DNA of 43,710 nt, taken from Candidatus Cloacimonadota bacterium (GTDB lineage: Bacteria > Cloacimonadota > Cloacimonadia > Cloacimonadales > TCS61). Within the stretch, counting starts at the first letter, position 1; each line of letters begins with the position of its first letter. Below the pieces are notes generated by a model. The model saw only the letters and a program-made list of their open reading frames with translations, ran no database searches and was not told the origin of the DNA. This document shows positions 1 to 43,710 of this stretch, in pieces. The stretch spans positions 1 to 43,710 of the forward strand of contig JAIPGP010000022.1 in the NCBI GenBank assembly GCA_021735645.1. Reading direction: 5' to 3'. The position numbers and the translations under genes were made by a program.

Positions 1-1055
1 CCCATATCTGCCATAGATTCGTCTTCATCATCATAATCAGAGTCTCTGTCACCGGCATCAATACAGGGGCTAAAGTACTCAAGCGAATAATCGTCACCAG
101 CAGCATTTACAAATTCCGGATCATCATCTATATTATGGTTAGTTGTTGGTCCATCTTCGATACAGCAATATGTGATATCATCAACTGTTGGTAATTGATA
201 ATTGCCATCATTACCCCAGATTATGCAGTTTATTAATGTTAAGTCAGTATAGGGTTCATTTTGCACATAAATTCCACCAATACCATTATTGCATTCATTA
301 TCGGCAATTGTTGCTTTATTTAATGAGATATAATCATGATAAATACCACCATTTCCACTCAAATACAAAGCTCCTCCGTAAGATGTGGCTTCATTTTCAT
401 ACATCAATATGTGACTGGATTCATATATCCATAAACCATGACCATAAGCAACTCCACCCCTACTGGCAGTATTATCGTAAAATGAAACATTATTCATGGT
501 TAAACCCATACACTGCCCGTATATCGCTCCACCTTAACTTGAAGCGCTATTGAGCTCAAATTCTGAGTTTGTTATGAAAACATGACAGCAATTGTCATCA
601 GTGCCACTAAAATACATTGCTCCACCGTTTGTTGCGCTATTACGTGTAAATTCACATTTATCAAAATATATGGATCGATTTACTGTTACTCCAGCATATA
701 CTCCTCCACCATTGGTATCATCTCCACCGGTAATAGAGAATCCCACAAAATAGGTAGGTTCATTACAACTGGAGGTAAATTTAATGCAATGAACGTCAGT
801 GTCATCGTCACTGATCTCAATTCCTGTTGTTTGATAGGCTTGAATATATAATCCCCTATTACCTATTGATAAAGGCCCATAATTGTCCCCTGGATATACA
901 TACAAAGTATCTCCACTATGAACAAGTGGACTTGTGAAACCTGCCTGAATTGTAGTGAAATCCTGTCCACCATCATCATCAACATAAAATATTGCTCCCA
1001 TTAAACTGGAAAAAGTAAATAAACCCAGTACTAAGATAAAAAAGTACTTGCTCAT
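1..1055 (-). pseudogene. Beta-helix repeat surface protein, interrupted by an in-frame stop and cut by the window edge
   Basis: The start at 1055 is preceded by AGGAG at good spacing. The product opens with a signal peptide (MSKYFFILVLGLFTFSSLMG) and continues with FTTIQAG and repeated GGA-x-Y strands (NGGAMYFSG, YGGALYLSG), as in right-handed parallel beta-helix proteins exposed at the cell surface. A TAA at 536-534 ends the frame after 173 residues, but the same frame stays open for all 533 remaining bases to the edge and keeps coding the repeat: directly after the stop comes GGAIYGQ, and later SPCIDAGD, the usual end of such repeat regions. The sibling repeat ATSYGGALY suggests that the stop replaced a Tyr codon by one base change. 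The protein end and any sorting domain lie outside. It could be a true pseudogene, a recent mutation or a sequencing error; the sequence alone cannot decide. Confidence 0.8.
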
Positions 1056-1099
1056 TTTTTACTCCTTAATAATTTTAAATCAGGTTTTTTGTTAACTTA

Positions 1100-1140
1100 G
1101 CTGCCTGTTCATTATCAAGGGTTCAGGCAGCGTCTTTTTT
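1100..1140 (+). terminator. Terminator-like hairpin with no plus-strand gene before it
   Basis: Arms GCTGCCTG (1100-1107) and CAGGCAGC (1124-1131) pair perfectly over a 16-nt loop and are followed by GTC and a run of T on the plus strand. No plus-strand gene precedes it in the window. On the minus strand the hairpin lies in the leader of the beta-helix gene, without a T run after it. Confidence 0.45.
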
Positions 1141-1187
1141 TGTTAATTCTATCATTTTTATACGAGTTCCAAAGTCTACAAGAATGT

Positions 1188-1207
1188 GGCTTCATTTTAA
1201 TGAAGCC
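1188..1207. repeat. Perfect 9-bp palindrome with 2-nt loop
   Basis: GGCTTCATT (1188-1196) and AATGAAGCC (1199-1207) are exact reverse complements around TT. No T tract follows, so it is not a standard terminator. Its compact shape recalls the palindromes at the right end of the window. Confidence 0.5.
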
Positions 1208-1670
1208 TTACTGTCAGCCGAATTTGAATTGATCCCCCAGATAAATCCCGACACTGTATAATAATATTACCCTAGATATATATATAGCACTTAGCAATCT
1301 AATTAACAGGCGAGTTAACCATCTCATTTTTAATATCTCCTCTAAGATAATCTTACTCTTATTGATCAATTACAAATATAGAACATTATCCCGAATACTG
1401 TCAAGAAAAATAAAATGTAATATGATATAGATTGTACCATAACAATATCCCGGTTAATTATCGCGCAATCTCTTTAGATATCACCTGTAGAGAAAGTCTG
1501 ATTGTGGGGAAGTCATGATTATTCTACTCCTAAATAACCTCTAAATTACAAAAATCTTGCATTAAATTTTCTCGCGTAATTTCACGCCTTCTTGATGTGC
1601 CGTAGCCTGCGAAGGATATTCGCGGTTAATAAATCTTTTCTTACATTCAGTCACTATTCACCCAATAAAT

Positions 1671-1724
1671 GTCCACTACGTCCTCTGTGTCCTCTGCGTC
1701 CACTAAGTCCACTTCATCCTAATC
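1671..1724. repeat. Degenerate tandem repeat, period 9 nt
   Basis: Consecutive 9-mers read GTCCACTAC, GTCCTCTGT, GTCCTCTGC, GTCCACTAA, GTCCACTTC and ATCCTAATC. They share GTCC-x-CT and differ mostly at positions 5 and 7-9. A related block lies at 29378-29404, so this is a dispersed intergenic element. It is not within a gene. Confidence 0.6.
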
Positions 1725-2242
1725 ACCTCATTCTCTCAAACTAACAAATTATAACCACTGTTTCACTATCAAAATCATGTTTTATCCAGTTAAAAAAATA
1801 TTATTATTCTGTTCCAAAATCAAAAATTCTCCCTTTTTAAGCCCTATTCTGGCATAATTAACTGAAAATAAATATCTTACGCTGATAATATGTTTAGCCT
1901 AACCTCCCCGTACCTTTAGAGTGGCCTCCCTGTGGGTTACAAGAGTATGAAACAGTAATTTCCCTTATTTTGCTCATAACCCGATCATAAAAATCATATA
2001 GTACGTTTTGCCCTCAATTATTCCAAAAGCATTCCCGAATATTATCTGACCAGCCCTTTTAAGACTCAGATAGAAAAGAAATATGTACCCCGGATTTCAC
2101 CCATGACTATGATAGTAGTGCTCTTAAGGAGCAATTCTGGAGAAGTCCCGGTTGTATTTTAATTGACATAAGGGTGTGAGATAAGTTTTTGGTAACAGTA
2201 CATAAGGAAAAAACTTAAATAGTACAGGTTAGGAGAAAAAAG

Positions 2243-3766
2243 ATGGGTAAGAAAGTGAGAACTGCGATCGAACCAACCCGGGTGGAGAATTATCCCCTAT
2301 GGTATCAGCAGGTAGTGAAATCAGCCGATTTGGCAGAGAATAGTGAAGTGCGCGGATGCATGGTCATCAAGCCCTGGGGTTATACAATCTGGGAAAATAT
2401 CCAAAGGAATCTGGATGCAATGTTCAAGGAAACAGGTCATGTGAATGCCTATTTTCCTTTATTCATCCCGAAATCATATTTTGAGAAAGAAGCTGAGCAC
2501 GTGGAAGGCTTTGCCAAGGAATGTGCAGTTGTCACTCACACCCGTCTGGAAGATGACGGCAAGGGCGGATTGAAGCCGGCAGGTAAACTGACTGAAGAAC
2601 TGGTAGTGCGTCCCACCAGCGAAACAATTATCGGTGCTTCATTCAGTAAATGGGTAAATTCTTATCGTGATCTGCCGCTGCTGATCAATCAATGGGCAAA
2701 TGTGGTACGCTGGGAACTGCGGACACGGATGTTTTTGCGGACAACTGAGTTTTTGTGGCAGGAAGGTCACACCGTGCATGCTACAGAAACGGAAGCCATG
2801 GATGAAACTTATAAGATGCTGGATGTGTATGCCGAATTTGCCGAGACTTATCTGGCATTGCCGGTGCTCAAGGGTCAGAAATCTGAGAGTGAAAAATTCC
2901 CCGGAGCTGTGAGCACTTATTCCATTGAAGCAATGATGCAGGACAGAAAGGCATTACAGGCGGGAACATCACATTTTCTGGGGCAGAATTTTGCTAAAGC
3001 TTCCAACATAAAATTTCAGAATGCCGAAGGTACCGAAGAATATGCCTGGACGACTTCCTGGGGCGTATCCACCCGGTTGATAGGTGCCCTTATCATGGCA
3101 CACAGTGACGATAATGGCTTAGTATTACCTCCCCGCATTGCACCTGCCCATATAGTGATAGTGCCCATAATCCGCCAGGAAGAGCAAAGGGCAGCAGTGA
3201 TGGAATATGTAGAGAAACTGGCTGCCGAATTAAGAGCTATCTGGTATTATGAAAAAAAACTGGTGGTTGAAGTGGATAGCCGCGATATAGCCGGTGGTGA
3301 AAAGGTGTGGCAGTGGATCAAGAAAGGTGTGCCAATCCGATTGGAAATAGGACCCCGGGATATGGAAAACAACTCGGTGTTCATGGGTCGTAGAGACATG
3401 GCACCAAATGAGAAGAAAGGTGTGGATGTGAATGAATTTGTGCAGGAAGCAAAAAAACTCCTGGACGATATCCAGACAAATATCTATCAGAAAGCCTTGC
3501 AGTTCCGCCAGGAACACAGTCATATAATCGATGATAAAGCAGAATTTTACCGGTTCTTTACTCCCAAAAATGAAGAGAATCCCGAAATACATGGCGGTTT
3601 TGTGCGTTCACACTGGTGCAGCAGTGCCGAATGTGAAGAGAAGATAAAAGATGATCTGAAAGTGACCATCCGTAACATACCCTTTGGCGAAGCAGCGGAA
3701 AACGGGCATTGCATTTACTGCGGCAAGGACAGCGAGAAAAGGGTAATTTTTGCGAAGGCGTATTAA
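2243..3766 (+). CDS. proS: Proline--tRNA ligase (archaeal/eukaryotic-like short type)
   Basis: This 507-residue class II aminoacyl-tRNA synthetase charges tRNA-Pro in the cytoplasm. Visible signs are the N-terminal [17 protein letters not shown], the motif 2 region [24 protein letters not shown], split here by position near residues 150-175, the conserved RPTSETII, and a C-terminal Cys-rich zinc-type module with CSSAECEEK and HCIYCGK. The protein ends in Tyr, as is typical of this ProRS class, and it lacks the editing insertion of the long bacterial type. The start follows AGGAG at a normal distance. It stands alone behind the gene-free stretch, and the next gene starts 78 nt downstream across a hairpin. 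No T-box or other leader element was recognised. Confidence 0.95.
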
Positions 3767-3792
3767 GTCGTGAGTCGTGAATGGCATTGTAT

Positions 3793-3811
3793 CCAGACCA
3801 TCCTGGTCTGG
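3793..3811. repeat. Perfect 8-bp hairpin between proS and the S4-PncC gene
   Basis: CCAGACCA (3793-3800) and TGGTCTGG (3804-3811) pair perfectly around TCC. It is flanked by GTCGTGA-type direct repeats (3768-3781 and about 3826-3834). No T run follows, so it is more like a small intergenic repeat than a terminator. Confidence 0.5.
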
Positions 3812-3844
3812 GTTTACAGAAACATGAATCGTGAGGAGACATAA

Positions 3845-4735
3845 ATGAAGTTTTATCTGGATAATACAGAGGATATTTTTCTCTATCAGCTGCTGAAGGC
3901 GGCTGGCTTATTTGAGGAATATGCACATGTGCGGAAAGTGACCAATGAGGGCGAGATAAAGGTTAATGATCAGACCGTATTTAAGCAGCGGACACGCATA
4001 TTTCCCGGAGATGAAGTACGGTATAAGGATATTCACATCAAGGTGATAGCGGGTAAGAGTCCACCTGTCGGAGCGAAGGTGAAACCGGAATTTGTGGATC
4101 ACAGGGAAGGTAATGCTGCTTATCCACGCAGCCGGGATGCTAAACCGGAATTCACTCCTCCTCGTGAAGTGCGGGAAGAGCAGGTGCAGCATGGCAAACC
4201 TCAACGCTGGCAGCAGAAACCACTCCAGAAAGAAAAAAATCTGCGTGATACACTGGAAACCGAAGCAGTGCGATTGCACGCACAATTTATCCGCAATGGT
4301 TTAACACTGAGTATAGCGGAATCCTGCACAGGCGGAATGGCAAGTGAATACATAACCCGCCAGAGCGGGTCATCGGCATATTTTCTGGGTGGAATCATTA
4401 GTTATTCCAATACGGTAAAAACAAGTGTGCTGGGAGTTACAGATAAAATACTGGAAAAAGATGGAGCCGTGAGTGATGCAACAGCATTGGCAATGGGCAA
4501 GGGTGTGATGAATCTTATGGACAGTGATATTGCTGGAGCTATAACCGGTATCGCAGGACCGGAAGGAGCAGAACCTGGTAAGCCGGTAGGCACCGTTCAT
4601 ATCTCTGTGCGAACAAAAGAACTTAATTATACCAGGCGTTATCAAATGCAGGGCAATCGGCAGGAAATACGGATGAAAAGCAGTCTGCAATTATTTAAAA
4701 TGCTGCACCGTCTGATAACCGGGCAGGAAGTATAG
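3845..4735 (+). CDS. S4 RNA-binding domain fused to CinA-type nicotinamide-nucleotide amidase (PncC)
   Basis: Two domains are joined in 296 residues. Residues 1-75 look like an S4 RNA-binding domain: DIFLYQLLKAAGLFEEYAHV, then a GEIKVNDQ turn and FPGDEVRY. A charged linker rich in Pro, Arg and Gln (about 76-135) follows. Residues 136-296 match the CinA C-terminal domain, with SIAESCTGG near residue 156, GGIISYSN, AITGIAGP and KPVGTVHI. That domain deamidates nicotinamide mononucleotide in pyridine-nucleotide recycling. PncC normally stands alone or follows a MoaB-like CinA N-terminal domain, so the S4 partner is unusual. The frame is continuous through both parts. GAGGAG lies just upstream of the start. 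The next gene starts 4 nt after the stop. Confidence 0.85.
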   Translation: MKFYLDNTEDIFLYQLLKAAGLFEEYAHVRKVTNEGEIKVNDQTVFKQRTRIFPGDEVRYKDIHIKVIAGKSPPVGAKVKPEFVDHREGNAAYPRSRDAKPEFTPPREVREEQVQHGKPQRWQQKPLQKEKNLRDTLETEAVRLHAQFIRNGLTLSIAESCTGGMASEYITRQSGSSAYFLGGIISYSNTVKTSVLGVTDKILEKDGAVSDATALAMGKGVMNLMDSDIAGAITGIAGPEGAEPGKPVGTVHISVRTKELNYTRRYQMQGNRQEIRMKSSLQLFKMLHRLITGQEV

Positions 4736-4739
4736 CTTT

Positions 4740-7700
4740 ATGAACAAGAGATCGCTTCTGTTTTTGCTGACAGTATTTATTAGCTGTCAGATGCTGGCGG
4801 AAGTTTTTGAAGTTATAGAAGCCAGTGCAGATGAAGTAACGGTTCGCTTTAATTTACCCGTCTGGGAATTAGCAGAAATTGAGCGGGGTAATGAGACCTG
4901 GCAATACATCAATTGCGAAGGCAGCAGCATTTCAGGAGAAGCCGGCAAGCCGGAACTGCCCTTTTTTACTGGCAGTGTGGGCATTCCCATAGATGGTGAT
5001 ATAGATGTAATCGTGCTGGGGAGCACTCCGCAAACCCGTAATCAGGTACGGATAGTTCCAGCACTTGCTGACTATCTGGATGGTGAAGAACTGGCATATA
5101 AATATGCAATCAATCAAAATATCTATTCACAAACTAATAATTATCCCGGGACAATCGCAACTAAGGGCAATACAGCTATGGCTGGAGACCGGAGATTTTA
5201 TAGTTTCCAAGTATATCCCTTTCAATATCAGCCAGGATTAAATAAATTAAAAATTTATGATGAAATAGTATTGAAGATAAATATACTGGGCAATAAAGAA
5301 AATGTGCGGGGCAATATTGCGGGAAGTATTCTTGATAAAGTAGGCGGCGAATTCTTATTGAATAATCAATACAGCAATAACTGGCGACAGGTAAGAGAAA
5401 CAGACCCAACCCCTCCTCTGCGTAACAGCGGGATTGTAAATTCCTTTATGCTGGTAATCGATGAAGAAGGTATTTATAAAGTTACTTATGAATATATAAC
5501 AGAAGAATTGGCAGATATCGAATACGATGCCGGGTTCAGTTGGGGAAACGTGAATCCGCGTTATCTGGAATTGCGGGATGAATATGGCACGGTTCCCATA
5601 AATTTTGTCGGTGATGCTGATGGCTCTTTTGATCCTGGAGACTATTTTGAGTTTTATGCAGACATCCATCATGGAGAAACCACCTGGTTTGATGATTATA
5701 CCTCTGAAAACATCTTATATTTGAGTCTGGAAGACCATTTCGGCAGCCGTATGATGATAGAGAATGGTGGCTTGGTGGAATCAAATACTGATGACTTCAC
5801 TCTACCTGAATCCTTTGAGCAAACCTTGCATGTTGAAGAACAGAACTTCATTGTACCACTGGGTGCTCAGACACTTTATCAAGGCAATATGAACTATTTT
5901 CGGGAAGATGTGTGGTGGTGGGGAGAGCCAACTGCTCCCGATTTGCAGGTCTTCACTTTTGACCTGCAATATCCGCATGCTTCCAATATCCGTAAAGCTT
6001 CTGCCAGAGTCTGTTTATTTGGCTTAACCTATGATGGGACAAATAACGGAGCAAACCTTTATTCAAATACAGTATTGAATGCCCACCATGCTGTAGTTCG
6101 GATAAATTCCACGTTGATAGATGATATTGGCGGTGATGGAGAATGGATAGGACAGCATGAACAGATATTTGAGAATGTTGCTGGAGAAGGCATTTTGCCT
6201 CCTATATTAAACAATGATTTGAGCCATGGCGAAAATCTGATATCCATCAGTTTACCCAATCTGGAAAATCAGTTGGAAAAGGTGCTGCTGGATTATCTGG
6301 AGCTCACATACTGGCGTGAATATAAGACAGATACGGATTTTATTAAATTCCATAAGCCTTATAAGAAACCAATCGGCACACCGCAGCCATTTGGCTTATT
6401 TCAATTTGATCTGGATGGTTTTAGCAGTGAAGAGGTATCAATCTATAAATTAGGATCAAGTCTGATTGAAAACCTGACGGTTACTTCTTTAAGTGATAGC
6501 GGCAGAGCACCTTTCCGGATCAGTTTTCAGGATAGTGTGTTTTCTAATGAAACAGAGTATTATGCCGTAACAGAATCCATGAAGCGGAGTTTGAAGCGTA
6601 TTGTGCCGGATTATCCCTCGAATCTGAAATCAGTTTCTAATGGTTCGGAATATGTGATAATCACAGTTGAGGAGTTTGAAGAAGCTGCACGTGGATTTGA
6701 AGAATTCTGGGAAGAAGAGGAAGCAGGTCTAAATGTTGAGATAGTAGTATTGCAGGATATTTTTGATGAATTTAATAATGGAATACGGTCAGCAGAATCT
6801 ATAAAAGACTTTCTGGAATACACCTATAATAACTGGTCACCGCGCCCAACCCATTGTCTGTTACTAGGCGAAGGGCTGCTGGATGAGCGGGATAACAGCC
6901 CTTACAGGTGGGCAAATAAGATACCCACCAAGGTGATCTGGCTGCGGGCACGTGGTGCTACTGCGAGTGATAACTGGTTTGGCTGTCTGGCTGGTGATGA
7001 TGCGGTTACAGATATCAGTATTGCCCGTTTAAATGTCACACAGGTAAGTCAAATTCAGACAGTAGTAGATAAGACAGTAAATTTTGTTACCCAGCCAAAT
7101 TATGATGACAACTGGCATAGTTCAATTACTCTGGCAACCGGCGGAAAAGCTTCTGAGGGTAATATATTTTCCATGCAGAGCGAGCGGATACGGAATAACT
7201 CTATCCCTCCCGAATACCGGATCAATCGGGTATATTGCAATGTAACAGGCATGCCGGCGCAATATTCCGGTAATACCACAACCCTGATAAACAGCATAAA
7301 TGATGGGACATTATATGTCCAGTTCATGGGGCATGGCGCCTCTAACCAGTGGGATGATTACGACCTGTTTGATATATATGATGTGGCTAATCTGAATAAT
7401 GATAATTTATTCATTGGCAGCAGCATGAGCTGTTATGGATCAGCATTTTTTGATGGAGCAGGAATATCATGTATCGGTGAAGCTCTCACCTTAGATCATC
7501 AGGGAGCTATTGCCCAGATAGGTTTCACCGGCTTTGGATTCCTGAATCAGGATGAGGTGTATTCTCAAGCTCTGCTGGCAGCAATCACGAACCCTGAACT
7601 GGAAACAATAGGTGAGATCATTGACTATACGAAGACAGTATTTTTTGCTAAAACAGGTACAACCGACGTGGGTAACTCTCTTTTGCAGGGTAGTGCTTTA

Positions 7701-9800
7701 TTAGGTGACCCTTTTGTGAAAATACCCCTGGCAGAAACTGATGCTGAGCTTGAATTAAATAAATTTAATTATGCCAAGGGTGATTCACTGATATTAACTG
7801 CCAGAGTGGGTGCAGATATCGAAAGCGGAAAATTCTATATTTACGATGAACATGATGCTATGGTAAGTGCAAATGAATTTTATCCCTTCACTTATAACGC
7901 CAATAATGGAGAAGTTGTAAGAATTGCCACCATACCGGGCAGTGAGATATTACCCTCAGAGACTTATAACCGCTATGTGAAATTTTCTGGCTTTTCTGAG
8001 GAACGGGAAGTTGTGGGCAATGCGGTATTTTCAATAGGTTTACCGGGAGCTTATAATATAAGCTGGCAGCCTGCTGAGCCAGGACCCGATGATCAGATAG
8101 ATATCATGGCAAATTTTTATGATGATGACGGAGTGGACAGTGTCGCCTGTCACGTGAAAATATACGACAGTGGAGTAAATCCTTTTAATGAAGGGGGAAC
8201 TTCTTCCAGTCATTATTATGAAGAAATGGTCTGGAATTCTGATCTGGGAAAATATCATCTGGCAAATCCCATCATGAACCTGCCTTATGATTATAGTGTC
8301 CGCTTTGATTTTGTGATTACAGATAGTCTGCAAAATGTCAGCTATAGTAACCAGTTGCCTAACCAGAACTTTATCCGGATTCGGGGAGTGAAATTTAAAC
8401 TGACAGATTTCAGTATTGTAGCAGGTGAAAATGAAGCGCTGGCAAGAGTGTCATTGTTTAATAACGGCAATACTGCCAGCGGAGAGTGCAGTTTGAAATT
8501 GTATGTGGCGGGGGGAATGACGCTTTTAGACTCCATTAGAATAGAACCATTAGATGCAGGAGACCAAAGATGGGAGAACCTCTCTATCCCTTTATTAAGT
8601 GGCAGTTACTCTTTTATTATCGTAGTGAATGAAGAAGAAGAATTTTCCGGAACAGCACAATTGAATTCGGGAAATTATGATATTCAGATATTTGAAGCCG
8701 GATTAGATGAACTGGAGATCACTTCCCTGGATGGTAATCTGTTATGCAGTTTTCCGGCAGGATTATTAAGTGAAGCTGCTGTATTTTCTTTAGTGAAAGT
8801 AACCGGACTGGAAGCATTGAACCAGCCTGATATCATTGATATCCAGCTAAGTAATGGAGAATTTTCTTCGGCTTATGAACTTAATTGTCTGAATAAAGAC
8901 GTGATGGCAGACAGCCTGGGTAATTTCCCGGAGCATCGCAGAGTGGAATTGCGCTTTTATTATAATTACAGTGGTGATAAAGTGAGAGAACGTGATGATT
9001 CTCGCTATTCAGTTTACAGGTGGAATGCAGATTATCAGAAATGGGTATTTAAGAAAAAGAAACTCGGTAACGTAGCAGAGCCAGTTAGTTTTCTGAGTGA
9101 TCGCACCGGGATATTCACAATTTTTGATAATCAGGATGAGCTGGCACCATCGATTGATGTTAATGTGGAAGGTCAGGAATTCACTTTTGGCGGTTATGTT
9201 TCACAAAATGGTTTGATTTCTTTTTTACTGGGAGACAATAACGGCATAGATATTATCGAAAATGAAGTGTCATTCTTCATTGATGGAACTGCAGTGGCAG
9301 CCAATGAGTATAGCATTAATGCTGCTACCGGCAGATTGTCCAGTGTGCCTGTGAAATATCAAATGCAATCGATGCCCGAAGGAATTCATTACCTGCAGAT
9401 GTCATGTCGCGATTTTAATGGCAATGAATTTGAGCGGGAATTATCCTTCGAAGTGAAAGCAGATTTTGCCTTGATCAAAGTGGCAAATTATCCTAATCCG
9501 GTGAAATCTATGACTATTGATCCCATTAATACTGGCAGAACCCGGTTTACTTATGTGCTTACTGATGATGCAGATAAAGTCACTATCAGGGTATATACCG
9601 TAAGTGGCAGACTGGTGAAAACCTTTACTAATTTACCTGCCTCTATTGGCTATCATGAATATCCGCACAGTAATATTGGCTGGGACTGCCGTGATGAGCA
9701 GGGTGATTATCTGGCTAATGGGGTATATTTTTATAAAGTGATAGCCTGGAAAGGGTCTGGCAGGATAGAGAAAATCCAGAAGATGGCGATCTTAAAATAG
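4740..9800 (+). CDS. Large gingipain-family (C25) cysteine peptidase, PorU-like type IX sortase candidate
   Basis: The 1686-residue protein starts with a signal peptide ending near SCQMLAE. The N-terminal 180 residues resemble the C25 propeptide (SGEAGKPELPFFTGSVGIP). A PorU-type segment follows near residues 230-310 (EEGIYKVTYE, NPRYLELRDEYG, DGSFDPGDYFEFYAD). The C25 core spans about 640-990; catalytic His is in FMGHGASNQWDDY near residue 864 and catalytic Cys in SSMSCYGSAFFDG near 897. Ig-like regions follow, and the last 100 residues (from NYPNPV near 1583) are a FlgD-like type IX sorting module ending KMAILK. In type IX systems PorU cleaves such signals and joins cargo to a surface polysaccharide. 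The PorV-like gene next door favours PorU over a simple secreted protease, but its length, above the usual 1100-1300, leaves this open. Confidence 0.75.
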   Translation: MNKRSLLFLLTVFISCQMLAEVFEVIEASADEVTVRFNLPVWELAEIERGNETWQYINCEGSSISGEAGKPELPFFTGSVGIPIDGDIDVIVLGSTPQTRNQVRIVPALADYLDGEELAYKYAINQNIYSQTNNYPGTIATKGNTAMAGDRRFYSFQVYPFQYQPGLNKLKIYDEIVLKINILGNKENVRGNIAGSILDKVGGEFLLNNQYSNNWRQVRETDPTPPLRNSGIVNSFMLVIDEEGIYKVTYEYITEELADIEYDAGFSWGNVNPRYLELRDEYGTVPINFVGDADGSFDPGDYFEFYADIHHGETTWFDDYTSENILYLSLEDHFGSRMMIENGGLVESNTDDFTLPESFEQTLHVEEQNFIVPLGAQTLYQGNMNYFREDVWWWGEPTAPDLQVFTFDLQYPHASNIRKASARVCLFGLTYDGTNNGANLYSNTVLNAHHAVVRINSTLIDDIGGDGEWIGQHEQIFENVAGEGILPPILNNDLSHGENLISISLPNLENQLEKVLLDYLELTYWREYKTDTDFIKFHKPYKKPIGTPQPFGLFQFDLDGFSSEEVSIYKLGSSLIENLTVTSLSDSGRAPFRISFQDSVFSNETEYYAVTESMKRSLKRIVPDYPSNLKSVSNGSEYVIITVEEFEEAARGFEEFWEEEEAGLNVEIVVLQDIFDEFNNGIRSAESIKDFLEYTYNNWSPRPTHCLLLGEGLLDERDNSPYRWANKIPTKVIWLRARGATASDNWFGCLAGDDAVTDISIARLNVTQVSQIQTVVDKTVNFVTQPNYDDNWHSSITLATGGKASEGNIFSMQSERIRNNSIPPEYRINRVYCNVTGMPAQYSGNTTTLINSINDGTLYVQFMGHGASNQWDDYDLFDIYDVANLNNDNLFIGSSMSCYGSAFFDGAGISCIGEALTLDHQGAIAQIGFTGFGFLNQDEVYSQALLAAITNPELETIGEIIDYTKTVFFAKTGTTDVGNSLLQGSALLGDPFVKIPLAETDAELELNKFNYAKGDSLILTARVGADIESGKFYIYDEHDAMVSANEFYPFTYNANNGEVVRIATIPGSEILPSETYNRYVKFSGFSEEREVVGNAVFSIGLPGAYNISWQPAEPGPDDQIDIMANFYDDDGVDSVACHVKIYDSGVNPFNEGGTSSSHYYEEMVWNSDLGKYHLANPIMNLPYDYSVRFDFVITDSLQNVSYSNQLPNQNFIRIRGVKFKLTDFSIVAGENEALARVSLFNNGNTASGECSLKLYVAGGMTLLDSIRIEPLDAGDQRWENLSIPLLSGSYSFIIVVNEEEEFSGTAQLNSGNYDIQIFEAGLDELEITSLDGNLLCSFPAGLLSEAAVFSLVKVTGLEALNQPDIIDIQLSNGEFSSAYELNCLNKDVMADSLGNFPEHRRVELRFYYNYSGDKVRERDDSRYSVYRWNADYQKWVFKKKKLGNVAEPVSFLSDRTGIFTIFDNQDELAPSIDVNVEGQEFTFGGYVSQNGLISFLLGDNNGIDIIENEVSFFIDGTAVAANEYSINAATGRLSSVPVKYQMQSMPEGIHYLQMSCRDFNGNEFERELSFEVKADFALIKVANYPNPVKSMTIDPINTGRTRFTYVLTDDADKVTIRVYTVSGRLVKTFTNLPASIGYHEYPHSNIGWDCRDEQGDYLANGVYFYKVIAWKGSGRIEKIQKMAILK

Positions 9801-9813
9801 TGAGGAATTAGAA

Positions 9814-10842
9814 GTGAGAAGTGAAAAGAAAATACTGCTGGCTGTTTTGATCTTTATTGCTTTTATAATACCCCAGGATTGTCTGGGAGGTAAATATACT
9901 GGTGACTTTATGTATATTGGTGCAGGAGTGCGTTCTTTGGGAATGGGTGGAGCTGTAGCATCTATTGCAGACGATGCTTCTGCAATTTTCTGGAATCCGG
10001 CAGGAGTATCGCAGATCAGGAAAACAGAAATAGAAGTAATGCACGCATTTTTATATGAAAACCTGGCAGCTTATGACAATGTGTCTATTTGCCAGCCATT
10101 ACCTAATGAAGTAACGATCGGGCTGAATTGGACACGCCTGACAATACCGGATATCCCTGTATTTATGGAAGATTACCTGATTGAGCATCCCAATGTGGCA
10201 GAACGCAGTTCGCGTCTGGACTGGAATCTGCCAGGTGTGCCGGATAGCTCATTTACTAGTTATGATGATCTGTTTCAGTTTTGTTTTTCCAAACATTTAC
10301 GCAGTCGGCTTGATTTTGGCTGGGCATTTTTTGAAGTTCCGCTTGATATATATATCGGCGGAAATATCAAATATATAAAACGCCAGATATTAAATAATCT
10401 GGGAAATGGTACTGGATTTGATGTGGGTTTGCTGCTTTCTTCTCCTCTAGCCGGACTGGTGGATATTGACTGGCTGGGCGATTTCAATTTTGGCTTGAAC
10501 CTGCAGAATATTGGCGGAACAACCATCACCTGGGATACTGAGTCGCAAAATCAGGATGAGATATTATTTAATACCAAACTGGGAATCTCTCTTGAACAGC
10601 CATTACCCTGGAATAATTTCAATATGATACTGGCAATGGATACCGATTATGTGTATAAAAAAACTCAGCATTACGGGATGGAATTGCAGTATAAAAGACT
10701 GATTTGTGCCAGAATGGGATATTATCAGGAAGAATATACTGCCGGTATGAGTCTGAATATCTACGAATTTATCCTTGATTACGCTTTTGTAACTAATACT
10801 CTGGGAAATACAAACCGGATTGGAATGAGGTTTAATTTTTAA
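9814..10842 (+). CDS. PorV/UPF0164-family outer-membrane beta-barrel protein
   Basis: The 342-residue product starts at a GTG, 13 nt after the preceding stop, with GAGG before it. It has a signal peptide followed by the marks of the PorV family: MYIGAGVRSLGMGGAVASIA and DDASAIFWNPAGV near residues 30-65. The rest is alternating amphipathic strands ending in an aromatic-rich tail (GMRFNF), as in FadL-like barrels. PorV shuttles type IX cargo to the PorU sortase at the outer membrane, and its gene often lies directly after porU, as here. Other members of this family have unknown roles, so I infer the PorV assignment from position as well as sequence. Confidence 0.75.
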   Translation: MRSEKKILLAVLIFIAFIIPQDCLGGKYTGDFMYIGAGVRSLGMGGAVASIADDASAIFWNPAGVSQIRKTEIEVMHAFLYENLAAYDNVSICQPLPNEVTIGLNWTRLTIPDIPVFMEDYLIEHPNVAERSSRLDWNLPGVPDSSFTSYDDLFQFCFSKHLRSRLDFGWAFFEVPLDIYIGGNIKYIKRQILNNLGNGTGFDVGLLLSSPLAGLVDIDWLGDFNFGLNLQNIGGTTITWDTESQNQDEILFNTKLGISLEQPLPWNNFNMILAMDTDYVYKKTQHYGMELQYKRLICARMGYYQEEYTAGMSLNIYEFILDYAFVTNTLGNTNRIGMRFNF

Positions 10843-10843
10843 A

Positions 10844-11716
10844 ATGAAATATTTACTATACTTTATCCTGGTATGCCTGCTGCTGACTTTTTGGGGTTGC
10901 GCAGGCACGACAGAGCCTGATAATGATAATGATGAAGCATTTGTGGCAAATCTTCTGGAGCATAACGGAGATACCGGTGATATCATCAAGAATAGTTATG
11001 GCTTGATAACTGATACTTTAAACTGCTATTACAGCAGTGACAGCACCTTTTATGAAAGGGAGGATAATGGGATCGATGCCTATTTTGAAGGAGACTGGAT
11101 ACTGGTGCCATGGCGACATATCAGCGATCCTGAGACTGTATCTCTGGAACTTTTCCGCTTCTCCTATATGGATTATCAGAATAATGTAGAAGATTATATA
11201 ACTTCTGTAGCTTTCATCCCTTTTCATAATTCTACTAATGATTATTACCTGGATACTTTTAAAGATGTTGAACAGGTAATTGATAATACCTGGCTTTATT
11301 TCTTGAAAACTACTAATGCAAATGGAGCTACAGCTTTATCTGATACAGTAGGTTATCGACTGGTGAATAAACCCGCTTTAAGGACGCCGGCTGACCTGGC
11401 GGTTTTTTCTACGTCGAGCAGTATTATTTTTGAATGGGATCTGAATACTACCTCATCGCTGGTAAAACACAGATTGCTGCTCTTTGATGAGTCTTATAAC
11501 CTGATCTGGTTTTATAATCTATTATCTAATGAAGAACCGTACCTTGAATTCGAAGTATTATCTGGCATTGAGCTGGTCCCAGGTAATTATATCTGGCGGG
11601 TGGATGGAATCATTGAATGGGTGGATGAGGTGAATATAAATGGTAAACTGATGGAGATTTACAGTGGATCAGAATCAATGGAAAGATTATTTACAATAAG
11701 CGGTGCAAAGAAATAA
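10844..11716 (+). CDS. Predicted lipoprotein with Ig/fibronectin-like C-terminal part
   Basis: The 290-residue product has a lipoprotein signal peptide with Cys at the end of LLTFWGC, followed by an acidic Asp/Asn-rich stretch (TTEPDNDNDE). The last 110 residues, beginning at LRTPADLAVF, have the strand pattern of a fibronectin III/Ig-like fold (IIFEWDLN, NYIWRVDG). I do not recognise a family. It starts 1 nt after the PorV-like gene and so is surely cotranscribed with it. A role on the outer membrane beside the secretion pair is inference. Confidence 0.7.
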   Translation: MKYLLYFILVCLLLTFWGCAGTTEPDNDNDEAFVANLLEHNGDTGDIIKNSYGLITDTLNCYYSSDSTFYEREDNGIDAYFEGDWILVPWRHISDPETVSLELFRFSYMDYQNNVEDYITSVAFIPFHNSTNDYYLDTFKDVEQVIDNTWLYFLKTTNANGATALSDTVGYRLVNKPALRTPADLAVFSTSSSIIFEWDLNTTSSLVKHRLLLFDESYNLIWFYNLLSNEEPYLEFEVLSGIELVPGNYIWRVDGIIEWVDEVNINGKLMEIYSGSESMERLFTISGAKK

Positions 11717-11727
11717 AGAGAGAAAAC

Positions 11728-11756
11728 TTGACTAAGAAAGTAAAAATTATAAAGAT
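11728..11756 (+). promoter_or_regulatory. Possible promoter before the SLBB and tyrosine-kinase genes
   Basis: TTGACT (11728-11733) is followed after 17 nt by AAAGAT (11751-11756) in very AT-rich DNA with TATA-like steps. The match to the -10 consensus is weak. It lies in the only gap above 50 nt between the porU run and the polysaccharide genes. Confidence 0.25.
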
Positions 11757-11774
11757 ATATATTAAGGAAATTGA

Positions 11775-12248
11775 ATGAAAAAAATAGTATTGATAATATT
11801 ACTGGCAGGAGTATTAACGCTGCTGGCACAGGAAAGCCAGCCCTCCACCTTTAATCCGGGTTCAGTGTACCAGTATCCAGGCTCCGGCAATGAGCAACTG
11901 ATGATCAACACTTATATCTGGGGACAGGTGAGAAGTCCTGGTTTATATCAGATACCGGATAATACTGATCTTTTGACCCTGATATCTTCGGCGGGTGGTC
12001 CCACTGAAAATGCCAAATTATCTAAGATCAAGATAATACGTCCCACGGCTCTGGGAGAAAAGATCATCTTTGTGAATCTACAGGAATATATGAAAACCGG
12101 TGATATGACCTTAATCCCGATAATGCAGCCCGGGGATACGGTTTTTGTGGCTGGCACAGCCTTTTATGCAGTGGATCGTGTAGCAGGATTTCTGGGAACA
12201 ATAATCACTTTCATCAGCTTTTATACCTTGATAACTCAATCTAAGTAA
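11775..12248 (+). CDS. Small SLBB-domain protein, polysaccharide-export type
   Basis: The 157-residue product has a signal peptide (KKIVLIILLAGVLTLLAQ), one SLBB domain (about residues 40-125: YIWGQVRSPGLYQIP, LISSAGGPTENA, MQPGDTVFVAG) and a C-terminal hydrophobic helix (FLGTIITFISFYTLIT). Wza-type export proteins carry this domain behind a PES domain, which is absent here. The context, 13 nt before a Wzc-type kinase, supports a role in polysaccharide export at the envelope. The C-terminal helix could anchor it in a membrane. AAGGAA precedes the start. Confidence 0.75.
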   Translation: MKKIVLIILLAGVLTLLAQESQPSTFNPGSVYQYPGSGNEQLMINTYIWGQVRSPGLYQIPDNTDLLTLISSAGGPTENAKLSKIKIIRPTALGEKIIFVNLQEYMKTGDMTLIPIMQPGDTVFVAGTAFYAVDRVAGFLGTIITFISFYTLITQSK

Positions 12249-12261
12249 CGGGAAACAGAAA

Positions 12262-14538
12262 ATGCAAAATAATCAACAAAACCAGAACAACGTAAATCCG
12301 AACATAAGTAGTTTATTTGAAGAATCTGATCTCAAAATAAGTGATTATGTAAATATTCTGCTTCGTTATAAATGGATAATAATCTTTAGCTTCCTGATAG
12401 TGGTGGCTTTCACCAAATATCAGGTCTCGCAGATGCCCCGAATTTATCAATCAACCTCAAAAATACTGCTGGAAGACACTTCAAATGCCAGATTTATCTT
12501 AGGAGCAGAAACCAGCCGCATCAATTCTTCGCTTAATAACAATATTGAGATTCTCAAAAGCCGTCCCGTAATGAGAATAGCTTTAGACATCCTGAAAGAA
12601 GAAGCAGATTATACCACGATGCCGCTCAGCAGGTCATTAGACCCTGTTTCCCGCTTAAAGAGTGGAGTACAGGTGAATTCACGGCGAGATACTGATATCT
12701 TAACTATCAGTTATGAATCTACTTCACCACGTGAATGCCAGGCAGTTGCCAATGCTGCTGCCCAGGCATTGATGGAGCAGAATACCAGCTATGCCAGACT
12801 GGAATTGCGCAATACCAGAGAATTTCTGTCTGAACAACTGGAAGAATCTGAAAGAAGGCTGCGAATATCTGAAGAAGACTTGCGGATATACAAGATAGAA
12901 AATGGCATCTCGGTATTATCATCTGAAATCCAGAACCTCATAGGCAGAGCAGCATCACTGGAAGCAATGCTTAGCGCCAATGAAATTGATCTTCAGGTTA
13001 ATCTGGATCATCTGGAATATCTTAATCAGGAATTATCACATCAGGATACTTTACTGCTGGATATTAATTCCGTATTATCTTCGCCACTGCTGAATAAATT
13101 CCGCTCTGAAATTGTGGATAACCAGACACGTTATGTTTCTCTATTGACAAAACCAGAATATTCCGAGGATCATCCCGAACTGGTTGCGCTGAAAGAGAAA
13201 ATTGATAATGCGAAATATCGGCTCAGTAAGGAAATAGAAAAAATAATCTCTGAAGAAGCAGCCACTCAGGACCCTCTTGCTTTCAGGTCTTCCCTGATCA
13301 GTGACATCTCAAATACAAAAATGGAAAACAATCTCCTGAGAGCTAAAATAGAAAGCCTTAAGCAGGCGGTGAGTTCCTATAATGGCAAACTTTCTGTGCT
13401 CCCGGACACTGAAATCCAGTTAGCACGCCTGGAACGGACTAATTCCATCAATGAAGAAACATATTCCATGCTTGTATCCAAATATGAAGATGCTAAAATA
13501 GCTGAAAGATCAAAAATCGGTAATGTGCGAATACTTGAAAAAGCTCAAATACCAAATTTCCCAATTAAACCGGATGCCAGAAAAAAAATGATGACCTCCG
13601 CCTTGATAGGACTCGCTATTGGCATCGGACTGGCTCTGATGCTTAATTCTCTAGACCCCAAAATCCGGACTTTTGAAGATGTGCGCCGGAATGTGAAACT
13701 GCCCATTGCCGGCACTATTCCCCATATCTATGTACATGATAATGATCTTGATATTATTGATTCTGAAATGTCTGAAGCTACTGATAAGGAAAAACAGGAA
13801 CTGGATAGCCTGCTGCATCAAATTGAAGGTAGATTGATCTCAAATTATGCTCCCAAATCATCCACTTCTGAATCTTTCAGAATACTGCGAACAAATATTG
13901 TCGCTAAAAAAGTTACCGGAAAAGCTCTGTCTTTGATCATTACCAGTTCCGGACCTAAGGAAGGAAAATCCACTATAATTTCAAACCTGGCTATTACTTT
14001 GGGTCAGTTAGGCGATAAAGTAATCTTGATAGATCTCGATTTAAGACGCCCTATGATCCATAATCTCTTTAACTTTGAAAAAGAAAATGGGATAAGTGAC
14101 TTCATCGGAGAAGCACCTCTGGAATATAAAAATTATATTAAACAGGGATTTGCTCATAATCTGGATATTATCACCAGTGGAATCATCCCGCCCAATCCAT
14201 CCGAACTGCTCGCATCAAAAAACATGAATATCCTTTTAGATGAATTACGCCAGAATTATGACTATATTTTGATTGATTCTCCACCGGCTATTGCGGTTAC
14301 TGATTCCATGGTGCTGGCAACAAAAGTGGACTTGATACTGCTGGTAGTGAGAGTAGGCAGAGCAGATAAAGAAGTTATCAGACGAACAAAAGAGATGTTG
14401 CACAATATCAATGTTGATATTGATGCAGCAGTTATCAATGGTATAAAACCACATAGATATTATAGCAGCTATGAATATAATTATTACTACTTATACTATT
14501 ATGGCAGAAAGGGTGATGGAAAAAGCAATAAAGTGTAA
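12262..14538 (+). CDS. Wzc/CpsD-type chain-length determinant and tyrosine autokinase
   Basis: The 758-residue inner-membrane protein has the architecture of a fused Wzz co-polymerase and BY-kinase. A first membrane helix (WIIIFSFLIVVAF, about 37-50) is followed by a Wzz domain with long coiled coils (about 180-420), a second helix (ALIGLAIGIGLALML, about 450-465) and a cytoplasmic ATPase. The Walker A motif is GPKEGKST near residue 565, Walker A' is VILIDLDLRRP, and Walker B is YILIDSPP. The tail holds a Tyr cluster (HRYYSSYEYNYYYLYYYG, about 729-748), the expected autophosphorylation site. Such kinases control the length and export of capsule or exopolysaccharide. No glycosyltransferase or Wzx/Wzy gene is near. 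The end overlaps ispE. Confidence 0.9.
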   Translation: MQNNQQNQNNVNPNISSLFEESDLKISDYVNILLRYKWIIIFSFLIVVAFTKYQVSQMPRIYQSTSKILLEDTSNARFILGAETSRINSSLNNNIEILKSRPVMRIALDILKEEADYTTMPLSRSLDPVSRLKSGVQVNSRRDTDILTISYESTSPRECQAVANAAAQALMEQNTSYARLELRNTREFLSEQLEESERRLRISEEDLRIYKIENGISVLSSEIQNLIGRAASLEAMLSANEIDLQVNLDHLEYLNQELSHQDTLLLDINSVLSSPLLNKFRSEIVDNQTRYVSLLTKPEYSEDHPELVALKEKIDNAKYRLSKEIEKIISEEAATQDPLAFRSSLISDISNTKMENNLLRAKIESLKQAVSSYNGKLSVLPDTEIQLARLERTNSINEETYSMLVSKYEDAKIAERSKIGNVRILEKAQIPNFPIKPDARKKMMTSALIGLAIGIGLALMLNSLDPKIRTFEDVRRNVKLPIAGTIPHIYVHDNDLDIIDSEMSEATDKEKQELDSLLHQIEGRLISNYAPKSSTSESFRILRTNIVAKKVTGKALSLIITSSGPKEGKSTIISNLAITLGQLGDKVILIDLDLRRPMIHNLFNFEKENGISDFIGEAPLEYKNYIKQGFAHNLDIITSGIIPPNPSELLASKNMNILLDELRQNYDYILIDSPPAIAVTDSMVLATKVDLILLVVRVGRADKEVIRRTKEMLHNINVDIDAAVINGIKPHRYYSSYEYNYYYLYYYGRKGDGKSNKV

Positions 14539-15370
14539 ATCTTATGCCAAAATCAACCTGTTTCTGGAAATTCTGCGAAAGAGAAAAGATGAGTACAGTG
14601 AAATTCAGACCATTTTCTCTCTGATAGATGTTTATGACAGATTGAATTTTGTTTTGACAAAAAATAGCCATGTTAAGATTTTGACAGATACAGATTGTCT
14701 GCAAGAAGAAGATAATCTGGTATATAAGGTAGCGGTCTTTATAAAGAAAAAATATAATGTGAAATCAGGTGTTATAGTAGATTTAGAGAAGAATATTCCT
14801 ATTTCTGCAGGGCTGGGAGGGGGAAGCAGCAATGCTGCCTCGACCATTTTGGCATTAAATATTCTCTGGGACTTGCGACTTTCAGAGAATCAGTTGCATG
14901 AAATAGCTGCTCTCTGGGGCAGTGATATAAATTTCTTTCTTAAGGGAGCCACTGCTTTGGGTGAGGCAAGAGGTGAAAAAATCTCTTCTCTTCCTTATCT
15001 GGAATTTGATAATATCTTTCTGGTGAATCCCGGAATTGGTATTGCCAGTTCTGAGGCTTACAAGCTGGCAGAAATCAGTACGGAAAAACAGGATTATCAA
15101 AATTTCCTGATCAGAAAAGACCCAAGGCTTTGTTTTAATCGACTGGAACCCGGTATCAGGAAGAAATATTCCGAAATAGATGATATTATTCGGGACCTGG
15201 AGCTAAAAGGGGCGATAAAAGCAATTCTTTCTGGCAGCGGAGCAACTGTCATAGGATTCTGTCCGAACAAAGCAACAGCTAATAAGTTAAGCCAGTATTA
15301 CACAAACAAAGGATACTGGAATACCATAACAAAAACTAAAGGAGAACCAAATGAACATTACAGATGTTAA
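14516..15370 (+). CDS. ispE: 4-diphosphocytidyl-2-C-methyl-D-erythritol kinase
   Basis: This GHMP kinase phosphorylates CDP-methylerythritol in the non-mevalonate isoprenoid pathway. The 284-residue product shows KSYAKINLFLEI at the N-terminus, the ATP loop ISAGLGGGSSNAAS near residue 95 and the C-terminal ILSGSGATVIG. I chose the ATG at 14516 because it begins just before the conserved N-terminal strand and has GAAAGGG upstream; in-frame ATGs at 14471 and 14501 give longer forms. It overlaps the end of the kinase gene by 23 nt and the spoVG start by 20 nt. Confidence 0.92.
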   Translation: MEKAIKCKSYAKINLFLEILRKRKDEYSEIQTIFSLIDVYDRLNFVLTKNSHVKILTDTDCLQEEDNLVYKVAVFIKKKYNVKSGVIVDLEKNIPISAGLGGGSSNAASTILALNILWDLRLSENQLHEIAALWGSDINFFLKGATALGEARGEKISSLPYLEFDNIFLVNPGIGIASSEAYKLAEISTEKQDYQNFLIRKDPRLCFNRLEPGIRKKYSEIDDIIRDLELKGAIKAILSGSGATVIGFCPNKATANKLSQYYTNKGYWNTITKTKGEPNEHYRC

Positions 15371-15647
15371 GGTTTTTATTCGCGAAAGTAACCAATTAAA
15401 AGCTTTTGTCAACATCGTAATTGATGACGCTTTTATTATCAGGAACATCAAGGTTATCGAAGGAGATAAAGGTCTCTTTGTCGCCATGCCTTCCAGACGC
15501 GTCTCCAGTGGAGAATATCGTGACATTGCTCACCCCATTAATACCGAAACCAGGCAAATGCTGGAAGAACGAATTTTACTGGCATACAAAGAAGAATTGC
15601 AAAAAGCCCTTAGTGTTGTGGAAACCAGCGAGTACCCTGTAGAATAA
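15351..15647 (+). CDS. spoVG: SpoVG-family RNA/DNA-binding regulator
   Basis: The 98-residue product matches SpoVG along its length: MNITDVKVFIRESNQLKAF, then FVAMPSRRVSSGEYRDIAHP, then INTETRQMLEERILLAY. SpoVG is a small nucleic-acid-binding protein with global regulatory effects in Firmicutes and also occurs in non-sporulating bacteria. AAAGGAGA precedes the start, inside ispE. The position between ispE and prs is like that of Firmicutes, where ispE, spoVG and prs lie close together. Confidence 0.92.
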   Translation: MNITDVKVFIRESNQLKAFVNIVIDDAFIIRNIKVIEGDKGLFVAMPSRRVSSGEYRDIAHPINTETRQMLEERILLAYKEELQKALSVVETSEYPVE

Positions 15648-15651
15648 TTCT

Positions 15652-16596
15652 ATGTTTAAAAAACTCAAGCTGTTTACCGGCAGAGCTAATGAGGAACTGG
15701 CTAAGGAAGTATCACGCTATGCTGGCATTCCACTCGGAGAATTAGACCTTTTCAAATTTCACAACGACAATAGTTTTGTGAAGATCAGGGAAAATGTCCG
15801 CGGAGCTAACGTGTTTATCCTGCAGCCAACCTGCCGCCCTGTTAATGATAATCTGATGGAGTTATTAATCATGATTGATGCTTTAAAACGAGCTTCTGCA
15901 GCCCGTATTAATTGCGTGATACCATATTATGGTTATGCCCGTTCAGATAAAAAGGATCAGCCGCGTGTTCCTATCACAGCAAAGTTAGTGGCTGATCTGA
16001 TAACAGTAGCAGGAGCAGATAGAATTGTTACGATGGACTTACACAGTGATCAGATACAGGGATTTTTTGATATTCCTGTAGATCACCTTACTTCTCAATT
16101 GACTTTTGCCCAATATTTCAGAGAGAATATAGACCTCTCTGAAGCAGTGGTAGTGTCTCCTGATGCAGGTGGTGCCCATAGAGCCAGGTCTTTGGCTGAA
16201 CGGCTGAAACTCGGACTTGCTATTGGAGATAAGAGACGATTGGATAACACCGGGTCTGCTGAAATCCTGAATATCATTGGTGATGTGAAAGGAAAAACAG
16301 CGATTATGTTTGATGATATTCTGGATACTGGCGGTAGTTTGACTGACGCTGCCCGGACTTTGAAGAAATTCGGAGCCAGCCGCATTGTAGCTGCCTGTGT
16401 CCATGGAGTTTTATCAAAAGACGCAGTCGATAAGATCAATAATTCCCCGATTGAAAAGCTTTTTATCACAAATTCAATTCCGCTGCCCGAGGAAAAGAAA
16501 AGCGAAAAAATTGTCCAGATATCGATTGCAGAAATGCTGGCAGTAGCCATCAAGAAGATACACGCCGAAGAATCGTTGAGTATCTTGTTCAGATAG
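15652..16596 (+). CDS. prs: Ribose-phosphate pyrophosphokinase
   Basis: The enzyme makes PRPP from ribose 5-phosphate and ATP for nucleotide, His and Trp synthesis. The 314-residue product has the class I PRPP synthase signatures: YYGYARSDKKDQPR (about 105), the DLHSDQIQGFFDIPVDHL metal/substrate region (about 128-145) and the PRPP loop MFDDILDTGGS (about 220-230). The start is 4 nt after the spoVG stop. Confidence 0.95.
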   Translation: MFKKLKLFTGRANEELAKEVSRYAGIPLGELDLFKFHNDNSFVKIRENVRGANVFILQPTCRPVNDNLMELLIMIDALKRASAARINCVIPYYGYARSDKKDQPRVPITAKLVADLITVAGADRIVTMDLHSDQIQGFFDIPVDHLTSQLTFAQYFRENIDLSEAVVVSPDAGGAHRARSLAERLKLGLAIGDKRRLDNTGSAEILNIIGDVKGKTAIMFDDILDTGGSLTDAARTLKKFGASRIVAACVHGVLSKDAVDKINNSPIEKLFITNSIPLPEEKKSEKIVQISIAEMLAVAIKKIHAEESLSILFR

Positions 16597-16617
16597 GGAA
16601 TAACGGAGGAAGATAGG

Positions 16618-17169
16618 ATGAATATTAAAATCGAAGCAAAGAGACGTGAAACGAAGAAAAAATCTGACCTTACTGAGATGAGAAACGCAGAAATCATCCC
16701 GGCAATTATTTACAAGTCCGGTGAGGAAGGATTAAATATCAGCATATCAGAAGCTGATTTTGCCAAAGAATACAGAAAATCTATTGGTGAAATTGCCTAC
16801 TTTTTAATCAATGTTGATGGAAAAGAACATAAAACCATAATCAAAGAAAAACAGGTACACCCTGTAAGCCGCCGTATTCAGCATATTGATTTTCTGGAAT
16901 TAGTGGACGGCAATAAACTAACCCTCAAAATACCCCTTAAATATTCTGGAGAACCAGTAGGATTGAAAGAGGGTGGAAAACTGGAAATACTGGTGCGGGA
17001 AATCAAAATCAAATGCCTGCCAAAAGACATACCTGAAAACGTAAAAATTGACCTGACCCCTTTAGGCGTTGGACAGTCTATTCATTTCAGTAATATAACT
17101 CTGGAAAATGTCTATTCCAAACTGCCCGGAAATACTGTACTGGCTCAGGTTAAGGGTGCCAAAAAGTAA
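16618..17169 (+). CDS. rplY: 50S ribosomal protein bL25, long CTC form
   Basis: The 183-residue product binds 5S rRNA through its N-terminal domain (IKIEAKRRETKKKSDLTEMR, then IPAIIYKSG) and has the C-terminal CTC/TL5 beta domain (LKIPLKYSGEPVGLKEGG, then GQSIHFSNI). This is the long form, not the short E. coli type. GGAGGA precedes the ATG. It lies between prs and pth, the order also seen in Bacillus (prs-ctc-pth). Confidence 0.93.
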   Translation: MNIKIEAKRRETKKKSDLTEMRNAEIIPAIIYKSGEEGLNISISEADFAKEYRKSIGEIAYFLINVDGKEHKTIIKEKQVHPVSRRIQHIDFLELVDGNKLTLKIPLKYSGEPVGLKEGGKLEILVREIKIKCLPKDIPENVKIDLTPLGVGQSIHFSNITLENVYSKLPGNTVLAQVKGAKK

Positions 17170-17188
17170 CAGGTTTGATCGCTAATTG

Positions 17189-17791
17189 ATGAGACTTGTC
17201 GCAGGTTTAGGTAATCCTGGCAGCAGTTACGGATTTACTCGGCACAATGTTGGTTTTATGGTGCTGGATCATCTGGCTAAGCAGAAGGGATTGATATTTA
17301 ATAAAAAAAAATTGTACGAAGCCGTTGCTCAACATGATTTTATCCTGATCAAGCCGCGTACTTTTATGAATAGGAGTGGACAGGCAATCACTTCTGTTCT
17401 ATCCAGTTTTTCTGTGACAGAAATGCTGGTTATATTTGATGATGCCAGTTTGCCTTTTGGCTGCATTCGGTTTCGCCATAATGGCGGTACTGGCGGGCAT
17501 AATGGTCTAAAGTCTATTCAGACTGACCTCGGCAGCACAGATTTTAAAAGATTCCGCTTAGGGATCGGAGCACCTGAACCAGATCAAGACCTGGCAGATT
17601 TTGTCCTTAGTAACTTTAGCTCAGATGAAGCTGCATTTCTACCCGAAATGCTCTCATATGCTGCTAAGTTAATTGATCTTTATCTTCTGGAAGGTTTCGA
17701 ATATCTTCTGGATTATCACAGTAAAAATAAAAAACCCTATTCTGAAAAGCTGGCAGCTTTTCAGGATCATAAGTCCAAAGGAGGAATATAA
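17189..17791 (+). CDS. pth: Peptidyl-tRNA hydrolase
   Basis: The enzyme frees tRNA from prematurely released peptidyl-tRNA. The N-terminal MRLVAGLGNPGSSYGFTRHN holds the conserved Asn and the catalytic His; the catalytic Asp is in VIFDDASLPFG and the substrate-binding Asn in GGTGGHNGLKS. Length is 200 residues, normal for the family. I prefer ATG at 17189 over the TTG directly before it. The final codons contain the AAAGGAGGA ribosome site of rpsF, and the TAA touches the rpsF ATG. Confidence 0.94.
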   Translation: MRLVAGLGNPGSSYGFTRHNVGFMVLDHLAKQKGLIFNKKKLYEAVAQHDFILIKPRTFMNRSGQAITSVLSSFSVTEMLVIFDDASLPFGCIRFRHNGGTGGHNGLKSIQTDLGSTDFKRFRLGIGAPEPDQDLADFVLSNFSSDEAAFLPEMLSYAAKLIDLYLLEGFEYLLDYHSKNKKPYSEKLAAFQDHKSKGGI

Positions 17792-18073
17792 ATGAACTCG
17801 TATGAGAGCATGATCGTAATCTCTGCCAATCTGCAAGATAGTGACGTGGAACAGGTAAACCTGAATATCACTGAATTTATCAAATCAATTGGCGGCGAAA
17901 TGACCGAGACAGATGCCTGGGGAAAGAAAACCCTTGCATATGAAATCATGAAGCAGAAAGAAGGCTATTACTTTATAAACTACTTTAAACTTGCTGCTGA
18001 CAAGATTTTAGAACTCGATCGCCAATACCGTCTCAACGAAAGTATTATCCGTTATAATATTATCAAGAAATAA
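17792..18073 (+). CDS. rpsF: 30S ribosomal protein bS6
   Basis: The 93-residue product shows the bS6 pattern: YESMIVISANL, then DAWGKKTLAYEIMKQKEGYY and YRLNESIIRYNII. It begins the conserved block rpsF-ssb-rpsR-rplI. bS6 binds 16S rRNA with bS18, encoded two genes on. The ATG follows the pth stop directly. Confidence 0.95.
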   Translation: MNSYESMIVISANLQDSDVEQVNLNITEFIKSIGGEMTETDAWGKKTLAYEIMKQKEGYYFINYFKLAADKILELDRQYRLNESIIRYNIIKK

Positions 18074-18087
18074 GACGGAGGTAAATA

Positions 18088-18561
18088 ATGGCTAAAGACC
18101 TTAGATTCCCGAGAATTAATAGCTTAGTACTAAGTGGTAGATTGACTAGAGACGTTGATCTGCGATACACACCTGCTGGTACTCCTATTGCCAAACTTTC
18201 TGTCGCCTTTGACCGCCGTGTCCAGAAAAATGGTAATTGGGAAACTGAAACCAGTTATATTGACGTAATTGCCTGGGAACAGAAAGCCACCCAATGTGCT
18301 GAAAATCTCACAAAAGGCAGTGCTATCATTGTGGAAGGTCGCTTGCAGACCAGAATTTATACCAACAACGAAGGTAAAAACATCAAAATTGCTGAAATTG
18401 TTTCCAACCGGATTCATTTTCTGGAATGGACAGATAAGAAAAATGAATATGGCAGTGACAGTCAGTTTGAAAATATTGATTCTGGCTCAACTTTTCCAAG
18501 TGATGATAATCCAAGTATGGATCATTCAGAAACATCAATCAAAGATGATGTTCCTTTTTAA
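18088..18561 (+). CDS. ssb: Single-stranded DNA-binding protein
   Basis: The 157-residue product has an N-terminal OB fold (LVLSGRLTRDVDLRYTPAGT, then SYIDVIAWEQKATQCAENL and EGRLQTRIY), a disordered Ser/Asp-rich linker, and the acidic partner-binding tip DDVPF. GACGGAGG precedes the ATG. Its place between rpsF and rpsR is widely conserved. Confidence 0.96.
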   Translation: MAKDLRFPRINSLVLSGRLTRDVDLRYTPAGTPIAKLSVAFDRRVQKNGNWETETSYIDVIAWEQKATQCAENLTKGSAIIVEGRLQTRIYTNNEGKNIKIAEIVSNRIHFLEWTDKKNEYGSDSQFENIDSGSTFPSDDNPSMDHSETSIKDDVPF

Positions 18562-18577
18562 ATATCAGGAGATTTAA

Positions 18578-18946
18578 ATGATAGAAAACGAAACCAATAA
18601 CGATACCGTAGTTACTGCTGCAAAATCAGAAGTGCAGGACCCGGATCGTAGAAAAAGACCCGAAGACAGCTCTAACGGTCATTCACCCCGAAAACCTTTC
18701 CGGGGTAATCCCAAAAGATCAGATAAGCGGAAATTCTTTATGAAAAAGAAAGTATGCTTCTTCTGTAAAAATAAAGAAGCTGTTATTGATTATAAAGATG
18801 CTAATATGATGAGACGTTTTATCGCAGAAAGCGGTAAGATCACACCAAGAAGATTTTCCGGAACCTGCGCCAAGCATCAAAGAAAGCTTTCTACTGAAAT
18901 CAAGAAAGCACGGCAGATGGCACTAATCCCTTACACAGATAAATAA
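18578..18946 (+). CDS. rpsR: 30S ribosomal protein bS18 with N-terminal extension and Cys motifs
   Basis: The core (about residues 55-122) is typical bS18: [27 protein letters not shown] and RQMALIPYT. It keeps four potential zinc ligands, CFFC and CAKH, so it is a C+ form. A charged, probably disordered extension of about 50 residues ([26 protein letters not shown]) precedes the core. AGGAG lies before the ATG at 18578. An internal Met in FMKKKVC would give a form of normal size, but no better ribosome site was noted there. Confidence 0.92.
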
Positions 18947-19816
18947 GTGTTTCCTTCTGCCCTAATCGCTGGCTTTCTAGCTGGTTTTTCGCCCTTTTGG
19001 GGCTTGTTCATTATAATCACATACGGCTTCAGGCATTTTGAGAAAAAGAATTATGCCTATTTCGGTGTCTTTGCTCTTGCTGCCATGCTATCTGTAACTC
19101 TGATCACTTCCGGAAATCTGTCACTAGCTGTGATGGATACTTTCCTGGGTGTTGGTTTGATTGCTTTTATCTTCTTCTATTATCTGAAAAGCAGTCATAA
19201 TTACCATACAGCATTAATGTATAGTTCCGGCAGTGCTCTCATTTATGGTATTATTCGGCAATTACTGTTCAAACAGGTGATATTTGCTCAAATCAGTGAA
19301 AGCAGTGTGCAAAGTCTGGAATTAATGCAAGAAATGTTTGCTGACAACCAGACTATGCTGTCTCTGGCAGAGCAGTCTGCTCAAACCAGTGTTGAGTTTT
19401 TTCAAAACTACGGTACAGCTATCTGGTTCATGGTTGCATTCTTCGCTATTTATCTGGGCTCTCTCTGGCTGGCTACCCGAACAAAAACCAACTGGAAACA
19501 GGCTTTATTCTGCCTGCCCTACTGGTCAGTATATCTGCTGATTGCAGCCATGGTTTTCTTTCTGATACCTGTCACCAGAATCGCAGGAGCAAATCTTCTC
19601 TTGATCATAGCCCCCTCTTTTTTTATTCAGGGTATAGCTATTTCCAATTATTTCTGGAATTTTTATGTCAAGAACAATAGATTTGTGTTTTTCTTCCTGG
19701 TCACGGGCATTCTACTGAATTATGTCCTTTTTCTTTTCCTGGTTATTTTGGGAATTGCTGACCTCTGGTTGTTGTTCCGTCAAAAGCACCAGGCAAAGCT
19801 GAAGTCTATGAAATAA
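18947..19816 (+). CDS. YybS-like polytopic membrane protein (DUF2232-type)
   Basis: The 289-residue product has about seven to eight hydrophobic segments and short charged loops. It begins at GTG directly after the rpsR stop (TAAGTG), so translation is probably coupled. In Firmicutes a YybS/DUF2232 membrane protein of similar size lies near rplI, and the segment layout fits, but I see no diagnostic motif. Function unknown. The middle part (about residues 110-150) is a polar, Gln- and Ser-rich loop (ESSVQSLELMQEMFADNQT). Confidence 0.7.
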   Translation: MFPSALIAGFLAGFSPFWGLFIIITYGFRHFEKKNYAYFGVFALAAMLSVTLITSGNLSLAVMDTFLGVGLIAFIFFYYLKSSHNYHTALMYSSGSALIYGIIRQLLFKQVIFAQISESSVQSLELMQEMFADNQTMLSLAEQSAQTSVEFFQNYGTAIWFMVAFFAIYLGSLWLATRTKTNWKQALFCLPYWSVYLLIAAMVFFLIPVTRIAGANLLLIIAPSFFIQGIAISNYFWNFYVKNNRFVFFFLVTGILLNYVLFLFLVILGIADLWLLFRQKHQAKLKSMK

Positions 19817-19847
19817 AAAAAAATATTTTCAATATCTGGAGGTATGA

Positions 19848-20294
19848 ATGAAAGTAATCTTAAAACAAGATATAAACAAAAAAGGTCTTGCAGGTGACGT
19901 GATAAAAGTAGCTGATGGCTTTGCACGTAATTACCTGCTCCCCAGGGGTATTGCTATTATGGCAAATGCCTATAATCTCTCAAAAGTCGAAGCTATTCGC
20001 AAAGAATCCGAAATTGCTAAACTCGAATTAGAAAACAAATACAAGGCTTTAGCTGCTCAAGTATCAGACATCACGCTTTCGTTTAATCGGAAAGCTGATG
20101 AAAATGGTCACCTCTTCGGCTCTGTTTCTGATATCGATCTCGCTGAAGCTCTAGCAGAAAAAAATCTCGAAATTCATAAATCTTATATTAAATTAGATAG
20201 TCACCTTAAGAACATTGGTGAATTCGAGGTTGTTATTTCTTTCCCAGGAGATATAAATTCTTCCCTGAAAGTTGTAGTACAAAAAGAACAATAA
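19848..20294 (+). CDS. rplI: 50S ribosomal protein bL9
   Basis: The 148-residue product has the N-terminal rRNA-binding domain MKVILKQDINKKGLAGDVIK, then VADGFARNYLLPRGIA, a long connecting helix and the C-terminal domain with GHLFGSVSDIDLAEAL. CTGGAGG precedes the ATG. Full length for the family. Confidence 0.96.
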   Translation: MKVILKQDINKKGLAGDVIKVADGFARNYLLPRGIAIMANAYNLSKVEAIRKESEIAKLELENKYKALAAQVSDITLSFNRKADENGHLFGSVSDIDLAEALAEKNLEIHKSYIKLDSHLKNIGEFEVVISFPGDINSSLKVVVQKEQ

Positions 20295-20306
20295 CTGGAG
20301 GTTATA

Positions 20307-20876
20307 GTGAAGAAGATCCTGAATACCGTAGTTACTGTGATTGGCTGGCTGGTTCTACTGTTAGCCTTATCATCCATTGGCTTTGCTACCAGCAATCCTG
20401 CGGCAGGTGTGCCACTGTATATGCTTTTCTTTCTTATTGTCTTTGCCGGAATATATTATTATGTTTCCAAACAAAAACACGAACAAAAGAAAGTTGTGGA
20501 AAAGAAGAGCATTTTTCCCAGGATTATTGGCGGTGTTATTTTAGTAATCTCTTTACTTATGCCCTGGTTTGTTTTTGCCAAGATCAACCTTACACTTTCT
20601 ACTTATTTCATCATGATAATTACTACAGCAGTTATGATCTTTTTAGCATTCCTGGCTGTGAGAATGGTAAACAAGGGGGGAGAGAACACTATCCTCCGTC
20701 TGTTGGGTTATTCTATCCTGATTGCTCTTGCTGCAATTCCTGCCCTCGCAGCGATTTATTTCTTTCTACCGTATTTCAATAGGCCTTATGATGCCTTGGG
20801 AACTGCTTACTGGTGTTATGTGGCTATCGCCGTCCTCAGCTGGTGGGGATTTTCTTTAATCGGTAAAAAATCTTAG
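20307..20876 (+). CDS. Membrane protein of unknown function between rplI and the DciA-like gene
   Basis: The 189-residue product starts at GTG behind CTGGAGG. About six membrane helices are visible, for example TVIGWLVLLLALSSIGFA, LYMLFFLIVFAGIYYYV and IIGGVILVISLLMPWFVFA, with one Lys-rich loop (SKQKHEQKKVVEKK) after the second. I recognise no family. It sits inside the ribosomal run with a 12-nt gap before it and 2 nt after it, so it is expressed with those genes. Confidence 0.65.
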   Translation: MKKILNTVVTVIGWLVLLLALSSIGFATSNPAAGVPLYMLFFLIVFAGIYYYVSKQKHEQKKVVEKKSIFPRIIGGVILVISLLMPWFVFAKINLTLSTYFIMIITTAVMIFLAFLAVRMVNKGGENTILRLLGYSILIALAAIPALAAIYFFLPYFNRPYDALGTAYWCYVAIAVLSWWGFSLIGKKS

Positions 20877-20878
20877 TT

Positions 20879-21166
20879 ATGAGTTTTCACACTACCGGTC
20901 ATTTCCTGTATGATCTGATCATCAGGATTGCCGGAGAAGAACACAAGGATTATGCCACTATCCTGATCGGATGGAAAGAAATTGTCGGCAAGGCAGTTGC
21001 TGAAAAGGCTAAACCTGTTAAATTTGAAAATAGTATCCTCAAGGTTGCTGTTTCCAATAATATCTGGATGCAGGAACTTATTCTGTATAAACATAAAATC
21101 CGGGCACAATACCGGAAAAATTTTAAGATAGATATTCAGGATATTATCTTTTTTGTTAATACTTAA
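20879..21166 (+). CDS. DciA-like DUF721 protein
   Basis: The 95-residue product matches the core of DUF721: GWKEIVGKAVAEKAKPVKFE, then LKVAVSNNIWMQELILYKHK. DciA helps load the DnaB helicase in bacteria without DnaC, in which case it would act at replication start. It is short, with the domain only and no extension. The start lies 2 nt after the preceding stop. The assignment is from the family pattern; I cannot test the helicase link. Confidence 0.75.
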   Translation: MSFHTTGHFLYDLIIRIAGEEHKDYATILIGWKEIVGKAVAEKAKPVKFENSILKVAVSNNIWMQELILYKHKIRAQYRKNFKIDIQDIIFFVNT

Positions 21167-21174
21167 TGAGAAGA

Positions 21175-21200
21175 GCCAGAGACGTTGTTACGTCTCTGGC
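21175..21200. repeat. Ten-base-pair hairpin between dciA-like gene and rpe
   Basis: GCCAGAGACG (21175-21184) pairs perfectly with CGTCTCTGGC (21191-21200) across TTGTTA. No immediate T run follows, although TTTTT stands 14 nt further on. It could be an attenuator, an RNA-stability element or a small dispersed repeat. Confidence 0.55.
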
Positions 21201-21217
21201 CCTAATATGGTGTTTTT

Positions 21218-21862
21218 ATGAAAATAGCTCCTTCCATACTTTCCGCAGATTTTCTTGATCTCGAGCATGACCTCTCTAAAGTGATTGCTTCCGGGGCTGA
21301 TTTATTGCATCTTGATGTTATGGATGGGCATTTTGTCCCCAATCTCACTTTTGGCTACCCCTTGATAAAGAAGATCAGGCATCGCTTTGATATTCCTCTT
21401 GATGCCCATTTAATGATTACTAATCCAGAACTTTTTATTCCGGTACTGGCGGAAATTGGGGTTGAATATATCTCGATTCATCAGGAAACCGTGCATCATC
21501 TGCACCGCCAGATCCAGATTATCAAATATCATGGCATCAAAGCTGGTATAGCATTAAATCCTGCTACTCCTGTTTCTTCTGTTTTCCCAATTATTGAAGA
21601 CCTCGATTTTGTTCTTATTATGAGCGTCAATCCCGGTTTCGGTGGTCAAATATTCCTGCCACTGGCTCTAAGAAAAATTGCTGAACTAAAAGCAAAGGCT
21701 GCTGAAATGAACCCCGCTTTACTGATTGAAGTTGATGGCGGAGTTAATCTTACTAATGCCCTCTCTTTGCAGAAAGCTGGAGCAGATATTCTAGTTGCAG
21801 GCTCATATATTTTCAGTGCAGATGATTATTCTGTGCCCATAAACCTCTTGAAAAATTTATAG
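21218..21862 (+). CDS. rpe: Ribulose-phosphate 3-epimerase
   Basis: The enzyme interconverts ribulose 5-phosphate and xylulose 5-phosphate in the pentose phosphate pathway. The 214-residue TIM barrel shows MKIAPSILSADFLDLE, LHLDVMDGHFVPNLTFG with metal ligands, DAHLMITNPE, LIMSVNPGFGGQ and the phosphate-binding VDGGVN...AGADILVAGSYIF. No strong ribosome site stands before the ATG. It lies between the hairpin at 21175 and ffh. Confidence 0.95.
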   Translation: MKIAPSILSADFLDLEHDLSKVIASGADLLHLDVMDGHFVPNLTFGYPLIKKIRHRFDIPLDAHLMITNPELFIPVLAEIGVEYISIHQETVHHLHRQIQIIKYHGIKAGIALNPATPVSSVFPIIEDLDFVLIMSVNPGFGGQIFLPLALRKIAELKAKAAEMNPALLIEVDGGVNLTNALSLQKAGADILVAGSYIFSADDYSVPINLLKNL

Positions 21863-21870
21863 GATAAACA

Positions 21871-23196
21871 ATGTTTAATAGTCTCCAGGAAAGATTTGAT
21901 GGTATTTTCCGCAAGCTGAAAGGCAAAGGAAAACTCAATGATGATAATATCAAAGAGGCAATGAGAGAAATTAGACGGGCTTTACTGGAAGCTGATGTCA
22001 ATTTTAAAATTGTTAAAAACTTCGTTGACCAGGTCTCAGAAAAGGCTGTGGGACAAGAAGTTATGAAAAGCCTCACACCAGGTCATCAGGTCGTTAAAAT
22101 AGTTCATGAACAGCTTATTCAACTCATGGGCTCCCAAAATTTCAAATTAAATTTTAATGATAACCGTACCAATAAAATTATGATGGTGGGTTTGCAGGGT
22201 TCCGGTAAAACAACTACCTCAGCAAAACTGGCAAGCCTGGGCAGAAAGAAATTTAAAAATATTAGTCCCATGCTGGTCGCCTGTGATGTCTATCGTCCAG
22301 CGGCAATTGAGCAATTGACAGTACTCGGAAAACAGCTTGATATACCCACCTTCACGATTAATACAAAGAATGTGGTAAAAATTGCTAAAAAAGCCCTCAA
22401 AGAAGCTGAATCTGAGAATAAAAATCTACTCATCTTTGATACTGCAGGAAGATTGCATATCGATCAGGTGCTGATGAAAGAATTACGCGATCTGAAGCAG
22501 ACTATTCAACCTGATTATATCTTTTTTGTAGCAGATGCCATGACCGGTCAAGATGCCGTAAATGTTGCCCGTGAATTTAATGATCAACTGGAATTTGATG
22601 GTGTTATACTGACTAAAATGGATAGTGATGCCCGTGGTGGTGCCGCCCTCTCCATTAAAGCCGTTACAGGTAAACCTGTTGTCTTTCTCGGAGCTGGTGA
22701 AAAAATCAGCGACCTGGAAGAATTTCATCCCAAACGCATGGCTGACCGTATCCTGGGAATGGGAGATGTGCTTACTCTAATTGAAAAAGCTGAAACTGCC
22801 ATTGATGAAGAAGAAGCCCTTAAACTGGCGGAAAAAATGAAAAAAAACCAGTTTAACCTCACAGATTTTCTCAACCAGCTCGCTCAAATAAAAAAAATGG
22901 GGCCCTTAGACCAGCTTATGGGTATGTTGCCCGGTATGAATAATAATGCTATGAAAAACGTTAAAGTTGATGATAAAGAAATGGCTCGTATTGAAGCTAT
23001 CATCCTCTCAATGACACCACGTGAAAGAGATAAACCTGCCCTGATTAATGGTAAAAGAAGACTCAGAATCGCCCAGGGAAGTGGCTCCTCTGTTCAGCAG
23101 GTTAACCGCCTGCTCAAGCAATTTGAGCAAATGAAGATCATGATGAAAAAATTCAATAACCCTAAGTTTATGAAAAGTGGTATGTTGCCATTTTAA
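21871..23196 (+). CDS. ffh: Signal recognition particle protein Ffh
   Basis: The 441-residue GTPase binds signal sequences and 4.5S RNA and brings ribosomes to the membrane receptor FtsY. N domain about 1-95, G domain with GLQGSGKTTTSAKLA (about residue 110), DTAGRLHID, TKMDSDARGGAALS, then the Met-rich M domain (MGPLDQLMGMLPGM, MTPRERDKPALINGKRRLRI, GSGSSVQQVNRLLKQFEQMK). AGGATA precedes the ATG. A 73-nt AT-rich gap before rpsP, with a TTGACG at 23204, could carry a secondary promoter. Confidence 0.97.
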   Translation: MFNSLQERFDGIFRKLKGKGKLNDDNIKEAMREIRRALLEADVNFKIVKNFVDQVSEKAVGQEVMKSLTPGHQVVKIVHEQLIQLMGSQNFKLNFNDNRTNKIMMVGLQGSGKTTTSAKLASLGRKKFKNISPMLVACDVYRPAAIEQLTVLGKQLDIPTFTINTKNVVKIAKKALKEAESENKNLLIFDTAGRLHIDQVLMKELRDLKQTIQPDYIFFVADAMTGQDAVNVAREFNDQLEFDGVILTKMDSDARGGAALSIKAVTGKPVVFLGAGEKISDLEEFHPKRMADRILGMGDVLTLIEKAETAIDEEEALKLAEKMKKNQFNLTDFLNQLAQIKKMGPLDQLMGMLPGMNNNAMKNVKVDDKEMARIEAIILSMTPRERDKPALINGKRRLRIAQGSGSSVQQVNRLLKQFEQMKIMMKKFNNPKFMKSGMLPF

Positions 23197-23269
23197 TTTT
23201 TACTTGACGAGATTAGGACTTTAAAAAAATTTCCTTAATATTCTGGAATGGAAAAGTAAAGGAGTGTGA

Positions 23270-23629
23270 ATGGTAAAACTGAGACTGAAAAGAATGGGCA
23301 CTATAGATAAGCCCTTCTATCGTATTGTTGCTGTTGACTCAAGAAAGAAAAGAGATGGAAAGTACCTGGAATGTGTGGGATATTACGATCCCAAAACAGA
23401 TCCGCTTACACTCAAGGTTGAAGCTGACCGCGTTTTATACTGGTTAGGCGTTGGTGCACAACCTTCTGATACAGTTCGTTCTCTTTTCCGCAAGGCAGGC
23501 GTTATGGAAACATGGCATAACCTGCGTTTTACAGCTAAAACTGATGAGGAAACTCAAATTGTGGCTGAAACTGAGCCAGTTATTATTGATTCTGAAATTG
23601 TGGCTGAAACCGAAGGGGTTAATGAATGA
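23270..23629 (+). CDS. rpsP: 30S ribosomal protein bS16 with acidic C-terminal tail
   Basis: The first 85 residues are typical bS16 ([51 protein letters not shown]). The total of 119 residues includes a 30-residue acidic tail with a near repeat, QIVAETEPV and EIVAETEGV. The TGA overlaps the khpA start (ATGA). The bS16-KhpA-RimM-TrmD-bL19 order is the common bacterial one. Confidence 0.95.
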
Positions 23630-23856
23630 AAGAACTAATTGAATTCATTGTTAAAGCTCTCGTGGATGACCCTGGTACTATCGAAGTAACTGAGGTCGCT
23701 GGCGACAAAGTAACTATCTTTGAATTAAGAGCTGATAAAGCGGATATCGGTAAGATTATTGGTAAAAAAGGACGCACCGCCGGTGCTATCCGTACTATTC
23801 TCAACGCCGTTTCTGCCAGACAAGGTAAAAGAGCTGTCCTCGAAATTATCGAGTAA
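23626..23856 (+). CDS. khpA: KH-domain RNA-binding protein KhpA
   Basis: The 76-residue product is a single KH domain with the GxxG loop in [19 protein letters not shown]. It binds RNA and in other bacteria works with KhpB. The start overlaps the rpsP stop by 4 nt and its TAA shares a base with the rimM ATG, so the three are translationally coupled. Confidence 0.93.
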
Positions 23857-24371
23857 TGACACTGGATGACCTTGTTAGTGTTGGTAAATTAGGAAATTCC
23901 AATCATGCACCTGAGGGTTACCTCAGATTTCAGCCTAATTGGAATTTCCATTCTTATTTCTTTGATATCAAAGATGTTTTTCTGGTCTTTACAGATCATA
24001 GAGTGCGATATGTGACGATAGAAGATGTTCGTGTGAATAAATTCTTCTGGATCAAAATTAAAGAAGATGATGTTGTTCAGGAAGTGATTGACTCACGCTC
24101 TGTGCAATACAGAATTCCTGAATCAATGGTTAAAAACCTGCGATTTAAGAATGATGAAAACTTCCTTAATGGTATGAAGGTGATTGCTGATGACCAATTA
24201 TTAGGAGTAGTTACTGACTCCTTCTATAATGGTGCTCACTATACTCTGATAGTCACGCAGGATGATGAAAAGGAATTTATGATACCTAATGTGGATAGAT
24301 ATATTCTCTCCATTGATAAACAAAAAAAAATCATTACGGCTCATAATATCCAGGAATTGACTGATCTATGA
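23856..24371 (+). CDS. rimM: Ribosome maturation factor RimM
   Basis: The 171-residue product assists 30S head assembly with bS19. N-terminal RimM barrel: LVSVGKLGNSNHAPEGYLRF, a weaker form of the usual GxxHGxxG motif; C-terminal PRC-type barrel: FLNGMKVIADDQLLGVVTDS and FMIPNVDRYILSID. Sequence is rather diverged, but position between khpA and trmD confirms the call. The end overlaps trmD by 4 nt. Confidence 0.9.
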   Translation: MTLDDLVSVGKLGNSNHAPEGYLRFQPNWNFHSYFFDIKDVFLVFTDHRVRYVTIEDVRVNKFFWIKIKEDDVVQEVIDSRSVQYRIPESMVKNLRFKNDENFLNGMKVIADDQLLGVVTDSFYNGAHYTLIVTQDDEKEFMIPNVDRYILSIDKQKKIITAHNIQELTDL

Positions 24372-25045
24372 TCATTGATGTGATCACTCTCTTCCCCGAA
24401 ATGTTCTCTTCTTTCCTGCTGTCAAGCATTGTGCATAGGGCAATAAAATCCGCTGCCATACAGGTTAATTTTACTCAGCTTCGTGATTTTGGCATTGGCA
24501 AATATAACCAGGTGGATGATTATCCATATGGCGGAGGAGCTGGAATGGTCATAAGACCTGAACCGGTTTTTCAGGCATTACAGTCTTTGCAGTTTCAGCA
24601 GAATAACCGCCCGGTGATTTTCTTCACACCCCAGGCTCCCCTGATCAGGCAGACTGATATTAACCGGCTTTGCCAGCTTGATAATCTCATTATCATCTGT
24701 GGACATTACAAAGGTATAGACCAGCGGATTAGAGACGCTTATGTGACGGAAGAATTCTCAATTGGTGATTATGTGCTATCTGGCGGTGAACTGCCCGCTA
24801 TGGTCTTTATAGACGCTGTAGCAAGGTTACAGGAGAATGTGCTGGGTGATATGGAATCTGCTCTGACTGACTCTCATCAGGATGGCTTACTCGGCGCTCC
24901 TCAATATACCAGACCTGCTGTGTTTAACCAAATGAGTGTCCCGGATGTACTCACCAGTGGTGACCATAAAAAAATCTCAGCCTGGAGAGTAAATAAAGCC
25001 TGGGAACTTACTAAAAAAATCAGACCTGATCTTATTGATGAATAA
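24368..25045 (+). CDS. trmD: tRNA (guanine37-N1)-methyltransferase
   Basis: The SPOUT enzyme methylates G37 next to the anticodon and prevents frameshifting. The 225-residue product shows MIIDVITLFPEMFSSFL, VDDYPYGGGAGMVIRPEPV, the knot LIIICGHYKGIDQRIRD and SIGDYVLSGGELPAMVFIDA. It starts within the last codons of rimM. Confidence 0.96.
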   Translation: MIIDVITLFPEMFSSFLLSSIVHRAIKSAAIQVNFTQLRDFGIGKYNQVDDYPYGGGAGMVIRPEPVFQALQSLQFQQNNRPVIFFTPQAPLIRQTDINRLCQLDNLIIICGHYKGIDQRIRDAYVTEEFSIGDYVLSGGELPAMVFIDAVARLQENVLGDMESALTDSHQDGLLGAPQYTRPAVFNQMSVPDVLTSGDHKKISAWRVNKAWELTKKIRPDLIDE

Positions 25046-25604
25046 ACCAAATATCTACCTCGCTCTTATTCATCACCCAGTTAATAATAAATTCGGTGAT
25101 GTTATCACTACCTCGATTACTAACCTTGATATTCACGATATTTCCCGAAGCTGCCTGACGTTTAACGTTAAAAACTTCTATATTGTCACTCCGCTTTCCA
25201 GTCAGAAAGAGATGCTCTCCAGAATTATGGAATTCTGGAAAACTGATGCTGCCCATAATTTTAATTCATTCCGCTCTCAAGCTTTGAATATTGTCAGGCA
25301 GGCAGATTCTCTTGATGACGTGATTAAGTCGATACTAAAACAGGAAAGCTCCGATCCAGTAGTCGTTGGCACAACTGCTATTGAAAGAAATGACCAGATT
25401 GATTTTGGTGATTTCCGACAAATTCATTTAGCAGGTCAATCACCAGTTCTTCTGATTTTTGGCACTGGTAATGGCTTGGCTCAATCTATATTGTCCGAGT
25501 GTGACCTGATTCTGAAACCTGTATATGGCTCAGATCAGTATAATCACCTCTCGGTAAGAAGTGCCGCTGCTATTATCCTGGATCGCTTGATTTCCGTAAA
25601 ATAA
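25038..25604 (+). CDS. SPOUT-type RNA methyltransferase, TrmD-linked (PF09936-like)
   Basis: The 188-residue product begins [20 protein letters not shown] and has the layout of the PF09936 family, known from Thermotoga TM1570 and often encoded beside trm[10 protein letters not shown] and [20 protein letters not shown] match the cofactor-knot region of SPOUT enzymes. The RNA target is not known to me. I chose ATG 25038, which overlaps the trmD stop by 8 nt; the TTG codon just before it is a less likely start. rplS follows after 10 nt. Confidence 0.82.
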
Positions 25605-25614
25605 AGGAGGTAAC

Positions 25615-25962
25615 ATGGATATTATTCATGAAGCTACTGCTGATCAGTTGCGTACTGATCTTCCCGAATTCAGGGTCGGTGATACCGTTAAAGTTCACTA
25701 TCTTATTAAAGAAGGCTCCAAAGAAAGAATTCAGGTTTTCCAAGGTATCGTAATGCAAAGAAGAGGTGAAAAAATCTCCCAATCATTTACGGTACGTAAA
25801 ATAAGCAATGGCGTTGTTGTGGAAAGGGTTTTCCCCTCACATTCTCCACATGTCAGCAAAATCGAAGTGGTCAGGTTTGGTCGCGTAAGACGCGCTAAAC
25901 TCTTCTACCTTAGAAGAGTTAAAGGTAAAGCTGCCCGTGTTAAAGAGAAAAAACGCTATTAA
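25615..25962 (+). CDS. rplS: 50S ribosomal protein bL19
   Basis: The 115-residue product shows [47 protein letters not shown] and [17 protein letters not shown]. It lies at the 30S-50S interface. AAAGGAGG precedes the ATG. It ends the 20-gene run and is followed by a strong terminator. Confidence 0.97.
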
Positions 25963-25969
25963 TCCATAT

Positions 25970-25996
25970 AAGGGAGCTGACGCTCCCTTTTTTTTT
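25970..25996 (+). terminator. Rho-independent terminator after rplS
   Basis: AAGGGAGC (25970-25977) pairs with GCTCCCTT (25982-25989) over TGAC and runs straight into a row of T. It lies 8 nt after the rplS stop. The next gene's ribosome site follows within about 5 nt, so that gene either uses read-through or depends on a promoter inside rplS. Confidence 0.92.
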
Positions 25997-26011
25997 ATCC
26001 AGGAGTTTAGT

Positions 26012-26647
26012 ATGAAATTTATCTGTATCTTTACTTGCCTTGTTCTCGCGGCGTCCTCACTCCTCGCCATCTCCGATTCACAAAATAAACAAAATATCAT
26101 TTATCTCGATAACCTCGACCTGAGTCTGATTGAGTCTATTGACCTCATTGTTGCCTTCAATAAATCGGCTACTAATATGAAAGGTGCTGTGCAGGGGGCG
26201 GAACAATTCAGCAAATTCCTCCTTGACCTCACTCTGGAACTTTCTTCGCTGCGGAAAACTATTACTGAATCTCTGGAAATGGATAATGACCAACGTGAAA
26301 ATACTATCCTCGCCATGATGGCTGAACTGAAACCCCAGACTATTGAAATTCAGTATAATATTGATCGTGAACAGGATATCTCTAATTCCAGATACCTCGA
26401 GCAGCGACTGATCAAATTGCAAAATCAATTAAATTCATATAGAGCAGAAATCATTAAAACTGAAAATAGTATCTCACAGTCTAAATCTATACCCAATGAT
26501 TTCCTCAACCTCCATAATCGTCACTTTATATACAATTTGCTCCTCTGCTTTGCCCAGGATTATCAGCTTCTTTCTGATACTAATAAACAATTCCTCACTG
26601 ACCTTATCCAGAAAATTGACCTTAATATCTATAAACAAAAATTGTAA
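26012..26647 (+). CDS. Secreted, helix-rich protein of unknown function
   Basis: The 211-residue product starts MKFICIFTCLVLAASSLLA, a clear signal peptide, and CAGGAG precedes the ATG. The mature part is helical and polar, with heptad-like stretches (SKFLLDLTLELSSLRKTITE, LEQRLIKLQNQLNSYRAEII), and has no Cys. I recognise no family. It lies directly behind the rplS terminator, and a second hairpin (26676-26697) follows it. A periplasmic location is inferred from the signal peptide. Confidence 0.7.
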   Translation: MKFICIFTCLVLAASSLLAISDSQNKQNIIYLDNLDLSLIESIDLIVAFNKSATNMKGAVQGAEQFSKFLLDLTLELSSLRKTITESLEMDNDQRENTILAMMAELKPQTIEIQYNIDREQDISNSRYLEQRLIKLQNQLNSYRAEIIKTENSISQSKSIPNDFLNLHNRHFIYNLLLCFAQDYQLLSDTNKQFLTDLIQKIDLNIYKQKL

Positions 26648-26666
26648 TCCCCAATATTACTCTAAG

Positions 26667-26697
26667 AAAAAAAAATCCCTCTGCCTAAGCAGAGGGA
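26667..26697 (-). terminator. Bidirectional terminator, strongest on the minus strand
   Basis: TCCCTCTGC (26676-26684) and GCAGAGGGA (26689-26697) pair perfectly around CTAA. Nine A residues precede it on the plus strand and so give a T tract on the minus strand, closing the efp run. On the plus strand it is followed by a looser T-rich stretch and may also end the 26012 gene. Confidence 0.88.
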
Positions 26698-26728
26698 AAT
26701 ATCTTTTCTGATTTTTTGTTAATTTGAT

Positions 26729-26932
26729 CTATTTGCCTGACAGCAAATCTTCTTCATTACATTTACATACTTTGATAAACTCATACCGAGGCATCCAGGT
26801 TCCTGCTTTTGATGCCCGATTACGGATCAGCTTAACTCTCCTGACCTCTGTATTACACTTGGGACACATTACCTTCCCCTCTGTACTTAACTCATGTGCC
26901 AATTTGGCTGCGAATGATCTTCCCTTTGCCAT
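26729..26932 (-). CDS. Small Cys-rich protein encoded after efp
   Basis: The 67-residue basic product starts MAKGRSFAAKLAHELS and has CPKC near residue 23 and CKC near residue 57, three or four Cys that could bind one zinc. AGGAG precedes the ATG. It lies 16 nt after efp and before a strong terminator, so it shares the efp transcript. I do not recognise a family; a ribosome- or RNA-related role is only a guess from context. Confidence 0.72.
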   Translation of the reverse strand: MAKGRSFAAKLAHELSTEGKVMCPKCNTEVRRVKLIRNRASKAGTWMPRYEFIKVCKCNEEDLLSGK

Positions 26933-26948
26933 CTTATATCTCCTTCAA

Positions 26949-27509
26949 TTATACTCTTTCTATATACTCGCCAGTCCTGGTATCGATCCTAACCTTATCT
27001 CCCACTTCTATGAAAAAGGGGACTGTTATATCTAAACCACGATCGGTCGTCGCTTTCTTGCCACTTACGGAAGCCGAATTACCCTTTACATTCGGTTCGC
27101 AATCCTCAATGGTCTGCTCCACCACTGTCGGTAACTCTATCCCTAAAATCTCGCCTTTGGGATCAAGCTTCATTGCTACTTCCATATTCTCTACTAAATA
27201 CTTCTCTACATCTCCTAATACTTCAGCAGGTACATTCAACTGCTCGAAGGTTGTACTGTCCATAAAAACATAAAAATTTCCATCAAAATAAAGATACTCT
27301 TTCTTGAACTTTTCTACTCTCACTTCATCCAGTTTCTCACTAGTACGGAAAGTGTTATCTATCACTTTGCCAGTTCGAATGTTTTTCAGCTTTGTGCGAA
27401 CAAAAGCAGCACCCTTGCCTGGTTTTACATGCAAAAATTCTACTATCTCATAAAGACCACCCTTATAATCGATGATCATCCCATTTCTTATATCCGATGT
27501 CGTTGCCAT
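26949..27509 (-). CDS. efp: Translation elongation factor P
   Basis: The 186-residue product relieves ribosome stalling at proline runs. It shows ATTSDIRNGMIIDYKGGLYE, HVKPGKGAAFVRTKLKN with the Lys at the loop tip, and the C-terminal OB domains (AMKLDPKGEILGIELP, TRTGEYIERV). I chose the ATG at 27509 because AAGGAG precedes it and the family starts here; an upstream in-frame codon would add 19 basic residues. No EpmA/EpmB-type modification gene is in the window. Confidence 0.95.
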   Translation of the reverse strand: MATTSDIRNGMIIDYKGGLYEIVEFLHVKPGKGAAFVRTKLKNIRTGKVIDNTFRTSEKLDEVRVEKFKKEYLYFDGNFYVFMDSTTFEQLNVPAEVLGDVEKYLVENMEVAMKLDPKGEILGIELPTVVEQTIEDCEPNVKGNSASVSGKKATTDRGLDITVPFFIEVGDKVRIDTRTGEYIERV

Positions 27510-27564
27510 CAGAACTCCTTTTTCACTTTCCTGTTTTCTCTTACCCAGTTTTTTCCTGAAAAGC

Positions 27565-27593
27565 AATAAAATTTTCGACTACTTATCTGGCAA
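27565..27593 (-). promoter_or_regulatory. Candidate promoter of efp
   Basis: Read on the minus strand, TTGCCA (27593-27588) is followed after 17 nt by TTTATT (27570-27565), about 55 nt before the efp start. Spacing is ideal; the -10 match is moderate. Confidence 0.35.
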
Positions 27594-27650
27594 GTAAATT
27601 ATTTATATTTCTATCTGCTAAATAATTTTAATGCTATTATGTTTCACTTC

Positions 27651-28619
27651 TTATTTTTTCCCGCTGAACTTATACCCCCCTGTTATAGTTAATAAATACT
27701 GCCGGTAATCTAATGATTCGGTTACAAACCTGCCTAATCGACTGCCTTCTACCATCTGATAATCATGAATAAATGGCTGCTCAATTTCTGTAATTCCATA
27801 TTCATAATATAATTCTATCATAAAACGACTGTGTTCTAAAACTAATCCCCCCACCAATTTATAACTTACATCATTAAGATTCTTCAAATTGATCTTTCCA
27901 TCGGAATAAGACACATGCTCATAGCCATTGCCATCTTCTTTGTATTCCCAGCTTACCTCTCTGTTCAAATAGATATTTGCCGCCATTCCCAAGGTTATTT
28001 TTGAACTGATATTACCACTTCGTCTCAGCTTATATTTTAATAACACAGGTACTTCCAAATACTGCATACTGCATTTTAACTTAAGCTCATTATAAATATC
28101 AAATATACCCATATCTATAACTGGTATATTACGCCAGAGACAACTATTAGAGTTCACTTTGTAGTTCAACCCTGGCTGAAGACTCAAACGCTCAGTTAGT
28201 ACCCATCTGAGCAGCCAGCCACTTTTTAAACCCAGCAAAAATCCCTGCTCCCATTCCCAGTTACCCTCCGAGTCTCTTATTCTATTCTCTGTATATAGCC
28301 TCTCTAGATTCCTGCGTAGCAAATTCTTGTAATCCCAGCCCAGCTTTATTTCAGAAAAAAAAGGCTCATCCCCCAGCAATCTGTCTGCCAGCCAGAAAAT
28401 GAATTGCCTCTTCTCGTTAAATTCTTTCTCCTCAGAATCGCTATCTACTAAATATTCTATCGAATACTGCTCACCCGGATAAAGATTGATCTGATAGTTA
28501 CCTGGCAGTCGCAACAACTCCCAGTTTGCCTGCGAAATGAGCGGAAGAAAAGAAGACAGAAGCATACCAACTGACACTATCTTTACTAAATATTGCTCCA
28601 AAAAAGCCTTGCTAATCAT
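27651..28619 (-). CDS. Predicted outer-membrane beta-barrel protein
   Basis: The 322-residue product has an N-terminal hydrophobic signal region (KIVSVGMLLSSFLPLISQA) and then many short amphipathic strands with aromatic ends (LGLKSGWLLRWVLTERLSLQ, LEVPVLLKYKLRR, KITLGMAANIYLNREVSWEY), as in the Bacteroidota PorT/OMP_b-brl class. The phrase YLEVPVLLKYKL is typical of that class. It starts 2 nt after the stop of the amidotransferase gene, without a clear ribosome site. Function unknown. Confidence 0.7.
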   Translation of the reverse strand: MISKAFLEQYLVKIVSVGMLLSSFLPLISQANWELLRLPGNYQINLYPGEQYSIEYLVDSDSEEKEFNEKRQFIFWLADRLLGDEPFFSEIKLGWDYKNLLRRNLERLYTENRIRDSEGNWEWEQGFLLGLKSGWLLRWVLTERLSLQPGLNYKVNSNSCLWRNIPVIDMGIFDIYNELKLKCSMQYLEVPVLLKYKLRRSGNISSKITLGMAANIYLNREVSWEYKEDGNGYEHVSYSDGKINLKNLNDVSYKLVGGLVLEHSRFMIELYYEYGITEIEQPFIHDYQMVEGSRLGRFVTESLDYRQYLLTITGGYKFSGKK

Positions 28620-28621
28620 AC

Positions 28622-29290
28622 CTATAATCCTATGAAATTAGAAAATACCTTGCTGTTATCGCTGGTTAGAGTATAAGACGGCACTTCATTCTGATAAAAT
28701 TTTATCCACTTAGGATTGTTCCGCAGCTTACGCTGCCAAGAGGCATACCCGCTAAAATAATCATATTCGGGATGAAACTGGATTCCCCATAACCGTCTGC
28801 CCGAATATTGATATCCCTGGATTACTCCCTCATTATCTTTGGCAATTATCTTGTAATGACTATCCAGGTCTGCTACTTCGTCGAAATGAGCCACCATACT
28901 GTAAATTTCTGTAATGTCTTTGAATAATGGATTATTTTCCAGCTCTATCCTGCGAAAACCAAACTGAGGCTGCACTGCTTTACGTACTTTTTGTTCACCT
29001 CCCAGATATTTAGCTAGTAACTGATGTCCGTAACATATACCCAATATTGCTTTATCGTGCTCGTAAAAATGATCAATAACCTCCATAAAACCCGCTTCAA
29101 AAGGGCTTCCGGTTACTGTTGATAAACTGGAGCCACTTATTATAAGATGTGTGTAGTTACTTAAATCACCCGAGTTCTCTCCTATCCCTAAATCCCTTAC
29201 CTTATATCTGGGATATATTTTATCGCGAATGCAGCCATGAAACATCGTTCTGAATTCTGCATTAGTTATAGTATTTAATATTAAAATCAT
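28622..29290 (-). CDS. Class I glutamine amidotransferase-like protein
   Basis: The 222-residue product has the GATase1 fold marks: THLIISGSSLSTVTGSPFE, the nucleophile Cys in ILGICYGHQLLAKYLGG (about residue 82) and the His-Glu pair in WGIQFHPEYDYFSG. It resembles the stand-alone GuaA-like amidotransferase group, whose substrates vary. AAAGGAGA precedes the ATG. It heads a two-gene unit with the beta-barrel protein, a pairing that gives no clear hint of the substrate. Confidence 0.82.
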   Translation of the reverse strand: MILILNTITNAEFRTMFHGCIRDKIYPRYKVRDLGIGENSGDLSNYTHLIISGSSLSTVTGSPFEAGFMEVIDHFYEHDKAILGICYGHQLLAKYLGGEQKVRKAVQPQFGFRRIELENNPLFKDITEIYSMVAHFDEVADLDSHYKIIAKDNEGVIQGYQYSGRRLWGIQFHPEYDYFSGYASWQRKLRNNPKWIKFYQNEVPSYTLTSDNSKVFSNFIGL

Positions 29291-29377
29291 ATCTTATCTC
29301 CTTTCGCATCTTTATTCCCTCTCACCTTTCGGTCAAGTCCAATCTCTATCCAATTCCAAAACCCCGTAAATAAACTC

Positions 29378-29404
29378 GTACACTTAGTCCTCTGAGCCCA
29401 CTAA
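29378..29404. repeat. Short relative of the 9-nt-period repeat
   Basis: Three adjacent 9-mers read GTACACTTA, GTCCTCTGA and GCCCACTAA, close to the units at 1671-1724. The match in unit length and consensus suggests one dispersed element family. Confidence 0.45.
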
Positions 29405-29468
29405 ATATTGAATCTTGTCCCGTCAAATTTCCTCTCACAAAACCAGCAATTACCCGTATCAATAAAGC

Positions 29469-29506
29469 ACTATCTCACAAAAGTATATGTACTTTATTGA
29501 GATAGT
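29469..29506. repeat. Two-part hairpin upstream of the ptb-like gene
   Basis: The outer arms ACTATCTCA (29469-29477) and TGAGATAGT (29498-29506) and the inner arms AAAGTA (29480-29485) and TACTTT (29490-29495) all pair perfectly, separated by a 2x2 internal loop and closed by TATG. No T run follows. It could be an operator or an RNA element. Confidence 0.55.
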
Positions 29507-29786
29507 TAATGTGTGTTCTGGTTTACATAATATTCATAGTCACGCCTCGTGATTTTATGTTAAATAATTTTTATCAGTGACTAACGTATGTTATCAATTA
29601 ATCTCGTTTAAATCTTAATCAAAATATATTTCAATTGGGTTTTTTGCAATAAATTGTCCCTTCGCAAGCTTTTGCTGATGTCTGATTTAACTGTCACTTG
29701 ATTAGTAACTTCCAGAAAAATAATAAAAGTCTTGACCGTGTTTGAATCTCAGACATTTTGCACAAAAACATAATTATGGAGGAACA

Positions 29787-30692
29787 ATGATCAGAGATTT
29801 CAATGAAATGATGACAAGAGTGAAACATAACGCTTCGAAAACCGTCGTTATAGCAGCCGCTCACTCCGCTTCTGCTCTCGAAGCAGCTGTCATGGCTTAT
29901 GATCTGAATCTGGCAAGATGTATCCTGGTTGGAGATGCTTCATTCATCAATGAATATCTGCACAAAAATGTCCCGAAATCAGTGTCTGAGTATGAAGTGA
30001 TAGATTGTGGCGACGATCTGGCCGCGGCAGCAATCACATCTGTGCAGCTTGTTCAAGAAGGCAGGGCGGATTTGATCATGAAGGGAGTATGTGACTCTGG
30101 AACGCTTTTGAAGGCTGTGCTTGATAAGCATAAAGGCTTGCGGACAAATAAGATAATGAGCGATGTGCTGGCTTATGAAACACCTGAGAAAATTATGCTG
30201 ATGGGGGATGGCGGATTTATACCTTTACCTGATATTAATGCCAAGCTATCTATAATAGCTAATTGCGTTCAGGTTGCACACGCTCTGGGAAACAAAATGC
30301 CTAAGGTGGCACTTCTCACCCACAGTGAAATGATCAATTTAAAAAATCAATCGACAGTTGATGCAGCAATTTTAACCAAGATGAATGAGCGAGGTCAGAT
30401 CAAAGGCTGTATAGTTGAAGGTCCTCTGGCATTTGACAATGCGGTTTCTCCTGAAGCTGCCAGGATCAAAGGTATCAAATCAGTAGTAGGCGGAGCAGCG
30501 GACATTTTGATAGTTCCCAATATCGAAGCAGGTAATATTTTTGGTAAAAGTTTAACTTATTATTGCAAATATCGGGTTGCACATGTAGTACTGGGAGCAA
30601 AGGTTCCAATCTTGATAGCTTCCAGAGCAGATAGTGCAGAAACTAAGATGCTCACAATGGCACTAGGTATCATTACCTGCAATGTCTGTTAG
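29787..30692 (+). CDS. Phosphate butyryltransferase/acyltransferase-like enzyme
   Basis: The 301-residue product resembles Ptb: it transfers an acyl group between CoA and phosphate, so that a kinase can then make ATP. Visible marks are DLIMKGVCDSGTLLKAVLD, KIMSDVLAYETPEKIMLMGD, EGPLAFDNAVSPEAARIKGI and ADILIVPNIEAGNIFGKSLT. I chose the ATG with GGAGG before it at 29787; an upstream TTG would add 15 residues. No butyrate kinase gene is nearby, and acyl specificity cannot be read here. The end overlaps rlmH by 11 nt. Confidence 0.85.
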   Translation: MIRDFNEMMTRVKHNASKTVVIAAAHSASALEAAVMAYDLNLARCILVGDASFINEYLHKNVPKSVSEYEVIDCGDDLAAAAITSVQLVQEGRADLIMKGVCDSGTLLKAVLDKHKGLRTNKIMSDVLAYETPEKIMLMGDGGFIPLPDINAKLSIIANCVQVAHALGNKMPKVALLTHSEMINLKNQSTVDAAILTKMNERGQIKGCIVEGPLAFDNAVSPEAARIKGIKSVVGGAADILIVPNIEAGNIFGKSLTYYCKYRVAHVVLGAKVPILIASRADSAETKMLTMALGIITCNVC

Positions 30693-31140
30693 TATTCTAG
30701 CTATCGGTAAAACGCGTCAGGATTACCTGATACAGGGAATTGAAGAATTTCAAAAGCGTCTCAACCGCTATACAGTTGTAAAAATGTTGGAATTACCTGA
30801 TATAAAGGGCAGTCAGTCAAATACAACAGAATTGAAGAAACTGGAAGCGGATTTAATGATCAGAAACCTTAAGACTTCTGATTTAGTGATAGCCTTAGAT
30901 GAAAGAGGTAAAATGCTCTCATCTGAAGCATTTTCATTGTTTCTGGAAAGAGAATTGAGGCGTGACCTGGTCTTTTGTATTGGGGGAGTGTATGGTTTTG
31001 ACCAGCGTTTACTGGACCGGGCAGATCATATTTTGAGTTTTTCCAAGTTTACTTTTACACATCAGATGATCAGGTTACTGCTGATAGAACAAATATATCG
31101 AGCTTTTAATATTTTACAGGGTGGACAATATCACAAATGA
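30682..31140 (+). CDS. rlmH: 23S rRNA (pseudouridine1915-N3)-methyltransferase RlmH
   Basis: The 152-residue SPOUT enzyme modifies helix 69 of 23S rRNA. It shows VSILAIGKTRQDYLIQGIEE, VIALDERGKMLSSEAFS, the knot FCIGGVYGFDQRLLDRADH and FTHQMIRLLLIEQIYRAFNI. The end reads GGQYHK instead of the usual PYHH-type tail. It is 5 nt from a parS site and converges with the glycosidase-like gene. Confidence 0.94.
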   Translation: MSVSILAIGKTRQDYLIQGIEEFQKRLNRYTVVKMLELPDIKGSQSNTTELKKLEADLMIRNLKTSDLVIALDERGKMLSSEAFSLFLERELRRDLVFCIGGVYGFDQRLLDRADHILSFSKFTFTHQMIRLLLIEQIYRAFNILQGGQYHK

Positions 31141-31145
31141 CTTGA

Positions 31146-31161
31146 TGTTTCACGTGAAACC
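31146..31161. promoter_or_regulatory. parS: parS site, 15 of 16 bases
   Basis: TGTTTCACGTGAAACC differs from the bacterial parS consensus TGTTTCACGTGAAACA at the last base only. ParB binds this palindrome and spreads from it to load SMC and drive origin segregation. It fills the whole gap between two convergent genes and touches the last base of a stop codon. parA and parB lie about 10 kb away. Confidence 0.9.
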
Positions 31162-32252
31162 TATTGATTTACATTGATTTCACCCAGCCAGCTTAATGTA
31201 GTTTCATACCTGACAGTTGCATTCCAGAAGATAAATCCCCCGGCCCCACTGTCATGACAGGCAGCTACCTGTGCCGCAATGAATTCTTTCTTAAAATTAA
31301 CCTGCCAGGAATTAGCCTGAATATATGGAATAACTTTACATCTACTGTCCACATTCTGAAAAGTCCGCTTTACACCTTTGAAAATTATATCATAGGGCTC
31401 ATTGTGAACATCCTGGCGATAATTAAACTCATTATTAAAATGCGAGGAATAGATCATGGGATGAAGAGCTGCTAGATATTTAGACATTCGGCTGATATCC
31501 TGACCTGTAGCCTTTATATCGGCATCATTCTGCCAGCTTACAATGGCAAATATATCGGCGGTAAATTTTACTTTCTTATGCTTGTTCTGCTCTTTAACAT
31601 CATGCAGAAAACCTGCGATAATGTCCATCTTTGTTAAAGGAGTGTAAGTGGAATCTCTATATAAACGCCGTTCATTTTCCCGCATAAATTCAAAACTGGC
31701 AGCATCTATGTTTCCCTGGGTGGGAAAGCGAATGTAGTCAAACTGAATTTCATCTATACCTGCTTTTACTATTAAATCAATCAAACTAAACAAATCACTT
31801 TGAACATTTTTTAATGAGGGATCAAGCCACTGTGGCCCTTTGCGATCACTTTCAATCCAGCGATTGCCGAGACTATCTTTTGGACAAATAGTGGAATCTG
31901 CTTCAGCAGCTCTTGTATTGTGAAAAGCAACCATACGGGCTGTAGCAGTCATCTTTCGGGCATGTATTTTAGCAACGATATGAGCAATATCTACTTTCAA
32001 GTCACCGCTTCTACTAATCAGAGTTGGACAATTTTTAATGTCAACATATACTTTACCCTTCATGTCTTTAACATCAAAGACAATATTATTGATCCCGGCT
32101 TCAGAAGCGCTAGTTAGCAGACTGTCAAAATTAGCTCCGGCAACAATATCAGTTCTTAGATACATACCCTGTTTGAACTCAGCAAAAGAAGTAACCGATA
32201 TTGATAATATCAGAATAATGAAGATATTAAAGTGGGTTTTAGGGTAATTCAT
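31161..32252 (-). CDS. Putative glycoside-hydrolase-like secreted protein (DUF4015-type)
   Basis: The 363-residue product has an N-terminal hydrophobic signal (FNIFIILILSISVTSFAEF) and a TIM-barrel-like domain with DIVAGANFDSLLTSASEAGI, NNIVFDVKDMKGKV, GPQWLDPSL, DEIQFDYIRFPTQG and FTADIFAIVSW, which is the pattern of DUF4015 putative glycosidases. Acidic residues in FDVKD and QFDYIRFP would be at the active centre. I chose the ATG at 32252; a TTG 36 nt upstream is possible but lies inside the atpC end. It follows atpC by 22 nt, as the last gene of the par-atp run. Confidence 0.8.
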   Translation of the reverse strand: MNYPKTHFNIFIILILSISVTSFAEFKQGMYLRTDIVAGANFDSLLTSASEAGINNIVFDVKDMKGKVYVDIKNCPTLISRSGDLKVDIAHIVAKIHARKMTATARMVAFHNTRAAEADSTICPKDSLGNRWIESDRKGPQWLDPSLKNVQSDLFSLIDLIVKAGIDEIQFDYIRFPTQGNIDAASFEFMRENERRLYRDSTYTPLTKMDIIAGFLHDVKEQNKHKKVKFTADIFAIVSWQNDADIKATGQDISRMSKYLAALHPMIYSSHFNNEFNYRQDVHNEPYDIIFKGVKRTFQNVDSRCKVIPYIQANSWQVNFKKEFIAAQVAACHDSGAGGFIFWNATVRYETTLSWLGEINVNQ

Positions 32253-32274
32253 GTTCAGGATAGCAGAGGAGTAA

Positions 32275-32667
32275 TTAGCTGATGGCAATTCTTGCTATCG
32301 CTTTTCTAAGCGCTATTTCAGCTCGACGGAAGTCTACTTCGTCCTGATTGCTTTTTATTCTCTTTTCAGCACGCTCTTTGGCAGCTTCTGCTCTGGTTTT
32401 ATCTATCTCATCCGCTTTTTCTACCACTTCACAAAGAATGGTAACAATATTATTTTCTACAGTAACATAGCCATCATGTATGGCACATTTAGTGACCTCA
32501 CTATTATTATATATTTCTAATATACCAGGTCTGATGACAGATATAAAAGGGGTATGTCCATAGAAGACACCAAAATCCCCGTCCTTGCCGGGGATAATGA
32601 TATCATCAAATTCGGTTTCCAGAAATATCTTTTGTGGCTGAATGATCAATAACTTTAATTTTTCCAT
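32275..32667 (-). CDS. atpC: ATP synthase F1 epsilon subunit
   Basis: The 130-residue central-stalk subunit has the N-terminal barrel (LLIIQPQKIFLETEFDDIII, PGKDGDFGVFYGHTPFIS) and the C-terminal two-helix part (DKTRAEAAKERAEKRIKSNQ), which in other bacteria inhibits ATP hydrolysis. It starts 1 nt after the atpD stop. Confidence 0.94.
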   Translation of the reverse strand: MEKLKLLIIQPQKIFLETEFDDIIIPGKDGDFGVFYGHTPFISVIRPGILEIYNNSEVTKCAIHDGYVTVENNIVTILCEVVEKADEIDKTRAEAAKERAEKRIKSNQDEVDFRRAEIALRKAIARIAIS

Positions 32668-32668
32668 A

Positions 32669-34060
<1,392 letters not shown>

Positions 34061-34073
34061 CTATATCCCCTTA

Positions 34074-34931
34074 TTATTGATTCTGGGCTTCAGCACCAGA
34101 AGCAATCTCAATAATTTCATTTGTAATTGCTGCCTGACGTACCATATTGTACTGCAAGGTGAGTGATTCGATCAGGTCAGAAGCATTATCAGTAGCGCTA
34201 TCCATAGCTGTCATTCTGGTTCCCTGCTCAGCAGCAGATGATTCCAGCAGAATACGCCATATCTCCACATTGATATATTTATTTGTCAATTCTTCAATTA
34301 CTTCTTCTTCACCGGGTTCATACAAATAATCCAGCAGAGATACTCCTTCCAGAACCTTAATATCTGGGATTGGCAATACCTGCTTTTGGACTATATTCTG
34401 TTGGATGACGCTTTTAAATTCATTATAGATCACTTCTATATGGTCATATTCATTAGAGAAAAAATGATGCTTGAGATCACTCGCAATGTCTAACGATACG
34501 CTGAAATTCATTTCATTGAATAAACCAGTATATGACTTGATTATTTTCACGTCCTTCTTTTTGAATATATCTGTACCTTTTTTACCGATACAGAAAAGGT
34601 CAGTGTTTGGATGATCTTTTAAATACTGTAGAGCCGCCTTGATCACAAAAGAATTAAAGGAACCGCAAAGACCCCGATCAGCTGTAACTACTACTAAGGC
34701 GCATTTTGCCGTAGGTTCAGGCTGCACGAATATTTTTAAATCTGTCTCCCGGGATTTAAATTTAATGGTTGCGAGCATATGATTAATATTATCGGCATAA
34801 GGCCTGGCTTTAATAATGCCTTGTTGAGCCTTGCGCAATTTGGCTGCAGCTACCATTTTCATGGCATTAGTGATTTGACGTGTATTCCTGATACTGCCAA
34901 TTCTACTTTTTATGTCCCTGATGTTACCCAT
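34074..34931 (-). CDS. atpG: ATP synthase F1 gamma subunit
   Basis: The 285-residue rotor shaft has the conserved N-terminal coil (IKSRIGSIRNTRQITNAMKM, VAAAKLRKAQ), the VVTADRGLCGSFN core strand and the C-terminal coil with GTRMTAMDSATDNASDLI. It lies between atpA and atpD as usual. Confidence 0.96.
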   Translation of the reverse strand: MGNIRDIKSRIGSIRNTRQITNAMKMVAAAKLRKAQQGIIKARPYADNINHMLATIKFKSRETDLKIFVQPEPTAKCALVVVTADRGLCGSFNSFVIKAALQYLKDHPNTDLFCIGKKGTDIFKKKDVKIIKSYTGLFNEMNFSVSLDIASDLKHHFFSNEYDHIEVIYNEFKSVIQQNIVQKQVLPIPDIKVLEGVSLLDYLYEPGEEEVIEELTNKYINVEIWRILLESSAAEQGTRMTAMDSATDNASDLIESLTLQYNMVRQAAITNEIIEIASGAEAQNQ

Positions 34932-34940
34932 TGATAAAAC

Positions 34941-36440
34941 CTAAAATTTCTCTATAACTTTTTCACAGATAACTTTCATTTCATCAGTGATCTCATCTGT
35001 GATCTCATTTTCGAGCAATTTTTTTAAGAAATCTTTATGCTGTAGATCTAGGATATTAAAAAGATCTTCTTCTAATTGCGGTATTCTACCTAATTCAATA
35101 TCATCCAGATATCCCTGATTTGCCATAAAGATAATAAATATCTGTTTAGCAACACTGATTGGCTGATATTGACCCTGTTTCAAAATCTGCTGCAATCTCT
35201 CACCACGTTTTAATTGAGCCATTGTTGCCTTATCAAGATCACTGCCGAACTTGGCAAATGCCTGCAATTCAGAGAATTGTGCCAAATCAAGACGTAATTG
35301 CTGAACTACCGCACGCATTGCTTTGATCTGGGCACTTCCTCCCACTCGAGATACGGAAAGACCGGCATTAATAGCTGGTCTTTGACCTGAATGGAATAAT
35401 TTACTACTCAGATATATTTGACCATCGGTAATTGAAATTACATTAGTTGGGATATAGGCGGAAATATCTTCTGCCTGAGTTTCAATAATCGGCAGGGCTG
35501 TTAAAGAACCACCGCCTAAATCATCGTTAAGCTTGGAAGCTCTTTCCAGCAGACGTGAATGCAGATAAAATACATCTCCGGGATAGGCTTCTCTGCCCGG
35601 AGGCCTGCGCAGCAGCAGGGAAATTTCTCTATAAGCCACTGCATGCTTGGAAAGATCATCATAAATAATCAAGGCATGCTTGCCCTTATCTCTGAAATAT
35701 TCACCAATTGTGCAGCCTGAATAAGGTGCTATATAATTCATAGAAGCTGGATCAGAAGCTGATGTACAAACCACAATAGTGTAATCCATAGCATTATTTT
35801 CCTGGAGCTTCTTTACTATCTTGGCAACAGATGAATTCTTTTGTCCAATAGCTACATAAATGCAATAAACGTCACTATCTCTCTGATTAATTATTGTGTC
35901 TATAGCGATAGCAGTTTTCCCGGTCTGGCGATCACCAATGATCAATTCACGCTGCCCTCTGCCTATAGGGATCATGGAATCGATAGCTTTTATTCCTGTC
36001 TGGAGTGCTTCTTTTACTGGTTGGCGCTGGATAACGCCCAGAGCTTTACGTTCAATGGGTTGACTAATTTCTGATACTATCTCACCCTTGCCATCCAAAG
36101 GCTCCCCTAAAGCATTCACGACTCTTCCAAGAAGGGCTTCTCCTACCGGGATCTGCAAAATCTTACCCGTTCTGCGGACAATATCCCCTTGCATTACTTT
36201 ACTGGTCTCACCAAAGAGAATACAGCCTACATTGGTTTCTTCCAGATTAAGTGCCATACCCATGACGCCATTAGGAAATTCCAGCATTTCACTGGTCATC
36301 ACATTATTTAAACCATGCACCTGGGCGATTCCGTCACCTACCTGGATAACTATTCCTGTCTCAGCGATGTCAATCTCGAATTTAAAAGAGCTAATTTTCT
36401 CTTTAATTATCGAGCTGATTTCATCAGGTTGGATTTTCAT
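34941..36440 (-). CDS. atpA: ATP synthase F1 alpha subunit
   Basis: The 499-residue subunit shows Walker [15 protein letters not shown] near residue 170, the catalytic-site Arg region [20 protein letters not shown] near 360, and EVVSEISQ-type beta-barrel features near the N-terminus. It carries the non-catalytic nucleotide sites. Full length, with 11 nt to atpH. Confidence 0.97.
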
Positions 36441-36451
36441 CTTAACCTCAT

Positions 36452-36997
36452 TTATACCTGTTTTGGTTGTTTTTTTGTTACAAAGATTTTTAAATTATTC
36501 TTGAGTGATCCATCCACAATCATCGTATCAGATTCTGCATAAAAACCACCCAGCAGCTCTGGATCATACTCGATATCAGCGATTACTTCTTTTTTATAAA
36601 TCCCTTCTAAATACGTAATTATCTTATCAGTGGTGGATTTATCCTGTTTGTGTGCCAGCTTCAATCTTACTACCAAAGCATTCTGCTTATTATAGATTTC
36701 TCGCTCTAATTCCTTGAGAATATTTACTATCTGATGGAATCGAGTGTGATGTATCAGCAAAAAAAATAGTTTTTCCCACATCTCGCTAAAATGCAGAGTA
36801 TTAACTACCTCTCTGATCAGAAGGGTTTTTTGCTGCTTACTAACCAGTCTGGTTTTTAATATTTCAATTAATTTAGGCTGCTCAATAAAGAGTGCTTTCA
36901 AGGTTTCAACATCTTTCAGGCAGATTTGATATTCTTCATGTTCCATAACCTCTGCAACTGATTTTGCATATTTCTTGATAATTAATAAGTCATTCAA
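36452..36997 (-). CDS. atpH: ATP synthase F1 delta subunit (OSCP)
   Basis: The 181-residue peripheral-stalk subunit has the usual beginning [16 protein letters not shown] and end ([29 protein letters not shown]). It starts with TTG directly after the atpF stop, with AGAAGG inside atpF as ribosome site; no in-frame ATG lies near. The TTG start may lower its yield, which fits one copy per enzyme. Confidence 0.93.
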
Positions 36998-37474
36998 CTA
37001 TTTACCTTCTTTGATGATATACTCAATCAAATCCTTATCCTGCTCATCATCGACTTTTTTATTAAGCAATTTAGCAGTCAAATCAGAAACAAGAACCGCA
37101 ATCTCCTGCTCAATCTGTTGCTGGGCAACTTCCTGCTTATGAGCCAATTGATCTTCAGTTTCCTGCATTATGTGTATCTTTCTTTCCTTGGCTTCTCGCA
37201 ATATGTCATCAGCTTTACGTTCCGCTTCTTTCTTTGCCTTCTGGTTAAGTTCTCTGATATCTTCAGATGATTTTTTAAGTTCTTCATCTCTCTGCTTTAG
37301 TAATTCATCGGCTGATTTATGCTTATCTTTTGCCTGATCTATTTCCTGCTGAACACTTTTCTGTCTATCAGTTAAAAACTGCTTCAAAGGCTTGAAAAGC
37401 AGTTTATTAAGTACTATCAGCAGAAGAATGAAATTCAGAATTACGATTATCATCGAATAATCAATACTGATCAT
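36998..37474 (-). CDS. atpF: ATP synthase Fo b subunit
   Basis: The 158-residue product has one N-terminal membrane helix (IIVILNFILLLIVLNKLLF) followed by FKPLKQFLTDRQKSVQQEID and a long charged coiled coil rich in Lys, Glu and Gln. It forms the peripheral stalk with delta. AAGGAAG precedes the ATG. Only one b-type gene is seen, so it probably forms a homodimer. Confidence 0.94.
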   Translation of the reverse strand: MISIDYSMIIVILNFILLLIVLNKLLFKPLKQFLTDRQKSVQQEIDQAKDKHKSADELLKQRDEELKKSSEDIRELNQKAKKEAERKADDILREAKERKIHIMQETEDQLAHKQEVAQQQIEQEIAVLVSDLTAKLLNKKVDDEQDKDLIEYIIKEGK

Positions 37475-37511
37475 GCTACTTCCTTAGTTATGCTAATTTA
37501 CGATTAAAATA

Positions 37512-37748
37512 TCAGGTTGAGAAGATAAGCAGTAGTGCGATTACCAGAGAATAAATTCCAGTAGATTCTGATACAGCCTGACCTACGAGCATTGTTCTGG
37601 TGATCAAACTGGCGTGTTCGGGTGCTCTCGCAATACCTTCGCAGGCTTTCCCAGCCACAAATCCTTCACCAATACCAGGTCCCAGTGCTCCAATTCCCAT
37701 AGCGATTCCTGCACCTAAAAGTGCAGCAGCTCTTGCTAATTGATCCAT
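37512..37748 (-). CDS. atpE: ATP synthase Fo c subunit, single hairpin with sodium-type site
   Basis: The 78-residue proteolipid forms one helical hairpin. Helix 1 carries [19 protein letters not shown] with Glu28 where Ilyobacter tartaricus has Gln32; helix 2 carries [20 protein letters not shown] with the ion-binding Glu61, Ser62, Thr63 and Tyr66. All but the Gln match the sodium-binding set, and a carboxylate in both helices is known from the Fusobacterium nucleatum ring. CGGAGG is a strong ribosome site, stronger than that of the three-hairpin gene before it, in keeping with a multi-copy subunit. Sodium use is inference from these residues. Confidence 0.95.
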
Positions 37749-37778
37749 ATTTTCCTCCGTTTATATTTTCTATTCATA

Positions 37779-38540
37779 CTATTTTACTGAAAATATTAAT
37801 AAAAATGATACTACAAGCGCATAGATGGCAGTAGATTGTGATACAGCTGCTCCCAGAAACATTGTCCGCATGATATGTGATTTCTGCCTGGGAAATTTTC
37901 CGATCATTCGGCAGCCTTTTCCGGCGACATTGCCAATACCAACTCCAGGACCAATAGTTCCTATTCCTATAGCCAGTCCTGCACCTATATATGCAACAGA
38001 TCTTAAAAGAATATGTCCCGCAGTGAGATTTGGGATACTATCCTGCAAAGGTGTTGAATATAATAATAATAAACTAACCAGTAGAGCAAATATACTGGAT
38101 GTCTGTGCTAACGCCTGACCTATCAGCATATACCCAAGGATAGAATTTGATTGCCTGGGCATTCTGCTAATAGCATGGCAAGCTTGTCCACCTGCGTATC
38201 CAGCTCCAGTAACAGGTCCCAGAGAACCTAATCCAACAGCGATTCCTGCTGATAATAAAGCTGCAAATCTGAACCAGCCACCTTCAACTACATCAAATCC
38301 GCCAAACATAAGTAGCAGAGCTATCACAAGCGAGAATATTCCACCAGTCTCAGTAACTGCCTGACCAATGAACATAGCTCTAAATAGCTTATCATGTGAA
38401 TCTGGTTGTCTCATAATGCCATAAGAGGCTGCACTGGCAATATAGCCAACACCCATTCCACAGGTAATAGAAGCAATCCCAACACTGAGTGCAGCACCCA
38501 GAAAGGCAGCTATTTGTATTGTTTCCATTGTAAAAATCAT
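37779..38540 (-). CDS. Triplicated (three-hairpin) ATP synthase c-type subunit with one ion-binding Glu
   Basis: The 253-residue proteolipid contains three fused c hairpins, six membrane helices in all. Hairpin 1 (about 5-80) ends with FIGQAVTETGGIFSLVIALL and keeps the carboxylate Glu64. Hairpin 2 (about 90-162) has LIGQALAQTSSIFALLVSLL with Gln146 in that place. Hairpin 3 (about 176-252) has FLGAAVSQSTAIYALVVSFL with Gln235. The helix-1 positions matching Glu28 of AtpE are Val31, Ala113 and Ile202. So one site is left per six helices, much as in V-type 16-kDa proteolipids. It lies between atpB and atpE, which places it in the same rotor. A pump-like or slowed-gear role is inference. The start chosen is ATG 38540 behind GGAG; an ATG four codons later is possible. 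Confidence 0.93.
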   Translation of the reverse strand: MIFTMETIQIAAFLGAALSVGIASITCGMGVGYIASAASYGIMRQPDSHDKLFRAMFIGQAVTETGGIFSLVIALLLMFGGFDVVEGGWFRFAALLSAGIAVGLGSLGPVTGAGYAGGQACHAISRMPRQSNSILGYMLIGQALAQTSSIFALLVSLLLLYSTPLQDSIPNLTAGHILLRSVAYIGAGLAIGIGTIGPGVGIGNVAGKGCRMIGKFPRQKSHIMRTMFLGAAVSQSTAIYALVVSFLLIFSVK

Positions 38541-38547
38541 ATTTTTG

Positions 38548-39831
38548 CTACTCCGAAATCTCTACACCAATATAGGTTAATGCCAGCATTGTAAAAACAA
38601 AAGCCTGCACTGTCCCAACAAATATACCAAAAAATAAATTCAAACCAACTGGTAAAACTATATAACTCACTAAGGAAGAGACAACCACGATGATAATAGC
38701 CCCACCAAGGATATTTCCAAACAGTCTGAAAGATATTGATATCACTTTGGAAAATTCACTTACAATATCCAGGGCAGCAAGAGGATTTTTTATGGGATTT
38801 AAATAATGTTCAAAATGACCCCAAATACCTTTTACTCTGATTGCCGTAAAATGAACTACGAGTATCACGATTATTCCTATTCCCAATGGGACATTAATAT
38901 TTCTGGTAGGTTCCATGAAACCAGGAATCGGAATCAATCCCACCATATTACATATCCAGATAAACAAAAATATGGTTACAATATAAGGAGTGAAATGAAG
39001 TTTGTCTTTTCCAAGTGTGTCGGAAACAAATTCCTCAAAGGTATTATAGATCATTTCCATGATCAATTGGCCCTTGGAAGGCTTACCAGAAAGACTCTTC
39101 TTCAGGAAGATGACTAATAGAATAAATATAAAATCAACAATAAACAGCATTCTGATAAGATAAAATGCACCTAATGCTGAAGCTTCACCAAATAAAGTCC
39201 TGAATATCTGATAAGCTTTGTAACTGCCATAAATACCGGGTAAATACTCTTGTCTTGCAAGTATAGTCTCAGGTATAAACTTTTCGAAAATTATTCGGTT
39301 TAAACGGGCATGATCTAGGGGAGTCAAGTTAGATTCGGCTTTTGCCAATTCAGTTAAGTAATAATCTGTTTCAGGGGAGACATCTTTGATATAATCTTTG
39401 AATTTAGCTTCATAAAATTTCTGATTGCCGATCACATTCTTATTTAATTCGTTGATCAATTCAGTTTTATTGCTGTAATTCCAGATCGGGTCAGAGTTTT
39501 TTATATTATTTTGCAATCCTTCATTAATTACACTAAATGCCTTATTCATAAAAGGATTATCCATAGTCAGGGATTCCGTGAATTTCTGAAAGTCGTGAAT
39601 TTCATATAAATGTAAACGAGTATTTTTAACTAGAAATTCATCTCGCTGAAAATCCTCAGTGATTTTATCTTGAAGGTCATAATGACCTGGAATATTTCTG
39701 AAGACCAGTTTCCCAGAATCAAATCCTATCTCTAATTTTTTATTAAAACCAGAGCTTATAAGCACTAATGCTAATTCTATAAGTATAAATATGAGAAAAA
39801 CCCATCTCAGGTTTCCCTTCTTTTTTGCCAT
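38548..39831 (-). CDS. atpB: ATP synthase Fo a subunit with long extracytoplasmic insertion
   Basis: The C-terminal 215 residues are a standard a subunit: PTRNINVPLGIGIIVILVVH, the essential Arg in SISFRLFGNILGG (about residue 369) and FVGTVQAFVFTMLALTYIGV. Before it come a first membrane helix (about 9-27) and some 185 mainly charged residues (about 30-215), making 427 residues in total against the usual 220-300. The insertion has no Cys and no motif known to me, and should lie outside the inner membrane. The next gene, the three-hairpin c protein, starts 7 nt later. Confidence 0.94.
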   Translation of the reverse strand: MAKKKGNLRWVFLIFILIELALVLISSGFNKKLEIGFDSGKLVFRNIPGHYDLQDKITEDFQRDEFLVKNTRLHLYEIHDFQKFTESLTMDNPFMNKAFSVINEGLQNNIKNSDPIWNYSNKTELINELNKNVIGNQKFYEAKFKDYIKDVSPETDYYLTELAKAESNLTPLDHARLNRIIFEKFIPETILARQEYLPGIYGSYKAYQIFRTLFGEASALGAFYLIRMLFIVDFIFILLVIFLKKSLSGKPSKGQLIMEMIYNTFEEFVSDTLGKDKLHFTPYIVTIFLFIWICNMVGLIPIPGFMEPTRNINVPLGIGIIVILVVHFTAIRVKGIWGHFEHYLNPIKNPLAALDIVSEFSKVISISFRLFGNILGGAIIIVVVSSLVSYIVLPVGLNLFFGIFVGTVQAFVFTMLALTYIGVEISE

Positions 39832-39833
39832 TT

Positions 39834-40220
39834 TTACTCCTGTTTCTCACTGCCTTTGTGAAACCTGATTAGATATAATATAAATATCCAAATCTGTCCC
39901 GACAATAATCCTACCCCAAATATTATAATATTCAGGCTTAGATACTTTACAGCCAGAATAGAACCAGCAATAAGGATTAAATATCTGAAATTAAAATCCT
40001 TATATGCCATTAACCTCGCTTTCTTTGAACTTGCATAGAGACTTTTCTCTATCTTAAGCGACATTAACCAGATATTGAAGAGACTAAGAGTAGCTCCGCA
40101 AATCCAGCTCAAACTCTGCCTTGGCATCATAGGCAAAAAAATTAAGGCAATGATGTTTGTCAAGCTAATTAATCTAAGTAAAATTACTATAAATTCTTTA
40201 TTATTGAACACTTTATTCAC
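39834..40220 (-). CDS. atpI: ATP synthase I-like membrane protein
   Basis: The 128-residue product has four membrane helices (VILLRLISLTNIIALIFLPM, LSWICGATLSLFNIWLM, YLILIAGSILAVKYLSLNII, FGVGLLSGQIWIFILYLI), the size and layout of the AtpI/UncI family that assists c-ring assembly or Mg/Ca supply. It starts at GTG within the last codons of atpZ and ends 2 nt before atpB. Family call is by layout and context. Confidence 0.75.
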   Translation of the reverse strand: MNKVFNNKEFIVILLRLISLTNIIALIFLPMMPRQSLSWICGATLSLFNIWLMSLKIEKSLYASSKKARLMAYKDFNFRYLILIAGSILAVKYLSLNIIIFGVGLLSGQIWIFILYLIRFHKGSEKQE

Positions 40221-40485
40221 TTTTCGTAATCACATTTTTAAGCAATTTATAAGATCCGAGCATTCCCGTAAATATTCCCATGATAATTCCCAGAACCTGC
40301 CAGATTTGTCCAATTCCCAATGCTTTTATCAGGTATCTTGACAAAAAAAAACAGATCAATATACTGATAATCATAACTAAGCCCAATTGACCTGCTAAAG
40401 ATAGATATTTGATAAAACCATAATCTTTCATTCTCATTTCAGCTAATAACTGCTCTTTTCTAACGTCTTTATTTTTATTATTCAT
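40213..40485 (-). CDS. atpZ: AtpZ/ATPase gene 1-like membrane protein
   Basis: The 90-residue product has two membrane helices (AGQLGLVMIISILICFFLS and IWQVLGIIMGIFTGMLGSYK), the pattern of the small AtpZ proteins (PF09527) encoded at the head of many atp operons. It starts 4 nt after the M23 peptidase gene and overlaps atpI by 8 nt. It probably helps ring assembly with AtpI. Confidence 0.8.
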   Translation of the reverse strand: MNNKNKDVRKEQLLAEMRMKDYGFIKYLSLAGQLGLVMIISILICFFLSRYLIKALGIGQIWQVLGIIMGIFTGMLGSYKLLKNVITKSE

Positions 40486-40489
40486 GATC

Positions 40490-41116
40490 TTACCTTTTCA
40501 TCAAACTTAGTGGGTCGATAAATAAGCCGTCTTTCTGGATAGAATAATGCAAATGTGGTCCAGTACTGAATCCCGTAGAGCCTACAGTGCCGATCACTTC
40601 ACCTTTTTCTGCGAACCTGCCAGTAGCGGTATATATCTGCTCAAGATGACCGTAATATGTATAATATCCGTTAAAATGTTCCAGTACGAGCAGATTACCA
40701 AAGTAGTCATCATTTTCGTATGCTTCTACCCTGCCGGCAGCTGTAGCTATTATTTCCGTGCCAGTAGATGCTGCCAAATCTATGCCAGGATGACTGGCAG
40801 AAAATGTCTGACTGATCACTGCCTCTTCCGAAACAGGTCGTATATCAGGTATAAATCTGGACCCTGAATTGCTTTCTCGTTGATTATCAGGTTGGCTATT
40901 TTGTTCTTTAATATATTTTTCCAGTATTCCTTTATAATCCTTCAAATTGTCTGTTTGCTGCTTCATTTCATTACTTTGAGCAGTATTGTTCGTTTCAGTA
41001 ATTGTCTGCTTCTGTTTCAATAAAGCCAGTTCTTTTTTAATTTTCATAAAATCCATCAGGAAAATAACACTAATAATCAAAAAAATTATCAGTAGATAAT
41101 AACAGGGCTTATTCAT
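40490..41116 (-). CDS. Membrane-anchored M23 metallopeptidase
   Basis: The 208-residue product has an N-terminal membrane helix (YYLLIIFLIISVIFLMDF), a Gln-rich coiled part (KKELALLKQKQTITETNN) and a LytM/M23 domain (about 105-205). Zinc ligands are seen in SHPGIDLAA and in HLHYSIQ, with YYGHLEQ between. All main ligands are present, so it may be an active peptidoglycan endopeptidase rather than an EnvC-like activator. It overlaps the parB end by 8 nt and leads into the atp genes by 4 nt. Confidence 0.88.
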   Translation of the reverse strand: MNKPCYYLLIIFLIISVIFLMDFMKIKKELALLKQKQTITETNNTAQSNEMKQQTDNLKDYKGILEKYIKEQNSQPDNQRESNSGSRFIPDIRPVSEEAVISQTFSASHPGIDLAASTGTEIIATAAGRVEAYENDDYFGNLLVLEHFNGYYTYYGHLEQIYTATGRFAEKGEVIGTVGSTGFSTGPHLHYSIQKDGLFIDPLSLMKR

Positions 41117-41975
41117 TACTGTTTTTCAAAGACTCCAGAATTTTTTCCATTTCCTGCTGCGAATTAAAAAAGAAGCTAATTCTGCCTTTATCATTCTTCT
41201 TTGTGATATTAACCCGGCAGGAATATTCATTATGCAATTGTTTTTCCCAGCTCTTAATCCGGGTGAAGTCTTCACTGCGTAAAGTCTTTTTGGGCTTTTC
41301 AACACCGTTTTTTGCGACTAATTTACGGGCATATTCTTCAGCCATGCGGACAGACATTTGTTTTTTATAGATAAGGCTGGCAAATTCCTGCTGATTGTCA
41401 GGTGGAACCTGTAGAATCGCCCGGGCATGACCGGATGTGATTTTACCTTCCATGATCATTATTTGAATCTTATCATCCAGCTTCAACAGTCTGATTAGAT
41501 TGGACACAGTAGTTCGCTCTTTACCTACCACTTCGCTGATCTGCGTATGAGTAAGACCAAATTCTTCGCTTAATTGCTGATATGCTTTTGCTTCTTCTAT
41601 AGCATTCAGGTCTTCCCGCTGAATATTTTCGATAATGGCAAACTGCAATTGCTCCTGAGGAGTGATACTGCGAATGATCACAGGTATTTCGGAGATATCA
41701 GCCAGTTTGGCTGCTTCCAGACGACGTTCTCCAGCGACAAGCTCATACTGGCTGTCAGCGTTTTTCGTAACTATCACCGGTTGGAGTATGCCATTCACTT
41801 TCATGGATTCAGCCAGTTCTGCCAGTTTTTCCACATCAAAGAACTTGCGGGGTTGATAACGGTTTGGTATAATACTATCTATTTTCAGAGTAGTTATGCC
41901 TGTAGTACGGTCGGTTGATTCCGGACCGCTGGAGAACAAGGCATCTAATCCTTTACCTAAGCTTTCTCTTGACAT
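41109..41975 (-). CDS. parB: Chromosome-partitioning protein ParB
   Basis: The 288-residue product binds parS and CTP. It begins with the ParA-interacting SRESLGKGLDALF, has the ParB/Srx box (YQPRKFFDVEKLAELAESMK, LVAGERRLEAAKLA), FAIIENIQREDLNAIEEAKA and a helix-turn-helix (LTHTQISEVVGKERTTVSNL), then a C-terminal dimer domain. AAGGAAG precedes the ATG inside parA. Confidence 0.96.
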   Translation of the reverse strand: MSRESLGKGLDALFSSGPESTDRTTGITTLKIDSIIPNRYQPRKFFDVEKLAELAESMKVNGILQPVIVTKNADSQYELVAGERRLEAAKLADISEIPVIIRSITPQEQLQFAIIENIQREDLNAIEEAKAYQQLSEEFGLTHTQISEVVGKERTTVSNLIRLLKLDDKIQIMIMEGKITSGHARAILQVPPDNQQEFASLIYKKQMSVRMAEEYARKLVAKNGVEKPKKTLRSEDFTRIKSWEKQLHNEYSCRVNITKKNDKGRISFFFNSQQEMEKILESLKNSNE

Positions 41976-42727
41976 CGTTTTACTACTTCCTTCGCTAAAT
42001 CCAAATAGCCTTTTGATCCTGTGGAGGATATATCATAATGAAAAATTGATTTACCAAAACTGGGACTTTCCGATAATTTTACACTCCGGTGGATAACTGT
42101 ATCGAAAACCTTGTTTTGAAAATATCTGCGAACTTCTCGAGCCACCTGGCGCGACAGGTTCAAACGCCGGTCAAACATAGTCAGCAGAATCCCCAGAATG
42201 TTCAAAGTGGGATTCAAAGATTTGCGTACCATATTAATAGTGGTCATCAGTTGAGCTACTCCTTCCAGAGCATAATATTCACATTGAATTGGCACTATCA
42301 CTTCATCACAGGCAGTTAAGGCATTCACAGTCAATAAACTCAATGATGGCGGGCAATCAATGATGATGAATTCATAATCGGCTTTTATTGACTCCAGGGC
42401 GGATTTCATTTTTGTTTCCCGCATAAATTCCCGCACCAGTTCAATTTCTGCACCTGATAAATCTACATTGGCAGGTACCACAAACAGGTCTTTTAGTTCC
42501 TTATAATCACAAGTAACATCATTAATTGTCTTTTTCCCGATTAAAGCTTCATAGATAGTAGCCTGAGTTTTATCAATATCAAGACCACTTGAGCTGTTTC
42601 CCTGAGGATCAAAATCTATTAACAGGGTTTTCTTCTCAAAAATACCCAAAGCCGCTGAGAGATTAATGGCTGTGGTTGTCTTCCCCACTCCACCTTTCTG
42701 ATTCACTATTGCTATTACTTTTGCCAT
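41957..42727 (-). CDS. parA: Chromosome-partitioning ATPase ParA (Soj)
   Basis: The 256-residue ATPase shows the deviant Walker A KGGVGKTTTAINLSAALG (about residue 10), LLIDFDPQGNSSSGLDID, and Walker B FIIIDCPPSLSLLTVNAL. It moves ParB-parS complexes along the nucleoid. It is a chromosomal short type without an N-terminal HTH. It overlaps parB by 19 nt and follows rsmG by 8 nt. Confidence 0.96.
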   Translation of the reverse strand: MAKVIAIVNQKGGVGKTTTAINLSAALGIFEKKTLLIDFDPQGNSSSGLDIDKTQATIYEALIGKKTINDVTCDYKELKDLFVVPANVDLSGAEIELVREFMRETKMKSALESIKADYEFIIIDCPPSLSLLTVNALTACDEVIVPIQCEYYALEGVAQLMTTINMVRKSLNPTLNILGILLTMFDRRLNLSRQVAREVRRYFQNKVFDTVIHRSVKLSESPSFGKSIFHYDISSTGSKGYLDLAKEVVKRCQEKA

Positions 42728-42735
42728 TATTTTAC

Positions 42736-43374
42736 TTATGTTCCACGTGGAACATCTTCCTTTTTTAGTTCTATCAATACTCTTGTCCCGATCATTTCAT
42801 GTGAGATGTCATGCTTGATAATATTAACCAACATCTCCACATCTTCCAGTTTCTTAGCTTTATACAAATATATTTTGCCAGCTTCACTACTCAGTTTATA
42901 TAACCACTTCCAGTACTTCTCTTCAATTTTCACTGACCTGCAGACGATTACATCAAAGTAACTTTGCCAGCTTTTATCTAATAACTCTAAACGAGAACAA
43001 ATTGACAGGCATTCTGGCAGGTCAAGTTTTTTTATTATATTTTTCACTGCCTCCATTTTTCTCTGGCGGGAGTCCAGCAAATACATATGGCACGCAGGAA
43101 ATATTATTTTCAATGGAATACCTGGTAAACCTCCACCTGTGCCGAAATCTAAGACGGTTTTGCCATCTAAAGGCATTATGCCTACAGGAAGCAGACTGTC
43201 AAATATGTGACTGATCCAGATATCTGATTCATCTGCCCGACGGGATATAAGATTAACCTGTATATTATACTCCATCAGCAACTCCACATACTGGTTGAGC
43301 TGCTTCATTTTGGAATCAATATCAGCAATGCCATTTTCTTCTAACACGCTTTGTACTAAAGCTTTACCTTTCAT
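42736..43374 (-). CDS. rsmG: 16S rRNA (guanine527-N7)-methyltransferase RsmG
   Basis: The 212-residue enzyme modifies the 530 loop of 16S rRNA. It shows YNIQVNLISRRADESDIWIS, SLLPVGIMPLDGKTVLDFGT with GGGLPGIPLKI, the SAM site, and FDVIVCRSVKI. AAGGAG precedes the ATG. rsmG next to parAB is a common origin-side order; mnmG, its usual neighbour, is not in the window. The 3' end doubles as a parS site. Confidence 0.95.
   Translation of the reverse strand: MKGKALVQSVLEENGIADIDSKMKQLNQYVELLMEYNIQVNLISRRADESDIWISHIFDSLLPVGIMPLDGKTVLDFGTGGGLPGIPLKIIFPACHMYLLDSRQRKMEAVKNIIKKLDLPECLSICSRLELLDKSWQSYFDVIVCRSVKIEEKYWKWLYKLSSEAGKIYLYKAKKLEDVEMLVNIIKHDISHEMIGTRVLIELKKEDVPRGT
42739..42754. promoter_or_regulatory. 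parS: parS site, perfect palindrome variant
   Basis: TGTTCCACGTGGAACA is an exact 16-bp palindrome and a common parS form, with two symmetric changes from TGTTTCACGTGAAACA. It lies in the last codons of rsmG (coding VPRGT and the stop), just before parA. Clustering of parS in rsmG-parA DNA near the origin is common. Confidence 0.92.
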
Positions 43375-43391
43375 TTATTCTCCTTATGCAA

Positions 43392-43418
43392 TTGACAGTA
43401 ACGCTCCCTTACTGTCAA
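43392..43418. promoter_or_regulatory. Perfect 10-bp inverted repeat in the rsmG leader
   Basis: TTGACAGTAA (43392-43401) and TTACTGTCAA (43409-43418) pair perfectly around CGCTCCC. It lies 18 nt before the rsmG start. It may be an operator or a leader hairpin; no T run follows on either strand. Each arm also contains TTGACA, so a -35 box could lie within it. Confidence 0.5.
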
Positions 43419-43461
43419 GCTTACAGATAATTGATAGGCATTTACCCCGAAATTAATCGCG

Positions 43462-43489
43462 AATGTAGCATCGCTGAATATACTGCCAA
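43462..43489 (-). promoter_or_regulatory. Candidate promoter of the rsmG-par-atp run
   Basis: On the minus strand TTGGCA (43489-43484) is followed after 16 nt by TACATT (43467-43462), about 90 nt before the rsmG start. This would put the inverted repeat 43392-43418 in the transcribed leader. Confidence 0.35.
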
Positions 43490-43501
43490 ACATCAATCTC
43501 A

Positions 43502-43688
43502 TTAACCTCCAACTTCAGTTGGTGGTTAAGATAAACAAACGAAGTATAGTCACTTCAGTGACTTCATCATGTATTTAAGTAAGATACAGTGTATTAATAT
43601 CATAGCAGCACACTTAATTATTATGAAGTGGTTGAAACCACTAACCCTATTTTATGCTATTCTGAACACCAGATTGAAATCTGGTGTT
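43502..43688. repeat. Cluster of four different short palindromes with a shared loop
   Basis: Four hairpins follow one another: 43502-43529 (arms TTAACCTCCAACT and AGTTGGTGGTTAA, one mismatch), 43548-43563 (AGTCACT and AGTGACT), 43627-43642 (AGTGGTT and AACCACT) and 43665-43688 (AACACCAGATT and AATCTGGTGTT). All have a 2-base centre, TC or its complement GA, so on one strand each reads YTGAAR in the middle. Stems differ, loops agree. The 336 nt after rsmG contain no gene. Confidence 0.65.
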
Positions 43689-43710
43689 AATGAGATTGGG
43701 AAACACAAAT

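Follow-up and report, generated by a model that had tools for sequence, protein, structure and literature searches.

Here, we report that an S4-type domain and a PncC amidase are encoded in one reading frame in a family of Cloacimonadota, little-known anaerobic bacteria, and that this S4-PncC protein represents a known enzyme family in a new domain architecture, one that is fixed throughout a single bacterial family. The gene lies at 3845..4735 on the plus strand of contig JAIPGP010000022.1 (the whole stretch analysed, 43,710 nucleotides, is called the window below). It is a single ORF of 296 amino acids plus stop with an ATG start, and GAGGAG at 3833-3838, 5' of the ATG, is a good ribosome-binding site. 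The original prediction, made from the letters of the window, had placed an S4 domain at the N-terminus and a complete CinA/PncC amidase at the C-terminus, and both assignments hold. Pfam matched S4_2 (PF13275) significantly over residues 7-67 (3863..4045, plus strand), with an E-value of 1.1e-9 and 38.5 bits against a cut-off of 24.6, and CinA (PF02464) over residues 142-290 (4268..4714, plus strand), with an E-value of 1.6e-48 and 164.7 bits against a cut-off of 23.5; the latter match covers 6-154 of the 155 profile positions, i.e., the whole domain. The fusion protein also passes the cut-off of NCBIfam PncC_domain (TIGR00199; 142.1 against 68.9). Pfam, models and structure matches make the S4 part YbcJ-like; please note that this is a resemblance only, as the protein scores 21 bits with the YbcJ equivalog NF008561, whose cut-off is 95. 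The matches of the S4 part to NCBIfam YbcJ (PRK11507) and YaaA_near_RecF are weak, both under cut-off. Neither a MoCF/COG1058 domain nor a KH-type domain (PF18146) was matched by Pfam in the fusion protein, PF00994 had no match in the whole genome, and no second PncC was found there, the fusion gene being its sole PncC match.

Structure prediction recovered both folds. The AF2 model of the fusion, computed with 36 family sequences, has a mean pLDDT of 84.2, with 86-96 (blocks of ten) in the S4 part, mostly >90 in the PncC part and mostly <50 over residues 80-123. Among solved structures, the PncC part matches the T. thermophilus CinA structure and the single-domain PncC of A. tumefaciens (CinA, 2a9s; Z 26.2 over 160 residues, 2.5 Å). 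With the latter it has the whole catalytic domain and the Ser/Lys dyad residues in common, whereas the N-terminal S4 domain and the tail behind it are additions; N-terminal extensions of single-domain PncC enzymes are described as tails of unknown function (PMC3855486). Bifunctional CinA (T. thermophilus 4ct8) has a homologous PncC, and the cinA gene of sister families holds the same position after proS (prolyl-tRNA synthetase); the fusion protein, however, is without MoCF and KH, and the ADP-ribose pyrophosphatase half is lost. The S4 part matches the S4 domains of eS4, TyrRS and RsuA (Z ~9 over 60-70 residues), and a profile of S4 plus tail gave E. coli YbcJ (1p9k, E 5.3e-9) as its top match in the PDB. 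The S4_2 domain and several basic positions are shared with YbcJ, which is a free protein of ~70 aa, whereas in the fusion the S4 domain is followed by a conserved tail and an enzyme. The pseudouridine synthase RsuA and TyrRS likewise combine an S4 fold with a catalytic domain; those two act on RNA, whereas the substrate of PncC is a free nucleotide.

Distribution and origin of the fused gene

In the phylum sample (124 Cloacimonadota genomes), the fusion protein was matched in 109. Within the window genome's own family (f1, 40 genomes), the S4-PncC frame is intact in 36, the window's genome included, and all 36 complete copies are fused, with no split form among them. In one further copy (G069) the contig stops after the S4 part, and three genomes of the family (G071, G074 and G095; completeness 73-82%) gave no match to the fusion protein. 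The host genome is close to Ca. Stygibacter; the nearest named contig belongs to Ca. Stygibacter frigidus, with 81% identity over the whole protein. The original prediction had considered that relatives might have two separate genes and that the frame here might be an assembly join. Separate genes do exist in relatives (see below), while the join is excluded by the same frame in 36 genomes, and the fusion is a genuine one-frame gene rather than an assembly error.

The search for S4+CinA architectures that had been proposed covered 386 genomes (124 of the phylum and 262 outside), and among the matches listed, S4 and PncC stand in one frame in 36, all of them f1. A frequent S4-PncC fusion elsewhere is thereby rejected, none being found outside f1 among these matches, though outside the phylum each family is thinly sampled and the fusion may exist elsewhere. 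Two candidates were discarded: the outside protein that reaches the S4 part among the matches listed (G329) has KH rather than S4 in front of PncC, and in L075 (G263) the start of the protein is, by eye, not S4-like. A strict peptide-pattern scan of the genome contigs returned 1 locus. Our literature search on the S4-PncC fusion found no paper describing such a protein. A 2013 PncC review (PMC3855486) covers fusions with MoCF and short extensions at the N-terminus and leaves untreated the occasional fusions of CinA to other domains; to go by this remark, the S4-PncC architecture may sit unremarked in databases.

A ProRS+PncC tree (44 rows, with 30 of the 36 fused f1 rows) recovered f1 as one clade (100/100). 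Briefly, 44 of 55 PncC rows were used, those with ProRS, so that f7, f9 and f11-f13 are absent; duplicates (L031, L068), fragments (L041, L063) and the f1 rows L006, L011, L013, L014, L015 and L018, close relatives of which stayed in, were omitted.

The sister families suggest how the fusion arose. A separate S4 gene was found in 8 genomes of f3, f5, f6, f7 and f10, and in 6 of the 8 it lies directly 5' of a full-length cinA (MoCF-KH-PncC). The two genes overlap by 4 nt in L032, L033 and L036, by 1 nt in L052 and, counted from the first possible cinA start, by 37 nt in L037; they are 9 nt apart in L038. In G050 and G062 the separate S4 gene still adjoins proS, with cinA on another contig. The order in f1 is proS-[S4-PncC]: proS (2243..3766, plus strand, in the window; Pfam ProRS-C_1, tRNA-synt_2b and HGTP_anticodon) lies upstream on the same strand in 36/36 fused loci, with a gene gap of ≤1 nt in 21 of them. 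Five f2 loci (L054, L055, L061, L062, L067) read proS-cinA-purD-peptidase with a full-length cinA, where we take purD to be such from its sequence, and no S4 gene was found in these five. MoCF (PF00994) was matched in 70 of the 124 phylum genomes but in 2 of the 40 of f1, there in other frames. The KH-type domain of CinA sits between MoCF and PncC (PMC4246079); PF18146 was matched in three CinA proteins of sister families, one of them above the cut-off. With S4 before a full cinA in the sisters and neither MoCF nor KH here, these two domains were lost between the S4 gene and PncC. On gene order and domain content, the predicted ancestor has an S4 gene between proS and cinA, with the fusion formed via loss of MoCF (COG1058) and KH. 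With adjacent, overlapping genes and the later loss of the domains between them, the locus clearly illustrates how domain deletion can fuse genes, and nearly a whole family is left without the COG1058 half of CinA, with PncC retained.

A related state is seen in f4 (3 genomes), in which a short PncC is found without MoCF or S4 (L049 2946-3518; L053 1964-2548; L050 47-592), after proS in both loci reaching that far. As PncC occupies this position in f4 with no S4 present, the enzyme does not need S4. Constraining f1 and f4 to a single clade was not rejected (p-AU 0.544), and f4 maybe represents a second state of MoCF loss, shared with f1. Another partial CinA architecture, a 237-aa KH-PncC without MoCF, was noticed at L074 1848-2561 in a genome outside the phylum.

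This history raises the question of whether the fusion does anything. It may do no more than hold two coupled genes together, or it could be a frozen accident, i.e., a deletion after which the halves act as unrelated proteins sharing a chain and nothing is gained in function. The MoCF-KH deletion alone suffices to create the fusion, the gene pair was already overlapping, a single state is found family-wide, and S4 may have been dropped in f4, which is also without MoCF and, by the same p-AU value, compatible with a clade with f1. All this agrees with an accident; however, none of the 36 intact copies has split again, though an in-frame Met is available in 7 of the 36, and we consider an accident unlikely.

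The linker and the H..W..K tail

The two domains are joined by a variable linker (residues 70-112; 4052..4180, plus strand), which is predicted disordered with pLDDT <50 over most of its length, and by a tail motif, H116-G-x4-W122-x2-K125 (4190..4219, plus strand), whose HGx4W part is found in 36/36 fused proteins. A basic Pro/Gln-rich linker had been described in the original prediction, and as a family feature this description fails. Among the 36 family members the length of the first part of the linker varies and so does the charge of the whole linker, the net charge being +4 in the window protein and -6 to +8 across the family, and the constant element is HGxxxxW..K; the variable charge together with the conserved motif rules out a generic basic linker. 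The second part of the linker reads approximately H-G-x4-W-x2-K-P-L in the fused proteins.

The separate S4 proteins end in a matching C-terminal motif with one extra residue between H and W, and have H in 7/8 and W in 8/8 at the corresponding positions. Across 43 sequences (36 fused, 7 separate), H is present in 42, W in 43 and K in 38, and in an alignment of 15 chosen sequences that includes the eighth separate S4 protein, W never varies and H is almost invariant. The motif being common to separate and fused S4, the S4 protein was retained in full, down to its tail. When the S4+tail profile was run against the 386 genomes, the tail was reached in at least 44, all listed Cloacimonadota (36 f1 and 8 separate-S4 genomes), and among the matches listed the best outside Cloacimonadota are confined to the S4 part and lie mostly in short frames. 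We know of no function for the H..W..K tail of S4 proteins, a short motif that is open to testing.

Please note that the distance between W and the catalytic ESCTGG is also constant, 36 residues in all 36 fused proteins. This spacing and that of H-G-x4-W, likewise fixed in 36/36, look as if the tail were placed beside PncC, and S4 could accordingly be imagined as a module that no longer binds RNA and only helps PncC in its structure or assembly, in place of the lost KH/MoCF part. Low S4 net charge in several members fits such a module, as does Thermus CinA, in which the KH-type domain contacts protein and shuts the COG1058 site on the partner chain (PMC4246079). However, S4 with its tail also occurs as a separate protein, in G050 and G062 away from cinA and beside proS, the modelled linker between the domains is disordered, and the basic positions of S4 are mostly retained; a structural role is conceivable, though not probable. 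Docking of the tail on PncC was not seen in the single-chain model, which shows the tail motif as disordered; in a model of S4 plus tail alone, the tail reached a pLDDT of 67-79 against ~55 for the linker, which is too weak to build on. An internal ATG start giving free PncC was also rejected as a conserved feature, since an in-frame ATG between the tail and the active site is present in just 7/36.

Possible roles of the two halves

The deamidase site of the PncC half is intact. Ser160 (4322..4324, plus strand) and Lys192 (4418..4420, plus strand) correspond to the catalytic Ser31 and Lys63 of A. tumefaciens CinA (AtCinA), and S177, Y187, T234 and R276 to its S48, Y58, T105 and R145, in 36/36 fused proteins. 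Altogether 12 positions are invariant in the 36, namely the equivalents of AtCinA E30, S31, C32, T33, G35, S48, Y58 and K63, and likewise T105, G106, P110 and R145. In AtCinA, S31 and K63 serve catalysis, and S48, Y58 and R145 bind the phosphate (PMC5384747). The window's genome has LigA (NAD-dependent DNA ligase), NadE and NadD, so that the route NMN -> NaMN -> NaAD -> NAD is complete on paper. Judged from these residues, the PncC half should deamidate NMN. A role in nucleic-acid repair, via removal of NMN as a DNA ligase inhibitor, has been proposed for COG1058-PncC genes (PMC3680494), and this proposal is a precedent for placing PncC in a nucleic-acid context.

The S4 half might bring the enzyme to RNA because the substrate itself is borne on or released from RNA, i.e., NAD-capped RNA or NMN from decapping. 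NAD caps contain the substrate amide, which is an argument from chemistry only, and the enzyme does bear an RNA-binding fold. The AtCinA residues R145, Y58 and S48, however, bind the phosphate of free NMN, and capped RNA need not fit (PMC5384747); the zinc-ribbon marker of NudC (PF09297) was matched in 1 of the 124 phylum genomes, not the window's, which disfavours a link to NAD-cap decapping, and our literature search found no paper on such a link. An RNA-borne or RNA-released substrate is in our view very improbable.

Purifying selection on the S4 part is strong. Its dN/dS is 0.04-0.07 against 0.07-0.21 for PncC, and it is the lower of the two in 6/6 usable pairs, usable meaning a dS of 0.3-1.0 in both parts (6 of 13 close pairs; six others are saturated or have high dS). 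The pair L018/L019 is reversed (0.246 for S4 against 0.068 for PncC), with an S4 dS of 0.02, about one change. The S4 basic positions K18, R30, R49 and K53 are mostly kept, although the window protein has F at 53, and in the alignment with YbcJ basic residues stand at or near these four. The S4 part is not strongly basic, with a net charge of -2 to +9 across the family and +1 in the window protein. In E. coli, proteins of rRNA processing and RNA decay co-purify with YbcJ, and cells deleted for it synthesise less protein, with lower fidelity (PMC2672614); YbcJ has also been reported associated with 50S (PMC11066096).

The original prediction had suggested an RNA- or ribosome-tethered NMN salvage enzyme or a regulatory role. 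A fusion that is genuine, old and kept, with an intact deamidase site and a constrained S4 part, makes an RNA- or ribosome-associated NMN deamidase a fair reading; RNA binding by S4 and any coupling of the two halves we infer. We therefore favour, with modest confidence, an active NMN deamidase that carries a YbcJ-type S4 module for RNA or ribosome binding, in which S4 and tail were kept and the halves are independent. S4 and its tail would continue to attach to RNA or to ribosomal particles, presumably like the separate protein before them, and PncC would continue to supply NadD and NadE with NaMN made from NMN, e.g., that of the NAD-dependent DNA ligase. With a flexible linker between them, both halves could work independently, so that the enzyme would be carried on RNA or ribosomes with RNA not required as its substrate, each half mainly retaining its old work. 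Several observations speak against this reading: the modest charge of S4, its score under the YbcJ cut-off, the predicted disorder of the tail, the f4 enzyme that does without S4, and the reversed pair L018/L019.

A closer union of the two halves can be pictured, in which PncC acts as a sensor and reports NMN to the RNA-bound S4, making the protein an NMN- or NAD-responsive translation factor. Such a factor would suit a fusion kept across the family, an S4 part more constrained than PncC in the 6/6 usable pairs, a gene close to or overlapping proS, and the effect of YbcJ on translation in E. coli (PMC2672614). Yet every catalytic residue is kept, which a pure sensor does not need, and the long disordered linker of the model offers no obvious coupling path; we regard a sensor as improbable. 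Nor do we give much credence to the broader idea of a link between NAD turnover and translation, with the enzyme mounted on RNA or the ribosome via S4 and tail and either sensing NMN or acting on RNA-attached NAD-derived groups, which seems to us quite doubtful; coupling, sensing or action on RNA-linked NAD is possible but unsupported. The S4-PncC fusion is of moderate interest unless RNA coupling holds. If S4 of the favoured deamidase does bind RNA, a free-nucleotide enzyme would sit on RNA or the translation machinery, unlike the S4 fusions to RNA-modifying enzymes.

Further features of the locus

In the gap between proS and the fusion gene, a perfect palindrome with a 3-nt loop was observed at 3793-3811. 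It is a dispersed element, with 8 exact copies in the genome against 0 of the reversed control pattern; the copies mostly have GTAT or GTAA before them and GTTT, ATT or GATT after them. The same gap is without the palindrome in two congeners.

The usual downstream neighbour is a large secreted peptidase (4740..9800, plus strand, in the window), which we take to be C25/gingipain-like and of which a homologue is found in the same locus and strand in 32/36. Farther along the window, at 14471-18946, we read by eye what are presumably ispE, spoVG, prs, L25/ctc, pth, rpsF, ssb and rpsR, all in one direction, and the gene order from ispE to rpsR is familiar from Firmicutes. Instead of the peptidase, the loci L022 and L044 have, soon after the fusion gene, homologues of part of this gene set (clusters c4 and c6).

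What the first reader, a model, noticed from the sequence alone, without database searches (positions are those of the whole stretch)
37779..38540. Fused three-hairpin c subunit with only one ion-binding carboxylate in an F-type operon
Seen: three c-type hairpins in one 253-residue chain, with Glu64 in hairpin 1 but Gln146 and Gln235 at the same place in hairpins 2 and 3. Known: V-type ATPase proteolipids and the A. woodii c1 subunit have two hairpins with one site, and some methanogens have triplicated c subunits with two sites. A three-hairpin form with one site beside a normal AtpE in an F-type operon is not something I know. Inference: a mixed ring would carry fewer ions per turn, favouring pumping or giving a gear suited to low energy yields.
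Basis: partly seen in the sequence, partly recalled or inferred. Interest (0 to 1): 0.88.

Follow-up and report, generated by a model that had tools for sequence, protein, structure and literature searches.

The report
Three-in-one rotor subunit missing ion sites
The sodium-type ATP synthase of this anaerobic bacterium appears to build its rotating ring from ordinary one-site subunits plus a rarer fused triple subunit that has lost two of its three ion-binding acids; relatives keep three, two, one or none, so the number of ions used per ATP may have been reset many times in evolution.

Summary
The 253-aa ORF at 37779-38540(-) has three c-type hairpins with Glu64, Gln146 and Gln235, between atpB and a normal atpE in a complete F-type operon. 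The window is Cloacimonadota (Ca. Stygibacter). The gene is not a private oddity. It occurs in 70 genomes of the phylum outside family f10, under strong purifying selection (dN/dS 0.02-0.03). Its carboxylate pattern varies: EQE (probably ancestral), EEE, QQE, EQQ and even QQQ. The one-site state arose about four times and the zero-site state twice, while AtpE kept its Glu in all 62 copies examined. Three- and four-hairpin relatives with one or no Glu occur in several other phyla, beside a two-carboxylate (Na+-type) AtpE. Hairpins that lost their own ligands almost always keep the Ser/Thr that serves the neighbouring site, which argues for ring membership. The closest known system is the Acetobacterium woodii hybrid rotor (c1: two hairpins, E,Q), but the hairpin tree suggests a separate origin. 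Best reading: a minority rotor subunit, perhaps one per ring, that lowers ions per ATP. Ring composition is not shown. Two corrections: Stygibacter's Glu64 lacks its helix-1 partner (Val31), and pumping is unlikely to be the main role.

The parts
37779..38540 (-). fused three-hairpin c subunit (c3), 253 aa
   Evidence: three ATP-synt_C matches over cut-off; AF2 model mean pLDDT 94, pTM 0.89, six membrane-spanning helices; best PDB match by sequence and by fold is A. woodii c1, 4bem_J
38349..38351 (-). Glu64 (GAG), the only site carboxylate, hairpin 1
38448..38450 (-). Val31, helix-1 ligand position of hairpin 1; Glu in 32 of 38 relatives that have the hairpin-1 site Glu
38103..38105 (-). Gln146 (CAG) at the site of hairpin 2
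37836..37838 (-). Gln235 (CAA) at the site of hairpin 3
38550..38555 (-). Shine-Dalgarno-like CGGAGT of c3, overlapping the atpB stop codon
   Evidence: duplex energy -6.1
37512..37748 (-). atpE, single-hairpin c; Glu28 (helix 1) and Glu61-Ser62-Thr63 (helix 2): two-carboxylate Na+-type motif
   Evidence: motif as in F. nucleatum (PMC3692424)
37753..37759 (-). strong Shine-Dalgarno CGGAGGA of atpE
   Evidence: duplex energy -9.5
38548..39831 (-). atpB, a subunit, stator Arg in SISFRLFGN; N-terminal extension
   Evidence: PF00119 156 bits
39834..40220 (-). atpI (ATP synthase I chain)
   Evidence: PF03899
40213..40485 (-). ATPase_gene1-type small membrane protein (AtpI/AtpZ-like)
   Evidence: PF09527
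36998..37474 (-). atpF (b)
36452..36997 (-). atpH (delta)
34941..36440 (-). atpA (alpha)
34074..34931 (-). atpG (gamma)
32669..34060 (-). atpD (beta)
32275..32667 (-). atpC (epsilon)

Best explanation
c3 is a minority rotor subunit of a Na+-type F1Fo ATP synthase. It is inserted, most likely once, into the c-ring among AtpE hairpins and supplies three consecutive hairpins, of which in this organism only the first carries a carboxylate. The ring therefore has fewer ion-binding positions than hairpins, so fewer ions cross per turn (three ATP). Lineages have reset this number by single-codon Glu/Gln exchanges in c3 while AtpE stays fixed. Shown: the gene, its conservation, operon position, E/Q pattern and history, retained cross-interface ligands and relative Shine-Dalgarno strength. 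Inferred: incorporation into the ring, copy number, the ion used, and the effect on the ion/ATP ratio.
For: The gene is found in 70 Cloacimonadota genomes outside f10, next to atpB, and beside atpE in nearly all. dN/dS is 0.016-0.03 overall and low in each hairpin. Every hairpin keeps the c-subunit glycine pattern and a cytoplasmic-loop Pro motif: QP invariant in h1, R-x-P invariant in h2, P about 90% in h3. In Na+ F-type sites Glu32 and Glu65 come from one subunit and Ser66/Val63 from the adjacent one (PMC3692424). Carboxylate-free c3 hairpins have no Glu/Gln at the helix-1 ligand position (0 of 88) but keep the Ser/Thr ligand for the neighbour in 83 of 88, and in 59 of 60 in other phyla. The atpE Shine-Dalgarno is stronger than that of c3 in 56 of 61 loci, p=2e-11, and the c3 Shine-Dalgarno in the window overlaps the atpB stop; atpB encodes a single-copy subunit (established knowledge). 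atpE dS is about a third of c3 dS in close relatives, as expected if atpE is more highly expressed. c3 stays with atpB in two lineages where atpE has moved. Closest solved structure by sequence and fold: A. woodii c1 in its c-ring. A. woodii and C. aceticum c1 have E in hairpin 1 and Q in hairpin 2, beside single-hairpin c genes.
Against: No proteomic or structural evidence of the ring. Zero-carboxylate forms (QQQ, SQQ, GQQQ) would imply an arc of 110-130 degrees or more without a site, hard to reconcile with the usual a-Arg/carboxylate stepping; this could mean that c3 is not in the ring. E/Q exchange on the tree (2-5 changes per site) is no faster than conservative V/I or S/A exchange, so the changes may be nearly neutral rather than gear tuning. 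AtpE has Ala in place of the first Gly of the GxGxGxGxG motif, so ring size may not be 11.
Confidence: 0.68

Rival explanations
1. c3 is in the ring, but as an assembly seed or size-setter (a covalent starter of three hairpins). The carboxylates of its hairpins drift because a few missing sites are tolerated; there is no selected gear change.
For: Possibly coupled to atpB, one copy per complex; E/Q changes recur at rates like conservative exchanges; the count ranges from 3 to 0 among relatives.
Against: The site stays isosteric: 87 of the 88 non-Glu states in Cloacimonadota are Gln (one Gly), which suggests constraint at the site. AtpE never loses its Glu.
Confidence: 0.17
2. c3 is not part of the mature ring but an assembly factor or plug-like paralogue that resembles the rotor.
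For: Zero-site forms exist in two Cloacimonadota genomes and in most of one small phylum.
Against: Cross-interface ligands and loop motifs are kept; AtpI-type genes are present in the same operon; A. woodii c1 is in the ring (4bem_J).
Confidence: 0.1
3. Several c3 per ring, or a ring of c3 alone, giving a V-type-like few-site pump used for ion extrusion.
For: Many V-type rings have one site per two hairpins (PMC2359735).
Against: atpE is present in the genomes checked with every Glu kept and has the stronger Shine-Dalgarno. QQQ genomes would then have no sites at all. No other rotary ATP synthase was found in the genome.
Confidence: 0.05

Closest known systems
Hybrid rotor of the Acetobacterium woodii / Clostridium aceticum Na+ F1Fo ATP synthase (c1 + c2/c3; PDB 4bem; PMC7911925)
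   Same: F-type operon with a fused multi-hairpin c directly followed by single-hairpin c gene(s); Glu-to-Gln loss in the fused protein; Na+-type motif in the single-hairpin c; best sequence and fold match
   Different: two hairpins instead of three or four; the A. woodii c1 hairpins cluster with its own c2 (100/99), whereas c3 hairpins 1 and 2 cluster with hairpins 1 and 2 of fused c subunits in other phyla, so probably a separate origin; site number varies 3-0 here
Triplicated A-type K subunits of Methanocaldococcus jannaschii and relatives
   Same: three hairpins in one chain (PMC2359735); loss of some sites (from memory)
   Different: A-type enzyme whose ring is thought to consist of that protein alone (from memory); the V/A-type K model PRK06271 scores 75 against a cut-off of 211; here an F-type operon plus a separate AtpE
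V-type K/proteolipid subunits (Enterococcus hirae NtpK, eukaryotic c/c'/c'')
   Same: fused hairpins with fewer carboxylates than hairpins; fold matches
   Different: about 16-25% identity; V-type K models below their cut-offs while several F-type c models pass
Two-carboxylate Na+ c11 ring of Fusobacterium nucleatum (PMC3692424)
   Same: AtpE here has the same Glu (helix 1) + Glu-Ser-Thr (helix 2) motif
   Different: F. nucleatum has a homomeric ring of 11; the first Gly of the glycine motif is Ala here

Membership tests
F-type ATP synthase c subunit family (PF00137 / TIGR01260) | c-type hairpin profile match over curated cut-off | tested here: met
   three matches, 146 bits total in Pfam; TIGR01260 97.9 vs 43.95
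F-type ATP synthase c subunit family (PF00137 / TIGR01260) | ion-binding carboxylate in helix 2 of each hairpin | tested here: not met
   present in hairpin 1 only
A. woodii-type hybrid (F/V) rotor | F-type operon encoding both a fused multi-hairpin c and single-hairpin c | tested here: met
A. woodii-type hybrid (F/V) rotor | fused c has fewer carboxylates than hairpins | tested here: met
   1 of 3 here; EQE/QQE/EQQ/QQQ in most relatives, EEE in eight
A. woodii-type hybrid (F/V) rotor | Na+-binding motif in the single-hairpin c | tested here: met
   Glu28 + Glu61-Ser62; Na+ use itself not tested
A. woodii-type hybrid (F/V) rotor | fused c has two hairpins | tested here: not met
   three
A. woodii-type hybrid (F/V) rotor | common descent of the fused subunit with A. 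woodii c1 | tested here: inconclusive
   hairpin tree places A. woodii c1 with its own c2, not with c3, but there are only 72 columns
A. woodii-type hybrid (F/V) rotor | both kinds of c in one ring | not testable with these tools
   needs purified enzyme
V-type/A-type K proteolipid | match to curated K-subunit models over cut-off; V/A-type operon | tested here: not met
   PRK06271 75 vs 211, PRK06558 60 vs 127; F-type operon; no V_ATPase_I in the genome

The most novel reading that the evidence does not exclude
A widespread class of bacterial Na+ F-type ATP synthases carries one fused three- or four-hairpin c subunit per ring whose carboxylates have been lost repeatedly and independently, down to none. 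These rotors would turn through an arc of about 90-130 degrees without an ion-binding carboxylate, and the ion/ATP ratio would be adjusted by point changes in this one subunit without changing ring size.
Probability: 0.42. Interest if true: 0.86.

Novelty: new variant of a known kind. Interest (0 to 1): 0.72.

Why it matters
The number of ion sites per ring sets the ion cost of ATP and the lowest membrane energy at which a cell can make it. If c3 sits in the ring, these bacteria offer a natural series with zero to three c3 sites in otherwise similar enzymes. That would test directly whether the ring must meet the stator arginine with a carboxylate at every step, and whether organisms near the energy limit lower ions per ATP by disabling sites rather than changing ring size. 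Rings of 11 to 13 hairpins with one EQQ subunit would use 3.0 to 3.7 ions per ATP (conditional arithmetic).

Tried and rejected
Assembly or frameshift artefact: rejected, same ORF in 63 parsed genomes. V-type proteolipid transferred into the operon: rejected on NCBIfam cut-offs. Pseudogene: rejected, dN/dS 0.02-0.03. A second rotary ATPase in the genome: no V_ATPase_I match and no further c gene. Coevolving stator: the a-subunit Arg context (S-I/L-S/A-FRLFGN) is essentially the same whether c3 has three or zero sites, so no compensation was visible there. Prior descriptions: literature searches for triplicated or three-hairpin F-type c, Cloacimonadota ATP synthase and heteromeric rings found no account of a three-hairpin F-type form; PMC8542988 only calls the Cloacimonadota enzyme a Na+-dependent F-type. 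The key review (Brandt and Mueller 2015, Hybrid rotors) is not held, so I cannot exclude that such forms are listed there.

Full report
Check of the observation. The ORF at 37779-38540 (-) encodes 253 residues. Pfam ATP-synt_C matches it three times over cut-off and the neighbouring AtpE once; there are no other matches in the 3.77-Mb genome. The aligned site is Glu64 in hairpin 1, Gln146 in hairpin 2 and Gln235 in hairpin 3. The operon is ATPase_gene1-like, atpI, atpB, c3, atpE, atpF, atpH, atpA, atpG, atpD, atpC. AlphaFold2 with 38 homologues gives a confident six-helix model (mean pLDDT 94, pTM 0.89) whose best PDB match is A. woodii c1, as it is by sequence (E=3.5e-29). A 94% identical locus is from Candidatus Stygibacter frigidus.

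Distribution in the phylum. Of 125 Cloacimonadota genomes, 72 matched; 70 lie outside family f10, whose members mostly have a V-type ATPase (two f10 genomes gave only a single weak match to a different c). In 63 full-length sequences the pattern is EQE 24, QQE 22, EEE 8, EQQ 6, QQQ 2, GQE 1. On a tree built without these columns the root is EQE; hairpin 3 changed E to Q five times, hairpin 1 lost E in one clade, and hairpin 2 gained E three times. One site per c3 was thus reached by EQQ three times (Stygibacter and its sister genus; G107; G049) and by QQE/GQE once, and zero sites twice. The two QQQ genomes encode only one further c gene, AtpE. In 62 AtpE copies the helix-2 Glu was always kept. 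One genome (G124) has a two-hairpin EE form.

Other phyla. Fused c subunits beside a two-carboxylate AtpE also occur in about 15 sampled genomes outside the phylum: EQQ in four, four-hairpin ESQQ/EEQQ/ESSQ, two-hairpin EQ or EE, and carboxylate-free SQQ, GQ and GQQQ. In three small phyla all sampled genomes have it (12 of 12, 4 of 4, 2 of 2), and in one of these most are SQQ. In the hairpin tree, first hairpins group with first hairpins and second with second across phyla, while both A. woodii c1 hairpins group with A. woodii c2. With only 72 columns this is suggestive, not firm; it points to an old fused family separate from A. woodii c1. The Cloacimonadota third hairpin groups nearer to AtpE.

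Why it is probably in the ring. (a) dN/dS is 0.016-0.03. (b) The glycine pattern and loop Pro motifs are kept in all hairpins. (c) In Na+ c-rings the carboxylates of helices 1 and 2 come from one subunit and Ser66/Val63 from the adjacent one (PMC3692424). In c3, hairpins without the site Glu have no Glu/Gln at the helix-1 ligand position (0 of 88) but keep Ser/Thr at the donated position (83 of 88; 59 of 60 in other phyla). The hairpin has given up its own site but can still complete its neighbour's. Ser/Thr could also be conserved for packing. (d) atpB-c3-atpE order is conserved across phyla, as in A. woodii and C. aceticum (PMC7911925). (e) When the operon broke in two lineages, c3 stayed with atpB while atpE moved.

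Copy number. atpE has the stronger Shine-Dalgarno in 56 of 61 loci (medians -9.3 and -6.1; Wilcoxon p=2e-11; the loci are related, so the p-value overstates independence), and the window's c3 Shine-Dalgarno overlaps the atpB stop. atpE also has about a third of the synonymous divergence of c3. Both fit a majority AtpE and a minority c3, perhaps one per ring; neither proves it.

Ion and gear. AtpE has the two-carboxylate motif of the Na+-driven F. nucleatum ring; the genome has two NQR2/RnfD-family proteins, and published work infers a Na+-dependent enzyme (PMC8542988). The window's Glu64 has Val31 where most relatives with Glu in hairpin 1 have Glu, so this site may bind Na+ poorly or take H+. 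If one c3 is present, an 11-hairpin ring would have 9 carboxylate sites (3.0 ions/ATP), 12 hairpins 10 sites, 13 hairpins 11 sites. All characterised Na+ F-type rings had 11 hairpins (PMC3692424), but AtpE here has Ala at the first Gly of the motif, and glycine-motif changes alter ring size, so 11 is not assumed. Fewer ions per ATP sustains a lower phosphorylation potential at a given ion gradient (PMC5662883), which fits an organism at low energy yield. It is not an argument for pumping as the main role, since no other rotary ATP synthase was found.

What is uncertain. Incorporation into the ring is inferred. E/Q exchange is not faster than ordinary conservative exchange, so selection for gear is not shown. 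Zero-site forms make the in-ring reading more surprising, and they are the best argument for the rival that c3 is outside the ring. The possibility that multi-hairpin F-type c forms were already listed in a review I could not read is why I rate this a new variant of a known kind rather than something categorically new.

Noticed in passing
L097:2365-3315 (G125, 1.2-Mb genome): a four-hairpin c beside atpB with sites E, Q, E, D; the only other c match lies far away on the same contig
   Followed up: partly
window 38548-39831: AtpB is 427 aa, about 115 residues longer at the N-terminus than in most of the family (ORFs about 312 aa); also long in L008, L043 and L046
   Followed up: partly
L055 (G107) and L062/L063 (G122): atp operon split: atpB-c3 stay together while atpE lies elsewhere (with atpF-H in G122); in G107 atpA follows c3 directly
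   Followed up: yes
L064:658-1149 (G124): two-hairpin c with both Glu in the place of c3, a possible secondary shortening
   Followed up: no
L072, L073 (G094, G078; family f10): c subunits unlike c3 or AtpE, resembling N-ATPase c, in the family that otherwise has V-type ATPases
   Followed up: no
L071 (G109): c3 reading frame broken between hairpins 1 and 2 in this MAG; frameshift, deletion or assembly error not resolved
   Followed up: no
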